From: Nitrospirota bacterium
Lineage (GTDB): Bacteria; Nitrospirota; Nitrospiria; JACQBW01
Length of the DNA stretch: 64,000 nt
NCBI GenBank assembly: GCA_016194305.1
Contig: JACQBW010000037.1
Span: 1-64,000 of the forward strand
Direction: 5' to 3'
The notes below the pieces were generated by a model. The model was not told the origin of the DNA. It made no database searches and saw only the letters and a program-made list of their open reading frames with translations. The position numbers and the translations under genes are program-made. Positions 1 through 64,000 of the stretch are shown here, one piece after another (position 1 is the first letter of the stretch; each line of letters opens with the position of its first letter).

Positions 1-101
1 CGGGAAAATATCGCTTTGGCTTCCGGATAGGTTTCCGCAATTTTCTTACCCATTCCGACATATTGGGAGCCTTGTCCAGGGAAGACATATGCGATCAACA
101 T
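1..101 (-). CDS. fabD: Malonyl-CoA:ACP transacylase, N-terminal part
   Basis: Only the first 33 codons lie in the window; the gene continues beyond base 1. The protein begins MLIAYVFPGQGSQYVGMG, and FPGQGSQ is the hallmark N-terminal motif of the FabD acyltransferase family. The enzyme loads malonyl groups onto acyl carrier protein for fatty-acid elongation in the cytoplasm. An AGGAG sequence sits 3 nt before the ATG at 101. It is the last visible gene of the minus-strand yceD-rpmF-plsX-fabH run, but a 244-nt gap separates it from fabH, which is long for this operon. The catalytic Ser/His lie outside the window. Confidence 0.9.
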   Translation of the reverse strand, partial: MLIAYVFPGQGSQYVGMGKKIAETYPEAKAIFS

Positions 102-345
102 GATCTCCTGAGACCGGCCGACTTAAATGACCCTCTGCCGTATACTGGATTCACGGGATCCACTGCGTCGTGGCACCCCATGCCCCGGTCGACTTGATTC
201 TGCGGTTTTGCGACCTTCTTCAGGTTTCTCCACTGCGGAAAACCCCAGGAGGCAGGGGGCACGATTTGACCGGATTCTCGTTTTAAATTTAATGAAATCG
301 AGTAGATATTGATCATTTTCATTTCCAAAGTCAAGCCTAATCCGG
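102..345. other. Intergenic gap between fabH and fabD
   Basis: This 244-nt stretch holds no credible gene. On the minus strand an 85-codon open frame crosses it but has no ribosome-binding site and no recognisable protein features. A weak CCCC/GGGG hairpin followed by TTTT lies near 230-250 on the minus strand. The middle part (about 130-285) is richer in G+C than its flanks and could be an inserted intergenic repeat, but no second copy was seen in this window. Confidence 0.35.
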
Positions 346-1332
346 CTACCATTTTATGACCGATGCACCCCAGGTCAATCCGGCTCCGAAAGCGATTAAT
401 AGCAGAAAATCCCCTTCTTGGATCCGATTGGACCGAACCGCTTCATCCAGGGCAATCGGTATCGATGCCGCCGAAGTATTGCCGATCCGGTCTATATTAA
501 CCACAACTCTTTCCTCCGGAAGTTTCAACCTGTCTGCAAGGGCTCTGATGATCCGGATATTGGCCTGATGAGGAATCATCAGGGCAATATTTTCAATTGA
601 GAGATGGAGATCGTTTAGCGCTTCCCAGGCGACCTCTTCAAGATTTCGCACAGCAATCTTAAACGTTTCACTCCCCTTCATTTTTAAAAAGTTTTGGCGC
701 TCTGCCAGAACTGTTTCGGTAAAAGGGAGTCTCGATCCTCCCCCTGGAACATAAAGAAGATCCCAATACTGACCGTCGGAATGAAGATGGGTGGAAAGGA
801 TTCCTCTCTTCGAATCTATTGCTTTCAGGACGACCGCCCCGGCTCCATCGCCAAAAATGATGCAGGTGCTCCTGTCTTTCCAGTCGAGCACTCTGGATAT
901 CACTTCCGACCCAATCACCAACGCATAACGATACCGACCTGACTTCAGGTATTGATCCGCAACGGAAAGGGCGTAAATGAAACCTGAACAGGCGGCCGAA
1001 AGATCAAAGGCAAACGCCTTGCGTGCGCCAATCACGGACTGTACCATACAGGCCGTGGAAGGAAAGGCCATGTCGGGCGACAAGGTCGCAACCAAAATCA
1101 GGTCAATCTCTTCGGGTCCAATGCCGGCCGCCTGCAATGCCTTCTTTGCCGCCTCCACCGCCAGATCAGAAGCGGCCTCTTTATCGTCCGCAATTCGTCT
1201 CTCTCTAATCCCGGTTCGTTCCCTAATCCACTCATCGGAAGTATCGATGATCCGTTCAAGATCAGCGTTCGTCATCACCTTTTGAGGAAGGTACGATCCC
1301 GTACCCACAATCTGGGAATATTTTTGATTCAT
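346..1332 (-). CDS. fabH: Beta-ketoacyl-ACP synthase III
   Basis: FabH condenses acetyl-CoA with malonyl-ACP to start type II fatty-acid synthesis. The 328-residue protein has the usual family length and the complete Cys-His-Asn triad: Cys115 in SAACSGF, His255 in PHQANIRI and Asn285 in GNTSAAS. The C-terminal GAGLTWGA motif is also present. The ATG overlaps the plsX stop as ATGA, so the two are translationally coupled. Its place after plsX and before fabD is the classic lipid-initiation operon order. Confidence 0.97.
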   Translation of the reverse strand: MNQKYSQIVGTGSYLPQKVMTNADLERIIDTSDEWIRERTGIRERRIADDKEAASDLAVEAAKKALQAAGIGPEEIDLILVATLSPDMAFPSTACMVQSVIGARKAFAFDLSAACSGFIYALSVADQYLKSGRYRYALVIGSEVISRVLDWKDRSTCIIFGDGAGAVVLKAIDSKRGILSTHLHSDGQYWDLLYVPGGGSRLPFTETVLAERQNFLKMKGSETFKIAVRNLEEVAWEALNDLHLSIENIALMIPHQANIRIIRALADRLKLPEERVVVNIDRIGNTSAASIPIALDEAVRSNRIQEGDFLLLIAFGAGLTWGASVIKW

Positions 1333-2354
1333 TTTGGTCCGGATTCAAGCGTTAGGGTAGATTCAATTTCCCGCTGGATATAGGCGTTGACCTCCTGTTT
1401 AACAAGATGGTAGGCACGGCCCAGGGCATTTTTAATCGCTTTGGGCGTTGACCGACCATGGCAAATCATACAGATCCCGTTGACCCCGAGCAGGGGTGCT
1501 CCTCCGTATTCGGAATAATCGACCCGTTTTTTAAATCGGGAAAAACTTGACTTCAACAGCGGATATCCGAGCTTTCCTAGTATAGAAGATCTGTTGATTT
1601 CTGCCCGGAGGAGTTTAAACATGGCTTCCGAAAGTCCTTCGCTGGTCTTCAGAACGACATTCCCCACAAAACCGTCACAAACCACGACGTCAGTGTCACC
1701 TTTAAAGATATCTTTTCCTTCAATATTTCCACGGAAATCGGAAAGATGGGTTTTTAAAAGTTTAAAAGTCTCCTTCGTCAAATCGTTTCCCTTGGTATCT
1801 TCCTCCCCATTGCTCAAGAGCCCGATCTTTGGTTTTTGAATAGCGAAGACCCGTTTTGAGTAAACATGTCCCATCACGGCAAACTGGAAAAGATGCTTCG
1901 GCTTACAATCCACATTGGCCCCGACATCGATAATGATCATGGGCTCTTTTAAGGTCGGAAAAATTGCCGCAATGGCGGGACGATCTATCCCTTTTAAAGG
2001 CTTGAGAATGAAAATCGCGGCAGCCATGGATGCACCGGTGTTTCCAGCGCTGACAACCGCGGATGCTTTTCCCTGTTCTACCAGTTCTGTCGCCTTCCAG
2101 ATGGAAGAGTTTCTTTTTTTTCGGATCACCATAGAAGGAGCGTCTTCCATGGTCACAATCTGCTCGGCATGAAGAATCGAAATGGGAAGATTTTCAACTG
2201 AATGCTTTTTTAATTCTGCCGAAATTCTCGTCTCGTCCCCTACCAGGACGAGTTCAATTCCCCATTCCCTGCATGCGGAAACTCCTCCTTCAATTTCGGC
2301 CGAGGGTGAAAAATCGCCACCCATCGCATCCAGCGCAATTTTTATCCCACCCAT
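1329..2354 (-). CDS. plsX: Phosphate acyltransferase PlsX
   Basis: PlsX makes acyl-phosphate from acyl-ACP, the donor for glycerol-3-phosphate acylation by PlsY. The protein shows the family start (IALDAMGGDFSP), the conserved SAGNTGA segment and the YGGAPLLGV motif near the C terminus. The frame is open upstream to 2381, but that would run into rpmF. The ATG at 2354 gives the family-typical MGGIKIALDAMGGD start, 7 nt after the rpmF stop, with GGAAG overlapping the end of rpmF as its ribosome-binding site. It overlaps fabH by 4 nt. Confidence 0.95.
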   Translation of the reverse strand: MGGIKIALDAMGGDFSPSAEIEGGVSACREWGIELVLVGDETRISAELKKHSVENLPISILHAEQIVTMEDAPSMVIRKKRNSSIWKATELVEQGKASAVVSAGNTGASMAAAIFILKPLKGIDRPAIAAIFPTLKEPMIIIDVGANVDCKPKHLFQFAVMGHVYSKRVFAIQKPKIGLLSNGEEDTKGNDLTKETFKLLKTHLSDFRGNIEGKDIFKGDTDVVVCDGFVGNVVLKTSEGLSEAMFKLLRAEINRSSILGKLGYPLLKSSFSRFKKRVDYSEYGGAPLLGVNGICMICHGRSTPKAIKNALGRAYHLVKQEVNAYIQREIESTLTLESGPK

Positions 2355-2361
2355 TGAATCT

Positions 2362-2544
2362 TTAGACTTCCTTGATGGCAATCATTTCCTTGCCCTTATA
2401 GGTGCCGCAATTAAGACAAATATTATGGGGAAGCTTGGGCTCAAGACATTGGGGGCAGACGCTCAAATTAGGCCGGCTTAGTTTCTTGTTTGCTCTCCGT
2501 TTATCTCTTCTCGCTTTAGATATCTTATGTTTTGGATTCGGCAT
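2362..2544 (-). CDS. rpmF: 50S ribosomal protein L32
   Basis: A 60-residue basic protein starting MPNPKHKISKARRDKRRANKK, the signature of L32, with a zinc ribbon made of CPQC and CLNC. This is therefore the cysteine-containing (zinc-binding) form of L32 in the large ribosomal subunit. It sits 1 nt downstream of the yceD-type gene and 7 nt upstream of plsX, the widespread yceD-rpmF-plsX linkage. Confidence 0.97.
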   Translation of the reverse strand: MPNPKHKISKARRDKRRANKKLSRPNLSVCPQCLEPKLPHNICLNCGTYKGKEMIAIKEV

Positions 2545-2545
2545 G

Positions 2546-3157
2546 TTATTCTCCTTTATCGCCTTTCATTTTCTGATTGAATAGATTTTTCATCATATTA
2601 AACTTTTCCTCAACCTCTTTGGGACAGTCGCAGATCGTCAGATTTAGATTTTTCTTGCACACCGGACAGAGTCCCTTGCACTCAGGCGTACAGAGAGGTC
2701 TCATGGGAAGCGCCAGAAGAACCTGTTCTCTGATCATTTCATCCAGAGAGAGAGAGGAACCCTCATACCAATTCTCATTAAAAGGGTCTATCCCTTCTTC
2801 GTCACCGCTTTCAGGTTCCGAAAGTTCAGATTTTCCCGTTTTGGGATGTCTGTTTCCTTTTTTCTCATCCCGGGTCTTATGAAAAACGGGTCGCTGGGGA
2901 GATTTCGGGACAAAAAGTTGATCAAATTCAAAGGAGAGGGGGAGAAAAAAAAAGCTTGAACATCGGCCGCACTCAAGATGCGGTTCCGCCTCAATGATTC
3001 CTTTTACGATGATCGTTTTCCCAGTCTTGTAGAGAAAACCCCGTATTCGAACCTCTCCTTTTAGTTCAAGCTCGGGAGAAAGTTGAAGCGCGAGAGGATC
3101 CTCCTGATAATCGATCTCCTTTCCTTCATCAGGTATTGATAAAACATCTATTTTCAT
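2546..3157 (-). CDS. yceD: DUF177 (YceD-like) protein
   Basis: This 203-residue protein belongs to the DUF177/YceD family that precedes rpmF in most bacteria and is linked to 23S rRNA or L32 metabolism; its exact role is not settled. Seen here are an early CGRC pair, an acidic/basic low-complexity insertion around residues 90-125, and a C-terminal cysteine cluster (CTPEC, CPVC, CDC) typical of the family. The insertion makes it longer than the usual 160-180 residues. It is the first gene of the operon behind the promoter at 3192-3221. Confidence 0.88.
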   Translation of the reverse strand: MKIDVLSIPDEGKEIDYQEDPLALQLSPELELKGEVRIRGFLYKTGKTIIVKGIIEAEPHLECGRCSSFFFLPLSFEFDQLFVPKSPQRPVFHKTRDEKKGNRHPKTGKSELSEPESGDEEGIDPFNENWYEGSSLSLDEMIREQVLLALPMRPLCTPECKGLCPVCKKNLNLTICDCPKEVEEKFNMMKNLFNQKMKGDKGE

Positions 3158-3191
3158 GAACTTATACCTGCTTCAGGAATACAAACGGTGG

Positions 3192-3221
3192 ATTATATCG
3201 ATCAGGAATGGAGAAAGTCAA
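3192..3221 (-). promoter_or_regulatory. Sigma-70 type promoter of the yceD-rpmF-plsX-fabH operon
   Basis: On the minus strand TTGACT (3221-3216) is followed after 18 nt by a perfect TATAAT (3197-3192). The predicted transcript starts near 3185, about 28 nt before the yceD ATG at 3157. Confidence 0.75.
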
Positions 3222-3246
3222 GCGATAAGTAGTGCAAGATTCAAGC

Positions 3247-3603
3247 CTAATGGTGATGCCCGTGACCCTGAGCGTGAGGAGCATGGTGACCGGCCGGTGC
3301 GACCAGGACAAAGAGTGTCAGAGGACCTGTTCCGTTATTTTTAACCCCGTGGTCCACGCCTCCTTCTGCCAGGATGACCATATCTTTTGACAATATCTTT
3401 TCTTCACTCCCGACTTTGAAAGTCCCTGTCCCTTCAATCACAAGATATATCTTGTCCTGATCGTCATGACTATGAACTTTCTGCTCCTGGCCCGGTTCAA
3501 AACAGTAAAGGTCGCAGTTCAGGCGGGAAGTTTCAAACACCTTGTTTTTTTTCATTTTTTCAGCTGAGAATGAGGCCGCTTCTTTGAGATTTTTAAATGG
3601 CAT
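3247..3603 (-). CDS. Small cupin protein with His-rich tail
   Basis: A 118-residue single-domain cupin. The metal-binding motif is visible as HSHDDQD followed by YLVIEGTGTFKVG, and the second cupin motif contains VDHGVKN. The last residues, GHHAPHAQGHGHHH, form a histidine-rich tail that could bind metal; this is inference. Small cupins of this kind have varied roles (metal or redox sensing, isomerases), so no substrate is proposed. AGGATG lies upstream of the ATG. The thiamine-binding-protein gene is 35 nt upstream in the same direction, probably co-transcribed. Confidence 0.8.
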   Translation of the reverse strand: MPFKNLKEAASFSAEKMKKNKVFETSRLNCDLYCFEPGQEQKVHSHDDQDKIYLVIEGTGTFKVGSEEKILSKDMVILAEGGVDHGVKNNGTGPLTLFVLVAPAGHHAPHAQGHGHHH

Positions 3604-3638
3604 TTTGGGTCATCCTGTTCAACAAGAGGGTGGTTCCG

Positions 3639-3947
3639 TTAAGTTTTTAATTTTTTATTTAACCGCTGCTCGACACTCTTTATTTTTCCTTCGAGCCTCC
3701 CTGTTTTTCCCTTTCGGAAGTCGACTTTAATGATTGTTGAAATCCGGTTACATTCCTTGGACATCTCCTGATAACACTTTTTAACTACGCCAAATACTTC
3801 ATCCCATTCTCCTTCGAGCACCGTTCCCATCGGATTTAAGCGGTAATCCACGCCACTCTCATCGATTATTTTAAGTGAACGAGAAACATATTCTCCAACG
3901 CTTTCCCCTTTATCAAGTGGAGACATACTAAACTCCAAAAGAACCAT
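3639..3947 (-). CDS. MTH1187/UPF0045 family thiamine-binding protein
   Basis: A 102-residue protein matching the MTH1187 (UPF0045, YqgV-like) family: the start MVLLEFSMSPLDKGESVGEYV, the YRLNPMGT motif and the GEWDEVF motif. Family members form ferredoxin-like tetramers and some bind thiamine-like ligands; the cellular role is open. Start ATG at 3947 has AAAGGAAA directly before it. It shares a minus-strand unit with the cupin gene downstream. Confidence 0.85.
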   Translation of the reverse strand: MVLLEFSMSPLDKGESVGEYVSRSLKIIDESGVDYRLNPMGTVLEGEWDEVFGVVKKCYQEMSKECNRISTIIKVDFRKGKTGRLEGKIKSVEQRLNKKLKT

Positions 3948-3987
3948 TTTCCTTTGCCCCGTATGAAATCAGTTAAAATCCCCCGGT

Positions 3988-4016
3988 ATCATACCACTAA
4001 AAAAAAGGGGGTGCAA
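3988..4016 (-). promoter_or_regulatory. Candidate promoter of the MTH1187-cupin unit
   Basis: On the minus strand TTGCAC (4016-4011), a 17-nt spacer and TATGAT (3993-3988). The -10 box lies inside the palindrome GGTATGATACC. The start point would be about 35 nt before the ATG at 3947. Confidence 0.5.
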
Positions 4017-4040
4017 TTGGTAATAAGAAAGGTTTTTAGA

Positions 4041-4069
4041 TTGACATGGGATCTCTTTTTGATAATAAT
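4041..4069 (+). promoter_or_regulatory. Candidate promoter of the CcmI-like lipoprotein gene
   Basis: TTGACA (4041-4046), a 17-nt spacer and AATAAT (4064-4069), with the ATG at 4117 and AGGGAG at 4105-4110 downstream. Confidence 0.6.
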
Positions 4070-4116
4070 AAAAACGTATTTTTCGGAAAATCATCTTATT
4101 TTACAGGGAGATTTGA

Positions 4117-4671
4117 ATGGAATTGAAAACAAGACGAAGCGGATACCTTATGATTTTATTGTTCACAGGGATCTTGTCGGTGCTGTCGGCCTGCAATAAA
4201 AATGATACGCCGGTCGGTTCTACTCCGCCTCCGGCAAGCCCAGCGGCGCAAAACAGTTACGGACAGTCTCCTGCGGCGGCAGTGGCCGAAACACCCTCCG
4301 GCCAGAATGCCACGACTGGAGGTACCTTTTCAGGGACGATTGCACTCGACTCGAAATTATCAGGAAAAGTGGATCCGAATGCCGTGCTTTTCATCAGCGC
4401 AAAGCCGTCTGAAGGCCCTCAGGTCGGGGTCCCTCCCGTCGCCTCCCAGAGAATCGCAAGCCCGAAATTTCCGTTAGAATATACCCTTTCTCAGGCCGAT
4501 GTGATTATGCCGGGAGCCACTTTATCGGGACAATTCAATATTGTCGCAAAATTAATGAAAAATGGGGCCGCAGGTCCCATGGGCCCAGGAGATATTGAAG
4601 GGAAATACTCCAAGAATCCTGTCGCTTCAGGTGGAAAGGGTATCAATATCACGCTCGACACCCTCCACTAA
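4117..4671 (+). CDS. Lipoprotein with CcmI/CycH C-terminal-like domain
   Basis: A 184-residue exported lipoprotein: a signal peptide ends in the lipobox LSAC with Cys26 as lipidation site, followed by a Pro/Ala/Ser-rich linker (about 30-65). Residues 68-184 resemble the C-terminal domain of cytochrome c maturation protein CcmI/CycH: FSGTIALDSKLSGKV, LFISAKPSEGPQVGVPPVA, the LSQADVIMPGATLSG segment and a GDIEGKY turn. In CcmI this domain binds apocytochrome c. Here it stands alone on a lipid anchor with no TPR part and no other ccm gene nearby. A chaperone-like role for periplasmic cytochromes is inference. The gene looks monocistronic. Confidence 0.75.
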   Translation: MELKTRRSGYLMILLFTGILSVLSACNKNDTPVGSTPPPASPAAQNSYGQSPAAAVAETPSGQNATTGGTFSGTIALDSKLSGKVDPNAVLFISAKPSEGPQVGVPPVASQRIASPKFPLEYTLSQADVIMPGATLSGQFNIVAKLMKNGAAGPMGPGDIEGKYSKNPVASGGKGINITLDTLH

Positions 4672-4686
4672 ACCTGGCCTGTCGAT

Positions 4687-4787
4687 AAGGGGTCATTTGC
4701 GGCGTTCTCGTCACTCATTCTTCTTCAACGTATTGACCTAATACGCCACAGTCGCCTTTGTGACAGTGGCGTGGCAACTTACCCCTT
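4687..4787. repeat. Structured intergenic element with nested inverted repeats
   Basis: Three inverted repeats share this non-coding stretch: an outer AAGGGGT (4687-4693) with ACCCCTT (4781-4787), a small hairpin CGTATT-GACCT-AATACG (4729-4745), and ACGCCAC (4743-4749) with GTGGCGT (4766-4772). There is no T-tract, so an intrinsic terminator is unlikely. It may be a dispersed intergenic repeat or a structured leader of der. No second copy was seen in the window. Confidence 0.45.
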
Positions 4788-4849
4788 CTCTTCTGTCAAA
4801 TTAGCGGCAATTTAAAACCCCTCAATCTCAAGTTGAATCATTCTCTTTT

Positions 4850-6184
4850 ATGAAAAAGATTGCTATTATCGGGCGGCCGAACGTCGGCAAATCGACTCTT
4901 TTTAATCGATTGGTCGGACGAAGAAGCGCTGTGGTCGAAAACCAGCCCGGCGTAACCCGGGACCGTCTCTATGGCGCATTCACCCATGACAACAAATCCT
5001 ATACTCTGATTGATACCGGCGGACTCTATGCCGATCCCTCTCTCCCTTTAACGGAAGATACCAAGGACCAGACTTTAAAAGCCGTTAAAGAGACTGATCT
5101 GGTCTTCTTTCTCATGGACGGCCGGACCGGGCCGCTCCCTCATGACCGGGAAATTCTAAACCTCATACGACCCTTTCAGAAACCCACTCTCTACGTGGTG
5201 AACAAGATAGAAGGGATTGCACTTCTCCAGAGCTTTTATGAATTCTATCAGATAGGCGTCAAAGAGATCTTCCCCATCTCTGCGGAAGCGGGTACCGGCA
5301 TTGATGATTTAATGGTAGCGGTTGAAAAGCTTTTTCCGGAAGAATCCGTCTCGGAGTCCTTGCCAGAAATCGACCTATTTGCGAAAGTCGCTGTGGTCGG
5401 CCGGCCCAACGTGGGAAAGTCGACGTTCATCAATTTTTTGCTTGGCGAAAATCGATTGATTACCAGTGCGACTCCAGGCACCACTCGGGATGCCATCGAT
5501 ACGCTGGTCCGAGTGAAGGAACGGAACTACCTCTTTATTGATACTGCAGGAATCCGAAGAAGAGGCAAGATCGAAAAAGGGGTTGAAAGAGCGAGTGTCA
5601 TCCGGTCGGACGAGTCGATTCATAAATCGGATATCGTGTTTATTTTAATCGACGGCGGGGAAGGAATAACCGACCAGGATATTAAATTGGTCGGGAGGGT
5701 CATTGAAGAAGGGAAAGGTTTCGCAATCATTGTCAATAAATGGGATCTGAAAAAGGAGATCGTCAAAGCACGGGAAAAGTTTGAAAAAGATCTGGTCAAT
5801 TATTTTTCCTTTATCAAAGAGTTCCCCTTCCTCTTTCTTTCTGCCAAGGATGGATTCGATCCAGAGAAAATTTACAAAACCATTAATGAAATAATGGCAT
5901 CCTACGAGAAACGAATTTCCACTTCCGAAATCAATCAGTTTCTGGAGAAAATTCTGGCAAAATTTCCTCCTCCGCTCTATCGCAAAAAACCGGTTAAAAT
6001 TAATTATGCCACCCAGGGAGGAACCAAACCGCCCACTTTTATTTTTTTTACCAATTTTAAGGATGGTGTAACAAGGAGTTATCAGAAATTTCTTGAAAAT
6101 TCCCTTCGTGAAAGTTTCGGATTCAAGGGAACCCCGGTCAGACTTTTGATTAAACAGAAAAAAAATATCTATAAAAAAGATTAA
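4850..6184 (+). CDS. der: GTPase Der (ribosome assembly)
   Basis: Der (EngA) is the tandem-GTPase assembly factor of the 50S subunit. The 444-residue protein has two G domains, each with a GRPNVGKS P-loop (residues 8-15 and 184-191), DTGG and DTAG G3 motifs, NKIE and NKWD G4 motifs, and a C-terminal KH-like domain including PVKINYATQ. Length is normal. No clear ribosome-binding site precedes the ATG, but the N terminus MKKIAIIGRPNVGKS fixes the start. The stop codon overlaps that of the convergent kinase gene. Confidence 0.97.
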   Translation: MKKIAIIGRPNVGKSTLFNRLVGRRSAVVENQPGVTRDRLYGAFTHDNKSYTLIDTGGLYADPSLPLTEDTKDQTLKAVKETDLVFFLMDGRTGPLPHDREILNLIRPFQKPTLYVVNKIEGIALLQSFYEFYQIGVKEIFPISAEAGTGIDDLMVAVEKLFPEESVSESLPEIDLFAKVAVVGRPNVGKSTFINFLLGENRLITSATPGTTRDAIDTLVRVKERNYLFIDTAGIRRRGKIEKGVERASVIRSDESIHKSDIVFILIDGGEGITDQDIKLVGRVIEEGKGFAIIVNKWDLKKEIVKAREKFEKDLVNYFSFIKEFPFLFLSAKDGFDPEKIYKTINEIMASYEKRISTSEINQFLEKILAKFPPPLYRKKPVKINYATQGGTKPPTFIFFTNFKDGVTRSYQKFLENSLRESFGFKGTPVRLLIKQKKNIYKKD

Positions 6185-7464
6185 TTCCTGGATTGCCTCC
6201 CTTTTCGCCTTTCGTAAATCAAGGGATTGGAAGGAAGATCGACCGAAAATAGGGTCCCCACATTCGGAGTGCTTTTCACATCTACTTCACCGCGATGGTC
6301 CTGAACAATCTGGTGGACGATTGCCAATCCTAGTCCTGTCCCTTCCCTCTCCTTGCTCTCATGTTTGGTTGTAAAAAAAGGATCAAAGATGTTTTCCAGA
6401 TTTTCAGGCGGAATGCCTATTCCGTTATCTTCCACGATGATCCGGATCCAGTAAGTCTCCTTTCGATTAAATTGACTCGTCTTCACTTTGATGATTCCGT
6501 TTGATGGAGGGAGCGCATCCAATGCATTGATGAAAAGATTCAAAAGCACCTGCTTGATCTGCTGACGGTCGATCACTATTCGCGGGAGATCTTTCTGATA
6601 CTCGGTTAAAAACCGGCCTCCCCGTTTATTGGCCTCCACGATCATAAAAGGGAGGGTCGTCTGAATCACTTCATTGAGGTCTTCTTCCGTAAAGATCGGT
6701 TCCATGTACCGGCTATAATCCAGCACTTCCCGAATGATCCGTTCAATTCGTCCGATATCCTCGCGGGCGACCTTTGAAAAGCTGTTAAAAAAATCGGCGT
6801 CTTCCCGTCTTTCGCCCGCAAGTTCTACAAACGTCTTGATCGAGGTCAGAGGATTGCGGATTTCGTGTGCCATTCCTCCCGCAATCGTCTCCAGAGATTT
6901 GAGTCGGTCTGTCCGGCGGACCAGGACTTTTGACTTCTTTAACGCCTGGGCCATTCGGTTGCTTTCAATGGTAATAGCCGCCTGTTCTCCTATCAGGAGG
7001 AGAAACTGTTCAACTTCCGGTTTAAGCCCGGTCCATTCGGAATTCATGCCTAAAAAGACGAATCCTGTCAGCTTTCCCCGGGTCAATAATGGGAGACCTG
7101 CGTCGAGTCTTTTTTCTCTCAACAAAGTCACCCACTCCTGATCTGACTTTCTCTTGTTTGAAGAAAATTGAAGAATCTTTCCTCCCCGAAACGCCTCCGG
7201 GATCTTGAATTGGAGCGGTTTATCGATATTTTTAAAGTCAGCCTCGGCAAGAGAATCGCCGAGTTGAAAATCAAACCGTTCTTTTTCTTCGTTCAGAAAA
7301 AAAAAGGCCACCTTTTGATATGAGATGAAGCGGGAGAAAATCTTGAGAAGACTTTCCGCAATTTGACGGTCTGTAAGTTCGGGTGTAAGGGTGCGGGCAA
7401 TATCGACAAAGAGTTGACTGACACCAAGCGGATCAGGAAGCATAATCGTATCTATTCTCACCAT
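6181..7464 (-). CDS. Soluble GAF-type sensor histidine kinase
   Basis: A 427-residue cytoplasmic kinase without membrane segments. The N-terminal ~175 residues look like a GAF sensor domain ([16 protein letters not shown], then [16 protein letters not shown]). The HisKA domain carries the phospho-acceptor His200 in [13 protein letters not shown], and the HATPase domain has [12 protein letters not shown] (N box), EDNGIGIP (G1) and GTGLGLAIV (G2). This NtrB-like build suggests an internal signal. No response regulator gene adjoins it, so the partner is unknown. The gene stands alone and is convergent with der. Confidence 0.9.
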
Positions 7465-7518
7465 GCTTCAACATTCTATAGAAAGGGTGTTTAAAAATCA
7501 AATGACGGAATTTTCGTC

Positions 7519-7548
7519 TTGACAATCCGTTCACAGCAAGGCTATTTT
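7519..7548 (+). promoter_or_regulatory. Candidate promoter of the VapBC-like pair
   Basis: TTGACA (7519-7524), an 18-nt spacer and TATTTT (7543-7548). The antitoxin ATG at 7579 has GTGAGG upstream. Confidence 0.5.
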
Positions 7549-7578
7549 ACAACAAAGTAAATTGACTTGTGAGGCACC

Positions 7579-7809
7579 ATGAGAGAAGGTTCGAAAAAAA
7601 TCACCAAGCAGGAATATGGCTTTAGTTCCAAAGATGTCATTTTAAAACGTCTTGCAAAATCAACCTCTGAGGCTCAGGCATTGGGCATGAAACCGCTTTT
7701 GAGAAAACTCGGTTTTTCAGATCTTCCACTGGAAGAGATTCAGGATCGATTGTCCAAATCAAGACGCGCGTTTTCCCAGGAGGTTTTGATCGACAGGGAG
7801 CAAATTTAA
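7579..7809 (+). CDS. Putative antitoxin partner of the PIN toxin
   Basis: A 76-residue charged, probably helical protein that I do not recognise by sequence. Its C-terminal part (EIQDRLSKSRRAFSQEVL) resembles the amphipathic toxin-binding tails of small antitoxins. The case for an antitoxin rests on position: it immediately precedes a PIN-domain gene, with the stop and the next start overlapping as TAATG, and has its own promoter and ribosome-binding site. No DNA-binding fold is obvious. Confidence 0.6.
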   Translation: MREGSKKITKQEYGFSSKDVILKRLAKSTSEAQALGMKPLLRKLGFSDLPLEEIQDRLSKSRRAFSQEVLIDREQI

Positions 7810-8249
7810 TGGCCTATTTCTATTTTGACACGACTGCAGTTGCTAAACGATATTGTCTGGAGTTGGGAACACATCGAATCAATGAAATTTTACAGGAGAA
7901 ACGGAACCAGGTCATCCTGGCCGAATGCACCATGACAGAACTCTTCTCCACCCTGAATAAAAAAGTCCGAAAGAACGATCTGACCCGCGATGACTATTAT
8001 ACGGTCGTCTATAAATTTGAGTCCGAAATCGAGCAGGGCTTTTTCAAAATTATCAATATATCGCCCCTGGTAATTAGAAACAGTAAAATCCTGCTCCTGC
8101 AGCACCCTTACCTTCGTTTTTCGACTGCTCTTCAGATCTCCTACGCCATAGAAGTTTTTGCCTTGAAACCTACGATCGTTTCGTCTGACCTCCATTTACT
8201 GGAAACCTGCAAATTGACCGGTTTCAAGATTTTGAATCCGGAAAAATAA
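7809..8249 (+). CDS. PIN-domain (VapC-like) toxin, possibly degenerate
   Basis: A 146-residue PIN-domain protein, VapC-type in order and length: YFDTTAVAKRY (first acidic residue Asp7), the helix AECTMTELFSTL (second acidic residue Glu), and the C-terminal SSDLHLLETCKLTGFKILNP (fourth Asp). VapC toxins are Mg-dependent RNases controlled by their antitoxin. In the third motif, where relatives have DALHLA, this protein reads TALQIS, so one catalytic acidic residue is replaced. It may have lost RNase activity or belong to a divergent subgroup. It is coupled to the upstream gene by a 1-nt overlap. Confidence 0.8.
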   Translation: MAYFYFDTTAVAKRYCLELGTHRINEILQEKRNQVILAECTMTELFSTLNKKVRKNDLTRDDYYTVVYKFESEIEQGFFKIINISPLVIRNSKILLLQHPYLRFSTALQISYAIEVFALKPTIVSSDLHLLETCKLTGFKILNPEK

Positions 8250-8266
8250 TCCTGCCGTCCCAAACT

Positions 8267-9217
8267 ATGTCTCTTTCCTCTCAAATCAAAGAAAAGGCTG
8301 AGGAAATCGGCTTTTTTAAAATTGGCGCCGCACGCGCTGAATCGCTTTCTCGACTGAATTTCCTTGAAAGTTGGCTTCAGGAAGGGAAGCATGGAGAAAT
8401 GTCCTGGATGGAAAGGACAAAAGAAAAGCGGCTCAACCCGGATCTGGTTCTGGAAGGCGTTCGGACAGTGCTTGTCGTCGGAATGAATTATTATGTTCCT
8501 GATCCTCCCGGAATGACCGGCCAGGCCAAGATCTCCCGATACGCATGGGGTGTCGACTATCATATGATTATGGAAGAAAAGCTCGAAGTACTGACCGGAT
8601 TTATTTTAAAACTTCTCCCGGGAGCCCGTGCAAGATATTATGTCGATACCGGTCCGGTGATGGAAAAAGCGTGGGCTGAGAAAGCCGGCCTGGGCTGGAT
8701 AGGTAAAAACACCAACCTGATTGCGCCAGGCCATGGCTCCTTTCTTTTTCTCGGAGTCATATTAATCGACCGGAAATGGGATTACTATGATTCTCCCGGA
8801 GTCGATTTGTGCGGTCAGTGTACTTTATGCATCCAGGTCTGTCCGACGGAAGCCCTGTCTCCCTATTCACTGGATGCCACAAAATGTATCTCTTATCTGA
8901 ACATTGAAAAGAAAGGAACCTTTACGAAAGATCAGGAGCCCCAATTGGGCGAATGGGTATATGGCTGTGATGACTGTCAAGACATCTGCCCCTGGAATAA
9001 TTCGCCTCAAATTAGCGATGAACCGGGATTCCGGGAGATGAATCCTTTTCTTAAAAACTTGTCTTCCCAAACTCTTTCAGAAACGGATTTCAATCAAATG
9101 TTCAAATTGAGTCCTCTTAAACGATTGAAATTTTCCGGATTAATGAGAAATCTTAAATCCGTTGAAGGTAACAGAATGCCCGAAAAAAGTTCCGGGAAGG
9201 TATCGGTCAAACCATGA
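8267..9217 (+). CDS. queG: Epoxyqueuosine reductase
   Basis: QueG performs the last, cobalamin-dependent step of tRNA queuosine synthesis. The 316-residue protein has the catalytic-Asp motif YVDTGPVMEK, the AGLGWIGKNTNLI segment and two 4Fe-4S clusters in CGQCTLCIQVCP and CDDCQDICPWN. It ends near the family's LKRLKFSGLMRN motif. No ribosome-binding site is clear before the ATG. The stop overlaps the next gene's start as ATGA. No other que genes are in the window. Confidence 0.95.
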   Translation: MSLSSQIKEKAEEIGFFKIGAARAESLSRLNFLESWLQEGKHGEMSWMERTKEKRLNPDLVLEGVRTVLVVGMNYYVPDPPGMTGQAKISRYAWGVDYHMIMEEKLEVLTGFILKLLPGARARYYVDTGPVMEKAWAEKAGLGWIGKNTNLIAPGHGSFLFLGVILIDRKWDYYDSPGVDLCGQCTLCIQVCPTEALSPYSLDATKCISYLNIEKKGTFTKDQEPQLGEWVYGCDDCQDICPWNNSPQISDEPGFREMNPFLKNLSSQTLSETDFNQMFKLSPLKRLKFSGLMRNLKSVEGNRMPEKSSGKVSVKP

Positions 9218-10620
9218 ACCAGCTGAGTCCGAGCTTCAGTCTCACTTTTCGGCTTCAGATCCATAATAAACCGGGAATGCTGGGGAAGATCACCTCCGCC
9301 ATCGGAGAACTTAAAGGAGATATCGGGGCAATTGATCTCGTATCGGCCCATCCCGGCCATTTAATCCGGGACATCACCGTAAACGTTCAAAATTCGGAAC
9401 ATGGAGATCAGATTATTGCCCAATTGAAAACGATCGAGGGCGTCACGGTCCTGAATGTTTCCGATCAGACCTTCTTACTCCATTTGGGAGGAAAAATTGA
9501 AGTCGTCTGCAAGAGTCCCCTGAAAACAAGGGATGACCTTTCCCGGGCCTATACTCCGGGTGTCGGACGGATTTGCGAAGCGATTGCCAGGAATCCAGAC
9601 GATGTCTATCGACTCACCATGAAGAAAAATTCCGTGGCCATTGTGACCGATGGAAGTGCCGTACTGGGTCTAGGCAATATCGGACCGCGGGCCGCCCTCC
9701 CCGTCATGGAAGGGAAGGCAATGCTATTTAAAGAATTTGGTGCTATAAACGCCTTCCCCATCTGTCTGGAGTCTCAAGACACTGAAGAAATTATTCGAAC
9801 TATTCAACTGATCTCAACTCCCTTTGGCGGAATCAATCTGGAGGATATTTCAGCACCACGCTGTTTTGAAATCGAAGAGCGTCTCCGGGACTTACTTGAT
9901 ATACCGGTGTTTCATGACGACCAGCATGGAACCGCGGTGGTGGTCCTTGCCGCACTGATTAATGATTTGAAAATCGTTCAAAAACCCCTTCATGAGATCA
10001 AGGTGGTGGTCAGCGGAATTGGCGCGGCGGGAACAGCCTGCATCAAAATGATGCTTTCTTCCGGTGTGAAAAAAATTATTGCCTGTGACCGGGAAGGAAT
10101 GCTTTATACCGGCCGAAAAAAAAATATGGACCGGCAAAAAGTCTGGGTTGCAGAACACAGCAACCCGGAACGTGAGGCCGGAGATCTGTCAAAGGCGCTT
10201 AAAGGAGCCGATGTTTTTCTCGGACTTTCCGGCCCCGACGTGATGCGTGCGGAGTGGCTGAAAACGATGGCCTCCGACGCAATTGTTTTTGCTCTGGCCA
10301 ATCCGGTCCCGGAAGTGATGCCTGAAGAAGCGGCACCTTATGTTCGGATCATGGCCACCGGCCGCTCAGATTACAGCAATCAGATAAACAATGTTCTTTG
10401 TTTTCCGGGAATATTCAGGGGTGCGCTCGATTGCAGGGCGAAAAGAATTAATGAGGAAATGAAACTGGCCGCAGCCCGGGCGATTGCTTCTCTCGTCCTG
10501 GAAGACCAGCTCACTGAGGATTATATTATTCCGAGTATTTTTAACCGTTCGGTCGGTGAAACGGTCGCCAGGGAAGTTTTGAAAGCGGCTGTGGCCTCAG
10601 AGGTCTCTCAACGGAAATAG
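9214..10620 (+). CDS. NAD(P)-dependent malic enzyme with N-terminal ACT domain
   Basis: A 468-residue malic enzyme, which decarboxylates malate to pyruvate. Residues ~10-85 form an ACT-like regulatory domain (FRLQIHNKPGMLGKITSAIGEL). The catalytic part follows: SRAYTPGVGRI, VTDGSAVLGLGNIG, the metal-binding FHDDQHGTAVV, a Rossmann motif SGIGAAGTA, and FALANPVPEV. Fusion of an ACT domain suggests allosteric control by a small molecule, perhaps an amino acid; the ligand cannot be read from sequence. It overlaps queG by 4 nt, so the two are co-translated despite unrelated roles. Confidence 0.93.
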   Translation: MNQLSPSFSLTFRLQIHNKPGMLGKITSAIGELKGDIGAIDLVSAHPGHLIRDITVNVQNSEHGDQIIAQLKTIEGVTVLNVSDQTFLLHLGGKIEVVCKSPLKTRDDLSRAYTPGVGRICEAIARNPDDVYRLTMKKNSVAIVTDGSAVLGLGNIGPRAALPVMEGKAMLFKEFGAINAFPICLESQDTEEIIRTIQLISTPFGGINLEDISAPRCFEIEERLRDLLDIPVFHDDQHGTAVVVLAALINDLKIVQKPLHEIKVVVSGIGAAGTACIKMMLSSGVKKIIACDREGMLYTGRKKNMDRQKVWVAEHSNPEREAGDLSKALKGADVFLGLSGPDVMRAEWLKTMASDAIVFALANPVPEVMPEEAAPYVRIMATGRSDYSNQINNVLCFPGIFRGALDCRAKRINEEMKLAAARAIASLVLEDQLTEDYIIPSIFNRSVGETVAREVLKAAVASEVSQRK

Positions 10621-10627
10621 CCCTGAC

Positions 10628-11128
10628 TTACCGTTCTGCCCCCTGAACCAGTCGTTTTTTTCCCAAAAGCGGGGTATTGGGAAAAAGTTCTTTGTGCCGA
10701 ATCAGAAAGATCACGATCAGGATATTGAGGATCAGCGCACCGGAACGAATCAGCGTGATCTTTTCCAATACTTCATAAATTTCAAAAGGAATAAAAAGCG
10801 CCGTTGCAAATACCGTCAGATATTCTGCCCACCTCTTTCGCAGGTAAAGTCCATAGGCTTCCACCAGATCAAGTACGCCATAGAGAAAGAGCGCAACAGA
10901 AATAATAAAAAGAAGATGGCCATTGATCATTCGGGCCTTCTTCAACGTAATCGCGATAACAGATCGATCCACGTCAAGATTGAACTGGCTGATCAGCTGA
11001 TCAACGACTTGATGCAGATCTCTGTTCAGAAGAGACATTCCTTTAACTGAAATGAGAATGAGCAGGATCCCTTTTACCATCCGTTCCCAAATAATAAATT
11101 TCAGAAAATATTCGGATTTGTTAGACAT
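10628..11128 (-). CDS. DUF2127 membrane protein
   Basis: A 166-residue inner-membrane protein with about four hydrophobic segments (near residues 18-33, 68-90, 103-120 and 128-145). The motif GLYLRKRWAEYLTVFATALFIPFEIYE, of which GLYLRKRWAEYL and PFEIYE are most diagnostic, identifies the DUF2127 family of unknown function. The ATG directly follows the TGA of the alcohol dehydrogenase gene, so it ends a four-gene minus-strand unit. It converges on the malic enzyme gene with a 7-nt gap. Confidence 0.82.
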   Translation of the reverse strand: MSNKSEYFLKFIIWERMVKGILLILISVKGMSLLNRDLHQVVDQLISQFNLDVDRSVIAITLKKARMINGHLLFIISVALFLYGVLDLVEAYGLYLRKRWAEYLTVFATALFIPFEIYEVLEKITLIRSGALILNILIVIFLIRHKELFPNTPLLGKKRLVQGAER

Positions 11129-12340
11129 TCAACGGCCATTCTCTCCCAGGGCTTGAGTCAAAATCTCTAAGATGCCCTCTTTTGCAATTTTTCTTGGATT
11201 TTCAAGGTAAGGACGGCCCTTTCCGTATAAGTGAATCGTATCGTCCGCCATTTTTTCAAATAAGGCATCGTCAATGCCAAAATCCTTTAATGAAGAATAC
11301 ATTCCGATCCCTTTCATCCATTTAATTAACTCCTGGTGAAAAATATGAGCGGCTTCAAGGTGGGATCGTCCTGTTCCAACCACATAGGGACCGAATACTC
11401 TCTTTGCAAGCTGAGCATATCGCACGGGACGGCTTTCCAATGTAAAAGCCACCAGTCTCGGGAGAAGAATCGCGAGACCCCGCCCATGAGGAATATCATA
11501 ATGTCCGCTTAAGGCATGTTCAATCCAGTGCAAAGGGAACGAGCCTTCACGGCCCGAATCAATATATCCCGAAAGCGCCAAAGTGCTGGTCCAGGAGAGG
11601 GCTGTTCTCGCTTCCGGATCGTTACCATTTTCGATGGCTTTTCCCAAATTATCAACCACAACGGACACGAGGCTCTCCGTCAATCGATCCTGGACGGGGG
11701 AGTTGTCGTTTCCGGTGAAATAACTTTCCAGAAGATGACAAAGCATATCTATTCCCCCTTCGCCGGTAGAAGAGGGAGAAACCGTTTGGGTGAGAGCCGG
11801 ATCGACGATCGCAACTTTCGGGTGAAGAAGGTCTGACGCAAAAACGGCCTTCTGACGAAGATCCCAATGCGTCACGACGCCGTAGGAGTTGACTTCCGAA
11901 CCGCTTCCGGCAAAGGTGGGAATCGTCATGACTGGCAAGGCGTTTGTAATTGTCCTATGGGGGCCCGGACCGCTCTTGATATAGTCCCAGATCGATCCGT
12001 CCTGTGTCGCCAATGCCGCGATTCCCTTTGCGGCATCCATCGGGGAGCCCCCTCCCAGGCCAATGACAAAGTCACATTGATTTTTTCGGACAACCACTGC
12101 CGCGCTATCAATCGATCCGGTTCTCGGGTTACTTTCTATCTGGTCGTATACCACCGACTCGACTCCGGCCGATTTGAGAGATTTAACCACACGATCAAGA
12201 ATGCCAAATCGGCGGACGGCGGTTTTCCCGGTCACAATAAAGGCTTTTCGTCCCCATTCCTTCACTTCCTGTCCTGTGCGATCCACGGCTCCCGCTCCGA
12301 AGACAATCCGGGTCGGGTTATGGAGGACAAAATTATCCAT
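11129..12340 (-). CDS. Iron-containing alcohol dehydrogenase
   Basis: A 403-residue group III dehydrogenase reducing an aldehyde or oxidising an alcohol with NAD(P)H. Seen are NPTRIVFGAGAV at the N terminus, the cofactor motif GLGGGSPMDAAKG, the metal-binding histidines in GGIDMLCHLLES and HWIEHALSGHYDIPHG. The frame is open to 12373, but the ATG at 12340 gives the family start MDNFVLHNPTRIVFG and overlaps the DUF4149 stop by 8 nt. The pattern is closest to the butanol dehydrogenase/YqhD-like branch. The physiological substrate is unknown. Confidence 0.92.
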   Translation of the reverse strand: MDNFVLHNPTRIVFGAGAVDRTGQEVKEWGRKAFIVTGKTAVRRFGILDRVVKSLKSAGVESVVYDQIESNPRTGSIDSAAVVVRKNQCDFVIGLGGGSPMDAAKGIAALATQDGSIWDYIKSGPGPHRTITNALPVMTIPTFAGSGSEVNSYGVVTHWDLRQKAVFASDLLHPKVAIVDPALTQTVSPSSTGEGGIDMLCHLLESYFTGNDNSPVQDRLTESLVSVVVDNLGKAIENGNDPEARTALSWTSTLALSGYIDSGREGSFPLHWIEHALSGHYDIPHGRGLAILLPRLVAFTLESRPVRYAQLAKRVFGPYVVGTGRSHLEAAHIFHQELIKWMKGIGMYSSLKDFGIDDALFEKMADDTIHLYGKGRPYLENPRKIAKEGILEILTQALGENGR

Positions 12341-12797
12341 CGGTAATCTTTCTGGAGGTAAGCAGAACAACAACCGGAATCAAAAGGAGGACCAGACTGT
12401 TGGAAATCACGGACAAACGATGTTCGGCGTGAAAATTTTCCTTTAATATCGCCTTCCGTCCGGGATCAGACTCGTGCCGAATGGCAACTCTAAGATCACC
12501 GGCCTTCTTCCCGACGATTTGTCCCCCGTAAAAAGTGGAAACCAGCATGATCGTCATGAGAATGAGTCGAAACCAAGGAGTCTTTTTGGAGGAGAAATAA
12601 AGGGAGATCAAAGCAAGAAATCCGGCGCTGTAGCCCATTAAGTAATAAACCGGGAAAATGGCTCCCATGACATCGCCCGCCTGTTCAGTGGAAAAAGCCC
12701 TGAACATGACCGGAGCAACAAAGGTCGTAAAGAAAATAACGCCTCCAAACCAAACCATGAGCGAAAAAAGGTGGATAAATTTAAAAATTCCTTTCAT
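12333..12797 (-). CDS. DUF4149 (TMEM205-like) membrane protein
   Basis: A 154-residue protein with four predicted membrane segments (about 4-28, 45-65, 75-95 and 130-148). The start FIHLFSLMVWFGGVIFF with the HxxxxMxxWFGG pattern fits DUF4149. Conserved histidines at the membrane edge could bind metal or heme, but this is unproven. The start overlaps the helicase stop (ATGA), and its own stop overlaps the alcohol dehydrogenase start. Confidence 0.82.
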   Translation of the reverse strand: MKGIFKFIHLFSLMVWFGGVIFFTTFVAPVMFRAFSTEQAGDVMGAIFPVYYLMGYSAGFLALISLYFSSKKTPWFRLILMTIMLVSTFYGGQIVGKKAGDLRVAIRHESDPGRKAILKENFHAEHRLSVISNSLVLLLIPVVVLLTSRKITDG

Positions 12798-14779
12798 GCT
12801 TCCTCACCGACCACTGTCCATTCCTCCAGCAATCCGGAAGAGGAGGTGTCTAAAAAGGATGACGGTTTGGAAAGGACCGAACCGGACCGATGATCATAGA
12901 TATTAATGGGGTAGGAGAGATAGAGCTGCTCCCTGGCCCGGGTTATCGAGACGTAAAAGAGGCGCCTTTCCTCTTCCAGCTCCTCTTGGTTTTCAAAAGA
13001 ATAAAGCGATGGAAACTTTCCGTCTAGAAGCCAAATCACAAATACGACTCTCCATTCCAGTCCTTTGGCAGAGTGAATCGTGGAAAGAACCATTTTTTCA
13101 ACTTCTTTTTCTCCGTCCACGTCTGCCACGCTCCCTTCCGGAGGGTGGAGCATGAGTTCTGACAAAAAGTGTTCCAGTGAAAGATATCTTTCCGCAAGAG
13201 CCTTCAAATGATCAAGATCTTTGAGTCTTTTTGGATAGTCATCGAATTTTTCTTTCATAATGGGAAAGTAATAATCGACGATTTTTTCAACCTGAGTGGC
13301 TGGCGAGTGGTCCAGGATCGATTCCAAAAGATCCAATAAGGGCTGAATCTGTTTCTCTTTCTGCATCCTCAATTGACGGATCCCCTCCGGCAGATTTCCG
13401 GCGTTTAAAAGGATCTGTATCAGTCTTTGAGAAGTTTTGATTCCAATTCCATCCAGGGCTGGAAGAATTCTGATCCATCCGAGCGAATCTTTGGGATTTT
13501 GCACAACCCGGAGATACGCTAACGCATCTTTAATATGCGCCGTCTCCATAAATTTCATTCCGCCTCTCTTAATAAACGGTATATGGTATCGGGCCATTTC
13601 AATTTCAAGATCAAAAGAGTGGGAACCGGAACGGAAAAGGACCGCCATTTCCTCCAGCGGAATGTCCAATTCCCGAAGTTCCAGGATCTTCTGACAAATG
13701 AATTTAGATTGCATATTTTCATCCGGCGCCTGAATCAAGACCGGAGTCATCCCTTCCGTTTTTCTGGAAAAGAGCTGTTTTCCATGTTTCATTCTTGCTT
13801 TTTCATTCGTATGATTTGCTAGATCGAGAATTTTCTGGTGGCTCCGGTAATTTTCTTCAAGCGTCAAAGTTCGACATTCCGGAAAGTCTCTTTGAAAATC
13901 AAACATATTCTGAAAAGAAGCTCCGCGGAAAGAATAAATGCTCTGTGCATCGTCTCCCACCACCATGACATTGCGGTGGATGGCGGCCAGTTCCTTGATC
14001 AATTCAGCTTGCGCCAGGTTCGTATCCTGATACTCGTCCACCATAATGTATTGATATTCCATTGAAAGCCGGTCTCGAAGTTCCGGAAACTTCTTCAAGA
14101 GCTCCAGCCATTTGATCAACAAATCATCGTAATCTACCAGTTGTTTCTGTTCTTTGTAACGCGCATAGAGTTCTTTCAACTGGATTAAACTGTCGATCTC
14201 GTGTGAAAAATGGTCATAGTCTCTCAAGACAATATCTTCGAGAGAAAGATTTTTGTTCTGTGAGGCACTGATCATATCGAGAATCGTGTTTTTTCGTGGA
14301 AACCGCCGTTTTTTTTCAGCAAGTCCGAGGGTGTTTCTCAGAAGATGAATAATCTCTTCCGAATCGGACCGGTCCAGGATGGTAAATGAAGACTCGATTC
14401 CGATGAGTCCGCCATGTTGTCTTAAGACCGTATTGGCGACGGAATGAAACGTGCCCCCGGAGATTCTTTCACACCGGTCATCCATCAAAAGGGACGCCCG
14501 CCTCAGCATTTCCTGCGCTGCCCTCCGAGTAAAGGTCAGCAAGAGAATGTTTTTCGGTGACACGCCCGTTTCAATCAGCCTCGCAAGCCGATAAATCAAA
14601 GTTCTTGTTTTACCGCTCCCGGCACCGGCGACGACAAGCAGGGGCCCTGACAAAGAAGTCACCACCTCGAATTGAGCGGAATTAAGCGCTTCCTGGTAAT
14701 CAATTAAAAAAGTTTTTTCGGTTTCCTGTCTCTTTATGGTATACTTCAGCAACGAGCGGGTCCCTCCCCTCTGACCCAT
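12794..14779 (-). CDS. UvrD/PcrA-family superfamily 1 DNA helicase
   Basis: A 661-residue ATP-dependent 3'-5' helicase. Motifs in order: Q motif NSAQFEVV, Walker A AGAGSGKT, motif Ia LLTFTRRAA, Walker B DEYQDTN, motif III VVGDDAQSIYSFRG, motif IV EENYRS, motif V STIHSAKGLEW and motif VI ERRLFYVSITRARE. It is slightly shorter than UvrD (~720) and lacks its C-terminal Tudor-like tail. The ~15-residue segment before SLLKYTIKR may be dispensable. A short 40-bp divergent region separates it from apbE. It heads the helicase-DUF4149-ADH-DUF2127 unit. Confidence 0.93.
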   Translation of the reverse strand: MGQRGGTRSLLKYTIKRQETEKTFLIDYQEALNSAQFEVVTSLSGPLLVVAGAGSGKTRTLIYRLARLIETGVSPKNILLLTFTRRAAQEMLRRASLLMDDRCERISGGTFHSVANTVLRQHGGLIGIESSFTILDRSDSEEIIHLLRNTLGLAEKKRRFPRKNTILDMISASQNKNLSLEDIVLRDYDHFSHEIDSLIQLKELYARYKEQKQLVDYDDLLIKWLELLKKFPELRDRLSMEYQYIMVDEYQDTNLAQAELIKELAAIHRNVMVVGDDAQSIYSFRGASFQNMFDFQRDFPECRTLTLEENYRSHQKILDLANHTNEKARMKHGKQLFSRKTEGMTPVLIQAPDENMQSKFICQKILELRELDIPLEEMAVLFRSGSHSFDLEIEMARYHIPFIKRGGMKFMETAHIKDALAYLRVVQNPKDSLGWIRILPALDGIGIKTSQRLIQILLNAGNLPEGIRQLRMQKEKQIQPLLDLLESILDHSPATQVEKIVDYYFPIMKEKFDDYPKRLKDLDHLKALAERYLSLEHFLSELMLHPPEGSVADVDGEKEVEKMVLSTIHSAKGLEWRVVFVIWLLDGKFPSLYSFENQEELEEERRLFYVSITRAREQLYLSYPINIYDHRSGSVLSKPSSFLDTSSSGLLEEWTVVGEEA

Positions 14780-14819
14780 TAAGCTTTTTCATTTATATCA
14801 TAATTATACATCCTCCTCA

Positions 14820-15854
14820 ATGACTATACTGCCCCGTCTGCGTCTGAGAGTCGTCTCGTTTCCTATGTGGGTTCTCACTGCCGGCGTTCTCCTTATTTTT
14901 TCGATTTCAGCCTGCTCTCCTAAGCTCGAGGTTTATCATAGAAGCCAATATCAGATGGGAACCATTGTGGATCTGAAAGTTGCCGCCTCTTCGGAAAAAG
15001 CGGCGGACGAGGCTATGAGTGCCGGCTTTGCAGAAATCAGGAGACTGGAAGAACTCCTGAGCGTCTACAAGGAGACCAGCGAATATTCAAAAATAAATCA
15101 AATGGCGGGAATTGAACCTGTCGCGGTCAGCCCGGAAACTTTTGAACTCGTTCAAAAGGGACTGGAGGCTGGAAAAATGACCGATGGAGGCTTTAATATT
15201 GCGATCGGCCCTGCTGTCATGCTATGGGGGGTCACGGAGTCTCACCATATCCCGTCCCAAAAAGAACTCGAACAGATCAGGCCGCTTGTCGATTTGAGCA
15301 AGGTGGTCGTCGATATCTCCCATCGCACTGTCTTTTTAACAGAAAAGGGGATGAAGATTGATTCCGGAGGAAACGGTAAAGGATTCGCCGCAGACAGGGT
15401 CAAGACGGTCTTGCAAAATTCGGGAATTCAGTCCGGTATCGTCGCGCTGGCAGGAGACGATAAAGTTTTTGGCAAGAGACCCGACGGAAAACCCTGGCGT
15501 GTCGCAATCTCCCACCCTCGAAAGAAGGGCGAAGTCCTTGCCTACCTTGAGCTGACAGACAAGGCCATTTCTACAGCCGGTGATTATGAACGTTTTTTTG
15601 AAAAAGACGGCGTGATCTATCATCATATTCTCGATCCCGTGACTCTCCAGCCCGCACGGGAATGTCAATCCGTGACACTCATCTCTGACGAAGGAATCAT
15701 TGCGGATAGTCTTGATACCGGAATTTTTGTGATGGGTCCTGAGAAAGGCATGGCACTGGTTGAAAAGCTTCCCTATTTGGGAGGAGTCATTGTCGATAAA
15801 AACGGTAAAATCCTTATCTCTTCGAATCTGAAAGACAAGGTCAAACTCCCCTGA
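14820..15854 (+). CDS. apbE: FAD:protein FMN transferase (ApbE), lipoprotein
   Basis: ApbE attaches FMN to Thr/Ser of exported flavoproteins such as NqrC or RnfG. The 344-residue protein has a signal peptide with lipobox ISAC (Cys32), then YQMGTIVDLKV, TDGGFNIAIGPAVMLWG, GKGFAADRV, YHHILDPVTLQP and the Mg-site region ADSLDTGIFVMG, which matches the E. coli type. Two motifs deviate: DLGG/DLS-type is DSGGN, and the usual VGG is LAGDD. Activity is likely but not certain. No flavoprotein target gene is in the window. Confidence 0.92.
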   Translation: MTILPRLRLRVVSFPMWVLTAGVLLIFSISACSPKLEVYHRSQYQMGTIVDLKVAASSEKAADEAMSAGFAEIRRLEELLSVYKETSEYSKINQMAGIEPVAVSPETFELVQKGLEAGKMTDGGFNIAIGPAVMLWGVTESHHIPSQKELEQIRPLVDLSKVVVDISHRTVFLTEKGMKIDSGGNGKGFAADRVKTVLQNSGIQSGIVALAGDDKVFGKRPDGKPWRVAISHPRKKGEVLAYLELTDKAISTAGDYERFFEKDGVIYHHILDPVTLQPARECQSVTLISDEGIIADSLDTGIFVMGPEKGMALVEKLPYLGGVIVDKNGKILISSNLKDKVKLP

Positions 15855-15912
15855 ATTTCACCTGATCTGACGGACGGCCATTCGTTTCAGACCAATCCGG
15901 ACACATTTTCTT

Positions 15913-15944
15913 ACTGAGAAAGGGAAGAAATCAGAGTTCTCAGT
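15913..15944. repeat. 8-bp inverted repeat before the pdxJ promoter
   Basis: ACTGAGAA (15913-15920) and TTCTCAGT (15937-15944) are perfect arms around a 16-nt loop, ending 6 nt before the -35 box of the pdxJ promoter. It could be an operator or a weak transcript-end hairpin of apbE. Confidence 0.4.
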
Positions 15945-15950
15945 GGAAGC

Positions 15951-15979
15951 TTGATATACCGTTTTCTTTTTGTCATAAT
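15951..15979 (+). promoter_or_regulatory. Promoter of the pdxJ operon
   Basis: TTGATA (15951-15956), a 17-nt spacer and CATAAT (15974-15979). The pdxJ ATG lies 30 nt downstream with GAGGA in front. Confidence 0.7.
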
Positions 15980-16009
15980 CCAATTTACTGTTTTATCGAG
16001 GAAAAGAAA

Positions 16010-16738
16010 ATGGCTAAATTAGGAGTCAATATCGATCATATCGCAACGCTCCGTCAGGCTCGGGGGGGAATGGAACCCGATCCTGTGACGGCAGTGGCTT
16101 TTGCTGAATTGGGAGGAGCGGACAGCATTGTCGTCCATTTAAGGGAAGACCGTCGTCATATTCAGGAACGGGATGTCAAACTTCTGAAGGAAGTTCTCCA
16201 GATTCCGCTTGATCTCGAAGCCGCCGCTACGGAAGAGATGATCGCACTGGCGGTTTCTCTAAAACCTCAGCTGGTCACTTTTGTCCCTGAAAAGAGGAAG
16301 GAACTCACGACGGAAGGAGGCCTCGATATTCTCCTGAATAAAGATTCTTTGAAAAATGCCGTTGATTTTCTCCATGACTGTAATATCCCGGTGTCACTTT
16401 TCATCGATCCTGATATGGAACAGCTCAAAATGGCCCACAAGATCAATGCCGACAAGATCGAAATTCATACCGGTCAATTCGCCCAGGCCGAGAAAGCTTC
16501 AGATGTCGAACTTGAATTAAAAAAAATTACCCAGATTATCAGCATGTCTGCCAAATTGGGTCTCGGCATCAATGCCGGCCACGGATTGAATTACCGCAAT
16601 ATTATCCCCTTGACCAAACTTGCAGGGATTGAAGAATTCAATATCGGCCACAGCATTATATCCAGGGCCATCTTTATCGGCTTAAAGGAGGCGGTATCTG
16701 AAATGAAAAAGCTGGTCAATCCGCCGGAAAAGGTTTGA
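16010..16738 (+). CDS. pdxJ: Pyridoxine 5'-phosphate synthase
   Basis: PdxJ condenses 3-amino-2-oxopropyl phosphate with deoxyxylulose 5-phosphate to pyridoxine 5'-phosphate. The 242-residue TIM barrel shows the family start LGVNIDHIATLRQAR, VVHLREDRRHIQ, VTFVPEKR, SLFIDPD, EIHTGQFA, the NAGHGLNY phosphate motif and EFNIGHSIISRA. Length is normal. It is the first gene of a long plus-strand run and sits 30 nt before acpS, a pairing seen widely in bacteria. Confidence 0.97.
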   Translation: MAKLGVNIDHIATLRQARGGMEPDPVTAVAFAELGGADSIVVHLREDRRHIQERDVKLLKEVLQIPLDLEAAATEEMIALAVSLKPQLVTFVPEKRKELTTEGGLDILLNKDSLKNAVDFLHDCNIPVSLFIDPDMEQLKMAHKINADKIEIHTGQFAQAEKASDVELELKKITQIISMSAKLGLGINAGHGLNYRNIIPLTKLAGIEEFNIGHSIISRAIFIGLKEAVSEMKKLVNPPEKV

Positions 16739-16768
16739 TCGCATGAAGCCGACCGGCGGGACCGGCCC

Positions 16769-17149
16769 GTGATCATTGGAATCGGGATCGATATTGTTCA
16801 ATCGAGACGGATTAAAGAGGCCATTGAGAAATGGGAAAAAAGGTTTTTGAATCGGATTTTCACCCCTCCGGAGCAGGAATATTGTCTCCGTCATAAATCT
16901 CCGCATCTTTTTTTCGGCGGCCGATTTGCCGTCAAAGAAGCCATGTTTAAAGCTTTGGGAACCGGATGGCGCGGCGGGGTCCAATGGAAAGAAATTCAGG
17001 TTGAAAATCTTCAATCCGGCCAACCGGTCGTTCAGGTGTTTGGAAAAATTAAAGAGATCCTCCGTCAGAGAGAAGTGGAAAAGATTCATGTCTCAATTTC
17101 ACATGATACCGACTATTCATTGGGAGAGGTAATTCTTGAAAGTCGTTAG
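16769..17149 (+). CDS. acpS: Holo-ACP synthase
   Basis: AcpS transfers 4'-phosphopantetheine from CoA to acyl carrier protein. The 126-residue protein starts with a GTG codon and reads MIIGIGIDIVQSRRI, with the metal-binding Asp in GIDIV, the RIFTPPEQEYC segment and the second metal motif GRFAVKEAMFKALGTG, then VSISHD. The family N terminus fixes the GTG start. It overlaps nnr by 14 nt. pdxJ-acpS-nnr is a common order. Confidence 0.95.
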   Translation: MIIGIGIDIVQSRRIKEAIEKWEKRFLNRIFTPPEQEYCLRHKSPHLFFGGRFAVKEAMFKALGTGWRGGVQWKEIQVENLQSGQPVVQVFGKIKEILRQREVEKIHVSISHDTDYSLGEVILESR

Positions 17150-18689
17150 TGCTCAAGAAATGGCCTGGCTTGACCGGGAAACTTCGGCGAAACAGGATAT
17201 TTCCTCCCTGATCCTGATGGAAAATGCCGGCCAAAAGAGTTATACACGCATCGCTTCCCTCTTCGGCCCGCTCAATGCGCTTTCCATTTTGATTGTTGCC
17301 GGTGAAGGGAACAATGGTGGCGATGGACTGGTCCTCGCACGCGCTCTTTTGCAAAGAGATCTCTCACCTGTCCTCGTACTCCCCCTGGGATCACCAAAGA
17401 AATCAGAATCGAAAGTGAATTATGATATCTACAAGAAAATGGGGGGAAATATATTTCAGGGCAAAATGGGTGTCGATGAACTTCCAGCACTCATTCTTAA
17501 AAGTGACATAATCGTCGACGCGCTATTTGGAACGGGTCTGAGCCGTCCTGTGTCGGGAAAACTTTCAGAGATGATCCGCCAAATTAATCAGTCGGGTAAA
17601 ATAATTGTCTCGCTCGATATTCCATCCGGAATTTCGGCTGATACCGGAGAAGTTCTGGGAAGTGCGGTGAACGCAAGAGTTACACTGACTTACGGCCTCC
17701 CCAAAAAAGGACATTTTCTTTTCCCTGGAGCGGCCTATCGAGGAAAGTTATTTGTCGAAGATATCGGGATTCCTCCGGCACTCGTGCATCAGGCAGGCAT
17801 TAAAACCACGCTCCTGGACGCTCTTCAGATCAAGGAAATTCTTCCAAAAAAACGAACGACGGATAGTCATAAGGGAACTTACGGACATCTACTCGTTTTG
17901 GCGGGATCAAGGGGAAAGCGGGGAGCAGGAGCCCTCTGCTGCAAAGCTGCGCTCCGTACCGGGGCGGGCCTTGTCACCTGGGGACTCCCCGAGAGTCTCG
18001 ATTCTCCCGATCCCTTTATTCCCGAAGTCATGACGCTCCCCTTGCCTCAAACGCCAGAAGGGAATCTTGGCCTGGCAGGCGCGGATACGATCCTTGACGC
18101 TGTTCGTCGTAAAACGGCCGTGGCGATCGGTCCGGGGTTGGGCACTCATCGGGAAACCCGGGCTCTTCTGAAAAAAATTCTGCCGCAAATCGAAATTCCT
18201 GTTATTCTTGACGCCGATGGGATCAACTTAATTGCGGAAGAAAAAGGGCTTTTGAAGTCGTTAAAAAACCCGATCCTTTTGACTCCCCATCCGGGAGAAT
18301 TTGCAAGGCTGGTTGGGATGGAACCGGAAGCCATTCAAAAAAACCGATTTTCAATGGTCAGTGTTGCGGCCCGGGAAAATCGATCGGTCTTCGTTTTAAA
18401 AGGAGCCTATACCCTGATCTCGGCACCGGATGAATCGGTCTGGATTAATCCCACCGGTAATCCGGGTATGGCGACTGCCGGAACGGGCGACGTCCTCACG
18501 GGAATAATCGGCGCTTTGGCCGCTCAGGGATTATCCCTCGTTCAAGCCGCCCAGGCGGGTGTCTATCTCCATGGCATGGCCGGAGATCTTGCTCGTGAAG
18601 AAAAAGGAGAAGTCGGGATGATCGCAAGCGATCTGATTGAAAAAATACCCGTAGTCATAAAAACATTCAGATCAGAAGAGGATGAATGA
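17136..18689 (+). CDS. nnr: Bifunctional NAD(P)HX epimerase / ADP-dependent dehydratase
   Basis: Nnr repairs hydrated NAD(P)H. The 517-residue protein joins an epimerase domain (about 1-215; GEGNNGGDGLVLAR, then SLDIPSGISADTGE) to a dehydratase domain (about 225-510; GPGLGTHRETR, LTPHPGEFARL, the ATP/ADP motif NPTGNPGMATAGTGDVLTG). The start is TTG at 17136: GGAGAGG lies 7 nt upstream and the resulting MKVVSAQEMAWLDRE matches the family N terminus. It overlaps acpS by 14 nt and the next gene by 4 nt. Confidence 0.95.
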   Translation: MKVVSAQEMAWLDRETSAKQDISSLILMENAGQKSYTRIASLFGPLNALSILIVAGEGNNGGDGLVLARALLQRDLSPVLVLPLGSPKKSESKVNYDIYKKMGGNIFQGKMGVDELPALILKSDIIVDALFGTGLSRPVSGKLSEMIRQINQSGKIIVSLDIPSGISADTGEVLGSAVNARVTLTYGLPKKGHFLFPGAAYRGKLFVEDIGIPPALVHQAGIKTTLLDALQIKEILPKKRTTDSHKGTYGHLLVLAGSRGKRGAGALCCKAALRTGAGLVTWGLPESLDSPDPFIPEVMTLPLPQTPEGNLGLAGADTILDAVRRKTAVAIGPGLGTHRETRALLKKILPQIEIPVILDADGINLIAEEKGLLKSLKNPILLTPHPGEFARLVGMEPEAIQKNRFSMVSVAARENRSVFVLKGAYTLISAPDESVWINPTGNPGMATAGTGDVLTGIIGALAAQGLSLVQAAQAGVYLHGMAGDLAREEKGEVGMIASDLIEKIPVVIKTFRSEEDE

Positions 18690-19300
18690 TGATTTTCCAG
18701 TTGTCCGTTTTATTTGCGATTTTGATGGGAGCACTTGCTTTAAGTATGTTTATTCATACCTATCAAAGCCGAAGAAAAATATTAAAGAACTTTCAAAAAG
18801 TTTCATTCAATGCAAAAAAGATGGAAGGAAAAGCGATTCAGAAAAACATACTCGCTTTTCCCTCTTTCGAGGGAAAAGATCAGAACCGGAAAGTATCGGC
18901 CTTCTTTCATATCGCGGAAGGGAAGCAGACCAGCGTCATCTATTTTACCAGCAGTATTGAAGTAAAGTCTCCTTTCTCCCTTTTCCTCAAGAAAGAGCAC
19001 TTTTACCGACCTGTCCAGAGCAATCGTCTTGAAAAAAACGCGGGAAAGCTCATTCCGGATCTCGACCCCCGATTTGAAATCCGGAGCAACGATGAAGAAA
19101 GGACAAGGCGTTTTTTTAAAAATGAGCAGGTGGTAAAGCATCTCGCTCAATTGGATCGATATCCAGCCGCTCAATTTGGTCCTGACGCCGTGATTATCAG
19201 CAAACCCTATGATGGTGTTAAAGACACCCACCCTGACGCCATTGCTGACAGCTTTGAACTGTTGCATGATTTGGCAGAAGCAATGGAATCGGTTTCCTAG
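18686..19300 (+). CDS. Hypothetical membrane-anchored protein
   Basis: A 204-residue protein I do not recognise. One N-terminal membrane segment (about residues 5-24) is followed by a basic stretch and a soluble, probably cytoplasmic, domain with a mixed alpha/beta pattern. The segment QFGPDAVIISKPYDG and an acidic C-terminal helix stand out, but no catalytic motif is clear. The start overlaps the nnr stop (ATGA) and tsaE follows within 7 nt, so it belongs to the housekeeping operon. Its role cannot be inferred from these neighbours. Confidence 0.75.
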   Translation: MMIFQLSVLFAILMGALALSMFIHTYQSRRKILKNFQKVSFNAKKMEGKAIQKNILAFPSFEGKDQNRKVSAFFHIAEGKQTSVIYFTSSIEVKSPFSLFLKKEHFYRPVQSNRLEKNAGKLIPDLDPRFEIRSNDEERTRRFFKNEQVVKHLAQLDRYPAAQFGPDAVIISKPYDGVKDTHPDAIADSFELLHDLAEAMESVS

Positions 19301-19307
19301 AGTGAAA

Positions 19308-19775
19308 ATGGAATGGATCACCCGAAGCGAAGAGGAGACCCTTTCGGCAGGCAATCAGTTGGGAGCCCGCTTGCAAGGGGGAGAGGTCATTACGCTTTCG
19401 GGGCCGCTTGGGGCTGGAAAAACCACTTTTGCCAAAGGGGTGGGACAGGCTCTGTCCATTTCTCCCCTTGTCATGACCAGTCCGACCTTTATCTTAAGAG
19501 CAGAGCATGAGGGCAGGTTTCCGCTTGCCCACATCGATCTTTATCGCGTTGACAGGCTGGAGGAGATGAACAGGCTGGGGCTCTTTGACCAGGAAAACCC
19601 TCTGACCATTTTACTGATTGAATGGCCTGAAAAAGCACAAGAGATTCTTCCTCGGGAAAGATTGGAAATTAAGATCAGCCCGAAGGGAACCGAACACAGA
19701 AAATTCTCTTTAAACGGACGGGGCCAGGATTATTCATATTTGATCTTCGAATTGAAATGTCACGAAAAAAATTAG
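19308..19775 (+). CDS. tsaE: tRNA t6A synthesis ATPase TsaE
   Basis: TsaE is the ATPase that supports TsaB-TsaD in making N6-threonylcarbamoyl-adenosine on tRNA. The 155-residue protein has Walker A GPLGAGKTTFAKG, the conserved SPTFILRAEH, HIDLYRVD and LLIEWPEKA motifs. The frame extends upstream to 19209 inside the previous gene; ATG 19308 gives the family-like MEWITRSEEET start. It overlaps the next gene by 19 nt. TsaB and TsaD are not in the window. Confidence 0.92.
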   Translation: MEWITRSEEETLSAGNQLGARLQGGEVITLSGPLGAGKTTFAKGVGQALSISPLVMTSPTFILRAEHEGRFPLAHIDLYRVDRLEEMNRLGLFDQENPLTILLIEWPEKAQEILPRERLEIKISPKGTEHRKFSLNGRGQDYSYLIFELKCHEKN

Positions 19776-20446
19776 AAAAAGAATTATTATCGATTGTTCA
19801 ATCCGTCGAGGACCACCTTCAGGAGGCCCGCATGACAGGAATCATAGAGGTTCAATTGAAACAAAAAGAGGCCTCTCCTGTAAAGTCCTGTCAAACGCTG
19901 GAGGAGATCCAGACCTGGATGGGAGATTGCCAAAGATGCAAATTGAATACGACCCGAAATCACATTGTCTTTGGAACCGGAAATTCACATCCTGATCTTG
20001 TTTTTGTCGGAGAAGGTCCGGGCGCTGACGAGGACGATCAAGGGAAACCCTTTGTCGGAAGAGCGGGGCAGCTACTGACAAAAATGATTGAAGCGATGGG
20101 AATTAAACGGGAAGAGGTCTATATCACCAATGTGGTCAAATGCCGTCCTCCCGCCAATCGTAATCCCGAACCGGAAGAAATCAGGGCTTGTTCTCCGTTT
20201 CTCGAGAATCAGCTCAAAGTCCTGAAACCCCGGGTGATCTGCACGCTGGGAACTTTTGCTTCCCAGACTCTTCTTAAGACCGATGAGAAGATCTCCAGGC
20301 TCAGAGGAAGGTTTCACCCCTACGAAGGGATGCTCTTGATGCCGACTTACCATCCCGCCTACCTCCTGAGAAATCCATCGGAAAAAAAATCCTCCTGGGA
20401 AGATATTCAAATAATCATGAAAGAACTCAATCTTAAACCCTTATAG
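19757..20446 (+). CDS. Family 4 uracil-DNA glycosylase
   Basis: A 229-residue iron-sulfur uracil-DNA glycosylase that removes uracil from DNA. The N-terminal ~45 residues are a charged extension. Four cluster cysteines are visible: CQRC, VVKCRPP and IRACSPFL. The active-site motif GEGPGADEDDQGKPFVGRAGQLL (key residues GEGPGADED, GKPFVG) and the C-terminal PTYHPAYLLRN complete the family pattern. It is 14 nt upstream of the HIT gene and overlaps tsaE. Confidence 0.94.
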   Translation: MSRKKLEKELLSIVQSVEDHLQEARMTGIIEVQLKQKEASPVKSCQTLEEIQTWMGDCQRCKLNTTRNHIVFGTGNSHPDLVFVGEGPGADEDDQGKPFVGRAGQLLTKMIEAMGIKREEVYITNVVKCRPPANRNPEPEEIRACSPFLENQLKVLKPRVICTLGTFASQTLLKTDEKISRLRGRFHPYEGMLLMPTYHPAYLLRNPSEKKSSWEDIQIIMKELNLKPL

Positions 20447-20460
20447 GAAGGAAGCATCGG

Positions 20461-20952
20461 ATGGAACAGCTCTGGGCTCCCTGGAGAATGGCCTTTATCA
20501 AAGGTGAAAAAAATGGCGGCTGCATTTTCTGCGTCAAACCCAAAGAAAATAAGGACGAAAAGAACTATATTCTCCATCAAAACAGATACTCGATGGTCAT
20601 GATGAATATCTTTCCTTATAATCACGCCCATCTACTCGTCTCTCCATTTGAACATGTAAACGGGATTGATCTGTTGCCCCAGGAAAGTCTCGTCGGAATG
20701 ATGAACGCCGTACAACTTTCGGTCGCTATACTCAAAGAAGCGCTTCACCCGGAAGGATTCAATATTGGAATCAATATGGGTAAATCTGCCGGCGCCGGAA
20801 TTGAAGATCATGTCCATATCCATATCGTTCCTCGCTGGACCGGAGATACCAATTTCATGCCTCTCCTCGCTGAAACCAAAGTCATGCCGGAACATCTGGA
20901 TACGACCTATCAAAAACTCCTTCCTCTATTTAGGAGGAAACGTAAGGAATGA
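20461..20952 (+). CDS. HIT-family hydrolase (Ap4A phosphorylase-like)
   Basis: A 163-residue histidine-triad protein. The triad HVHIHIVPRW is complete, and LWAPWRMAFI with CIFC at the N terminus places it in the branch annotated as Ap4A phosphorylase/HIT. Such proteins hydrolyse or phosphorylyse nucleotide conjugates. AGGAAGG lies 8 nt before the ATG. It overlaps lapA by 4 nt. Confidence 0.92.
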   Translation: MEQLWAPWRMAFIKGEKNGGCIFCVKPKENKDEKNYILHQNRYSMVMMNIFPYNHAHLLVSPFEHVNGIDLLPQESLVGMMNAVQLSVAILKEALHPEGFNIGINMGKSAGAGIEDHVHIHIVPRWTGDTNFMPLLAETKVMPEHLDTTYQKLLPLFRRKRKE

Positions 20953-21281
20953 TTCGCGCCCTGATCTCTTTGGTCGTGCTCTTTATCGTTTTTGTTTTTC
21001 TGGTGAACAATAAAGATGCGGTTATTTCCATTCAATATTTCCCGGGTGGAAGCGCCAAGATGATTCCGCTCTACCTGTTTGTTCTGGGCACTTTTTTGTT
21101 GGGGTTCGTTCTCTCTGTCGTTATGATGATCCCAAGCTGGCTCAGATTAAAGCTCGAGACGAGAAGGCAGCGAAAGGAAATCGAATCTCTTTCTGAAGAA
21201 ATCGGACATTTAAGAATCCTCTCTCCCTCAACATCTTCTTCTACTCCCTCGGCTCTCGAGAAGGATTCTCCCGAGCATTAA
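20949..21281 (+). CDS. lapA: LapA-domain (DUF1049) inner-membrane protein
   Basis: A 110-residue protein with two membrane segments (about 3-20 and 40-63) and a charged coiled tail ending in Ser/Thr-rich residues. The spacing NNKDAVISIQYFPG between the helices is typical of LapA/DUF1049, which in enterobacteria works with LapB in controlling LPS synthesis. LapB is not seen here. The start overlaps the HIT stop (ATGA). Confidence 0.83.
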   Translation: MIRALISLVVLFIVFVFLVNNKDAVISIQYFPGGSAKMIPLYLFVLGTFLLGFVLSVVMMIPSWLRLKLETRRQRKEIESLSEEIGHLRILSPSTSSSTPSALEKDSPEH

Positions 21282-21305
21282 GAGGACTTTTCCCCGGAAA
21301 GAACC

Positions 21306-23945
21306 ATGGATCAAACTCCACTCATGAAGCAATATCTTCAAATCAAGAAAAACTATCCAGGGTCGACTCTCTTGTTCCGGGTAGGAGATTTTTATGAAAT
21401 GTTTTACGAGGATGCGGTATCGGCATCTAAAATACTCAATATCGCCCTGACTTCACGCGATAAATCCAAAGAAAATGGCATCCCTCTTTGCGGCATTCCG
21501 TATCACGCACTCAATAGTTATCTTTCCAAACTGATTAAGGCAGGACACCAGGTCGCTCTCTGCGAACAGATGGAAGACCCGCGCTTCGTCAAGGGAATCG
21601 TGAAGAGAGAGGTTGTTCGGGTGATCTCTCCCGGAACACTTGTCGAATCGGAACTTCTGGAGGGCCCAGGAAACAATTATTTTGCTTCGATCTCGATTCA
21701 CCCTAAAGTAAGCGCCTTCGCCTATATCGATATCTCGACGGGTGATTTCAGCTGTGCCACTTTGGACGGTGATTTTGCCATATCCGATCTCTGTAGTGAA
21801 CTCGATTCGTTGGTCCCGAGAGAACTCCTGGTTCCGGAAGGAACGTTTTCAGATCCTCGCCTGAAATCGATCGAATTGAATCCGAAGTGGAAGATTCATC
21901 TTCTTCCCCGGGAATCCTTTGCTTCTGACAATAATATTTTCGCCCTTCAAAAACATTTCAGAAATAGCGACTTTTCCCGATTCCAAAGGGAAGATCAGAA
22001 AGCAGCGCTATCTGCGGCGGGCGCGCTCTTCACTTATCTTATGGCGATGGTCAAAACACCTCTCTCCCATGTTACCGAATTAAAATGGATCCGGCCGGAA
22101 CACTATATGGTGATGGATTTCTCCACACATCGGAGCCTGGAGTTGACCCAGAACAGTTATAATGGAAAAAGAGAACATTCCCTTCTGTCGGTTTTAGACA
22201 AAACAGAGACTTCAATGGGAGGGAGAAAACTGAGAAAGTGGATTTATCGCCCTCTGATTCAACCGGAAGAAATTGTAAAAAGAGAGGATGCCGTTGAGTT
22301 TTTTTTCACAGGATTTGAAACGTCCCAAAGATTGAGAGGTAATCTGAAGACGATTCACGATCTTGAAAGAATGATTAGCAGAATCTCCCTGAACAGTTGC
22401 AATGGAAGAGATTTGATCGCATTAAAAAACTCGCTGGCCCCTTTAAGTTCGATTCCTCAACATTTTAAAACTCCCCTTCCTTCTCTCCTCGAGACCCTTT
22501 TGGAAAAATGGGACAATCTGGACGATGTCTTTCACTGGATAGACGCTTCAATCGTCGAGGATCCACCTCTTTCTATCAAGGACGGCGCTTTGATTAAACG
22601 GGGATATTCCAGCGAGCTGGATGATTTGAAATCTCTCGGTTTCAACCTGAAATCGACACTCGCCAATCTGGAAACGGAAGAAAGAGAAAAGACCGGAATT
22701 GATTCCCTAAAGATCAGATATAACCAGGTAGCGGGATATTACATCGAAGTGTCCAAGGGAAAAACGGGGCGGGTGCCGGACCATTATCAGAGAAAACAGA
22801 CGCTGACTCATGCCGAAAGGTATACCATTCCGAAACTTCTGGAACTGGAATCCAGGATCACGGAGTCAGAAAAACGGATCAAAGACCTGGAAGGATCTCT
22901 GTTCGAAAAAATACGCGCTCTCGTCTCCGCCGAATCCCCGCGGATACTCGCCATGGCTGACAGAATTGCTACGCTGGATATCCTCAGTACATTTGCAGAG
23001 GTCGCCAGAGATCGCGGATATGTCCGTCCGGTCATCTCGGCTGATAACGGCTTAAAGATTCTTGAAGGAAGACATCCGGTGATTGAAAATATTCTGCCCG
23101 TCGGACAGTTTGTCCCGAATGATCTCATCCTGGACGCCCATACCCACATGATGATTATTACCGGGCCAAATATGGCGGGCAAGTCGACGACAATGCGACA
23201 AGCGGCTCTGATTGTCATCATGGCCCAGATGGGAAGTTTTGTCCCGGCCAAAGAATGCACTTTCGGGATTGTCGATAAACTGTTCACCCGCATCGGGGCG
23301 GCAGACTATCTCACACAGGGACAGAGTACTTTTATGGTTGAAATGATGGAGGCGGCTCATATTCTCAACAGCGCCACATCCAGGAGCCTGATTATTCTAG
23401 ACGAAATCGGAAGGGGAACCAGTACCTTCGACGGGATCAGCATTGCCTGGGCAATTGCTGAATTTATTTTGAAACATCTGGGAACCCGGACGCTCTTCGC
23501 TACGCACTATCTCGAATTGACGGGCCTTTCGCTCGCCTGGGAAAGCGCCAAGAATTTTAATATCCAGGTCAAGGAACAAAATGACGAAATTATTTTCTTG
23601 AGGAAGATTGCTGCCGGCATTGCCGATCGAAGCTATGGTATCCAGGTCGCCCGTCTTGCCGGAATACCCGGGGAAGTGACACAACGAGCCAAAGAAATTT
23701 TGAAGGACCTGGAAGACAAAACGCTGAGCCGGGAGGCCATACCAAACCGTCTCCGGTTTGCGAACGATCGTGGAACAACCGTTTCCGAAGTGGCCGCATT
23801 TCCGTCGCAGGAAGAGAACCGGCAAAGAGAAATGATTGAAATACTGAAGAAAACAGATCATTTCAATATGACTCCTCTTGAAGCCATCAACCTCATTCAT
23901 CGCCTTAAACTGATGCTCGATGAAAAGAGGGAGGGGTCGTCTTGA
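21306..23945 (+). CDS. mutS: DNA mismatch repair protein MutS
   Basis: MutS recognises mismatches and recruits MutL. The 879-residue protein has the mismatch-binding FYE motif (RVGDFYEMFYEDA near residue 29), the connector, lever and clamp domains, and the ABC-type ATPase with Walker A GPNMAGKSTTMRQ, STFMVEMMEAAHIL, Walker B LIILDEIGRGTSTFDG and FATHY. Length is normal for MutS1. The stop overlaps the TTG start of the next gene (TTGA). No mutL is in the window. Confidence 0.97.
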   Translation: MDQTPLMKQYLQIKKNYPGSTLLFRVGDFYEMFYEDAVSASKILNIALTSRDKSKENGIPLCGIPYHALNSYLSKLIKAGHQVALCEQMEDPRFVKGIVKREVVRVISPGTLVESELLEGPGNNYFASISIHPKVSAFAYIDISTGDFSCATLDGDFAISDLCSELDSLVPRELLVPEGTFSDPRLKSIELNPKWKIHLLPRESFASDNNIFALQKHFRNSDFSRFQREDQKAALSAAGALFTYLMAMVKTPLSHVTELKWIRPEHYMVMDFSTHRSLELTQNSYNGKREHSLLSVLDKTETSMGGRKLRKWIYRPLIQPEEIVKREDAVEFFFTGFETSQRLRGNLKTIHDLERMISRISLNSCNGRDLIALKNSLAPLSSIPQHFKTPLPSLLETLLEKWDNLDDVFHWIDASIVEDPPLSIKDGALIKRGYSSELDDLKSLGFNLKSTLANLETEEREKTGIDSLKIRYNQVAGYYIEVSKGKTGRVPDHYQRKQTLTHAERYTIPKLLELESRITESEKRIKDLEGSLFEKIRALVSAESPRILAMADRIATLDILSTFAEVARDRGYVRPVISADNGLKILEGRHPVIENILPVGQFVPNDLILDAHTHMMIITGPNMAGKSTTMRQAALIVIMAQMGSFVPAKECTFGIVDKLFTRIGAADYLTQGQSTFMVEMMEAAHILNSATSRSLIILDEIGRGTSTFDGISIAWAIAEFILKHLGTRTLFATHYLELTGLSLAWESAKNFNIQVKEQNDEIIFLRKIAAGIADRSYGIQVARLAGIPGEVTQRAKEILKDLEDKTLSREAIPNRLRFANDRGTTVSEVAAFPSQEENRQREMIEILKKTDHFNMTPLEAINLIHRLKLMLDEKREGSS

Positions 23946-24715
23946 AATCTTTCCTTGATCCGGCGATGTCAGCCGCTCGCCTGGCGGGAGAAGTCCTGAT
24001 GAACAGAGTCTCGCTGGTACAAATCGAATACAAAGATAGTTCGAAGCGGAATATCGTTTCCAATATTGACCTCGCAGCTGAAAAGGTCATTACCGATTTC
24101 ATTAAAGAGCGGTGGCCTGATCATCAGATCCTGGCCGAAGAAAGCGGCGCCAGTCATCAATCCTCTTCTTACAAGTGGATCATTGATCCTCTGGATGGCA
24201 CAACCAATTATATCCACGGGTTTCCTTTCTATTCTGTTTCTATCGGACTGGAATTGGAAGGGAAAGTCCTGGTCGGAGTCGTCTATGAACCGGTCAGGAA
24301 TAACATCTATTACGCCGAAAAGGGCAAGGGGGCGTTTCTAAACGGTCAGCGCCTACGGGTCTCCGACGTGACACTCCTGGCACAAGCTCTCTTAGTTACC
24401 GGATTTTCCTATCAAATGAGTGAAAATACCGAATCGAATTTTGACCTGTTTTATCGATTCAGTCATGCTGCCCAGGCAGTCCGGCGGACAGGATCTGCCG
24501 CGCTCGATCTCTGTTACCTTGCCGCCGGTTTTTTTGATGGATACTGGGAAATGAATCTTGCGCCCTGGGACACTGCCGCAGGAAGCCTGATCGTCGAAGA
24601 GGCCGGTGGAAAATTGAGTGGATTTCATGGAGAACCCTTTTCAATTTACTCCAAAGAGATCCTGGCTTCGAATGGGAACCTGCATATCCAGATGATGGAA
24701 CTTTTACAAAAATAG
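23942..24715 (+). CDS. Inositol-1-monophosphatase family protein
   Basis: A 257-residue Mg-dependent phosphatase of the SuhB/IMPase family. Visible are AEESG (metal), the signature WIIDPLDGTTNYIHG, and the C-terminal metal motif APWDTAAGSLIVEEAGG. The start is TTG at 23942, with a strong GGGAGGGG 6 nt upstream and a TTGA overlap with mutS. The substrate could be inositol phosphate, fructose-1,6-bisphosphate or another sugar phosphate. It ends the long plus-strand run. Confidence 0.93.
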   Translation: MKSFLDPAMSAARLAGEVLMNRVSLVQIEYKDSSKRNIVSNIDLAAEKVITDFIKERWPDHQILAEESGASHQSSSYKWIIDPLDGTTNYIHGFPFYSVSIGLELEGKVLVGVVYEPVRNNIYYAEKGKGAFLNGQRLRVSDVTLLAQALLVTGFSYQMSENTESNFDLFYRFSHAAQAVRRTGSAALDLCYLAAGFFDGYWEMNLAPWDTAAGSLIVEEAGGKLSGFHGEPFSIYSKEILASNGNLHIQMMELLQK

Positions 24716-24888
24716 TCACGACCCTTACCCCAAGTTCAGGTTTTACCTGTTGCTCTCCCCAATTCAAATCCCATATTGCCTTTTAAACCATTGGAAATAA
24801 AGGATTTACTTTTTTTTAAAAAAAAACAGGCAGGCATACGAGTTGCACCCTCTCTAGCCCGGTACCTATTAAACACTGGACCCAATCC
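24716..24888. other. Intergenic region after the mutS operon
   Basis: 173 nt without a gene. A small hairpin CAGGT-TTT-ACCTG lies near 24737-24749, and a tract of eight T then nine A follows at about 24810-24829. No clear promoter or ribosome-binding site for the next gene was found. Confidence 0.4.
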
Positions 24889-26130
24889 TTGTCAAAATCT
24901 CTTAAATTCTATTTTTTAAACCTTTTGCTCATCCTCTCCGCATTAAGAGATTTTCTCATTCCCTGGCTTCCCACATTTATGGTCAGGCTCCTGGTCAAGA
25001 AAGGGGCATTTGCTTTTCTGATTCATCCCCAAAATATCGCTGACGTTCAGAAAAAATTCCCGTTCGCAAAATATTTTTCATCCGAGATTATTGAAAATCT
25101 TATCTATTTTCTTCCTCCGCTTATCGGTTCCCGCGTTTCCGGCTTGAAAGGCATTAACCCGGAACAACCCGATACCCCTGTCGACGGATATATTATCATC
25201 TGTCCTCTTTCGGCAAAACAGATGCATCAGGATCCAAAGCTGGCAAAAAGAAGAATTCTGCAAACCGTTCGTTTTTCCGAAAAACTGGGCGCTAAAATTA
25301 TCGGTTTGGGAGCGTTAACGGCTTCGATGACCGATGGAGGGGTCTACCTCTCCGATAAAGTAAAATGCGGCGTCACCTCGGGCCATGCCTACACTACCGC
25401 GATTATCGTCGATATGCTGGAAGGCGTCGCAAAAATTATGGAAAGAGACCTCTCGTCCCTTTCCGTTGCGGTGGTTGGTGCAGCTGGCTATATGGGCAAT
25501 CCCGTTTCCAGACTCGTTGCAAAAAAGAATCCCGGAAGGCTCTTCCTGGTTGACCGGCAGAGAAAAAAACAATCCCTTGAAAAACTGGCGAAAGAGATCT
25601 CTGAACCAAGAAAAGAGGTCGTAGATCCGCGACGAGTCGTTGTATCGATCAATCTGTCGAAACTGAAAGAGGCCGACATTATCATCGTGGTCACGAATTC
25701 ACTTGAAGTCATCATTAAATCGGAACATCTCAAGCCGGGGGCAGTCGTGTTGGATGATACCGCGCCCAGAAATACTTCCATGGAACTGGTGGTCCAAAGA
25801 CCCGATATTCTCATTCTCGACGTGGTCGCTCAGGCCCCTGATGTTCTCTCGAATTTTAATTTCAGATTTCCCCTTAAACATGATATCTACACCTGTCTTG
25901 GCGAGGCATTGATACTGGGCGCCCGGCACTGGAAACAGAATTATGCGGTAGGCCATTTTGATTACGGGCTCGTCGACGAAGTATCAAAATGGGGACAAGA
26001 AATGGGATTTGGCATTGCTCCATTTCGAAGCTTTAGCCAACTCGTAACCCTGGATAAAATAAATCGGATTAAATCCTTTTATAAAAAGGGTTCCGGCAAT
26101 CGCCAGGACTTTACTCTGATTAAGGATTAA
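24889..26130 (+). CDS. Acyl-ACP reductase-like protein (AAR family relative)
   Basis: A 413-residue protein that I align by eye with cyanobacterial long-chain acyl-ACP reductase, which reduces acyl-ACP to fatty aldehyde with NADPH. Matching blocks are VTSGHAYTTA (AAR: TTGNTHTA), the Rossmann motif AVVGAAGYMGNPVSR (residues 194-208), and CLGEALILGARHW with Cys336 at the place of the AAR catalytic cysteine in CFAEAMLL. Residues 1-30 are hydrophobic and extra. The start is uncertain: TTG 24889 or ATG 24979, neither with a ribosome-binding site. No aldehyde-deformylating oxygenase adjoins it. A sensor kinase gene follows after 6 nt. Confidence 0.7.
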   Translation: MSKSLKFYFLNLLLILSALRDFLIPWLPTFMVRLLVKKGAFAFLIHPQNIADVQKKFPFAKYFSSEIIENLIYFLPPLIGSRVSGLKGINPEQPDTPVDGYIIICPLSAKQMHQDPKLAKRRILQTVRFSEKLGAKIIGLGALTASMTDGGVYLSDKVKCGVTSGHAYTTAIIVDMLEGVAKIMERDLSSLSVAVVGAAGYMGNPVSRLVAKKNPGRLFLVDRQRKKQSLEKLAKEISEPRKEVVDPRRVVVSINLSKLKEADIIIVVTNSLEVIIKSEHLKPGAVVLDDTAPRNTSMELVVQRPDILILDVVAQAPDVLSNFNFRFPLKHDIYTCLGEALILGARHWKQNYAVGHFDYGLVDEVSKWGQEMGFGIAPFRSFSQLVTLDKINRIKSFYKKGSGNRQDFTLIKD

Positions 26131-26136
26131 TTAAAA

Positions 26137-28314
26137 GTGGATTTTAAAAATATCCTAAATATTCTCGTCGCGCTCTTTAACCTGATATTCGGCGTAATTA
26201 TTTTCATCCGGGCTCAAAAAAGAGCGGCACATCACTATTTCAGCTTTATCTCTTTTGGCATCGCGGCGTGGGCGATTTGCATGGCGCTCTTCCGGTGGAC
26301 TGCTGTCATCGATTCTTCCCTGATCTGGGCAAGGCTGCTGTATGTCCCGCCCGTTTTCATTGTTACGAATTTCTTATTATTCACCTATGTCTTTCCCAAT
26401 AAACCCTTCCGCTTTGACTTCCGAACCCACGGGATTATCGCTCTGACAGGCGCGGGCATGATTTTTCTCGTCCTTTTCCCGGGGGGAGTAATTAAATCTG
26501 TCATTCTCCCAGTTCACGCGGAGGAAGTAAAAATTGTATTTGGACCGGCGTATTCCCTGTATTTTCTGATGGTTCTTTCTTATTTTTCATGGGGATTTGT
26601 CCGCCTCCACAAGATGCAAAAAGTTTCAGCGGGACTTGTCAAAATTCAGATTCAGTTTGTTCTTTACGGTACATTGATTTCTGCCAATCTCGGTCTGGTC
26701 ACCAATCTGCTTCTGCCGACGTTTGGATTTTTCGACTTCAACTGGATGGGTCCGGTCTTTACGCTGATTATGGTTTCTACCATCGGATATGCCATTGTCC
26801 GACATCGCCTGATGGACATCCGTTCACCTCTCAGTAAAAATATCGCGTATTCATTCCTGCTCATTTCGGCATTTTCGACCTATTCGGGAGTCCTGATACT
26901 TACGTCTGACCTGTTTCTCGAAAAGTATTTCGGAAACGTCTCCGGAACGATGGTTGTTGCCATTTTGCTGGCCCTGGGGTTCGAACCGATCAAACGGTTC
27001 ATCGAAAAGACCACCAACCGGATTTTCTACAAGAAAAATTACGATCCTCAACAGCTTTTGACCGAGCTGAACCGAGGCATTCATTCCATTATTGATCTGA
27101 CGAAAATTCTCAATTCCATTAAAAATATCGTCATGGCCCATTTCAGTCTTGAAAGAATGGGCATTTATCTGGTTGATGAAACGGGACTGGAATATATTCC
27201 CAGAGAGCAAAATGGTTTGCTCGACTCATTTCCTATCTCATCTCAAAACACGATCATCCGGAACCTGGAAAAACCGGGAACCCTCATCTATGAAAACCTG
27301 CTTGGAAAAATAAATAAATCGGCCGAGGAAGAACAGATTCTTTTCGAGATGGAACGAAGAGGGATAGGCTTGATCGCCCCCCTTTATAACGAAAATAAGC
27401 TGATTGGACTTTATCTTTTCGGCCACAAGAAATCCGGCGATTATTTTACAGGGCTGGACCTTCAAATCATTGAAATTATTGCCGCCCAGACCGGAACGAC
27501 CATTGAGAACGCCCGGCTCTACCAGATGGTGAATACGCAGATGGAAGAACTCAAGAAAAACCAGATGCAGCAATTGATTCAGGCCGCAAAGCTCACCTCT
27601 ATCGGTGAGCTGGCAACCAGCGTCGCCCATGAGATTAACAACCCACTCACAGGCATTCTCGGTTTTGCAACCCTTCTGTTAAAAGGAATGGATGATCGTG
27701 ATCCGAAAAAGCGGGATGTCAGGGTCATCGAAAGCGAGGCGCTCAGGACACGCACCATTGTTCGTTCTTTACTCGACTTCGCAAGACAGAGGGAACCCAA
27801 GCGAGAAAAAGCCGACCTGAATGAAGTGTTGAAAGGTACGCTCGTTTTGGTTCGACACCAGGCGGAACTTTCAAACATCGAACTCATAGAACAGTACAAA
27901 GAGAAGATACCGCTCATTTCAATTGATATCGATCAAATGAAACAGGTTTTTATCAATATTATTAAAAACGCATTTGACGCCATGCATGACGGAGGTAAAC
28001 TATACATTAAAACGAATCTTCTATTCGTGAAAAAAGCGTATGACGAAAACCTGGCCGAAGAAGTCCCGCATGATGCCTCCCAGACTGTTGAGATCACCTT
28101 TTCAGATACGGGAGCGGGCATGACGCCTGAAGTCATAAAGCGGATCTTTGAACCCTTCTATACGACCAAGGGCGAAAAAATGGGTACCGGACTGGGCCTG
28201 TCGGTTACCTATGGCATCATCGAACGACATGGAGGCCAAATCGAGGTTCAGAGTGCTCCAGGAAAAGGGACGACTTTTAAAATCAAATGTCCAGTTATCA
28301 GCAATGAGGGTTGA
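26137..28314 (+). CDS. Membrane sensor histidine kinase with GAF domain
   Basis: A 725-residue kinase beginning with GTG. The first ~260 residues carry about seven hydrophobic segments, like the 7TM sensor modules of histidine kinases, followed by a GAF-like domain (about 290-455), HisKA with His498 in SVAHEINNPLTGILG, and HATPase motifs NIIKNAFDAM, SDTGAGM and GTGLGLSVTYG. The membrane part probably senses a hydrophobic or membrane signal (inference). The stop is 3 nt before the HD-GYP regulator, its likely partner. Confidence 0.9.
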   Translation: MDFKNILNILVALFNLIFGVIIFIRAQKRAAHHYFSFISFGIAAWAICMALFRWTAVIDSSLIWARLLYVPPVFIVTNFLLFTYVFPNKPFRFDFRTHGIIALTGAGMIFLVLFPGGVIKSVILPVHAEEVKIVFGPAYSLYFLMVLSYFSWGFVRLHKMQKVSAGLVKIQIQFVLYGTLISANLGLVTNLLLPTFGFFDFNWMGPVFTLIMVSTIGYAIVRHRLMDIRSPLSKNIAYSFLLISAFSTYSGVLILTSDLFLEKYFGNVSGTMVVAILLALGFEPIKRFIEKTTNRIFYKKNYDPQQLLTELNRGIHSIIDLTKILNSIKNIVMAHFSLERMGIYLVDETGLEYIPREQNGLLDSFPISSQNTIIRNLEKPGTLIYENLLGKINKSAEEEQILFEMERRGIGLIAPLYNENKLIGLYLFGHKKSGDYFTGLDLQIIEIIAAQTGTTIENARLYQMVNTQMEELKKNQMQQLIQAAKLTSIGELATSVAHEINNPLTGILGFATLLLKGMDDRDPKKRDVRVIESEALRTRTIVRSLLDFARQREPKREKADLNEVLKGTLVLVRHQAELSNIELIEQYKEKIPLISIDIDQMKQVFINIIKNAFDAMHDGGKLYIKTNLLFVKKAYDENLAEEVPHDASQTVEITFSDTGAGMTPEVIKRIFEPFYTTKGEKMGTGLGLSVTYGIIERHGGQIEVQSAPGKGTTFKIKCPVISNEG

Positions 28315-28317
28315 TCA

Positions 28318-29832
28318 ATGATGTTCAAGAGAAAAGTTTTGGTCGTGGATGACGAGAGTCTGATCGTAGAACTCTGCCAGCGCTTCCTGTCCAGCGCGGG
28401 ATATGAAATCAAGACCGTATTTCGGGGCGACGATGCGATCGCACTCTGTCAAAAAGAGGCTTTCGATCTCATTTTGTCGGATGTCCGGATGCCGGGAATC
28501 AGCGGTCTCGAATTGATCAAAAACATTAAACAGATCCAGCCACAAATGGTCATTGTAATCATGACCGGACACGGAACGATTCAAACCGCGATTGAAGCGA
28601 TGAAACAGGGGGCCCTCGGATTTCTGCTCAAGCCTTTTACTGAAGAGGAACTCTTAAAATCGATTCAATACGCGACCGAAATGAACGACATGGTTAAGGA
28701 GAATATGAGAATGAAGTCCTATATGGGGCTTTTCGAGGTCAGTCAATCCTTGATGAAAGAGACCCATCTCGACCTTCTTCTGCCAAAAATCGTCGACATT
28801 ATCACAAAAGAGACTAAAGCAGACCGGGCTTCCATTATGCTGCTGGACCCTGACAAGAAAGAACTTGTGGTGAAAGCTCATTGTGGATTTACCGAGGTTT
28901 TTCCGGAAATGTTCAAGAAGAAACTGGGGGAATGGGTGGCCGGGAAAGTTGCCGTGACCAAAGAACCCATCCTCATTCAGGGAACGCAAACCAATGATCC
29001 TGAATTGAGCCAATATTTAAATAACCAGCAGATCACCTCTTCCCTCACCGTTCCTCTGATTTTAAATGGAAAAGTGATTGGAACGCTAAACGCCTCCAAA
29101 TTGAAGGAATCCCCGCCGTTTACGGAAAGCGACGTCGACCTGGTTACGATTATGGCGGGACAGGCCGCGGTCTCAATTGAAAACGCGACGCTCTATGAAA
29201 AAGTCTTTTCAAATTACATTAAAACGATCGAAGCGCTTTTGACCGCCATGGAGGTAAAGGATCTCTATACGCAAGGTCACTCAGCCCGGGTTTCTAAAAT
29301 ATCGCGCCTGTTGGGAACGGAACTTAACCTCCCGGTAAAAATGGTCGATGATATCGCCATGTCGGCGCTTCTTCATGATATTGGAAAAATTGGAATACAG
29401 GATCAGGTATTGCAAAAACCCGGCAAACTGGATGATCTGGAAACCATTATCATGAGAGAGCACCCGGCCAATGGCGTAAAAATACTCCGGCCGATCGAAC
29501 TGCCAAGCCACATTCTGGAATCCGTCCATTCCCATCACGAGTGGTGGAATGGGACAGGTTATCCGAGAGGATTGAAAGGTGAAGGAATATCCCTGGGAGG
29601 TAGAATCATCGCCGTCGCGGATACGATCGATTCCATGATCAGCAACCGGGTTTACCGAAGAGCGCTCGGTCTGGAAAATATGAAAGAAGAATTGCAGAAA
29701 TTTTCCGGAATTCAATTCGATGCAAACGTGATCAACGCGTTTTTCACACTCATTGACAAGATGGGAATGCCAGCTTTTCTCGAGAGCTTAAACGTGGGAG
29801 GAATTCCTGTTCCCGCGGAACAGAGTGTCTAG
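28318..29832 (+). CDS. Response regulator with GAF and HD-GYP output
   Basis: A 504-residue regulator: receiver domain (about 5-120; VVDDES, phospho-Asp in LSDVRMPG, Lys in LKPFTEE), GAF domain (about 150-300) and HD-GYP domain (about 310-490). The HD-GYP core is canonical: LLHDIGKIG and HHEWWNGTGYPRG. Such domains hydrolyse cyclic di-GMP, so it should lower c-di-GMP on phosphorylation. It follows its kinase by 3 nt. ATG at 28318 or 28321. The stop overlaps that of the convergent protease gene. Confidence 0.93.
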   Translation: MMFKRKVLVVDDESLIVELCQRFLSSAGYEIKTVFRGDDAIALCQKEAFDLILSDVRMPGISGLELIKNIKQIQPQMVIVIMTGHGTIQTAIEAMKQGALGFLLKPFTEEELLKSIQYATEMNDMVKENMRMKSYMGLFEVSQSLMKETHLDLLLPKIVDIITKETKADRASIMLLDPDKKELVVKAHCGFTEVFPEMFKKKLGEWVAGKVAVTKEPILIQGTQTNDPELSQYLNNQQITSSLTVPLILNGKVIGTLNASKLKESPPFTESDVDLVTIMAGQAAVSIENATLYEKVFSNYIKTIEALLTAMEVKDLYTQGHSARVSKISRLLGTELNLPVKMVDDIAMSALLHDIGKIGIQDQVLQKPGKLDDLETIIMREHPANGVKILRPIELPSHILESVHSHHEWWNGTGYPRGLKGEGISLGGRIIAVADTIDSMISNRVYRRALGLENMKEELQKFSGIQFDANVINAFFTLIDKMGMPAFLESLNVGGIPVPAEQSV

Positions 29833-30710
29833 GAAAAAGGAACCAAAATAAATGTCCCGAGAAAGATCAGCAGGGAAATCCATCCGATGAACACCCTTTT
29901 TCCTCCCAATGTGATATCTTGATCTTCCAACGGGGGATGTTGAAGCCCAATAACGGCGCCCAGAATCCCCCAGATCCACCATCCCGGCCAGCCGAAAAAA
30001 CCCGCAAACATCAATAAAATGACGGTAAGGACAGAGATCTTCCGGTGACGCTTCCCGAATAGTGCGTAAACGAGATGTCCTCCGTCAAATTGTCCGATCG
30101 GAATCAAATTCAGGCTGGTGACAAACAGACCTATCCAACCCGCAAAAGCAATCGGATGGAGATCAATGAAATAACCGTCCGGAAGGGAACCAATCAACTG
30201 ATGAACGAAAAAATAGAAAATAGGAGAATTGCCAAATGAGATTTCCTGAATATCAGGCGGTTTGAGCGTCACCTCTGAAAGCGGAATTCCGATCAGGAGC
30301 GCGGCACATGACAGAATGAATCCGGCGATCGGACCGGCAACGGCAATGTCAAAAAGCGCCTTTTTATAAATAACGGGTGAACGCATCTTAATAAATGCGC
30401 CAAAGGTTCCGATGATAAAGGGATACGGGGGGGCTGGAATAAAGTAGGGTAATGAAGCATCAACCCCATAACGCCTGCAGGCCAGATAATGTCCCAGCTC
30501 ATGGGAAAGGAGTATGACCATAAGCGTGATTGAAAATGATATCCCTTTTGTAATTTCCCGGGGATTACGGAAAGGGTTTGCGCCTGAAAGGAACGCTCCT
30601 GCAAGAAGTGTCGTGACAAGCGTCAAAACGAACAAGAGCAAAGCCAGCTTGTATTTTGTCTTCTCTTTCTTCTCAATGACCAAGGGGTTCTGGAGGAGGA
30701 CTTCTTCCAT
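29829..30710 (-). CDS. Site-2 protease family (M50) membrane metalloprotease
   Basis: A 293-residue intramembrane zinc protease with about six membrane segments. The catalytic HELGH motif is at residues 70-74 and the third zinc ligand lies in NLIPIGQFDGGH; the NP...PIGQFDG arrangement is typical of M50. Members cleave membrane-bound regulators or exported small proteins. The frame is open to 30764, but ATG 30710 overlaps the stop of a small upstream gene as TGATG, pointing to coupled translation. The target is unknown. Confidence 0.9.
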   Translation of the reverse strand: MEEVLLQNPLVIEKKEKTKYKLALLLFVLTLVTTLLAGAFLSGANPFRNPREITKGISFSITLMVILLSHELGHYLACRRYGVDASLPYFIPAPPYPFIIGTFGAFIKMRSPVIYKKALFDIAVAGPIAGFILSCAALLIGIPLSEVTLKPPDIQEISFGNSPIFYFFVHQLIGSLPDGYFIDLHPIAFAGWIGLFVTSLNLIPIGQFDGGHLVYALFGKRHRKISVLTVILLMFAGFFGWPGWWIWGILGAVIGLQHPPLEDQDITLGGKRVFIGWISLLIFLGTFILVPFS

Positions 30711-30889
30711 CAGGACGTACTCCCCCGAATCCAGGCAATCTGTTCCATGGGCAATTCCACCCACTGGGCCGAAGTCTGCAGACTGACACTTTCCTCCGTT
30801 GCGCCAATCAAAACGCCTTGATAAAGGAGGCCGTTCGCCATAATTTCTACTTTCTGTCCTCTGAAAGATTCGATTTCATCCATCATCAT
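30710..30889 (-). CDS. 59-residue protein, Sm/SH3-like size and pattern
   Basis: A small gene between the glcD-like gene and the site-2 protease. It starts 4 nt after the glcD-like stop, with AGGT in front of three consecutive ATG codons, and its TGA overlaps the protease start. The protein alternates short beta-strand-like segments (GQKVEIMANGLLYQGVLIGA, then ESVSLQT and VELPMEQIAWI), a pattern seen in small Sm/SH3-type barrels. No family is recognised. The precise coupling at both ends supports that it is real. Confidence 0.65.
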   Translation of the reverse strand: MMMDEIESFRGQKVEIMANGLLYQGVLIGATEESVSLQTSAQWVELPMEQIAWIRGSTS

Positions 30890-30893
30890 GACA

Positions 30894-32282
30894 TTAACCT
30901 TTCACCCGTGGAAAAATCTTTCCGGGATTCAGGATTCCCCTGGGGTCAAAGGTTTTCTTCAGACTTTTCATTAATGCAATTTCTCCCGGTCCCAGCTCCA
31001 TCGGCAAATAGGGAGCCTTGGTCAGTCCTATGCCATGCTCACCGGATAGACTTCCTCCCAGGCGAAGGGTCAGCTCAAAAATCTCTTCGACTGCCTTTTG
31101 GGCTCTATCCCATTCTTCCTTTTTCTTCTCGTCGGTCATAATATTGACATGAAGATTTCCCTCTCCCGCGTGACCAAAACTGACTATGATCAACTGAAAT
31201 TTTTTGGAAAGTTCGCTTAGTCCCTGAACCATTTCGGCGATCTTGCTGCGGGGAACCACAATATCCTCATTAATTTTTGTCGGCTTTAATTTATACAAGG
31301 ATTGAGAAAGCGCTTTCCGCGCCTTCCATATTTTCCTTTTTTCTTCTTCGTCCTTTGCGAACTCGACCGACAAGGCTCCGTTTTCCATGCACAGGACTTT
31401 GATGACTTCCGCTTCTTCGAGTGCGGCTCTCCTTTCCCCATCCGTCTCAATCAGTAAAATGGCCTGAGCTTCGGAGGGAAGACCGAAGCGTTGATATGCG
31501 TCAACAATATTGAGTGAGGCATCATCCATATATTCCAGTACAGAGGGCCGGACTTTCGACCGGATAATATGAGAAATTGCACGAGCCGCCGATTGAATCG
31601 ATGAAAATATGGCAAGAAGACTCTGTTGATGCTCCGGAAACGGGAGGAGTCGTAAATTCGCCCGCGTCACAACAGCCAGTGTTCCTTCCGCTCCAACCAT
31701 GAGGCGGGTTAGATCGTATCCCACGGTTCTCTTGACCGTCTCCCCTCCTGTTTGAATAATCTCTCCCGTCGGAAGGACCATTTCAAGCCCCAAAAGGTAG
31801 TCCCGGGTGCCGCCGTACTTGACGGAATGAGGCCCCGAGGCCCCTTCGGCAATATTCCCACCCAAGGTGCAAAAATCGGAGCTTGAAGGGTCGGGAGGAT
31901 AATAGAGCCCTTTTTCCCTCACCTTTCTGTGCAATTCTCCCGTAATGACACCCGCTTCGGCGACCGCAATCAGATTTTCTTCGTCAATTCTAATGATCCT
32001 GTTCATTCTTTCTTGTGAAAGGAGAATTCCGCCCTGAACCGGGACCGCACCCCCGGTAAAACCGCTCCCCAAACCTCTCGGCACTACGGGGATGCCCTCT
32101 TGATTCGCAAAAATCAGGATTTTGGAAATCTCATCTGCGGTAGATGGCCGGACCAGTACATCGGGCATGAACTCTATTTGTGTCGCGTCGAAACCATAAC
32201 AAAGGAGATCTTCTTTTCCGGTGGCAATCCAGGGTTTTGGAAGGAGTGTTTCCAGCCGCTTGATTTGTTGATCCGTCAGCAT
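30894..32282 (-). CDS. FAD-linked oxidase, GlcD/D-lactate dehydrogenase type
   Basis: A 462-residue flavoenzyme oxidising a 2-hydroxy acid such as glycolate or D-lactate. The PCMH-type FAD domain is seen in VVPRGLGSGFTGGAVPVQGG, YPPDPSSSDFCTLGGNIAE and GYDLTRLMVGAEGTLAVVT; the C-terminal domain has FGHAGEGNLHVNI and GGSLSGEHGIGLTKAPYL. No GlcE or GlcF subunit genes adjoin, so it may pass electrons to an unlinked partner. The ATG lacks a ribosome-binding site and lies at the predicted transcript start. Confidence 0.92.
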   Translation of the reverse strand: MLTDQQIKRLETLLPKPWIATGKEDLLCYGFDATQIEFMPDVLVRPSTADEISKILIFANQEGIPVVPRGLGSGFTGGAVPVQGGILLSQERMNRIIRIDEENLIAVAEAGVITGELHRKVREKGLYYPPDPSSSDFCTLGGNIAEGASGPHSVKYGGTRDYLLGLEMVLPTGEIIQTGGETVKRTVGYDLTRLMVGAEGTLAVVTRANLRLLPFPEHQQSLLAIFSSIQSAARAISHIIRSKVRPSVLEYMDDASLNIVDAYQRFGLPSEAQAILLIETDGERRAALEEAEVIKVLCMENGALSVEFAKDEEEKRKIWKARKALSQSLYKLKPTKINEDIVVPRSKIAEMVQGLSELSKKFQLIIVSFGHAGEGNLHVNIMTDEKKKEEWDRAQKAVEEIFELTLRLGGSLSGEHGIGLTKAPYLPMELGPGEIALMKSLKKTFDPRGILNPGKIFPRVKG

Positions 32283-32288
32283 GACATC

Positions 32289-32317
32289 ATCATAACAAAC
32301 CCTTCAAAGAGGCACAA
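32289..32317 (-). promoter_or_regulatory. Candidate promoter of the glcD-like unit
   Basis: On the minus strand TTGTGC (32317-32312), a 17-nt spacer and TATGAT (32294-32289). The transcript would begin at about 32282-32283, the ATG itself, suggesting a leaderless mRNA. Confidence 0.45.
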
Positions 32318-32491
32318 TCTGAAATTGATTTTGCAGGAATAGCCTGCCTAAAACCCGATTTAGAAACCTTTAATCATTTGAATTTTTTGACGATTTAAGC
32401 TATCCTTAATCCTAGTAGACTCGCTCTTGAATGGGTGTTTGTTTCTTGAAAGTGACTCATTTTTAAACCTCAAAAATATAGTTTAGATCCT

Positions 32492-33499
32492 TTGATTTTT
32501 CCCTCTTTTCTCTTTTCCGCTTTGTGTTTGTTCTTTCTGTTTGTTCCTAATGTCATCGCCGGGGGATACGGAGATCTGAAATCAAGTCTTCTTGTCGAAC
32601 TCAGGTCCAACTTCCAGCAGTTAAAAAGCATGGCAAACGAGCCTGCGCCGCTTCCACCGGCGGACAATGTGCCTCTGCGGATTTATGAGAATGGATTAAA
32701 CCTTCTCCATAACGGCGACGGCTATACGGCCATTCAAAAACTCAAAGAACTCCTCGCTTCCAGTCAGGTCTCGGACTCATTTAAAAAAGAAATACATGCC
32801 ACGCTCGGCTATATTTACCTGGATCAGCTCCGGCCGAAGGAAGCCCTGTTGGAATTTTCGGTTCTTGAAAAGGAACCTGCATTCAGAGAAACCGCTCTGA
32901 ACGGAATCGCCTGGAGTCTATTGGAAGAAGAAGAGTTTGTCAAAACTATCGCTATTTTTGAAGAGTTGGTCAATGAATATCCGGATGGAGAAAACAGTCC
33001 GGAGGCCTATTCCAAAATGGGCTTTTGTTATTCCCGTCTTCTCTCCTACCCTAACGGTGTTGCTTATTACCAAAAAGCCCTGCACCTCTATAACAAACGT
33101 ATCGAGACGCTTCACAGACTTCTTCAGGCTTCCCAAGAACCGACTTTATTTGAAAGGGAATTTATTTTTGTCCATTCTCCCCCGGATTGGAAATTATTGT
33201 TTCATCAGATGCAAACCACTTCCACCGGCGAGGAGTTCTTAAAAATGGCGGAGGAGTTTTTTAATCTAACCGAACGAATTAATAAAAATCCGGCTTTTCA
33301 GTCAAATGCAGGTACCGTCCGGAATTCTTTGGCGCCCATGAAAGTGCATATTCAAACGCTTATCCAGAAATATGTTCAGGAAAGCCTGATGGAAAGAGTG
33401 TCTATTTACCAGGATCTATCCTCGGACACCGCAGTCGAACTCGCAAGAAATATGGTAATGGAACAGTCTTTGCAGGCGCAAAACAAGAGCGGCCGATGA
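32492..33499 (+). CDS. Exported TPR-like protein of the ExbBD cluster
   Basis: A 335-residue protein with a hydrophobic signal sequence (LFSALCLFFLFVPNVIAGG) and helical repeats resembling TPRs around residues 65-190 (for example TLGYIYLDQLRPKEALLEF and AYSKMGFCYSRLLSYPNG). It probably sits in the periplasm. The start is uncertain: TTG 32492 gives a signal peptide without basic residues, while the frame stays open to 32456 and would add KPQKYSLDP. It is the first gene of a coupled seven-gene run. TPR proteins with ExbB/ExbD and AgmX-like proteins suggest an envelope-spanning complex. Confidence 0.8.
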   Translation: MIFPSFLFSALCLFFLFVPNVIAGGYGDLKSSLLVELRSNFQQLKSMANEPAPLPPADNVPLRIYENGLNLLHNGDGYTAIQKLKELLASSQVSDSFKKEIHATLGYIYLDQLRPKEALLEFSVLEKEPAFRETALNGIAWSLLEEEEFVKTIAIFEELVNEYPDGENSPEAYSKMGFCYSRLLSYPNGVAYYQKALHLYNKRIETLHRLLQASQEPTLFEREFIFVHSPPDWKLLFHQMQTTSTGEEFLKMAEEFFNLTERINKNPAFQSNAGTVRNSLAPMKVHIQTLIQKYVQESLMERVSIYQDLSSDTAVELARNMVMEQSLQAQNKSGR

Positions 33500-36288
33500 A
33501 AGGGTTATTTGTCTCTCTCCTATCGGCCTGTCTGGTCTTAAATTCAGTGAATCCTTCATCGGTCTATGGGCTCAAAATTGAAGATGAAAAGCTCAAAAAG
33601 ATCATTTCGAATATTATGGTCGGAAATGAAAATTCCTTAACTCAATCGGGTCAGGCTGAGGCACTGAAAGAATATGAATCTTTTCTGTCCCAATTTGATA
33701 TTTCCAACAACCAGCAGGCCGAATCGCTACTCCGGTTAGGCCATTTGATTATGGCTATGGAAGAAAATGAAGAAGAACTTCAGAAGATTCCAGTCGTTCC
33801 CCTCCGGCATCACAGAGATCATACCTATTCCATAGGAATTTATGAAAAACTCCGGGCCAATGCTGCCCTGTATCCCACCAATGACGAACTACTCTATCAA
33901 CTGGCCCATGGTTATGACGAGTCGGATAAAAAGGAACGGTCGCTTTCCCTTCTCAAAGAACTGGCCGACCGCTTTCCAAAGAGCAGTTATTATGCCGAAG
34001 CCCGGTTCAGAATCGGGGAATCGTATTTCAATGAGGGTAAATTTCCGGAAGCTTCGGTTTCGTATCTGAAAGGGCTGGAGTCCAATCCGGCCAATCCGTT
34101 AATGGATTTCATTTCTTATAAGCTCATCTGGTCTTACTTCAAAATGGGGGACTATCGAAGAACGGTCGATCGGGTCATCTCGTCTTTAAATCGATATTCT
34201 GTGCACCAGCCCAATGGGAAAACGCTTCTCGATATTGAATCACTTTCTGATTCCAGCTGGAATGAGGTCAAAGAACTGATTCATCTGGCAACGCTTTCCA
34301 TTGATTTCTGGGGTGGCACGGATAAAGCAAGGAGCTATTTTGACTTTCATGGACATGTCTCCTTTGAAAACCTGATATATCGGCCCTTGGGCCATCTCTA
34401 CCTGAATCGAGGAAAGTTTCAGGAAGCAGCCTATGCTTTTAACACCTTTCTTTCTTTATACCCAACTCATGAAGATGCCCCACTGTTTCAACTGGACCTG
34501 ATTGAGGCTTACCAGAAAGGCGAAAAACCCGAATTGGCTAAACAGGCCCGGGAATCACTCATTGAAAACTTCAAACCAGAAACAGCCTGGTGGAAAGCAA
34601 ACAACCAAACTGCACGGGAAAAAACCGCTCTCGTTCGAAAGGAAATACTCTTTCAACAGGCTCAGTCCTACCATGGGGAGGCCCAGAAATCAAATAAAAG
34701 AGGCGATTATCTAAATGCCATTACAAGTTATCAGAAATTTTTGTCCAATTTTCCAAAAGAAATGGAGGCTCCCCGAATTCACTTTTTTCTTGGAGAAGCT
34801 TTTTTTGAAACAGATCAGTTTGAACAGGCGGCTTCGGCTTATGAAACATCCGCTTATCAATACCCTTTACACCTGTACAGCCAGGACGCCGGATGGACCG
34901 CTCTGATTTCCTACGAAAAGGCGCTCATTCGGTCTCCCGATTCTTCCAAATCTCTTCAACAATCCCTGTTGAAATCGTGTGAATCTTATCTGAAAAACTT
35001 TCCCCATTCTCCAAAACGACAGACCGTTTTGTTTAAAGCGATGACCCTGTCGCTACAGACCGGAAATAGCAAAAATGGAAGAGCTTATGCGCAACAGATT
35101 CTTGACTCGCCGTTAGACATCGTTTCCGCGGAAATGATTGTTCAGACCCATTTCTTGCTGGCAAAAAACGCCTATGAGAACGGAGAATTCGATCGAGCAG
35201 AAGCCGAATTTAAAGAGACGGAGTCCTGGAGAAGAAGACCCGGGTATCATGATCCGGATGGTCCGCCTCAAAAGGAAATCATGGAATTTCTCGCTTCAAT
35301 TCAATATAAGAGAGCAGACCTCCTGAAAAACGAACTGAAGTGGAAGGAGGCCGCCAATGCATTCTATCACCTTTACGAGGAGTATCCGGAAAGCGAGTTG
35401 GCGGCCGTCTCCCTGATGAATTCCGGAAGTACGTTTTTGGAATCAAAAGACTATGATTCTGCATTAAACTCCTTCAACAAAGTCACCGTTTCCTATCCAA
35501 AATCCTCTTTTTATCAAGATGCAGCTTTGGCACTGGCTACGCTTTATGAAAGAAAGGGGAAATGGAACGAAGCCGCATCAGGATATGAACTCCTTCTTTC
35601 AAAGACTTCTGAATCCGATAAAAAGAACCGGTATTCTGACAAGCTCTATTCTCTTTACTACCGGGATGGCAACTGGCTAAAACTCAATCAGATTCTGAAA
35701 TCGGCATTTAAAGAATCCTCTCTGAAAAACTTGAAATATCTCTATTTTTATGGAAAATCAGCCAAAGAATTAAACATGGATGCTGATGTGCTTCTTTCGG
35801 CCGATCAGGCGCTGATTCTCCTCAATCAGAATGAACTGAAAGAACCTGAAGATGAAAAATGGGTGATGAAAGCAATGTTATTGAAAGGTGATATTCTCGC
35901 GCGGGAATTTGTCACATTGATTCTTTCAGATCCCATTGAAAAAAGCCTCCCGCTAAAAAAGGAAAAGCTTAAAGAGACCCTGGACACCTTTAATATCGCC
36001 GCCCAATCCGGATACCCGGACATTGCGCCGGAAGCGCTCTATCATATTGGCAGTCTCTTCGAACAATTCGCAAATGATCTGGTTAGGTCTGAAAGGCCCA
36101 AAGAATTGACACCGGAACAGAGGGAAATTTATGAAGGCCTTTTGACCAATCAGATCAAACCGTTTTACCAAAAAGCAATCGATGTCTATAAGCAATCCTT
36201 GCTCCTGGATAAACAGCTTGAAAATGAATGGGTTAAGAAAAGCGACGCCCGATACCGTCAGCTGATACTGGAAAATAAAGGGTCATGA
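33496..36288 (+). CDS. Large exported TPR protein of the ExbBD cluster
   Basis: A 930-residue exported protein: signal peptide (about 1-25, LLSACLVLNSVNPSSVYG), then tandem TPR-like helix pairs through most of its length, such as ARFRIGESYFNEGKFPEA, FFLGEAFFETDQFEQAA and SLMNSGSTFLESKDYDSA. The Cys in LLSAC is followed by LVLNS rather than a classical lipobox context, so lipidation is unlikely. It overlaps both neighbours by 4 nt. Long periplasmic TPR proteins of this kind occur in Glt-type gliding and related trans-envelope assemblies; the role here is inferred from context. Confidence 0.82.
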   Translation: MKGLFVSLLSACLVLNSVNPSSVYGLKIEDEKLKKIISNIMVGNENSLTQSGQAEALKEYESFLSQFDISNNQQAESLLRLGHLIMAMEENEEELQKIPVVPLRHHRDHTYSIGIYEKLRANAALYPTNDELLYQLAHGYDESDKKERSLSLLKELADRFPKSSYYAEARFRIGESYFNEGKFPEASVSYLKGLESNPANPLMDFISYKLIWSYFKMGDYRRTVDRVISSLNRYSVHQPNGKTLLDIESLSDSSWNEVKELIHLATLSIDFWGGTDKARSYFDFHGHVSFENLIYRPLGHLYLNRGKFQEAAYAFNTFLSLYPTHEDAPLFQLDLIEAYQKGEKPELAKQARESLIENFKPETAWWKANNQTAREKTALVRKEILFQQAQSYHGEAQKSNKRGDYLNAITSYQKFLSNFPKEMEAPRIHFFLGEAFFETDQFEQAASAYETSAYQYPLHLYSQDAGWTALISYEKALIRSPDSSKSLQQSLLKSCESYLKNFPHSPKRQTVLFKAMTLSLQTGNSKNGRAYAQQILDSPLDIVSAEMIVQTHFLLAKNAYENGEFDRAEAEFKETESWRRRPGYHDPDGPPQKEIMEFLASIQYKRADLLKNELKWKEAANAFYHLYEEYPESELAAVSLMNSGSTFLESKDYDSALNSFNKVTVSYPKSSFYQDAALALATLYERKGKWNEAASGYELLLSKTSESDKKNRYSDKLYSLYYRDGNWLKLNQILKSAFKESSLKNLKYLYFYGKSAKELNMDADVLLSADQALILLNQNELKEPEDEKWVMKAMLLKGDILAREFVTLILSDPIEKSLPLKKEKLKETLDTFNIAAQSGYPDIAPEALYHIGSLFEQFANDLVRSERPKELTPEQREIYEGLLTNQIKPFYQKAIDVYKQSLLLDKQLENEWVKKSDARYRQLILENKGS

Positions 36289-36566
36289 TGATGAAACAGG
36301 TTAAATTCATTTTCGGAGTTATTCTCCTCATATTCGTTTTCGGATATTCATTCAACCCGGTTCATGCAGAGGAACTCCGCAAGATGTCGAATGATCCGGT
36401 CGTGCCGAAATCATCTACTTTCAGGGAGTCTGAAATTTTGGGAACACTTGAAAGGCCACAGTTGAATACAGAGCTCCGGTGGAAAGGTCCCTTGATTAAT
36501 AATTTTAATTCACCGCAATCACATCGAACCTTCAAAAAGGAAATATTTCGTCCGGTTCACCCTTAA
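36285..36566 (+). CDS. Small exported protein of the ExbBD cluster
   Basis: A 93-residue protein with an N-terminal signal peptide (about 1-28, ending PVHAEE) and a short polar mature part of about 65 residues without a known domain. The ATG overlaps the TPR gene stop (ATGA). It is retained between the TPR and ExbB genes, so it is probably a small periplasmic component of the same complex. Confidence 0.7.
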   Translation: MMMKQVKFIFGVILLIFVFGYSFNPVHAEELRKMSNDPVVPKSSTFRESEILGTLERPQLNTELRWKGPLINNFNSPQSHRTFKKEIFRPVHP

Positions 36567-36616
36567 AAAAATATAAAAATGAGACCCAGCAATTGGCCCT
36601 GGAAAGAGGAGTATAA

Positions 36617-37264
36617 ATGGAAATTATTATTTTTCTGATCGGAAGTTTCAAAGCAGGCGGCATTTTTATGTATGCTATTTTGGCGGTATTGGCTATTGGA
36701 ACAGCGATTATCATAGAAAGATTATTATCGCTATTCTACAGGAACCGGGGCGATGGAAAGATTCTCTGGAAAAAGGTAAAAAATCTCGTTGGTAAGGGCC
36801 AGCTGAAGGAGGCGCTCGAACTCTGTGATGGGACCGGAACTTACCTCTCCCATGTTCTTGCCTCAGGAATCCAGAAAAGAATTCAGTCCACATCTGAAAA
36901 GGAAATCCAGGGAGCCTTTGAAGAAACGCTGCTTGAAATTCAGCCTTACCTGGAAAAACGGATTCACTATCTCTATGCGCTATCGAATGTTTCGACACTT
37001 CTTGGGCTTCTCGGAACAGTTACCGGTCTGATTCAATCTTTCACCGCGGTTTCGGCTTCGGACCCGGCTCAAAAGTCGGTTCTCCTGGCAAGTGGCATTT
37101 CACTGGCGCTCAATAATACCGCGTTCGGACTCCTCATCGCGATTATCCTGATGCTTTCCTACTCCTTTATGCAGTCTAAGAGCGCTACACTTGAAGATGA
37201 GATCGATGAATACTCTCTGAAGCTTCTCCACCTGTTAACCGAATCGAATCCGAAATCCTCATGA
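36617..37264 (+). CDS. ExbB/TolQ/MotA-family proton channel subunit
   Basis: A 215-residue inner-membrane protein with three membrane segments (about 12-34, 118-140 and 160-182), the large cytoplasmic loop between the first two, and conserved pore residues in SNVSTLLGLLGTVTGLIQSF and SLALNNTAFGLLIAI. These proteins form pentameric proton channels with an ExbD/TolR dimer in the pore and drive TonB, Tol or Agl machines. AGAGGAG precedes the ATG. It overlaps the next gene by 4 nt. Confidence 0.92.
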   Translation: MEIIIFLIGSFKAGGIFMYAILAVLAIGTAIIIERLLSLFYRNRGDGKILWKKVKNLVGKGQLKEALELCDGTGTYLSHVLASGIQKRIQSTSEKEIQGAFEETLLEIQPYLEKRIHYLYALSNVSTLLGLLGTVTGLIQSFTAVSASDPAQKSVLLASGISLALNNTAFGLLIAIILMLSYSFMQSKSATLEDEIDEYSLKLLHLLTESNPKSS

Positions 37265-37743
37265 ATCTGAACCGGGAAAAACGAAAAAAGAGAAGGGCTC
37301 AGGCGGACGAAGCGATTCATATCGTCGCCCTCTGGAATTTGATGCTGATCTTGATCCCCTTTCTCCTTCTATCCGCCGCATTTTCAGAGACCGCCATTCT
37401 CAATCTCATGATACCCGCCGTTACCGCCTCTCCCTCCGAACCCAAACCCACCAGTCCTGTAAAAGTCCCCATACAGCTCACGCTCAAAATGGACGGCATG
37501 ATCCTCGAACAGGGACCTTCGCAAAGGAACCTGATTCCCCTTCGCGAAGGGCGGTACGATATCACAGCACTTGCAGCATTGCTGGAGGACTTTAAAAGGA
37601 AGAACGCAACCGAAGAGACGATTATTCTTTCCAGTTCATCGCATGTTTCTTATGAAACGCTGATTCAGGCGATGGACCAATGTCGGAGCGCGGGATTTCC
37701 AGAAATCTCGCTTGGGTCGGACTCCCCCGGAGAAACCCTATGA
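37261..37743 (+). CDS. ExbD/TolR paralogue with Asn at the channel position
   Basis: A 160-residue protein with ExbD/TolR layout: basic N terminus (NLNREKRKKRR), one membrane helix (about 22-42) and a periplasmic domain (about 65-155). The membrane start reads AIHIVALWNLMLILIPFLLL; the position taken by the essential Asp in ExbD/TolR (PLIDVML) is Asn. By analogy it should not carry protons itself, unlike the next gene. Overlaps of 4 nt on both sides support one complex. Confidence 0.78.
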   Translation: MNLNREKRKKRRAQADEAIHIVALWNLMLILIPFLLLSAAFSETAILNLMIPAVTASPSEPKPTSPVKVPIQLTLKMDGMILEQGPSQRNLIPLREGRYDITALAALLEDFKRKNATEETIILSSSSHVSYETLIQAMDQCRSAGFPEISLGSDSPGETL

Positions 37744-38201
37744 TTCGGAACAAATCGAGGCGTCATCTCGAACCTCCGAGATTAAATCTGACCGCTATGG
37801 TGGACGTATTTACCGTTCTGCTTGTATTCTTGCTAAAAAGCTACTCTGCCGAAGGGACCCTGAATTCTCCTGTTCCTGTCAATCTCCCGATCTCCACGGC
37901 GAACTTGTCAGGTGATCTGAATCTGGTTGTTACCGTGACAGAAAAAGAACTGTTTCTTGACCAAACTAAAATTGTGGATTCCTCGCTTTTTTCTACTGAC
38001 GTTCCTAACATTCCAAAATTAGATGAAGCGGTGGTTTCTCTCATGCATAAAAACAATACGCCTTCCAGTCAAAAACAGGTGACTATTCAAGGCGATAAAC
38101 GAATCCCATACTACCTCCTTAGAAAGATCATTTATACTTTTACTCAAAACGGCTTCACAGATATTTCTCTTGCCGTCTATCCGAAAGAGAGCGGGAAATG
38201 A
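37740..38201 (+). CDS. ExbD/TolR-family protein with conserved channel Asp
   Basis: A 153-residue ExbD/TolR protein: basic N terminus (MIRNKSRRHLEPP), membrane helix LTAMVDVFTVLLVFLL containing the conserved Asp, and a periplasmic domain with VTIQGDKRIPYYLLRKII typical of the family. The frame is open to 37680, but ATG 37740 overlaps the previous stop (ATGA) and gives a normal N terminus. It is probably the protonatable partner of the preceding paralogue. Confidence 0.88.
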   Translation: MIRNKSRRHLEPPRLNLTAMVDVFTVLLVFLLKSYSAEGTLNSPVPVNLPISTANLSGDLNLVVTVTEKELFLDQTKIVDSSLFSTDVPNIPKLDEAVVSLMHKNNTPSSQKQVTIQGDKRIPYYLLRKIIYTFTQNGFTDISLAVYPKESGK

Positions 38202-39172
38202 GCAGCAGGGTCGATGTTCACAAGATTGATGACCGGCTCGAGTTTAATCTGATTCTCGCGGGTACGTCTGCATTCTATCTGGCTTTGATCGTCCTCTTGT
38301 CTATACTCCCCTTGAACTGGAATCACATCCGACCCCAATCGACCCGGCCAGCAAGGAAGATCTCTCTACTCGTTTCTCCGCCCAAGCCTGCTCCCCGGCC
38401 GGTTCTTCCGCTACCTATTCCAAAACCGGAGAAAAAGAAACCTCCAGTTCCCATTCGTCCTAAAAAGGCCGCAAAGGAACCTTCACCCGTTCCAGAAAGG
38501 CCCCCTGAACCAAGCGCCGAAGAGCTTGAACAAAAAAGGTCAGCAGCCCTTGCCTTGCAAAAAGCCAGGGAGCTTGAAAAAAATAAGGAGATTGCAAACA
38601 ATAAAATTGCTTCGCTTTTTGGAAACAGTGCGGAAGATTTGATTCAAAACAAAAATTTGAATGTCATTGCCGCCAAAAATCCTGCGGGTCACACCGGAGT
38701 CAAGGAGATCCCTGCGGCTCCCAAGGGAGAGGATTTGCAGATCCCGATTCAGAATCTGGATACGGATTCGATTCTGAAAGGCCTCCCCGCGGGAAAAGAT
38801 AACCAGTCAACGGCATTATTTGGTGAGCACGAGACGAAACACTTTGGCTCCGGAGGTGGCACGGGGAAAATTGAAAGTATCCGATCTCCTGAAGACTTCG
38901 AAAGGTCATTTAAAGCTTACGAAGGAAGGTTGAAATCGTTTTATGACAAAACCCTCCAGTCAAAACCGGCTTTAGCGGGAAAGATGTTGGTCAAGATTAT
39001 TCTTGCCGCCGACGGATCAGTCATCCGATGCGATATCCTTTCCAGCACACTCAATGACAGAACATTTGAGGAAGAGATCCGGCGGATGATCCAGGAACAA
39101 TTTCGCTTCTCCAGAATTGCACAGGGGGAAGAGTCTTACAATCATTCGCTGAAGTTTCACCCGGAGAAATGA
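38198..39172 (+). CDS. TonB-like protein with AgmX/PglI-type C-terminal domain
   Basis: A 324-residue protein: short cytoplasmic N terminus, one membrane helix (about 18-40), a Pro/Lys-rich stretch (about 50-105, KPAPRPVLPLPIPKPEKKKP), an Ala/Glu coiled part, and a C-terminal domain (about 230-324) reading GKMLVKIILAADGSV, then FEEEIRRMIQEQFRF. This pattern resembles the C-terminal domain of myxobacterial AgmX/PglI and other TonB-like proteins. It likely transmits energy from the ExbB-ExbD motor across the periplasm. It overlaps the upstream gene by 4 nt and the convergent gene by 16 nt. Confidence 0.82.
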   Translation: MSSRVDVHKIDDRLEFNLILAGTSAFYLALIVLLSILPLNWNHIRPQSTRPARKISLLVSPPKPAPRPVLPLPIPKPEKKKPPVPIRPKKAAKEPSPVPERPPEPSAEELEQKRSAALALQKARELEKNKEIANNKIASLFGNSAEDLIQNKNLNVIAAKNPAGHTGVKEIPAAPKGEDLQIPIQNLDTDSILKGLPAGKDNQSTALFGEHETKHFGSGGGTGKIESIRSPEDFERSFKAYEGRLKSFYDKTLQSKPALAGKMLVKIILAADGSVIRCDILSSTLNDRTFEEEIRRMIQEQFRFSRIAQGEESYNHSLKFHPEK

Positions 39173-39453
39173 ACCGGCAATTCCTCTTCTTCGATGTCGT
39201 CACCGGAATGATCTGAGGATTCTTCGGGTGCCATGCTGGAAAGGATACGGTCCCACATCTTTTCTTCGGCCTTTTCCTCATCCGATTTTTCCTTTTGTAA
39301 AAAGGACCGGTGACCGCAAAGAAGACACCGCCATGCTTCTTCTGCAAGATCCCATATCAGTCCGAGTGCATCCCGATCGCGGCCGGCCTGACAATGGGGA
39401 CAAGGAATGCTCAATGAATGATGACTCGTGCCGATCGTCTCTTCGTTTAGCAT
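39157..39453 (-). CDS. Small zinc-ribbon protein
   Basis: A 98-residue protein with two CxxC pairs (CPHC and CLLC) forming a probable zinc ribbon in residues 15-50, and an acidic tail (DDIEEEELP). No family is recognised. The frame is open to 39489, but ATG 39453 has a good AAGGAG 7 nt upstream. An AT-rich repeat element at 39529-39570 lies upstream and may control it. Confidence 0.65.
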   Translation of the reverse strand: MLNEETIGTSHHSLSIPCPHCQAGRDRDALGLIWDLAEEAWRCLLCGHRSFLQKEKSDEEKAEEKMWDRILSSMAPEESSDHSGDDIEEEELPVHFSG

Positions 39454-39528
39454 TTCTTTTCTCCTTCCCGCTAAAATGTGAACTTCCAATTCTTCAATTG
39501 ATTTAGATGGAAGTGTACCGGGAAATTG

Positions 39529-39570
39529 TTAAGAAGAGATAAAAAGGTGGTAAAGATTTTCTAAATTAAT
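39529..39570 (-). promoter_or_regulatory. Phased direct-repeat element C
   Basis: TAA trinucleotides at 39530, 39540, 39551 and 39562 (TTAAG, ATAAA, GTAAAG, CTAAAT) are spaced 10, 11 and 11 bp. A weak -10-like TCTAAA on the minus strand (39507-39502) lies at nearly the same distance as in elements A and B. Candidate binding site for the adjacent OmpR-family regulator. Confidence 0.4.
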
Positions 39571-39675
39571 CACGGTTCAAGGATGCGAAAACCCTATTCT
39601 TTATAAAAAGCGGGACTCTCCAGACAGGTCAAACGAGGTGACAGACGGTAGCGGACGATCACGCATGGAGGACTC

Positions 39676-40371
39676 TTAATTTGAAAATGCTTCGGAAAAC
39701 TTGTAGCCCATTCCTCTGACAGTCAGGATATATTTCGGAGAAGTATTGTCGTCTTCTATTTTTGATCTCAGATTGGCAACATGTACATCGATGACCCGAT
39801 CAACAACGCTGACATCTTCATAAGCATAAATCTTTTGAATCAACTGCTCTCGCGTCAAAACATGTCCGGGTGAACTTGCCAACGCTTGCAAAATCTTGTA
39901 TTCATATACCGTCAGCGAAACATCTTTCCCCAATAGCGTCACATTGCACTTGTCAAAATCAATTTCAAGATCGAGGCACTTTAATTTCCTTATGCTCCCC
40001 TGGGCTTTCGGAATACTCCGTCTCAGAATGGCGCGAACCCGGGCAATCAATTCCCGCGGGCTAAACGGTTTGGTCAAATAATCATCTGCCCCGATGGATA
40101 AACCCAATATCTTGTCAAATTCATCGGCTTTCTGGGTAAGCATTAAAATGGGAATTTCTGAATTCTTACGTATTTGACGACAAACTTCAATTCCATCTAT
40201 CTTGGGAAGCATCAAATCGAGAATGATCAATCTCGGATCGTTTTTTTCCGCACTTTGAATGGCCTCTTCACCGTCAGAAGCTCGGATCGTCGCAAAGCCA
40301 TCGTTTTGAAGTGAATTTGCAATTAAAGATGAAATTTTAATATCGTCATCGACTATCAATATCGGATTCAT
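39676..40371 (-). CDS. OmpR/PhoB-family response regulator
   Basis: A 231-residue regulator: receiver domain (about 1-118; ILIVDDD, phospho-Asp in LILDLMLPKIDG, Lys in LTKPFSPRELIARV) and winged-helix DNA-binding domain (about 130-228; VHVANLRSKIED, VRGMGYKF). This class binds tandem direct repeats with ~11-bp spacing. ATG 40371 is preferred over TTG 40377; GGGGGT lies upstream. It is 150 nt downstream of the hybrid kinase gene and has its own repeat element A and -10 box. The partner kinase is probably the hybrid kinase. Confidence 0.93.
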   Translation of the reverse strand: MNPILIVDDDIKISSLIANSLQNDGFATIRASDGEEAIQSAEKNDPRLIILDLMLPKIDGIEVCRQIRKNSEIPILMLTQKADEFDKILGLSIGADDYLTKPFSPRELIARVRAILRRSIPKAQGSIRKLKCLDLEIDFDKCNVTLLGKDVSLTVYEYKILQALASSPGHVLTREQLIQKIYAYEDVSVVDRVIDVHVANLRSKIEDDNTSPKYILTVRGMGYKFSEAFSN

Positions 40372-40443
40372 GAGCAATTACCCCCACTGTTTCAATGAGA
40401 TTCCAAATCTTTTCATTTAATACTGTAGGGAGCATATAATGTC

Positions 40444-40506
40444 GTTATAAGGCGCGGATAAAAATAATGTTAAATTTTATAAAGATTATATTAAGAATTG
40501 GTAAAG
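40444..40506 (-). promoter_or_regulatory. Phased direct-repeat element A and -10 box of the regulator gene
   Basis: TAA units at 40471, 40480, 40492 and 40502 (TTAAA, TAAAG, TTAAG, GTAAAG) form four repeats spaced 9, 12 and 10 bp. On the minus strand TATAAC (40449-40444) begins 20 nt from the element edge at 40469. The core TATAAAGATT recurs in element B. The layout fits an activator-dependent promoter with a 5' leader of about 66 nt. Confidence 0.55.
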
Positions 40507-40521
40507 GGATTCCCCTAAAGA

Positions 40522-43500
40522 TCAGAGGAGAGCCGTTATCAGCTGATTTCCTCCTCGTTTTTCGGCTTCATCCAATGTCCGTCGTGCCCGCGTCAAAAAT
40601 GCCTCCACAGACGGAATGCCTTCTGTTATTTCAAAGATGCCGATACTCATTGTGATCGTTCTTCCCGGGATATTTTCACTGTTCGGAAAAGATTCCTTTT
40701 CAAGAAGGCTTTTCAGCTTATTTCCAACGCCGATCGCATTTTCCTTAGGTGTTTCGGTTAATACAATTCCAAAGGTACTGCCATAACAGCGGCAGACAAG
40801 ATCCGGTTTACGCAATGAATCACAAAACATTTTTGCGACCCGCTTAATCGTCTCGTCGGCGGCAATTCTCCCCGTTTTTTCGTTGAGCTCTTTAAAATAG
40901 TCAATCCGTGTGATCAAAATGGTATTCAGCGAAGACGTGTCCAAAAGTTTGTCTAGCCGCTGTCTGAGAGTGTCTTCGAAATACTTTTCATTATGCAAGC
41001 CCGTGAGAGGATCAATGATTCTGAATTTTTCCGGAATGTTCGAAGCCGCTTCCGCTCTCCTTCTTCCTCCAGTCGAAAGGTTGTGGCGTTTTAAACATTC
41101 AAGCAGCGTTTCTATTCTCAGGGGCTTGGCGAGATAATCTATCGCACCCATGCTTAATGCCATTTCACGATTACCCGTATTCGAAATAATAATCACGGGA
41201 ATTTTGCTGGTCTCGGGGATGCCTTTTAGGGAACTGAGTACTTCCCAGCCGTCTCGGTCCGGCAAGAGAACATCCAGGGTGATGAGACCCGGCTTCACTT
41301 CGCGTGATTTTTCAATCGCCTGGATGACTGAATCCACATGAATTGTCCGATAACCTAACCCGGTAAAGCAGCTCTGCAGGAAATGGGTGAAATGCAGATC
41401 CTTCTCGACAATAAGGACTGTCATGCCCGAGTTGACCTGTCCGGAATCTGTCAAACCGGAGGTTTCGATCCGTTCATCGTCCTTACCGGACTTTGCCGTC
41501 ACCTCTTTTTCCGATTCCATCCGCGTCGGGAGGATAAACGAAAAGCGGCTGCCCTTTCCGATCTGACTTTCCAATTTGACCTGGCCGTGATGCATTTCAA
41601 CGAACCGTTTCACAATGGGGAGTCCCAGGCCCGTTCCGGGAAACTGCCGGGTGTAGGAAGTATCGGCCTGCCTGAATTCCTCAAATATTTTAATCAGATC
41701 GGTATCTTTAATTCCAACACCGGAATCGATTACAGAGACTTCAATGGCATCCTGATCTTCCAGTTTGCAAGCCCGGACTTCGATTGCAATAAGCCCTCCC
41801 TGATAGGTAAACTTGATCGCATTACTCAGGAGATTCAAAAGAATCTGTTTGACTTTCACTTCATCCGCACTGATCACGAAATTTCCATTTCCCATCCTGG
41901 ATTCAAGAACTTGACCTTTCTTTGTCACGAGAGGCGTAACGGCTTTAATGCAATTGTGAATCACACTCCTCATCGAGAATTCTCCAAAATGGAGTTCCAT
42001 TTTTCCCGCTCGAATTTTCGAGAGATCCAGGAGGTTATTGATGATATCGAGAAGATGTGATCCGCTGCTCTGAATATTTGTAATATATTCTTCCTGCTTC
42101 GAATTAAGCTGCTGGGTCATTTCGTCCAGCAGCAGTTCGGAATAGCCGATGATCGACGTCAGGGGTGCCCGAAGTTCATGGCTCACATTGGAGAAAAATT
42201 CGGACTTAAACCGATCGGCTTCTTTGAGTTGTTCGACCATTTCAAGCGTCTGGGAATAGAGGGTGGCATTTTCAATTGCGATTCCTAACTGGTTTCCGAT
42301 TGAGGTCATTAACTCTATCTCCGATTCTGTGAAAATTCGGGGAGTGCGTCCAGTTCCGGTGAGGGTCCCGACAACACGGTCTTTTGATTTTAGAGGAATC
42401 GCTACCATCGAAACATACCCGAGCTTAAAAATCGGACTTTCATGCAGGGGATGTTTCCGGGCGTCTTCGATGATGAGCGGCTGTCCCGATGCCGCGACCT
42501 GACCTGCGATCAATTCCTTGACCGCGATGTCCTGGTACTGACTGGAAAAGTCCGGCGGCAGTCCGCGTGTGACCTTGAGGTGGAGCCGGGTTTTGGTTGA
42601 ATCCAATAAGCGAATCGCGCCCGCTTGAAACTGCATCAGTTCGATGATCTTATCGAGACTGTTTTCAAGAATTTCCTGAAGATCCAGCGATCGATTGATG
42701 GTCGTCGCAGTAATATTCAAGGCGGTAAGCTGGCGAGTACGACTGTCCACTTTCTTTTCAAGGGTCGAATAGGATTCCTTGAGCTTTTCCGCCATTCGAT
42801 TAAATTCATCGGCAAGTTGTTCTATCTCATCATTGGTTCTGATATCCAGTTTGACATCCAGATTGCCTTTCCCGATCTCTTCGGCGCCTTCATGTAAAAT
42901 CTGTACGGGTTTTGCCAATTTCTTGGACAGCATCACCCCCATGACGACGACAAATCCCACCAGGACGAGGCCTGACATGGAAACGGACATGAGCAGGGAA
43001 TTAATCGGTGCGTAGAGCTCACGAGGATCCTGTCGAATAAAACTGTGCCAGGTTTTGCCGGTCGAATTCAACGTGATTTCGGAAGCCGCAATGGCTTCAG
43101 AAAATCCGACGATTGAATCATGGCCGCCATGACCGTCATCGATTGCCCTGATCCATCCGGGAGTCGATGAAATCACAGATGTCAGCAGTCCACTGTCTTT
43201 TAAATAGCTCCCGGTTGGCATCACGGGACAGGTCAAAACCCGGCCTAAAGAATCAATGAGCATCGCGTGACCGGTTTCGCCGAAACGGATATCGTGTATG
43301 TACGGCTGGATCAGGGTTCGAATATCATGGAAAACGACCAGAATGCCGATCGTTTTTCCCTTTTCTTCATCGATCACGGGCACAGCAATATTGATGACCC
43401 AAGATTGAGACTTCTCAATAAACGCAAGATCCCCGATATAAACTTTCCCCACGCCGTCATTGTAAGCCTCTTTCCACCAACTTTCCTGACTGTGCAAGAA

Positions 43501-43986
43501 ATCCGGGAAACCATTGACACTGGCGACGATGGCCCCTTTTTCGTCCGTCAGATAAAAGGCGGGATATAAAATCCCTTTGGTTACCATAAAGCTTCTAAGA
43601 AGAATAGAGGCGTCTTTCATGAGAATGGCTTCTTTAAGGGTTGGGTCATCCTCGTCCCATCGCCGATTCAATTGAGCCAGTTCATTTCGGATTTCCGGGT
43701 CGGAAAGCGCGCGGTAGTTTCGATTGGACTCTTTGAGAGCCTGTTTGAGCTCCTTGTTGATGGACAGATTCCTTTTTCCTTCAATCTCCTTTTCAATGAC
43801 GAGATCCGTTTTACGTGCAGCTTCCCGGGCCAATCCCTGAAAATTGTGGCCCATTGATTCTCTCAGCCTGTATATACCATTCCAGTAGGTAATCGAAAGT
43901 CCTACGATAATCGGGACAAGTCCCACAATAAGGAGGGCTACGATTATTTTGTTTCTAAGTCCTGTCTTGTGTTGTCTGACCGTCAT
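40522..43986 (-). CDS. Hybrid sensor kinase with Cache, HAMP, GAF, receiver and degenerate GGDEF
   Basis: A 1154-residue protein. Domains in order: membrane helix (about 12-34), double-Cache-like periplasmic sensor (about 35-330), second helix (about 335-358), HAMP (about 360-410), coiled coil, GAF (about 440-585), HisKA with the phospho-His near residue 603 in NVSHELRAPLTSIIG, HATPase (VIDSGVGI, GTGLGLPIV), receiver with Asp in LDVLLPDRDG, and a C-terminal GGDEF-like domain whose signature reads YGSTF, so no cyclase activity is expected. TTG 43992 is a possible alternative start. It faces extracytoplasmic small-molecule signals (inference). Confidence 0.9.
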   Translation of the reverse strand: MTVRQHKTGLRNKIIVALLIVGLVPIIVGLSITYWNGIYRLRESMGHNFQGLAREAARKTDLVIEKEIEGKRNLSINKELKQALKESNRNYRALSDPEIRNELAQLNRRWDEDDPTLKEAILMKDASILLRSFMVTKGILYPAFYLTDEKGAIVASVNGFPDFLHSQESWWKEAYNDGVGKVYIGDLAFIEKSQSWVINIAVPVIDEEKGKTIGILVVFHDIRTLIQPYIHDIRFGETGHAMLIDSLGRVLTCPVMPTGSYLKDSGLLTSVISSTPGWIRAIDDGHGGHDSIVGFSEAIAASEITLNSTGKTWHSFIRQDPRELYAPINSLLMSVSMSGLVLVGFVVVMGVMLSKKLAKPVQILHEGAEEIGKGNLDVKLDIRTNDEIEQLADEFNRMAEKLKESYSTLEKKVDSRTRQLTALNITATTINRSLDLQEILENSLDKIIELMQFQAGAIRLLDSTKTRLHLKVTRGLPPDFSSQYQDIAVKELIAGQVAASGQPLIIEDARKHPLHESPIFKLGYVSMVAIPLKSKDRVVGTLTGTGRTPRIFTESEIELMTSIGNQLGIAIENATLYSQTLEMVEQLKEADRFKSEFFSNVSHELRAPLTSIIGYSELLLDEMTQQLNSKQEEYITNIQSSGSHLLDIINNLLDLSKIRAGKMELHFGEFSMRSVIHNCIKAVTPLVTKKGQVLESRMGNGNFVISADEVKVKQILLNLLSNAIKFTYQGGLIAIEVRACKLEDQDAIEVSVIDSGVGIKDTDLIKIFEEFRQADTSYTRQFPGTGLGLPIVKRFVEMHHGQVKLESQIGKGSRFSFILPTRMESEKEVTAKSGKDDERIETSGLTDSGQVNSGMTVLIVEKDLHFTHFLQSCFTGLGYRTIHVDSVIQAIEKSREVKPGLITLDVLLPDRDGWEVLSSLKGIPETSKIPVIIISNTGNREMALSMGAIDYLAKPLRIETLLECLKRHNLSTGGRRRAEAASNIPEKFRIIDPLTGLHNEKYFEDTLRQRLDKLLDTSSLNTILITRIDYFKELNEKTGRIAADETIKRVAKMFCDSLRKPDLVCRCYGSTFGIVLTETPKENAIGVGNKLKSLLEKESFPNSENIPGRTITMSIGIFEITEGIPSVEAFLTRARRTLDEAEKRGGNQLITALL

Positions 43987-44143
43987 AAACAACCATCAAA
44001 ATAGGGGTTTAAGTTTTTTAAAAATTCCCCCCCAATCTACCATAATTTCATTTAATTTAATACCAGATTAACTTTTAGTTTTAATTTGAAAGGCCGGGCG
44101 GCTCCATGAGAGAACCGGGAAAGAAGGTATGGTCGATTTTGGA

Positions 44144-44623
44144 TTATTGAAAATTCGCCATGCCGGGAAGCAGGACCTTGTTACCCCCCAGGGATTTCGC
44201 AATGAGAACCATTTCGTGGGCTATGAAGATCAAATCATCAATGTTCGCATAGTGAGTTGGAAAACAGGCACCCCCAATGCTGATGGTCTTTCTCATTCTT
44301 CCTTCAGGCTGTACAAAATCACTGAGTTCCACTTTGCTCCGAATCCTTTCTCCAATATCCAACGCATGGGAGCCTTCCGCCTGATACAGGATAACGAGAA
44401 TCCGGCTATGATTGATCCTCCCGATCAAATCGGTATCTCGAATGGACTGTCTGATGAAGTGAACGAGACTTTTTAGGCCTTCACCGTTGTCCAATTGATC
44501 AAACGCCACGGAAAGCAGCGAAAAAAAATAATCATACCGAAGGGCTCGTTTTTCCTCCGATTCGAGTAAATATCTAAAAACGTTTCGAGAAATCGCACTG
44601 GTTTCATCAATGAGGTTCATCAT
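44144..44623 (-). CDS. Stand-alone degenerate GGDEF-domain protein
   Basis: A 159-residue soluble protein resembling the GGDEF fold: RQSIRDTDLIGRINHSRILVIL sits where GGDEF is normally found (key residues RDTDLIGR then NHSR), and TISIGGACFP with a final LIAKSLGGNKV matches the domain's C-terminal half. The active-site signature is absent, so it probably binds a partner or nucleotide rather than making c-di-GMP. ATG 44623 has AGGAG 8 nt upstream. It precedes the hybrid kinase gene in the same direction. Confidence 0.75.
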   Translation of the reverse strand: MMNLIDETSAISRNVFRYLLESEEKRALRYDYFFSLLSVAFDQLDNGEGLKSLVHFIRQSIRDTDLIGRINHSRILVILYQAEGSHALDIGERIRSKVELSDFVQPEGRMRKTISIGGACFPTHYANIDDLIFIAHEMVLIAKSLGGNKVLLPGMANFQ

Positions 44624-44671
44624 TTTAACCACTCCTGATAGATGTTTAGTTTCAAGAATACTCGGGTGTTT

Positions 44672-44730
44672 TTAAGAATTGATGAGATTCTCGTAATGAT
44701 ATATTGAGAACGCGTAAAACCTTTCTAAAG
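44672..44730. promoter_or_regulatory. Phased direct-repeat element D in a divergent region
   Basis: T(A/G)A units recur at 44673, 44683, 44694, 44705, 44715 and 44726, spaced 10-11 bp over six helical turns. The region divides the minus-strand degenerate-GGDEF/kinase genes from the plus-strand AraC-type gene. A second palindrome TTAAC-N7-GTTAA lies at 44782-44798. Possible regulator-binding array; AT richness makes chance a concern. Confidence 0.35.
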
Positions 44731-44877
44731 ACTTTTCCAGATTTGACGAGCGTGAGAAATCCTTAATGCGATCTTGAAAATTTAACAACAAAAGTTAACT
44801 CCTCTTTTATCAAATTCTAATCAATTTCATTTATCCTCTTGAAATATGATAAGCGCGAATTCGATGAAGAGGTTGAT

Positions 44878-45699
44878 ATGAATAGTCCTGGCTATCTTTG
44901 GATTGATCTAAGATGCGACCCTTCTCCTAAAAGTCTTTTTGCCACCCTATCCAGACAGTGGCTGACATTTCGAATAGAAATTGGGGAAGATATTCCCGCC
45001 AAAATAAAGGAGACTTCCCCTCAATTTCTCTGTTTTGAGTTCGATTACCCCGATATCGAAGGATTAAAAGCGATCAGAAAAACCAAGCTTGAATTTCCGT
45101 TCTTGCCAATTCTCATGGTCACTCATTACCACTCCGAAGAACTGGCGGTGTGGGCATTCAGGGCGCGCGTTTGGGATTATATGGTACAACCCTTGTCTCT
45201 GGAAGAGATGGCTCTTCGACTTGAAACCCTCTTCAAAATTTGTAATCAGCGAAATGACAGTTATACCAGGACGATGTATTCGTCCTGCCAGCTTATACCC
45301 GTCGCATTCAGGTTTATCGGCCACCCGTTAAAAAAAAGAATGACGCTCCCCGCCATCTCTTTCATTGAAAAAAATTTTGGCGATAAGATAAGAGTTAGGA
45401 TGCTGGCCGAGCTTTGTACATTGACACCAGCCCAGTTCAGCCTGGCTTTTAAAAAGGAAAACGGCATTTCCATTCGTGAACACCTGATTCAATTTAGAAT
45501 TAACAAAGCAAAACAGCTGTTGGACAACCCCTATTCATCCATCACGGACATTGCATTTTCCGTGGGATTTAATGATCTCTCGCATTTTACCCGCATCTTT
45601 AAGAGATATTTCGGAACCGTCCCGTCGTGCTACAAAAGGTCGAAACCGCCTGTTTCCGATCTCCATGTCCTGCCCAAACAAACTCCTACTCTTTTTTAG
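44878..45699 (+). CDS. AraC-family regulator with degenerate receiver domain
   Basis: A 273-residue regulator: an N-terminal receiver-like domain (about 1-120) and a C-terminal AraC domain (about 155-260) with two helix-turn-helices, including ITDIAFSVGFNDLSHFTRIFKRYFG (key residues DIAFSVGF, FTRIFKR). In the receiver the phospho-site region reads CFEFDYPDIEG, and the conserved Lys-Pro is VQPLSLEE, with Gln for Lys, so phosphorylation may be lost. TTG 44839 is an upstream option, but ATG 44878 has AAGAGG 5 nt before it. It is divergent from the kinase block. Confidence 0.85.
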   Translation: MNSPGYLWIDLRCDPSPKSLFATLSRQWLTFRIEIGEDIPAKIKETSPQFLCFEFDYPDIEGLKAIRKTKLEFPFLPILMVTHYHSEELAVWAFRARVWDYMVQPLSLEEMALRLETLFKICNQRNDSYTRTMYSSCQLIPVAFRFIGHPLKKRMTLPAISFIEKNFGDKIRVRMLAELCTLTPAQFSLAFKKENGISIREHLIQFRINKAKQLLDNPYSSITDIAFSVGFNDLSHFTRIFKRYFGTVPSCYKRSKPPVSDLHVLPKQTPTLF

Positions 45700-45735
45700 A
45701 AAACACCTAGTGTCGTTGAAAGACAATCTGGTAAA

Positions 45736-45760
45736 TATTGACACGCGACAATAGTCAATA
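45736..45760 (+). promoter_or_regulatory. 7-bp inverted repeat upstream of the beta-propeller gene
   Basis: TATTGAC (45736-45742) and GTCAATA (45754-45760) are perfect arms with an 11-nt gap, 72 nt before the ATG at 45832. The left arm includes TTGACA-like sequence. Candidate operator, perhaps for the adjacent AraC-type regulator. Confidence 0.4.
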
Positions 45761-45831
45761 GGATGAGCTCCATGATCAGCGGTAAATTCCGCTTATACCG
45801 CGATGTTTCATCTACTACACAGGGGGATCCG

Positions 45832-47832
45832 ATGAAAAGGCAATTTCATTTCGATATCACCAAGAGACCCATTTATCAGCTGTTTTTCGTTTTATCGTGG
45901 CTGTTTGCTTTAGAAATAATGTATTCGACAAATCTTTATGCACAAACCGTCCCGCCTCTGGCATGGTCCGTTGAATACGATTCCGGATACAGCGACAGCG
46001 TGCGAAAAATTGCGACAGATTCCGCGGGAAACGTCTATGTGACGGGAAGCAGCTCTTTGAATGGGAAAGACTATGATATAACCACGATAAAATATGATTC
46101 GTCCGGCAATCAAATCTGGATAGCTCGGTACGTAAATGGTAGTCCCGGAGACATTGTGACGGATTCTACCGGAAGCGTATGGGTCTCGGGAACCAGCTTT
46201 AACGGCATCAATTATGATTTGACTACCATAAAATACGACCAAAATGGAAATCAACTTTGGGCAGACAAGTCAATTAACGGAAATGCAACGGCGATTGCCG
46301 TTGATTTGGCGGGAAATGTCTACGTGACAGGTTTCACATCTAACGGATCGAACGACGACTATGTCACCCTAAAATTGGATACTTACGGAACTCGGATCTG
46401 GATGAAAACCTACGATAATGGAGGGACCGATCATTCCATCGGTATTTCAATTGATAGAATTGGAAATATCTACATTACCGGATCGAGCTACGGAACTGGA
46501 ACCGGACAAGATTTCGCGACGATTAAATATAGTAACAGTGGCGATCGACTTTGGCTCAATCGTTACAATGGGCCTGCATCGGGAGATGACTATCCCGTAC
46601 GGATTGTCTCAGATGCCCTTGGAAATACATATGTTACAGGATCCAGCAATATCGAAAACGCAACAATTAAATATGATCCAAGCGGTAATCAGCTCTGGGT
46701 GGCCCGTAATGTCATTCAAAATGCGGATCTTGCCATCGATTCCGCAGGAAGCGCTATTGTATTTGGCTGCGATAGCAGTGCAATCCCGCTGGAATTGGTA
46801 AAATATGATTCAAATGGAAATCAACTTTGGTTTCGGCACTTCGCAAATGGATTCCCGCATAATGTCCTGGTTGATCCATCAGGAAATATTTATGTGACAG
46901 AGACGAGCTCTGAGACCACATCCCTCTTAGGCATCACGACTATCAAGCTCGACTCTTCCGGCAATCAAATATGGAAAGTGAGATTCAATAACGGATTCAA
47001 TGATTGGCCCATGGCCCTCGCATTTGACCCGTTGGGGAATCTCCTGATAACAGGTGTGAGTAATCACAACGCGTTAGATTATCTCACTTTGAAGTACAAG
47101 ATTGCGCCTGACCTGTTTGAAACAAATATGGCCAGTCCAGCTTTAGGAACTCTTCAAAATCCGGGTGCAAGTTTTGCGGTTTCAGATACGGTGTCCAATC
47201 AGGGAAATAGTCCGGCGGGATCATTCTCCGTGGGAATCTTTCTCTCTCCGATCGGACAGGGACAAACGGTCTTTCTCGGAAGCCGATTTGTTTCCGGCCT
47301 GGCTTCCGGAGCCGCTTCTACCGCAACAACATCTGTTAAACTCCCTGCCAATACGCCGGGAGGAACTTACTACCTGCAAGCCATCGCCGATTATACCAAT
47401 CAAATTGTAGAATCGGACGAAACCAACAACGCATTGACCAATTCGTCCGGTGTGATCTCTGTTGCGCCGGCTGACTTGGTCATGACTTCGGTCGGTACTC
47501 CCGCCACGAATCTTGTGAAAGGGGGAGCCGTTTCCGTCACTTATACCGTTAAGAACTTGGGAAGTAACGGGGCATCGGCGTTTTATATCGGACTTTACCT
47601 TTCAACGGATAGTACGATCACCACGACCGATAAACTGCTCGGTACTGTTTATATGAAAAACGGTTTGGCTGGGGGCGCATCATTTGGTGGTACGGTTTCC
47701 CTGATTATTCCAGGCAGTACAACACCAGGCAGCTATTTTCTCGGGGCCTATTCCGATTTTTCAAACAAGGTTCCGGAGGGAAATGAAACGAACAACGGCC
47801 TCGCAATGACCACTGCGATACAGGTCCATTAG
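45832..47832 (+). CDS. Secreted SBBP beta-propeller protein with two CARDB domains
   Basis: A 666-residue exported protein. After a signal peptide (about 1-38, ending NLYAQ) come eight repeats of the SBBP type, each with a D-x-x-GN-x-YVTG core (for example DSAGNVYVTGSS), forming a beta-propeller to about residue 425. Two CARDB-like Ig domains follow (about 430-545 and 548-666; DLVMTSVGTPATNLVKGG, SDETNNA, EGNETNN). Such proteins act at the cell surface in adhesion or carbohydrate/protein binding. No sorting tail is seen. ATG 45832 has AGGGGG upstream; the frame extends to 45763 without support. Confidence 0.87.
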   Translation: MKRQFHFDITKRPIYQLFFVLSWLFALEIMYSTNLYAQTVPPLAWSVEYDSGYSDSVRKIATDSAGNVYVTGSSSLNGKDYDITTIKYDSSGNQIWIARYVNGSPGDIVTDSTGSVWVSGTSFNGINYDLTTIKYDQNGNQLWADKSINGNATAIAVDLAGNVYVTGFTSNGSNDDYVTLKLDTYGTRIWMKTYDNGGTDHSIGISIDRIGNIYITGSSYGTGTGQDFATIKYSNSGDRLWLNRYNGPASGDDYPVRIVSDALGNTYVTGSSNIENATIKYDPSGNQLWVARNVIQNADLAIDSAGSAIVFGCDSSAIPLELVKYDSNGNQLWFRHFANGFPHNVLVDPSGNIYVTETSSETTSLLGITTIKLDSSGNQIWKVRFNNGFNDWPMALAFDPLGNLLITGVSNHNALDYLTLKYKIAPDLFETNMASPALGTLQNPGASFAVSDTVSNQGNSPAGSFSVGIFLSPIGQGQTVFLGSRFVSGLASGAASTATTSVKLPANTPGGTYYLQAIADYTNQIVESDETNNALTNSSGVISVAPADLVMTSVGTPATNLVKGGAVSVTYTVKNLGSNGASAFYIGLYLSTDSTITTTDKLLGTVYMKNGLAGGASFGGTVSLIIPGSTTPGSYFLGAYSDFSNKVPEGNETNNGLAMTTAIQVH

Positions 47833-47841
47833 TGAGGTCAA

Positions 47842-47888
47842 TTCATGGCCGTGGCAGATACTCTCAAAACAATTGCCACGGCCATGAA
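47842..47888. repeat. 15-bp perfect inverted repeat after the beta-propeller gene
   Basis: TTCATGGCCGTGGCA (47842-47856) and TGCCACGGCCATGAA (47874-47888) pair perfectly around a 17-nt loop, just after the stop at 47832. There is no T-tract on either strand. It is probably a transcript-end or mRNA-stabilising hairpin. A 38-codon plus-strand frame begins inside it (47845-47961) with GAGG upstream, but is doubtful. Confidence 0.65.
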
Positions 47889-47920
47889 CGGATTCCAGGA
47901 AAAGATCCTTTCGTTACCGA

Positions 47921-48049
47921 TTAAAGAGATCGTCTATTATTTTTCCCGGAATCGTCGCTAATCAGGGCCCAGATACTTAAGGCAATCATTCCTACAGCTC
48001 CAAGCAATGCCGCAATGCCATATTCGATGAAACCGTTGACGGGAACCAT
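47921..48049 (-). CDS. 42-residue single-span membrane protein
   Basis: A short gene with a perfect AGGAGG 5 nt before its ATG. The protein has a polar start (MVPVNGFIEYG), one membrane helix (about 11-30, IAALLGAVGMIALSIWALIS) and a charged tail (DDSGKNNRRSL). Nothing similar is recognised. Upstream lies repeat element B with a -10 box, arranged exactly like the promoter of the OmpR-family regulator gene. It may be a small regulator or subunit of a membrane complex. The pentaheme cytochrome gene is 211 nt upstream in the same direction. Confidence 0.7.
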   Translation of the reverse strand: MVPVNGFIEYGIAALLGAVGMIALSIWALISDDSGKNNRRSL

Positions 48050-48122
48050 ATGGACCTCCTGGTGAAAGGGTTAGGGTGATAAGAAATTCCTTAAATTAAA
48101 TATGTCCGAAGATTAATGGATT

Positions 48123-48184
48123 ATTATCAGTGCTGAATAAAGGTGATGTAAATTTTTATAAAGATTCTATTAAGGAAGGGTAAG
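48123..48184 (-). promoter_or_regulatory. Phased direct-repeat element B and -10 box of the 42-aa gene
   Basis: TAA units at 48149, 48159, 48171 and 48181 (GTAAA, TAAAG, TTAAG, GTAAG) are spaced 10, 12 and 10 bp. On the minus strand GATAAT (48128-48123) begins 20 nt from the element edge at 48148, the same distance as in element A, and the core TATAAAGATT is shared. The leader to the ATG at 48049 is about 67 nt. Confidence 0.55.
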
Positions 48185-48260
48185 AATGATTTAATTCTTT
48201 GAAACGATTTTGGTGGAGACATTGAAAAGCCTTTGACAATTCAATGCCTTAACGGATTTT

Positions 48261-49520
48261 TCAAGAGGATGAATCGCAAGCGACGTGATTATCCGCAGCC
48301 TGTAAATCTTTGGGCTCCATTCCTTTTTCAATTGGAATCTTTTCATCATAAAGAATTGTCTCGATTGGGGTCGGATCTTCAGCAGAAAGACCGTAACGTT
48401 TGATTAATTTCTGATGCGCCCGTGGCGTCATAATATGATAGCTGACTTTGGCCTCAAGAGTAAGTTTTTCTCCGTCAGACGGAATCCAGTACGAAAAAGA
48501 AAAATTTCTTTCTTCAAGAGGATTGAGACGGTTGTCGTAATATTCGAAAATGACCGGTTTCCAGATGAGCCACCTCCCTATTGTTTTTAGGGAATGTTGA
48601 ACTCTTTGACCTTTACCATTCGTGACGGTAAATTCAACCGTAAAATAGCGATCAGGGTCACCGGTCGGGAGGTTATGTCCCGCTCCCCTGTTTTTCAAAG
48701 TCAGAACATAATTCGCCTTAACCCCGGGAGCATAGGCCATTCGGTCTGATTTCAATTCGACCTGGAGTGCCCTTTGAAGCATTTCGGGCCGGTGCCCCCC
48801 CCACCATAAATGTTGGCGGACTTCCCTGACCGGACCGCCGGGGACCAAAGCCCTTTCTATTTTCGGCATATGACAGTCCTGGCAAATTATCCCCTTTTTT
48901 GCGTAAGGTCCGTTTTCCCACTCCACCTGCGTATTACAGGGGTTGCCCCTGTAAAACATGAATTTTTCCTTCGGGACATGATGACAGTCTAGGCAAAGCC
49001 GGGCGGTTCGAAATCTCGGATCAAACGCCGTCGGATGCGGGGCCTGGAGGTCATTAAATGGACCATAGATCGTTCCGTTTCGAAGATGACAGGTCGCGCA
49101 AGAGATTCCCTCCTCACGGAATTGAGGATCAAAGCGGGGATTCTTGATTCTAACGGGCCGGTCTGCCCTTTGATTCTGCAGCGCCTGTATTAGAAACTCC
49201 TGTTGATTTTCAACCGGAGTGTGGCAGTTCAGACAAACCCAAATCTGTTGATCTTTTTTCCAATAAGCCTGAAAAAAGGGATCTTTCCAGGCGTTCCCGT
49301 GAATGGATCCTTCCCACTCCCGGTAAATTTCAGTGTGACAGACGCCGCAGTCACTTGCTTTAATTCCAGTCAATCCGGCCGGAATGGCCTGGTAGGGAAT
49401 GGGTTTATTAAACGGCGGTGCAATTTTAAAGATAACGGGAGAATAAATAAAATGATTGTACCCTTCAAAAAGGAGAAATCCGATCAAAACAAGAATCGAT
49501 GCCCCTATTATCTTTTTCAC
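48261..49520 (-). CDS. Membrane-anchored pentaheme c-type cytochrome
   Basis: A 419-residue protein with an N-terminal signal anchor (about 5-22) and five CxxCH heme sites: CGVCH (58-62), CLNCH (96-100), CATCH (141-145), CLDCH (176-180) and CQDCH (213-217). The context CGVCHTEIYREWEGSIHG resembles the cytochrome c554 family. Residues ~250-390 form a beta-rich, heme-free domain (YVLTLKNRGAGHNLPTGDPDRY). It should work in periplasmic electron transfer. The start is GTG, overlapping the nfo stop as GTGA, so it is coupled to a DNA-repair gene. Confidence 0.9.
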   Translation of the reverse strand: MKKIIGASILVLIGFLLFEGYNHFIYSPVIFKIAPPFNKPIPYQAIPAGLTGIKASDCGVCHTEIYREWEGSIHGNAWKDPFFQAYWKKDQQIWVCLNCHTPVENQQEFLIQALQNQRADRPVRIKNPRFDPQFREEGISCATCHLRNGTIYGPFNDLQAPHPTAFDPRFRTARLCLDCHHVPKEKFMFYRGNPCNTQVEWENGPYAKKGIICQDCHMPKIERALVPGGPVREVRQHLWWGGHRPEMLQRALQVELKSDRMAYAPGVKANYVLTLKNRGAGHNLPTGDPDRYFTVEFTVTNGKGQRVQHSLKTIGRWLIWKPVIFEYYDNRLNPLEERNFSFSYWIPSDGEKLTLEAKVSYHIMTPRAHQKLIKRYGLSAEDPTPIETILYDEKIPIEKGMEPKDLQAADNHVACDSSS

Positions 49521-50392
49521 GCCCTGACGACCTTCTTGCTTGTGGATTCCAGGCTGAGCTGACGCAATAAAGAGAGATTTTCTTTATCTTCCTTGTCCGT
49601 GTCCCCTTTAGGAGTCTCCAAAACCATCGGAATTTTCTCGAAGCGACAATCGTTCATCAGAAACCGAAACGCTTCAATGCCGAGATATCCTTTTCCGATA
49701 TGTTCGTGCCGGTCTACCCTGGAAAGATAGTCCTTTTTAGAATCATTCAGGTGAAACGCCTTGATCCATTCTAAACCGATCTTCTGGTCAAATTCTTGAA
49801 AAGTTCTGTCATATCCTTCTCGCGTGCGAATATCATAACCTGCAGCAAAAATATGGCAGGTATCCACACAGATCCCCATTTTTTCGCGGGAATCCAGCAA
49901 ATCCAGGATATTTCTCAAATGTTCGAACCGGTAACCGATATTGGTCCCCTGTCCGGCCGTCGTTTCCATGAGCAGTTTAACCTGAAACCCCGGGTTCTTT
50001 TCGAAAATGTCGTTCAGGCTTTTGGCGATGATACGGCATCCCTCTTCTTCACCTGCGCCAAGATGAGAACCGGGATGAAAAACAAGATAAGGAAGGCTGA
50101 GTTGATCACATCGATCGATTTCATCCAGGAAAGCGTGGATCGATTTTTGCCGGTCCCCTTCTTTCGGGCTTCCGAGATTTATCAGATAGGAATCGTGTAC
50201 AAGAATGCTAAATTCTCCCCAGCTTTTCTGTTTTTCCTTAAACTGGCCTATTTCGTCCTTTTGAAGCGGCTTGGCCTTCCACTGGTTTGAGTTTTTACTA
50301 AAAATCTGCAGCGCTTCACATTGAGCCTCTTTTCCACGTTCGATGGCTTTGTAAAGACCGCCGCTGATTGACATATGGGCGCCCAATAACAT
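49517..50392 (-). CDS. nfo: Endonuclease IV
   Basis: Nfo cleaves DNA at abasic sites and removes 3' blocks in base-excision repair. The 291-residue TIM barrel shows GAHMSISGGLYKAI, SKNSNQWKAK, VFHPGSH, LMETTAGQGTNIG, CVDTCHIFAAGYD, HLNDSKKDYLSRVDRHEHIGKG (key: HLNDSK, DRHEHIG) and MVLETP, covering the three-zinc site. Length is normal. AAGGA precedes the ATG. It overlaps the cytochrome gene by 4 nt. Confidence 0.96.
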   Translation of the reverse strand: MLLGAHMSISGGLYKAIERGKEAQCEALQIFSKNSNQWKAKPLQKDEIGQFKEKQKSWGEFSILVHDSYLINLGSPKEGDRQKSIHAFLDEIDRCDQLSLPYLVFHPGSHLGAGEEEGCRIIAKSLNDIFEKNPGFQVKLLMETTAGQGTNIGYRFEHLRNILDLLDSREKMGICVDTCHIFAAGYDIRTREGYDRTFQEFDQKIGLEWIKAFHLNDSKKDYLSRVDRHEHIGKGYLGIEAFRFLMNDCRFEKIPMVLETPKGDTDKEDKENLSLLRQLSLESTSKKVVRA

Positions 50393-50653
50393 AGAGTATT
50401 CCTTTCAACGGCCCGGTTCTCATCGAGCCCATACCGGAATGCCCGTTTCAGGCCAGGCATCCCTTCAATCATTCGCTTGAGGAGGTCATAAAGGAAGGTT
50501 AACCCGCTCAATTTAAGAGCCGGAAATTGTGGTTTTTCAATAGGTTAATTATGGAGTAAGGATCTGGCGATAGTCAAGGCGCTTTTTCATCCGGTCGCCT
50601 CAGCTACCTATTTTTGCATTAGATCTTTAGAATTACGCTATCAAAAGGATCCT

Positions 50654-51022
50654 TTGAAATTATTTTTGCGATGGTTAATCAATACTGTGGGAATTCTATT
50701 CGCAGGATATCTCGTCCAGGGAATTTACCTTGAGGGCTACCTGACTGCAGTTGTCGCCGCGGGTGTTTTGGGTGTGATCAATGTTCTTATCCGTCCGATT
50801 CTCATTTTGCTGACGCTTCCATTGAACATTCTCACATTGGGGCTATTCACATTTGTTCTTAACGGATTCATCTTTTACTTTATCGGAAATGTCGTAAAAG
50901 GCATGGCAATCGCCGGCTTTTGGCCCGCCTTCTTCGGAGCGCTGATTATATCTGTTGTCAACGGGATCGCCCATTTTTTCTTCTTTTCTTCTTCTCACGT
51001 AGAGAGGCCCTACCGCACCTAA
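50654..51022 (+). CDS. Phage-holin-family-4 (YvlD-like) membrane protein
   Basis: A 122-residue protein with four membrane segments (about 5-23, 30-47, 53-78 and 88-110). The motif GVLGVINVLIRPILILLTLPLNILTLGLF (key: NVLIRPIL, LPLNILTLG) is the signature of the PF04020 family, annotated as phage holin superfamily IV but common in chromosomes with unknown role. It begins with TTG at 50654, with AAAAGGA 5 nt upstream. It precedes comM in the same direction. Confidence 0.85.
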   Translation: MKLFLRWLINTVGILFAGYLVQGIYLEGYLTAVVAAGVLGVINVLIRPILILLTLPLNILTLGLFTFVLNGFIFYFIGNVVKGMAIAGFWPAFFGALIISVVNGIAHFFFFSSSHVERPYRT

Positions 51023-51042
51023 TCAGGCCTTTCGAAGCCAAA

Positions 51043-51072
51043 TTGACTTTTGCCTGGCAAATATCCTATAGT
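51043..51072 (+). promoter_or_regulatory. Promoter of comM
   Basis: TTGACT (51043-51048), an 18-nt spacer and TATAGT (51067-51072), with the ATG at 51105. Confidence 0.6.
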
Positions 51073-51104
51073 TTCTATAGCTGATATTGCGTTTGAGTTA
51101 CCCC

Positions 51105-52637
51105 ATGATTTCTAAAGTGTTTAGCAGTGCGGTCTATGGCCTCGATGCTTTTCTTGTCGAAGTTGAGGTCGATCTCGCCCAGGGCCTACCTCATTTCTCA
51201 ATTGTTGGGCTTCCCGATGCTGCGGTCAAAGAAAGCAAAGACCGGGTTCGGGCGGCCCTTAAAAACACAGGATTTAATTTTCCGGTTAAAAAGATTACAG
51301 TCAATCTCGCTCCCGCCGATCTCAAAAAGGAGGGTTCCTCATTCGATCTTCCGGTTGCCATTGGAATCCTCGCGAGTGACGGCGTTGTTCCCCTGAATCC
51401 GGTTCAGAACTATCTATTTGTCGGTGAGGTCTCCCTGGATGGCAGAATCAAACCGGTTAGGGGTGCTCTCTCAATTGCCATGTTAGCCCGGGAGGCTAAA
51501 TTTAAAGGTCTGATTCTACCCGCTGACAACGCCCAGGAGGCGGCCGTGGTAAAAGGTCTGGATGTATTCGGGATCCATACCATTCCGGAGGTGGTCGAAT
51601 TTCTTGCCGGAAACCAGAAACTCTCACCCGTTGAGTTTGATTCGGAATTACTTTTTCAAAATCAGTTACAGTGCTTTGAAGATTTCATCGATGTGAAAGG
51701 ACAGGAGTCGGCAAAAAGGGCTCTCGAAATTGCTGCTTCAGGCAGTCACAATGTTTTGATGGTTGGACCACCCGGTTCCGGAAAAACCATGCTGGCCAAA
51801 AGAATGTCCGGAATACTTCCCCTGCTTCATTTTGAGGAAGCACTGGAAACAACACGTGTTCACAGCGTCGCAGGACTCATGTCGCGAGATCAACCGTTGT
51901 TAACTCATCGTCCCTTTCGATCGCCCCATCACACAATTTCGGATGCCGGACTGATCGGTGGGGGCCAATTTCCAAAACCGGGTGAGGTCAGTCTCGCCCA
52001 TAACGGAGTTCTTTTCCTGGATGAACTCCCGGAATTTAAAAGAAACGTTCTGGAGGTTCTTCGACAGCCACTTGAAGAAGGCCAGGTCGTTATTTCCAGA
52101 GCCTCGGCGTCTCTTGCTTACCCTGCCCGATTCATGCTGATTGCCGCGATGAACCCCTGTCATTGCGGTCATCTGGGGGATCCGCTTCATCCCTGCGTCT
52201 GTTCGGCTTCGCAAATTCAAAAATACAGGGCTCGCGTTTCGGGACCCCTTCTTGACCGCATCGATATTCATATTGAAGTTCCCGCCGTCAAGTTTAAAGA
52301 ACTTTCAAGCGACAGAACAAAGGAAACGTCTTTTGAAATCAGAAAAAGAGTCGTGGCAGCAAGGGAGATTCAGAAAGAGCGCTTCCACAAAGATGGCATT
52401 TTCTGCAATTCCCAGCTTAAACCAAGACATTTCAGGAAATATTGCGAATTGGACACGTCTACCCGGAAGCTGATTTCGTTGGCCATGGAAAAGTTGGGTC
52501 TTTCAGCCCGTGCCTATAATCGGATTTTGAAAGTCTCACGGACCATTGCAGATTTGGATCAAAACGAAAAAATTCTTCCTGGGCATGTCTCCGAAGCAAT
52601 CGGATACCGGAATCTGGACCGACGCAACCGGCTCTGA
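51105..52637 (+). CDS. comM: YifB/ComM-family AAA+ ATPase
   Basis: A 510-residue Mg-chelatase-like ATPase. Residues 1-165 are the Lon-protease-like fold (FSSAVYGLDAFLVEVEVD, VNLAPADLKKEG). The AAA+ core has Walker A GPPGSGKTMLAKR, Walker B LFLDELPEF, RPFRSPHHTISDAG and the zinc-like cysteines CHCGH and CVCS. In Vibrio, ComM is a helicase promoting branch migration in natural transformation. The frame is open to 51087 (TTG), but ATG 51105 gives the family start MISKVFSSAVYGLDA. No ribosome-binding site is clear. Confidence 0.94.
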   Translation: MISKVFSSAVYGLDAFLVEVEVDLAQGLPHFSIVGLPDAAVKESKDRVRAALKNTGFNFPVKKITVNLAPADLKKEGSSFDLPVAIGILASDGVVPLNPVQNYLFVGEVSLDGRIKPVRGALSIAMLAREAKFKGLILPADNAQEAAVVKGLDVFGIHTIPEVVEFLAGNQKLSPVEFDSELLFQNQLQCFEDFIDVKGQESAKRALEIAASGSHNVLMVGPPGSGKTMLAKRMSGILPLLHFEEALETTRVHSVAGLMSRDQPLLTHRPFRSPHHTISDAGLIGGGQFPKPGEVSLAHNGVLFLDELPEFKRNVLEVLRQPLEEGQVVISRASASLAYPARFMLIAAMNPCHCGHLGDPLHPCVCSASQIQKYRARVSGPLLDRIDIHIEVPAVKFKELSSDRTKETSFEIRKRVVAAREIQKERFHKDGIFCNSQLKPRHFRKYCELDTSTRKLISLAMEKLGLSARAYNRILKVSRTIADLDQNEKILPGHVSEAIGYRNLDRRNRL

Positions 52638-52741
52638 CAATGTGGTTGCCCTTACGGCATCATGGTTCTTTTTAATTTAGCGACCCTCATTGAGAGTCCC
52701 TTTTCAGAACAAATAAATCTTCGAACCTATTGGAGGAACTT

Positions 52742-52981
52742 ATGTCAAAAAAAAATCCGGACAAGACTCAAGTATCCGTCGAAGTTCATGCAGAGGGCAA
52801 GCCTTTCATTGACAAATCATTGAATGAGCGGATTGCCCAAAAAGCTTATGAAATTTATCTGAATAGAGGACGAATTGACGGCTACCACGTTGAGCACTGG
52901 TTAGAAGCAGAGAAGATTGTTCTTTCCGAAATCGGCTCCAAGGATTTTATGAGACAGTGGCTCAAGACAGTTGTCGGTTAG
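52742..52981 (+). CDS. DUF2934 small protein
   Basis: A 79-residue protein with the DUF2934 pattern: ERIAQKAYEIYLNRGRIDGYHVEHWLEAE (key residues AYEIY, GR-DGY, HWLEAE). The family's role is unknown; it is common in soil and aquatic bacteria. A strong GGAGG lies 5 nt before the ATG at 52742. It converges on the barrel gene with an 11-nt gap. Confidence 0.85.
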   Translation: MSKKNPDKTQVSVEVHAEGKPFIDKSLNERIAQKAYEIYLNRGRIDGYHVEHWLEAEKIVLSEIGSKDFMRQWLKTVVG

Positions 52982-52992
52982 AAAAAATGTCA

Positions 52993-54252
52993 TTACAGTT
53001 CCCAGGGATAGCCAATGAAGACACAAGGCAATGTCCCTTCCGATCCGGTGGCCAGATCAGCCCTGAAGACGACCCCTGAAGCGGTCACCATGCGCAGACC
53101 GAATCCTGCGGACGACCGCCAAACGTCGCCCGGCTGACTCGGCTCATCTGCAGTGCTTCCCGTCTCATAAAAGAACGCAAGCTGCCACGAATTGCGAATA
53201 TCCCTCATGATAAAAATGTCGAAAAAGGTCGATTCATCTGTCAAATTCCACCGAATTTCGGATCCGTAAAAAAGGGTGTGGGACCCTTGATACCTCATGT
53301 TGGGATACGATCGCAGACGATTGAATCCGCCCAAAGTCGTGGCTGTTCCATAGGTATTGCCCACGACCGTGTTTTGAATAAAGTGAGTGCAGTCTGCGGC
53401 TTGGGGCGGAGCCAGCGCAGAACAGTTGAGTCCCAGAGTCGATTCTATCGTGGACGGATTGGTGTCCCCTTTCTGATCGACATGTGCATCGGAGCGCAAA
53501 AAGCTGAATGCCCAAGTGCTGCGTCTTCCAAGAGGAAAATAGGCCGATGCATTGTAATCCTGGAGATAGAAGTCCGGGCCCATTTCTCTCGGAGGCGTCA
53601 TCGTCCGGCTGATGTCCAGGCGGAATCCTCGTCTCGGATCGGCGTAATCATCAGTCAGATCCAGCCGAGTCCCAACCAGGGCGACGTGGCCTCGTTCTAC
53701 GGGCGCGTTCTGGCTCTGGACAATGACATTGCCATCCCGGTCGCGAATGCTCTTCAGCTGCGTGCTTCCTTCATAATACGCTCCGTAGAACTCAAAGCGC
53801 CGGTCAAAAAATGTGGCGGTCAGCCGGGAACCATAATAGGTAATATCTCCCAGCTCGATATTCGTATAATCGGATTGATCGGTATTCATTCCCCGCTGGC
53901 TGTAGTTCTGGATATTCGCGGAACTGATTTTGCTAAAGCCACTGTCGAGAATGAGCATCTTCGGAAGAATTTGCACATCTGCCAGACCTACCGCAAGTCC
54001 GATAATTTGGCCGCCAAACAAGATGCCGTACGCATCAGTGTGAGTTCCGGCAATGTTACTGGCGCCTCCCACCAGTCCAACACCCGAACCAATTCCTGGC
54101 AGACTGTAGGGATAAGGAAAAACCGCATAGCCAAACTCGGTTGAAAACTGGGACTTCCGTCGCTCTGGAATCACCCCGGCATCGGCAATGCTGTTCAAGA
54201 ACAGTATGAAGGCGATGGCCACGAGTAATCTTTGTCCGCAATTCCCGATCAT
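52993..54252 (-). CDS. Outer-membrane beta-barrel protein (BamA/D15-like barrel)
   Basis: A 419-residue exported protein with signal peptide (about 1-25, ending SIADA) and a C-terminal surface-antigen type barrel: LDLTDDYADPRRGFRLDIS, GGFNRLRSYPNMRYQGSH, LFYGSEIRWNL and the final AGFGLRMVTASGVVFRADLA. It has no POTRA domains, so it is not BamA itself. The last residue is Leu rather than Phe. The frame is open to 54300, but ATG 54252 has GAGGG upstream and begins the signal peptide. It ends the gap-pgk-tpiA-secG run. Confidence 0.8.
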   Translation of the reverse strand: MIGNCGQRLLVAIAFILFLNSIADAGVIPERRKSQFSTEFGYAVFPYPYSLPGIGSGVGLVGGASNIAGTHTDAYGILFGGQIIGLAVGLADVQILPKMLILDSGFSKISSANIQNYSQRGMNTDQSDYTNIELGDITYYGSRLTATFFDRRFEFYGAYYEGSTQLKSIRDRDGNVIVQSQNAPVERGHVALVGTRLDLTDDYADPRRGFRLDISRTMTPPREMGPDFYLQDYNASAYFPLGRRSTWAFSFLRSDAHVDQKGDTNPSTIESTLGLNCSALAPPQAADCTHFIQNTVVGNTYGTATTLGGFNRLRSYPNMRYQGSHTLFYGSEIRWNLTDESTFFDIFIMRDIRNSWQLAFFYETGSTADEPSQPGDVWRSSAGFGLRMVTASGVVFRADLATGSEGTLPCVFIGYPWEL

Positions 54253-54287
54253 TTTCCCTCTTGTTTTAAGAACGTCGATTTCTGAAA

Positions 54288-54923
54288 CTATCCCCCGCAA
54301 ATACGGACCAGCGTTTCGGCGGGAGGGCCCTTTAATCCTTCTTTTTTCGCGGAATCACAGTCCAGAATAAGGAGATAATCCACCAGTTTTTCCAATGCGG
54401 CATATGTAAACTTTTGATCGTAACCCGCGGGCATAATCGAATGTTCCGAATTTGAATGATAGATAAAATCTGGCGAAATAAAATGATCCGGAGATACGAT
54501 GGACTCCATCACATATTCTCTCGGAGAGTGGGCAGATGCCTTTCCGGTTTTTAAACGCAACTGATATTCAGGGGAGGCAAGCCGTTTTGGAGCAAGCACT
54601 TTCTCGATCAAAATAGGCCCCAGGGTTCCCGTTTTCCAGAGCATTCCGGGGATCTGGTGGCAGGAGGAACATCCCATTTTTTCAATGATTTGTTCCGGCG
54701 AATCGGTCTCAAGCGCCAGCTTTGGGGTCATGTGAGATGCCATACCAGCCATGTGATCTTGCGTTTGAGGAAGCCCGGATTCATACAATGAATAGAATGC
54801 GGTGATTAACAGAAGAAATCCCACCATAACCTGAAGAGATTGTCCCTTTTGAAAAAAGGAGGAGGTCAGGAAAAAGAAGACGGAGAATAAAAGAAAAGCA
54901 AAAACGAAGAGAAATGGGTTCAT
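54288..54923 (-). CDS. Membrane-anchored monoheme cytochrome c
   Basis: A 211-residue protein with two hydrophobic N-terminal segments (about 3-22 and 31-47) and a class I cytochrome c domain: heme site CSSCH, and SIMPAGYDQKFT with the probable axial Met. It carries electrons on the periplasmic side. ATG 54923 has AGGGG upstream; a further in-frame ATG is at 54941. It lies 45 nt after the peptide-binding-protein gene and 35 nt before the barrel gene. Confidence 0.82.
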   Translation of the reverse strand: MNPFLFVFAFLLFSVFFFLTSSFFQKGQSLQVMVGFLLLITAFYSLYESGLPQTQDHMAGMASHMTPKLALETDSPEQIIEKMGCSSCHQIPGMLWKTGTLGPILIEKVLAPKRLASPEYQLRLKTGKASAHSPREYVMESIVSPDHFISPDFIYHSNSEHSIMPAGYDQKFTYAALEKLVDYLLILDCDSAKKEGLKGPPAETLVRICGG

Positions 54924-54968
54924 TCGAAAACCCCTGTGCAAGATCGACTCCTGAGCGCCGTTCCTGGT

Positions 54969-56537
54969 CTACTGTGTCATGACTTTCCATTGGGGAAAAT
55001 TCCACCAGATTCCGATTGGCGTCACTCTTACTCCGGTAAATCTTTTTGCAAGTATGGGAAGAGACTGAGGATAATACAAGAAAGTATAGGGCTGATCGTC
55101 CGCGATCAGGGCATGAATTTCGTGATAAATCTGTTTTCTCTTTTCCTGATCACAGACTTTTCTCCCTTCAATCAAAAGCTGGTCCACTTTTGGATTTCGA
55201 TAGGAAATAAAATTAAACTCTCCTTCTTTCGTCTTCTCGGAGGACCAGATATCGTATGGGTCCGGTTCCTGACCTAATCCCCATCCGAGAATAATGGCTT
55301 CAAATCTTTTCTTGTCGATAAACTGGTGAAGAAGCGCCTGCCATTCCAGAACTTGAATATTGACTTTGATACCAATCTGTTTCAGATTGGACTGAATGAT
55401 TTCCGCACTTTTTTTTCTTTCTTCATTTCCTTGATTCGTCAACACGGTAAATTCAAACCGGCGGCCCTTTTTCTCGAGAATCCCATCGGCTCCCGGCTTC
55501 CATCCCGCCTCGGCTAACAAGGTTTTCGCTTTTCCCGGATCATATGGGAAGGGTTTGATCTCAGGGTTGTAAGCCCAAGATTCGGGAAGAAAAGGACCCG
55601 TCGCAATTTTCCCGTAGCCCAGCATGACACCATCAATGATATCCTGCCGATTAATTGCATACGTGATTGCACGTCGAATCATCTTATCTGAGAACAGGGG
55701 GTTAAGATGATTAAACCCCAGGTAAGTGTAGGAAAAACTGGGGTATTGATACTTATTAAAACTATTTTTGAAATAGGACGTTTCGGTCTGCTTTTGGTAC
55801 TGAAGCGGGCTCAATCCCATATAGTCAAGATTTCCTGATTTCAGTTCGAGAAACATCGTAGCGCCATCCGGGATAATCCTGAAGAGATATTCCTGTATAT
55901 CGGGGGTTCCTTCGAAATAGGCCGGGTTGGAAGTGAGAACGATTTTTTGTTGAGGAACCCACTCCTTAAAACGGTACGGACCAGTTCCAACCGGATGTTG
56001 ATTGAACGAATCCGTTTGAAGATCTTTCCCGACTAGAAGATGTTTGGGAATGATGCCCATCCCCCAGTTCGCAAGACCGGGGGCAAATGATTCTTTATAG
56101 GTGACCTCGATCTGATAGGGATTGACGATTTTGACCTGATTCACTTTGTCAAAACCACCACTGTACGGAGTGGCAACTTTAGGGTCGATAATTTTCTCAT
56201 AGGTAAATAGGAGATCTTCTGCGGTAAGCTCTTTCCCGTCGTGCCATTTGACCCCTTTGCGCAGGTGAAAGGAAACTTTTTTACAATCTGGAGAAGCTTC
56301 AAACGTCTCTGCCAGGTCAGGAACGAGCATCAGATCGGGGTCGTATTTAACCAACCCATTAAAAATCCATCCTGATATTTCAGCTGAGGCACCATCCGAG
56401 GCAAGAATCGGGCTTAATTTCTGGGCATCAGCGATCGATCCGACCGAAATCGATTTTGGATTTTTAGCGAAACCGTTATTTGGAGAGGACAACACCAGAA
56501 GAAGGGTCAAAACCAGACCGAATCTTGTATCAATCAT
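54969..56537 (-). CDS. Peptide-type ABC transporter substrate-binding protein
   Basis: A 522-residue periplasmic binding protein of the SBP_bac_5 (DppA/OppA) family: signal peptide (about 1-24), LRKGVKWHDGKELTAEDLLFTYEKI with the family signature WHDGxxxTAEDV, and NPAYFEGTPDIQEYLFRIIPDGAT. It would deliver oligopeptides or similar ligands to an ABC permease, but no permease or ATPase gene adjoins it. The gap to secG is 1 nt, so expression is tied to the secG operon. Confidence 0.9.
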   Translation of the reverse strand: MIDTRFGLVLTLLLVLSSPNNGFAKNPKSISVGSIADAQKLSPILASDGASAEISGWIFNGLVKYDPDLMLVPDLAETFEASPDCKKVSFHLRKGVKWHDGKELTAEDLLFTYEKIIDPKVATPYSGGFDKVNQVKIVNPYQIEVTYKESFAPGLANWGMGIIPKHLLVGKDLQTDSFNQHPVGTGPYRFKEWVPQQKIVLTSNPAYFEGTPDIQEYLFRIIPDGATMFLELKSGNLDYMGLSPLQYQKQTETSYFKNSFNKYQYPSFSYTYLGFNHLNPLFSDKMIRRAITYAINRQDIIDGVMLGYGKIATGPFLPESWAYNPEIKPFPYDPGKAKTLLAEAGWKPGADGILEKKGRRFEFTVLTNQGNEERKKSAEIIQSNLKQIGIKVNIQVLEWQALLHQFIDKKRFEAIILGWGLGQEPDPYDIWSSEKTKEGEFNFISYRNPKVDQLLIEGRKVCDQEKRKQIYHEIHALIADDQPYTFLYYPQSLPILAKRFTGVRVTPIGIWWNFPQWKVMTQ

Positions 56538-56538
56538 C

Positions 56539-56982
56539 TTATTTTTTTTCCGGAGAAGGGGTCGGGATTCCGGTCGAAACGGCAGGGGGTCCAGGAACCG
56601 CGGCTGAACTCGAAGGCGCAGGCGGCTGAGGAGCTGGGGGCAACGATGCCTGCGGAGCCGGAGAAACCGGTGCCGGTGAGGGAAGGGTCGCAGGAATTGA
56701 AGAAGCGGATGAGGGAGCCGCTGTGGAACTGTTCATAATAGAATGTTCTCCAGCCCGTTCTCGCGACAAAAACGCCAAACTCAGGGAGGTGAGCATAAAG
56801 ATGACGGCGGCACCCACGGTCATTTTACTTAAAAAAGTGGCAGCGCCGCGGCTTCCAAATATCGTCTGGCTAGAACCCCCGAATGACGCTCCAATCTCCG
56901 CTCCTTTTCCGGCCTGAAGCAATATGGCTCCAATCATGATGAAACTGACAAAAAGATGGATGATGATTAAAAAAGTATACAT
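56539..56982 (-). CDS. secG: Preprotein translocase subunit SecG
   Basis: A 147-residue SecG: two membrane helices (about 3-22 and 50-70) separated by the conserved loop LLQAGKGAEIGASFGGSSQTIFGSRG. The C terminus is a long Pro/Ala/Ser-rich tail of about 65 residues, absent from short SecG proteins. SecG assists SecYE during protein export. AGGAAGGAAA precedes the ATG. tpiA is 23 nt upstream, the usual gap-pgk-tpiA-secG order. Confidence 0.95.
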   Translation of the reverse strand: MYTFLIIIHLFVSFIMIGAILLQAGKGAEIGASFGGSSQTIFGSRGAATFLSKMTVGAAVIFMLTSLSLAFLSRERAGEHSIMNSSTAAPSSASSIPATLPSPAPVSPAPQASLPPAPQPPAPSSSAAVPGPPAVSTGIPTPSPEKK

Positions 56983-57005
56983 TTAAATTTCCTTCCTGAT
57001 GGGTG

Positions 57006-57809
57006 TTAGGACATGCGCGTTCGTGATTTCTTTGTTCTTTTAATTTTCCAGTTTTCTTCAACGGCAGAAATAATCTTTTGAAAAGATTCTTCCTTTTGAC
57101 TTGCGCCTCCGACCAGAAATCCGTCAATTTCAGGTTCTTGAATCAAGGCTTCGCAATTTTCAGGATTGACACTTCCTCCATACAAAATTCGAATTTCCGA
57201 CGCGGTCGGCTTCCCAAAAAGGTTTTCAATCTTATTTCGTATAAAATGGTGCACTTCATTGGCCTGCCAGGGCGAGGCGGTTTTACCTGTACCGATCGCC
57301 CAGATCGGTTCATAGGCCAGGACCGTCCCCGCAACCTGTTTGGGTTTGAGGCCTTTCAATGCCTCATCTATCTGATCTTCCACTAGATAAAATGTCCGGC
57401 CGGCCCTCCGGACGGAAAGGGTTTCCCCAATACAGACCACAGGCGTGATCTTGTGTTTATAAGCACTTTCCAGTTTGCGGCGAACCTGGGTATAGGTCTC
57501 TCCAAAATATTGACGCCGTTCAGAATGCCCGAGAATCACCCACTGGCATCCCGCTTCCTTAATCAAGACAGGCGAGATTTCACCGGTATAAGCCCCCGCA
57601 TCTTCCCAATGCATATTCTGGGCGCCGAGTTGCACCCGGCTATTCACACACTCAGAAGAAAAAAGGGAAATCGCCGTAAAAGGGGGCGCGATGACCACTT
57701 CCGATTCGGTCACCTGTTCCAGCATCGGGAGGAACTGCTTGATATACTCTTTCCCGTTCTGGAGGGTCATGTTCATTTTGAAGTTTCCCATGATAATCGG
57801 TCTTTTCAC
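57006..57809 (-). CDS. tpiA: Triosephosphate isomerase
   Basis: TpiA interconverts dihydroxyacetone phosphate and glyceraldehyde 3-phosphate. The 267-residue TIM barrel has NFKMN, the catalytic His in ILGHSERR, the catalytic Glu in AYEPIWAIGTGK and YGGSVNPEN. The C-terminal ~15 residues (KIKRTKKSRTRMS) are a basic extension. A GTG at 57818 opens the frame, but GTG 57809 is preferred because AAGGAG lies 8 nt before it and the protein then begins MKRPIIMGNFKMN. Confidence 0.95.
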   Translation of the reverse strand: MKRPIIMGNFKMNMTLQNGKEYIKQFLPMLEQVTESEVVIAPPFTAISLFSSECVNSRVQLGAQNMHWEDAGAYTGEISPVLIKEAGCQWVILGHSERRQYFGETYTQVRRKLESAYKHKITPVVCIGETLSVRRAGRTFYLVEDQIDEALKGLKPKQVAGTVLAYEPIWAIGTGKTASPWQANEVHHFIRNKIENLFGKPTASEIRILYGGSVNPENCEALIQEPEIDGFLVGGASQKEESFQKIISAVEENWKIKRTKKSRTRMS

Positions 57810-57834
57810 CCCAAACACTCCTTATTTAGATTCA

Positions 57835-59034
57835 TCAATCAACTCGATTCGGAAGTACCGCAAGTCCGGGTAGAATCTTCCCTTCCAGGAGCTGGAGGGT
57901 CGCCCCTCCTCCCGTTGAAATAAACGAAAGGTTTTCAGATTCTCCTGCCCGGTGAACGGCAAGCGCGGTATCTCCGCCGCCGACGATACTGAGGGCATAA
58001 GCATTTCCAACGGCATGGGCAATGGAAAATGTCCCTCTTGAATAGGCATCCATTTCGAATAGTCCCATGGGACCATTCCACAAAATCGTCTTGGCGTTTG
58101 TCAACGCCTCCGAAAAGAGTTTCACAGATGCAGGACCGATGTCGAGCCCCATCCATCCTTTTGGAATTTCCTGAACGGGCAATATCTTGGTCTCAGCGCC
58201 AGGCTCGAGACTATTCGCGACCACGCAATCCACCGGAAGGTAAAATTTGATTCCTTTTGAAATGGCATGATCTTTGATTTCAAGAGCGAATTTCATCACA
58301 TCCGGTTCAACCAACGATTCTCCCACTTCGTAGCCCATTGCACGAAGAAATGTAAATGCCATGCCGCCGCCAATAATGACTTTATCAACTTTCTTCCCCA
58401 GATTTTCAATGACCCCTATTTTTCCCGAGACTTTTGCCCCTCCGAGAATCGCGACAAAGGGACGGGGCGGATTTGCAACCGCTCCTTCGAGATATTCAAT
58501 CTCTCTTTTCATTAGAAATCCAACGGCAGTCGTTTTGATGAATTTTGTAATCCCGGTAATGGAAGCATGGTCACGATGGACCGCACCGAAAGCATCATTG
58601 ATATAAATATCTCCTAAGGAGGCGAGTGCTTTCGCAAACTTTTCGTCATTTGCTTCTTCACCCGGATGGAATCTGAGATTCTCCAGCAAGAGAACTTCGC
58701 CCGGATCCAGTCGAGAACACCTTTCTTCAACCTCAGGTCCAACGCAATCGGGGAGGAATTCTACTTTTTTTTCCAGAAGCCGTCCTAAACGTTTGGCCAC
58801 CGTATTTAAACTGCATTGGGGATCAGGTTTCCCTTTCGGCCGGCCAAGGTGAGAACAAAGTATGACCTTGGCTCCTTCATCGATCGCATAGTTAATCGTC
58901 GGTAAAGTGGAGCGGATTCGGGTGTCATCGGTAATATTCAGATTGGAATCGAGAGGCACGTTAAAATCGGCCCGGATGATGACTCTTTTTCCTTTAAGTC
59001 TCAAATCCTCGATGGTAACCTTATTCATGTTCAT
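57835..59034 (-). CDS. pgk: Phosphoglycerate kinase
   Basis: Pgk makes ATP from 1,3-bisphosphoglycerate. Motifs include RADFNVPLD, SHLGRPKG, NLRFHPGEEAND, ILGGAKVSGKI, GGGMAFTFL, WNGPMGLFE and SIVGGGDTA with TGGGATLQLLEG. Three in-frame ATGs (59043, 59034, 59028) compete; GAGG lies 3, 12 and 18 nt before them, so 59034 is a compromise. It lies 47 nt after gap and 25 nt before tpiA. Confidence 0.95.
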   Translation of the reverse strand: MNMNKVTIEDLRLKGKRVIIRADFNVPLDSNLNITDDTRIRSTLPTINYAIDEGAKVILCSHLGRPKGKPDPQCSLNTVAKRLGRLLEKKVEFLPDCVGPEVEERCSRLDPGEVLLLENLRFHPGEEANDEKFAKALASLGDIYINDAFGAVHRDHASITGITKFIKTTAVGFLMKREIEYLEGAVANPPRPFVAILGGAKVSGKIGVIENLGKKVDKVIIGGGMAFTFLRAMGYEVGESLVEPDVMKFALEIKDHAISKGIKFYLPVDCVVANSLEPGAETKILPVQEIPKGWMGLDIGPASVKLFSEALTNAKTILWNGPMGLFEMDAYSRGTFSIAHAVGNAYALSIVGGGDTALAVHRAGESENLSFISTGGGATLQLLEGKILPGLAVLPNRVD

Positions 59035-59081
59035 GGAAGTCATTTGCCTCAATCGCGTTTCAAATCAATGATAAACATCGA

Positions 59082-60101
<1,020 letters not shown>

Positions 60102-60145
60102 CTAATGTATGACAAAAGAATTCTATTTTTGGAGGGAGTTTTTAA

Positions 60146-60174
60146 AATATATCGCATGAGAGTTTGAGAGTCAA
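60146..60174 (-). promoter_or_regulatory. Promoter of the gap-pgk-tpiA-secG operon
   Basis: On the minus strand TTGACT (60174-60169), a 17-nt spacer and TATATT (60151-60146). The leader to the gap ATG would be about 50 nt. Confidence 0.75.
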
Positions 60175-60220
60175 TTGATTAAAGCCGGAATTTTGCCCAC
60201 TGAAAGCGCGAGCGGAGCTG

Positions 60221-60658
60221 TCAGGAAAAGGAATAGATTTTCGTTCGCAGAAAAACGGCGGGACTCATAATCCAGACCCCTTCAAATTTCTTCAGGGGTT
60301 GAAGCTGTTTGGAATCCATGGAAATAATAAAGCTGGCTTTTCCTTCTACGGCACACTCCAAAATCCGGTTTGTCTCCTTTTTGTCCGGAAAGACCTTTGC
60401 CCGATGATGCGTTTCTACGACCTTTGCCAGTTTCGAGATGTTTTTAATGACATGATCTATCTCATCATTCTTATATTTCAATTTTTGTTTCATAAATTTT
60501 CTAAGTTCTTGCAAAATAAAAGAGGAGGTGACTAACATCATCTCTCCTCTTCTTATTTTTTGAAAGATCTGGTCGGAATTGCTTCCGGGAAAAATCAAAG
60601 CCGAAGCCAGAATTCCCGTATCCAGAACGATTTTTGGAGGTTTACTTTCTGCTCTCAT
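60221..60658 (-). CDS. PIN-family toxin (COG1569 type)
   Basis: A 145-residue PIN-domain protein of the type annotated as putative toxin component: IVLDTGILASALIFPG (first Asp; Gly where Asn is common), SSFILQELRKFM (Glu), the region DKKETNRILECAVEGKASFIISMDSKQL and the C-terminal VWIMSPAVFL. These proteins are predicted RNases. It overlaps the upstream ribbon-helix-helix gene by 17 nt, the expected antitoxin-toxin order. Confidence 0.85.
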   Translation of the reverse strand: MRAESKPPKIVLDTGILASALIFPGSNSDQIFQKIRRGEMMLVTSSFILQELRKFMKQKLKYKNDEIDHVIKNISKLAKVVETHHRAKVFPDKKETNRILECAVEGKASFIISMDSKQLQPLKKFEGVWIMSPAVFLRTKIYSFS

Positions 60659-60878
60659 GTACCATTCGTTCTACTTCTTCTTCCGATACGTAAGAAAACT
60701 CTCTCGCTTTTTGAGCCGCTTCCATCTGCAATTTTTTCCACTGATGTGTTTCTAAGAACTGCCCCAATGCTTCTCTGACCAAATCATTTTTGGTCACTTT
60801 CTCCTCTTTGGCGATTTTTTCAGTCTCTTTTATCATTTTTGGAGGGAGGGAGACCGTCCAAGATTTTACAGTGCTCAA
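60642..60878 (-). CDS. Ribbon-helix-helix antitoxin
   Basis: A 78-residue protein with an N-terminal ribbon-helix-helix domain (VKSWTVSLPPKMIKETEKIA, then VTKNDLVREALGQFLE) that binds DNA as a dimer, and a C-terminal charged tail (SYVSEEEVERMVHESRK) that likely blocks the PIN toxin. The start is TTG at 60878, with a perfect AAGGAGG 6 nt upstream. A palindrome at 60921-60941 overlaps the predicted transcript start and may be its operator. Confidence 0.85.
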   Translation of the reverse strand: MSTVKSWTVSLPPKMIKETEKIAKEEKVTKNDLVREALGQFLETHQWKKLQMEAAQKAREFSYVSEEEVERMVHESRK

Positions 60879-60920
60879 TAAAAACCTCCTTCATTAATAA
60901 ACAGTTTGAAAAGTTAAAGT

Positions 60921-60941
60921 GATGTTGAATTTAACACCATC
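60921..60941. promoter_or_regulatory. Candidate autoregulatory operator of the toxin-antitoxin pair
   Basis: An imperfect palindrome: GATG and CATC ends flank TGTT-GAATTT-AACA. It overlaps the 3' edge of the -10 box and the predicted start point, as expected for repression by a ribbon-helix-helix antitoxin. Confidence 0.5.
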
Positions 60942-60967
60942 ATAAATTATTTTTGTAGTTAAATCAA
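60939..60967 (-). promoter_or_regulatory. Promoter of the toxin-antitoxin pair
   Basis: On the minus strand TTGATT (60967-60962), a 17-nt spacer and TATGAT (60944-60939), about 61 nt before the TTG start at 60878. Confidence 0.6.
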
Positions 60968-61105
60968 GGGGTTTTTAGCCTTTTCCATGCAAAATGGGTC
61001 CCTTAAATCAGAGGAAAGAGATCCCGGCCAGAAACTTTGACCATCAAGAATTTTTTGAACTCAAAAAGGTCTTAAATTTATAAGTTATTGATAAATAAAT
61101 ATTAT

Positions 61106-63499
61106 TTAATTATCCATTTGGTAGAAATCAGAATAGGAGGGAACTTTCTTCGAAACGTCTTCCTGCGGAGGTTCAAAGCCTTTAATGAACGGTTCCGTAA
61201 TCGTATTGTCGCCACTACTTTGGAGACCGGTCTGAGGATTGATCTTTGCGTAGACAATTTTTTCAGGTATGGAAAAGGAACGGTCAGGTAAAATTGTCAG
61301 AGCCTGGCGCATAAAAGAGATCCAGATTGGCAATGCGGCCGATGCACCCGCTTCCCTGTCGCCCAACGATCTCCGGTCGTCAAATCCAACCCAGACTCCT
61401 GTAACAATATTCGGGGTATATCCGATAAACCAGGCATCACCAAAATCATTGGTGGTTCCCGTCTTGCCGGCCACCTGCCTACCCAATTCACGGGCTCTCT
61501 GTCCCGTCCCTTTTTGGACAACATCCTCAAGCATATTGGTAATCATATAAGAGACTTCTTTTGAGACAGCCTCGCGAGGATGAAGCTCATGCTTCTCAAG
61601 GAGATTGCCGTTAGAGTCAATGACCGATTCAATAGAATAAGGATCATTATAGATCCCCTGGTCCGCATATACGCTATAAGCAGAAGTTAATTCCAGGACT
61701 CCCACGCTCGAGGTTCCCAGTGCGAGTGAAAGGTCTCGTTGAAACGAAGAGGTCATTCCCAGTTTTTTCGCAAAATCGATCGCTGTCGGTATGCCGATCT
61801 CTTCGAGCAACTTGATTGTAGCAAGATTTCGGGAATGAGCCAAAGCCTCCCGCAATGAGATCGGGCCGTAAAATTTTCCTTCATAATTTTCCGGCTTCCA
61901 GGTTTTGTTTAACTCCGAATCGGTATAAATAACTGGAGAATCAATCACCACATTAGACGGACTTTTCCCTTTTTCAAGTGCGGCGGCATAAATGATCGGT
62001 TTGAAAGCAGATCCGGGTTGCCTTTTGGCCAATACGGTGCGGTTAAATTCACTTTTTTTAAAATCATACCCCCCTACCATCGCTTTAATTCCTCCGGTGG
62101 CCGGATCAAGCGCGATCAGCGCTCCTTCGACCAAAGGATCCTGCTCCAGACTAAAATTATATTCTCCCGTTGCGGGATCATATTTTTTTAGACTGAGTTT
62201 TATCTTGTTCCCTTTTTTTAAGATCAGTTTCGCAGAAGCTTTGTCCAGATAGGTGACATCGTTCCTAAGATCTTTCCCGTGAAGGCCTTTTCTTGCCCAA
62301 AGCATTTCTTCAAGCTTGATTCTCCCCGATATTCCTTTAGCCTCAATCCGGGCAAACTGATCCTCGACCGAAATAACAATCCCTTCAAAAATTTCATCTC
62401 TCCCAAAGGGATTCCCCTGAATCAGAGGGCCCTCCTTTTTCTTCATGTTTTCAACAGATTCGACCTGTCCGATCGGTCCTCGAAATCCTTGCCGTTTGTC
62501 CAAGGCACGGAGTCCCTCTTTGATAGACTGCGTCGCTGAACTCTGCATCTGACTATTTAACGGGGTATTTACAATGAGGCCCCCTTTATAAACCGCCTCT
62601 TCGCCGTAGTTAGACATCAGGTATTGCCGGATATATTCCATGAAATAGGGGGAGACCTCGTCCTCTTTCTGGATCTTCTGGAAGGTCAAATTCTGTTTAA
62701 AAGCCTCCTGAGATTGTTCCTCGGAAATGAAGCCCGATACCACCATTCTTTTCAAGACAACTCCCTGTCTCTGTTTGGCTCGCTCCGGATAAAGGTAGGG
62801 TGAAAGATCAGAGGGTCCTTTCGGAAGACCCGCTATAAAAGCTGATTCTGCGAGTGTCAATTCGCTGACGTCCTTTCCAAAGTAGACTTTAGATGCTGCC
62901 TGAACACCGTAAGCACCGTTACCCAGATAGATTTGATTCAGATAGGTTTCAAGAATTTCATCTTTTGAAAGCACCGATTCGATCTGCATCGCGAGAAAAA
63001 ATTCTTTAATTTTTCTTTTAATTTTTTTTTCAGGAGAGAGGAAAAGAGATCGAGCCAGCTGCATGGTTATTGTGCTCCCCCCTTCCTTAAAGTGAAGCGT
63101 TCGAATGTTGTTAAGGGTCGCTTTTAGGAAGCGCCAGTAGTCAAAACCACCATGTTCCATGAAACGGCTATCTTCGACAGCAATAATCGCCTGAAAGAGA
63201 TGCTTGGGTATCTTGATCAAGGGGACAGGAGTGCGCCGTTCAATCGCGAAGTGACCGATCTGAACCCGGTTCTCATCGTAGACGCGAGTCGAGGCACTTG
63301 GCTTATACGTCCTCAGCCCTTCAATTGACGGAAGATCTCTGAGTAAAGACCAGATAAAACCGGCACACCCGAGAAGAACGATAAGAAAACAAGCAAGTAG
63401 AAGCAGGAGAATCTTTTTTTTATTGCTCTGATTTTTAAAGGGTATTTTATTTAAAGCAGGGTTGAGCTGGCCGTCGTCATGTCTACCATTATAAGGCAT
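61106..63499 (-). CDS. Class A penicillin-binding protein 1A
   Basis: A 797-residue bifunctional peptidoglycan synthase. A cytoplasmic N terminus and one membrane helix (about 29-50) precede the glycosyltransferase domain (catalytic Glu in VEDSRFMEHGG; GGSTITMQLARSLF; LNQIYLGNGAYGV), an OB-like insert (about 340-470) and the transpeptidase domain with active-site Ser in RQPGSAFKPI, the SRN motif in AHSRNLAT and KTGTTNDFGDAWFIG. The OB insert is typical of proteobacterial-type PBP1a. It has its own promoter only about 6 nt before the ATG. Confidence 0.95.
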   Translation of the reverse strand: MPYNGRHDDGQLNPALNKIPFKNQSNKKKILLLLLACFLIVLLGCAGFIWSLLRDLPSIEGLRTYKPSASTRVYDENRVQIGHFAIERRTPVPLIKIPKHLFQAIIAVEDSRFMEHGGFDYWRFLKATLNNIRTLHFKEGGSTITMQLARSLFLSPEKKIKRKIKEFFLAMQIESVLSKDEILETYLNQIYLGNGAYGVQAASKVYFGKDVSELTLAESAFIAGLPKGPSDLSPYLYPERAKQRQGVVLKRMVVSGFISEEQSQEAFKQNLTFQKIQKEDEVSPYFMEYIRQYLMSNYGEEAVYKGGLIVNTPLNSQMQSSATQSIKEGLRALDKRQGFRGPIGQVESVENMKKKEGPLIQGNPFGRDEIFEGIVISVEDQFARIEAKGISGRIKLEEMLWARKGLHGKDLRNDVTYLDKASAKLILKKGNKIKLSLKKYDPATGEYNFSLEQDPLVEGALIALDPATGGIKAMVGGYDFKKSEFNRTVLAKRQPGSAFKPIIYAAALEKGKSPSNVVIDSPVIYTDSELNKTWKPENYEGKFYGPISLREALAHSRNLATIKLLEEIGIPTAIDFAKKLGMTSSFQRDLSLALGTSSVGVLELTSAYSVYADQGIYNDPYSIESVIDSNGNLLEKHELHPREAVSKEVSYMITNMLEDVVQKGTGQRARELGRQVAGKTGTTNDFGDAWFIGYTPNIVTGVWVGFDDRRSLGDREAGASAALPIWISFMRQALTILPDRSFSIPEKIVYAKINPQTGLQSSGDNTITEPFIKGFEPPQEDVSKKVPSYSDFYQMDN

Positions 63500-63511
63500 A
63501 GGAGTAACCCA

Positions 63512-63540
63512 ATTGTAGAGGACCTCCAGATCGATGTCAA
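63512..63540 (-). promoter_or_regulatory. Promoter of the PBP1A gene
   Basis: On the minus strand TTGACA (63540-63535), a 17-nt spacer and TACAAT (63517-63512). The start point near 63505 leaves a leader of only 5-7 nt before the ATG at 63499. Confidence 0.7.
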
Positions 63541-63572
63541 ATAATCACGAACTGGATTTGACCTTTTAACCC

Positions 63573-63581
63573 TGTTACAAT
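63573..63581 (+). promoter_or_regulatory. Candidate extended -10 promoter of the MBL-fold gene
   Basis: TGTTACAAT (63573-63581) is an extended -10 box; the -35 region (TGGATT at 63553-63558) is weak. The ATG is at 63619. Confidence 0.4.
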
Positions 63582-63618
63582 GAAAACATTTAGAAACAAC
63601 ACGGTCTGAGACTGAATA

Positions 63619-64000
63619 ATGAGCAGCACCCAACTCTATCCCCGCCTGGTCAACCAGCCGTTTGGCGATCCTGGACTTTATATCGACATCAAGTGGGAAC
63701 ACCGGGGAATCCTTTTCGACCTGGGTAACAACAGTCCCCTTTCGCCCACAGCGGTATTGAAAATTTCTGATGTCTTTATTTCACATACCCATATGGACCA
63801 CTTTATCGGATTCGACCGGTTCTTAAGAATCGTTTTGAGCCATCCCAAAACGATTCGGTTTTACGGTCCTCCCGGATTGATTAAAAACATCCAGGGAAAA
63901 CTCGCCGGATATACCTGGAACCTGACCGGAGAGTACGCTTTAAATCTGGAAATCACAGAACTCCATCCGGACAAGAGAATCATGACATCCCTTAAGGCCT
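63619..64000 (+). CDS. MBL-fold metal-dependent hydrolase (RNase Z-like), N-terminal part
   Basis: The first 127 codons are in the window and the gene runs off its end. The protein shows LVNQPFGDPGLYIDI, ILFDLGNNS and the metal-binding HxHxDH motif in SHTHMDHFIGFDRFLR, as in RNase Z-type metallo-beta-lactamase-fold hydrolases. RNase Z proper matures tRNA 3' ends, but the missing C-terminal part prevents a firm choice. It is divergent from the PBP1A gene. Confidence 0.85.
   Translation, partial: MSSTQLYPRLVNQPFGDPGLYIDIKWEHRGILFDLGNNSPLSPTAVLKISDVFISHTHMDHFIGFDRFLRIVLSHPKTIRFYGPPGLIKNIQGKLAGYTWNLTGEYALNLEITELHPDKRIMTSLKA

Follow-up and report, generated by a model that had tools for sequence, protein, structure and literature searches.

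Organization of the gene cluster

The window analyzed here is a stretch of 64,000 nucleotides (positions 1 to 64,000 of contig JACQBW010000037.1) from Nitrospirota bacterium GCA_016194305.1, whose genome of 2.27 Mb is distributed over 37 contigs (G000 of family f1 in our genome set). The relatives used for comparison are Nitrospirota MAGs, and contigs end inside some of their loci. Seven genes on the + strand occupy approximately 32.46-39.17 kb in the order TPR1, TPR2, SP, ExbB, ExbD1, ExbD2, and AgmX-type. The first two encode exported TPR proteins: TPR1 (32492..33499, 335 aa from a TTG start) is the shortened counterpart of a GltC-like protein of about 620 aa in relatives, and TPR2 (33496..36288, 930 aa) is GltD-like by position and size. 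They are followed by SP (36285..36566), a small exported protein of 93 aa with a signal peptide and without known domain. The motor genes encode an ExbB/AglR-type proton channel subunit with a MotA_ExbB profile (36617..37264, 215 aa) and two ExbD/TolR paralogues, namely ExbD1 (37261..37743, 160 aa), in which Asn replaces the channel Asp (ALWNLML), and ExbD2 (37740..38201), which keeps it (AMVDVFT). The last gene (38198..39172, 324 aa) encodes a force transducer of the AgmX/GltG type with a TonB fold, assigned by NF033768 and the predicted fold. An earlier reading of this DNA (the original prediction) had named the same content, in which a TonB-like protein accompanies ExbB, two ExbDs, and three exported proteins, two of them of the TPR type and one small; this was confirmed, with all seven ORFs present on the + strand.

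The nearly universal 4 nt overlaps that had been described were likewise confirmed. Overlaps of this length (ATGA) join TPR1/TPR2, TPR2/SP, ExbB/ExbD1, and ExbD2/AgmX, and ExbD1 and ExbD2 share 4 nt as well, provided that translation of ExbD2 begins at ATG 37740, which judging from its homologues is probably the case. The only intergenic gap in the operon, 50 nt in length, separates SP from ExbB. The TPR1 frame is open from 32456 (codon CTC), and its first ATG, GTG, or TTG is the TTG at 32492; this start is uncertain, and initiation at ATT 32459 would give a better signal peptide. Scans of the operon for promoters and terminators gave results no better than shuffled sequences.

The ORF list contained no TonB-dependent receptor, TolB, or Pal among the neighbors of the operon, as the original prediction had noted, and the genes of the Tol and TonB systems were located on other contigs. 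Contig C1 carries a tolQ-tolR-tolA-tolB-ybgF set. A canonical tonB gene lies beside a receptor gene on contig C10 (L158); its product scored 67 bits and has the His residue in its TM helix. No exbB or exbD adjoins this tonB, and no ExbB besides TolQ was found elsewhere in the genome, which encodes five TonB-dependent receptor plug domains. MotAB pairs were detected on C8 and C7. A plain TonB system, a plain Tol system, and a flagellar stator were put aside as identities of the operon on the basis of profile scores and of these separate genes.

Motor subunits and an Asn/Asp split between the two ExbD paralogues

The window ExbB matched Pfam MotA_ExbB with 91.8 bits (cut-off 22.9), and ExbD1 and ExbD2 matched Pfam ExbD (PF02472) with 58.3 and 54.8 bits, respectively (cut-off 25.4). 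The best equivalog matches were the TolQ model for ExbB and the TolR model for ExbD2, both far under their cut-offs. Searching the PDB sequences with ExbB returned nothing other than TolQ, ExbB, and weak hits to MotA. In the ExbB family, the motif reads GISxAxNxTAFGL, and the Glu of the ExbB/TolQ motif GIAEAL is replaced. In the ExbB tree, which does not include AglR and has long branches, the window protein was separated from TolQ/ExbB together with homologues from Marinobacter and other Gammaproteobacteria (support 100/99).

At the channel Asp position, 93 of 94 loci have Asn in ExbD1, and 91 of 91 have Asp in ExbD2. The alignment places Asp at the same position in E. coli ExbD, in E. coli TolR, and in the genome's own TolR. 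The sole ExbD1 with Asp instead of Asn is that of L041 in G012, a genome with a second operon of the same type. For Myxococcus xanthus, both AglQ and AglS have been described as having Asp, and the choice between homodimer and heterodimer was left open (PMC9389320). A homodimer of ExbD1 could not carry protons; therefore, a single axle probably contains both paralogues. The residue pattern thus points to an ExbD1-ExbD2 heterodimer and a motor with a single Asp as the probable arrangement. Such a nearly perfect Asn/Asp split, which is new here, argues for the heterodimer and would make the question of the AglQ/AglS dimer testable by single point mutations.

The AgmX-type transducer

The transducer consists of a TM helix, a Pro-rich linker, and a C-terminal domain at about residues 231-320. 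According to the original prediction, a better match to TonB or TolA than to AgmX/PglI would have spoken against the proposed relationship. The reverse was found: NF033768 (AgmX/PglI domain) scored 44.3 (cut-off 40), whereas TIGR01352 (tonB_Cterm), with its cut-off of 27.1, reached only 18.7. As a control, the TonB and TolA-like proteins encoded elsewhere in the genome matched the TonB model and not NF033768, so the AgmX/PglI call is specific. Among transducer homologues, the AgmX/PglI domain was detected in 32 of 32 and the GltG model in 31 of 32 (best E-value 2.9e-35), with the window protein far under the GltG equivalog cut-off (29.5 versus 650). AlphaFold predicted the C-terminal domain as helix-strand-strand-helix-strand with pLDDT above 90, and Foldseek paired it with TonB C-terminal domains at probabilities of 0.99-1.00, with no E-value below 0.001. 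The TM-helix His, through which TonB and TolA bind their respective motors (PMC12204202), is present in the genome's TonB and TolA and absent from the window transducer and from 39 of 41 alignment rows. The cytoplasmic N-terminus is short and gave no FHA match in Pfam.

A probable reduced version of a known core complex

In relatives, the full operon comprises nine genes, i.e. U1, TPR1, TPR2, TPR3, SP, ExbB, ExbD1, ExbD2, and AgmX. Sizes and positions suggest the correspondences TPR1=GltC, TPR2=GltD, TPR3=GltE, and AgmX=GltG. The window TPR1, which is 38.6% identical to that of G002 (L037), reached 24.2 bits with TPR_1, just under the cut-off; the GltC model NF033756 weakly matched 3 of 33 TPR1 homologues and did not match the window protein. 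TPR2 contains Pfam TPRs, is 50-54% identical to its f1 relatives, and is orthologous across three phyla. It has a candidate lipobox (LSAC), and clear lipoboxes occur in most of the orthologues inspected. In the NCBIfam search it matched the YbgF/CpoB model and no GltD model. For TPR3, the GltE model matched 25 of 26 homologues, which general TPR models match too. SP shares a conserved core, G-x-x-E-x-P...W, in Nitrospirota and Gammaproteobacteria, and the signal helix was the only informative part of its structure model. SP resembles GltF in its size, its signal peptide, and its place in the operon, a correspondence by position only.

TPR3 was found neither between TPR2 and SP nor elsewhere in the window, and U1, an exported protein, was found neither at the locus nor in the whole window genome. 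As TPR1 is also shortened, we filed the operon as a reduced variant and not as a complete core complex. The kind of machine is already known. Luciano et al. (2011) defined a core complex that unites GltC, D, E, and G with AglR, Q, and S; it occurs in Geobacter, Fibrobacter, and Gammaproteobacteria including Marinobacter, is not tied to gliding, and is accompanied by one further gene that has no homologue in Myxococcales or Bdellovibrionales (PMC3169522). The Agl-Glt and Nfs machines of Myxococcus are thought to derive from this complex (PMC3169522), which Wartel et al. (2013) regarded as a possible basal transport machinery (PMC3858216). The window operon is a version of this complex: a single cluster combines an ExbB and two ExbDs with two exported TPR proteins, one large and the other smaller, and with an AgmX/PglI transducer, and the same block is present in Marinobacter, a named carrier (PMC3169522). 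The link to the Myxococcus machines runs via NCBIfam models and this Marinobacter synteny. The window's family differs in that it has no GltE-like TPR3 and no U1 at the locus, in a TPR1 of about half the length, and in a transducer without the FHA domain of M. xanthus GltG. The ancestral or diverged relative of Agl-Glt that had been predicted is therefore supported, as a kind already described (PMC3169522) and here reduced, without the GltE-like gene. New here, judged against the open-access literature, is that the window's family carries this reduced version lacking the GltE-like lipoprotein and U1. The comparison supplies candidate parts (SP and U1) and a recurrent outer-membrane module for the machine beyond myxobacteria, and the persistence of a stripped-down form in Nitrospirota helps to define the minimal engine.

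Conservation of the operon

A genome-wide scan was seeded on ExbB alone and the best 80 matches were kept, a procedure that favors near relatives and yields loci that are not independent. These 80 matches came mostly from Gammaproteobacteria (including Marinobacter and Microbulbifer), with one from Nitrospinota. Where enough flanking sequence was available among them, the downstream genes were ExbD1 (73/76), ExbD2 (71/72), and the AgmX-type gene (65/66), and the upstream genes were TPR2 (70/74), SP (61/74), TPR3 (65/74), and U1 (45/55). Gene order is thus conserved across Nitrospirota, Nitrospinota, and Gammaproteobacteria. The original prediction had called for a synteny search with the seven-gene block and would have been weakened by TPR genes that are not conserved with the channel genes. 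Instead, dozens of genomes from three phyla contain the block in the same order, which is more than chance, and TPR2 lies upstream in 70 of the 74 loci.

Within a set of 58 relatives, family f1, to which the window belongs, and several further families had the block, which was not found in the large family f2. A phylum-wide sample revealed an ExbB of this type in 35 of 396 Nitrospirota genomes, with a bimodal score distribution (above 180 bits for these and at most 131 for all other ExbB/TolQ matches). Plasmid records contained only distant matches to ExbB and no match to TPR2.

Association with a flavinylation module and with cytochrome genes

In Nitrospirota as well as Gammaproteobacteria (e.g. 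L056, L119, L154, and L175), the full operon sits downstream of genes encoding a TIGR04565 barrel, TlpA, DUF4266, DUF3570, and ApbE. Among the 58 relatives, strong U1 matches, strong TIGR04565 barrel matches, and an adjacent DUF3570 gene occurred in exactly the same nine genomes. Likewise, at 35 of the 44 U1 loci among the best 80 ExbB matches, the same strand carried at least one of ApbE, TlpA, DUF3570, and the barrel immediately upstream. The full version is thus genomically coupled to an outer-membrane barrel and an ApbE/DUF3570 flavinylation module, a coupling that is new here. ApbE flavinylates DUF3570 (PMC8238504). The ApbE-DUF3570-DUF4266-thioredoxin cluster of that study, whose main text does not mention ExbB, adjoins the full operon directly upstream in relatives. 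In M. xanthus, the barrels GltA/B bind and stabilize GltC (PMC4488436), so a barrel next to a GltC-like gene makes sense.

The window genome, in contrast, has no match to DUF3570 or TIGR04565, and of this cluster it contains only a lone ApbE gene (14820-15854) in the window, unlinked to the operon. The module does not explain the window's own machine and, with DUF3570, barrel, and U1 all missing from the genome, was rejected as part of its system.

In Nitrospirota without the module at the locus, the operon often adjoins genes for c-type cytochromes, which are convergent in f1 and f5 and lie on the same strand just upstream in G004. Examples are found at 6946-8202 of L037, 6487-7317 of L036, and 629-1228 of L054, and also in L040, L042, L048, and L049. 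A multiheme cytochrome gene is located at 48261-49520 of the window, about 9 kb from the operon; its homologue is the direct convergent neighbor in G001 and G002, indicating that the region was rearranged. At G000:C15:23835-27765, we noted a tandem array of four genes homologous to the triheme cytochrome family that neighbors the operon in relatives.

Proposed function and alternative explanations

Taking the sequence evidence together, we consider it fairly likely that the seven genes specify a reduced machine of the Agl-Glt/Nfs core complex type, which spans the envelope and is driven by protons to transduce force. We infer its stoichiometry and path of force transmission as follows. A pentamer of the AglR-type ExbB would surround an axle made of one ExbD1 and one ExbD2 helix. 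Because ExbD1 carries Asn, protons are proposed to pass via the Asp of ExbD2 only. The resulting force would move the AgmX/GltG-type transducer, which would be anchored in the inner membrane and reach across the periplasm with its TonB-like C-terminal domain to engage a scaffold of TPR1, TPR2, and SP. This scaffold may relay the motion to a target in the outer membrane, by which components of the envelope or surface would be moved or remodeled. The output is most likely surface or outer-membrane transport, and not motility by itself.

Several other functions were weighed against this machine. The ExbB-ExbD pair and the AgmX-type protein might energize the five TonB-dependent receptors of the genome, a system with which they share the motor superfamily and the TonB fold of the C-terminal domain; the only canonical tonB having no exbB/exbD beside it would fit such a role. 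However, the operon differs in its two ExbDs, its TPR partners, the lack of a receptor, and the replaced ExbB/TolQ Glu, and its transducer lacks the His and stays under the TonB cut-off (18.7/27.1), whereas the TonB at C10 has both the His and 67 bits. Moreover, TPR genes accompany the channel in 70 of 74 loci among the best 80 ExbB matches, in the relative G002 the tonB gene has a separate ExbB next to it, and TolQR could serve the C10 TonB, so that we regard this role as improbable. A second Tol-like system for envelope integrity or division would be in line with the distant TolQ/TolR equivalog matches and with the YbgF/CpoB match of TPR2, but seems hardly more plausible given the tolQ-tolR-tolA-tolB-ybgF set on C1, the missing TolB and Pal at the operon, and the distance of the ExbB clade from TolQ. 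That the operon drives gliding as in Myxococcus is similarly hard to credit: motor family and AgmX/GltG-type transducer are the same, but in Myxococcus the core complex does not suffice for gliding, and it is also carried by bacteria that are not known to glide (PMC3169522). Moreover, of the gliding components covered here, a TIGR04565 barrel (the possible GltA/B counterpart) was missing from the genome, a GltE-like gene from the window, and an FHA domain from the transducer. A further difference from the Agl-Glt gliding and Agl-Nfs spore-coat machines is the Asn of ExbD1.

Less remote, though still rather unlikely, is that the operon drives an extracytosolic redox module of the outer membrane, either a flavinylated DUF3570 barrel or c-type cytochromes. 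The joint occurrence of U1, barrel, and DUF3570 in nine of the 58 relatives, the module genes upstream of most U1 loci, and the cytochrome genes adjoining many Nitrospirota operons without the module all speak for such a function. Yet adjacency is not function, convergent neighbors are weak evidence in cytochrome-rich genomes, and both DUF3570 and the barrel are missing from the window genome, where the cytochrome neighbor lies about 9 kb away.

The core-complex type of machine may also share its motor. G006 and G011 each have one locus (L039/L154 and L043/L153, respectively) with the arrangement U1-TPR1-TPR2-TPR3-SP-AgmX, in which SP adjoins AgmX and channel genes are absent; the sole ExbB of this type sits at a second locus of the same genome. 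This suggests, for the first time here, a motor shared between two envelope assemblies in both genomes, a probable likeness to M. xanthus, where AglRQS is common to the Glt and Nfs machines (PMC3858216). A more far-reaching version, which we put forward only tentatively and consider doubtful as a whole, would be a 5:2 motor with an obligate ExbD1-ExbD2 axle and one proton-carrying Asp, unlike the known two-Asp motors, that several envelope assemblies can share in trans and whose full form acts on a flavinylated outer-membrane barrel. If true, this joint reading would link proton-driven force with extracytosolic redox chemistry.

We also noted four loci (L072, L097, L118, and L128) with ExbB-ExbD1-ExbD2-AgmX in the absence of the TPR genes. 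Here, large proteins of about 900-1400 aa and, at some of the loci, a PP2C-like phosphatase precede the motor genes; perhaps these loci represent another machine built on the same type of motor.
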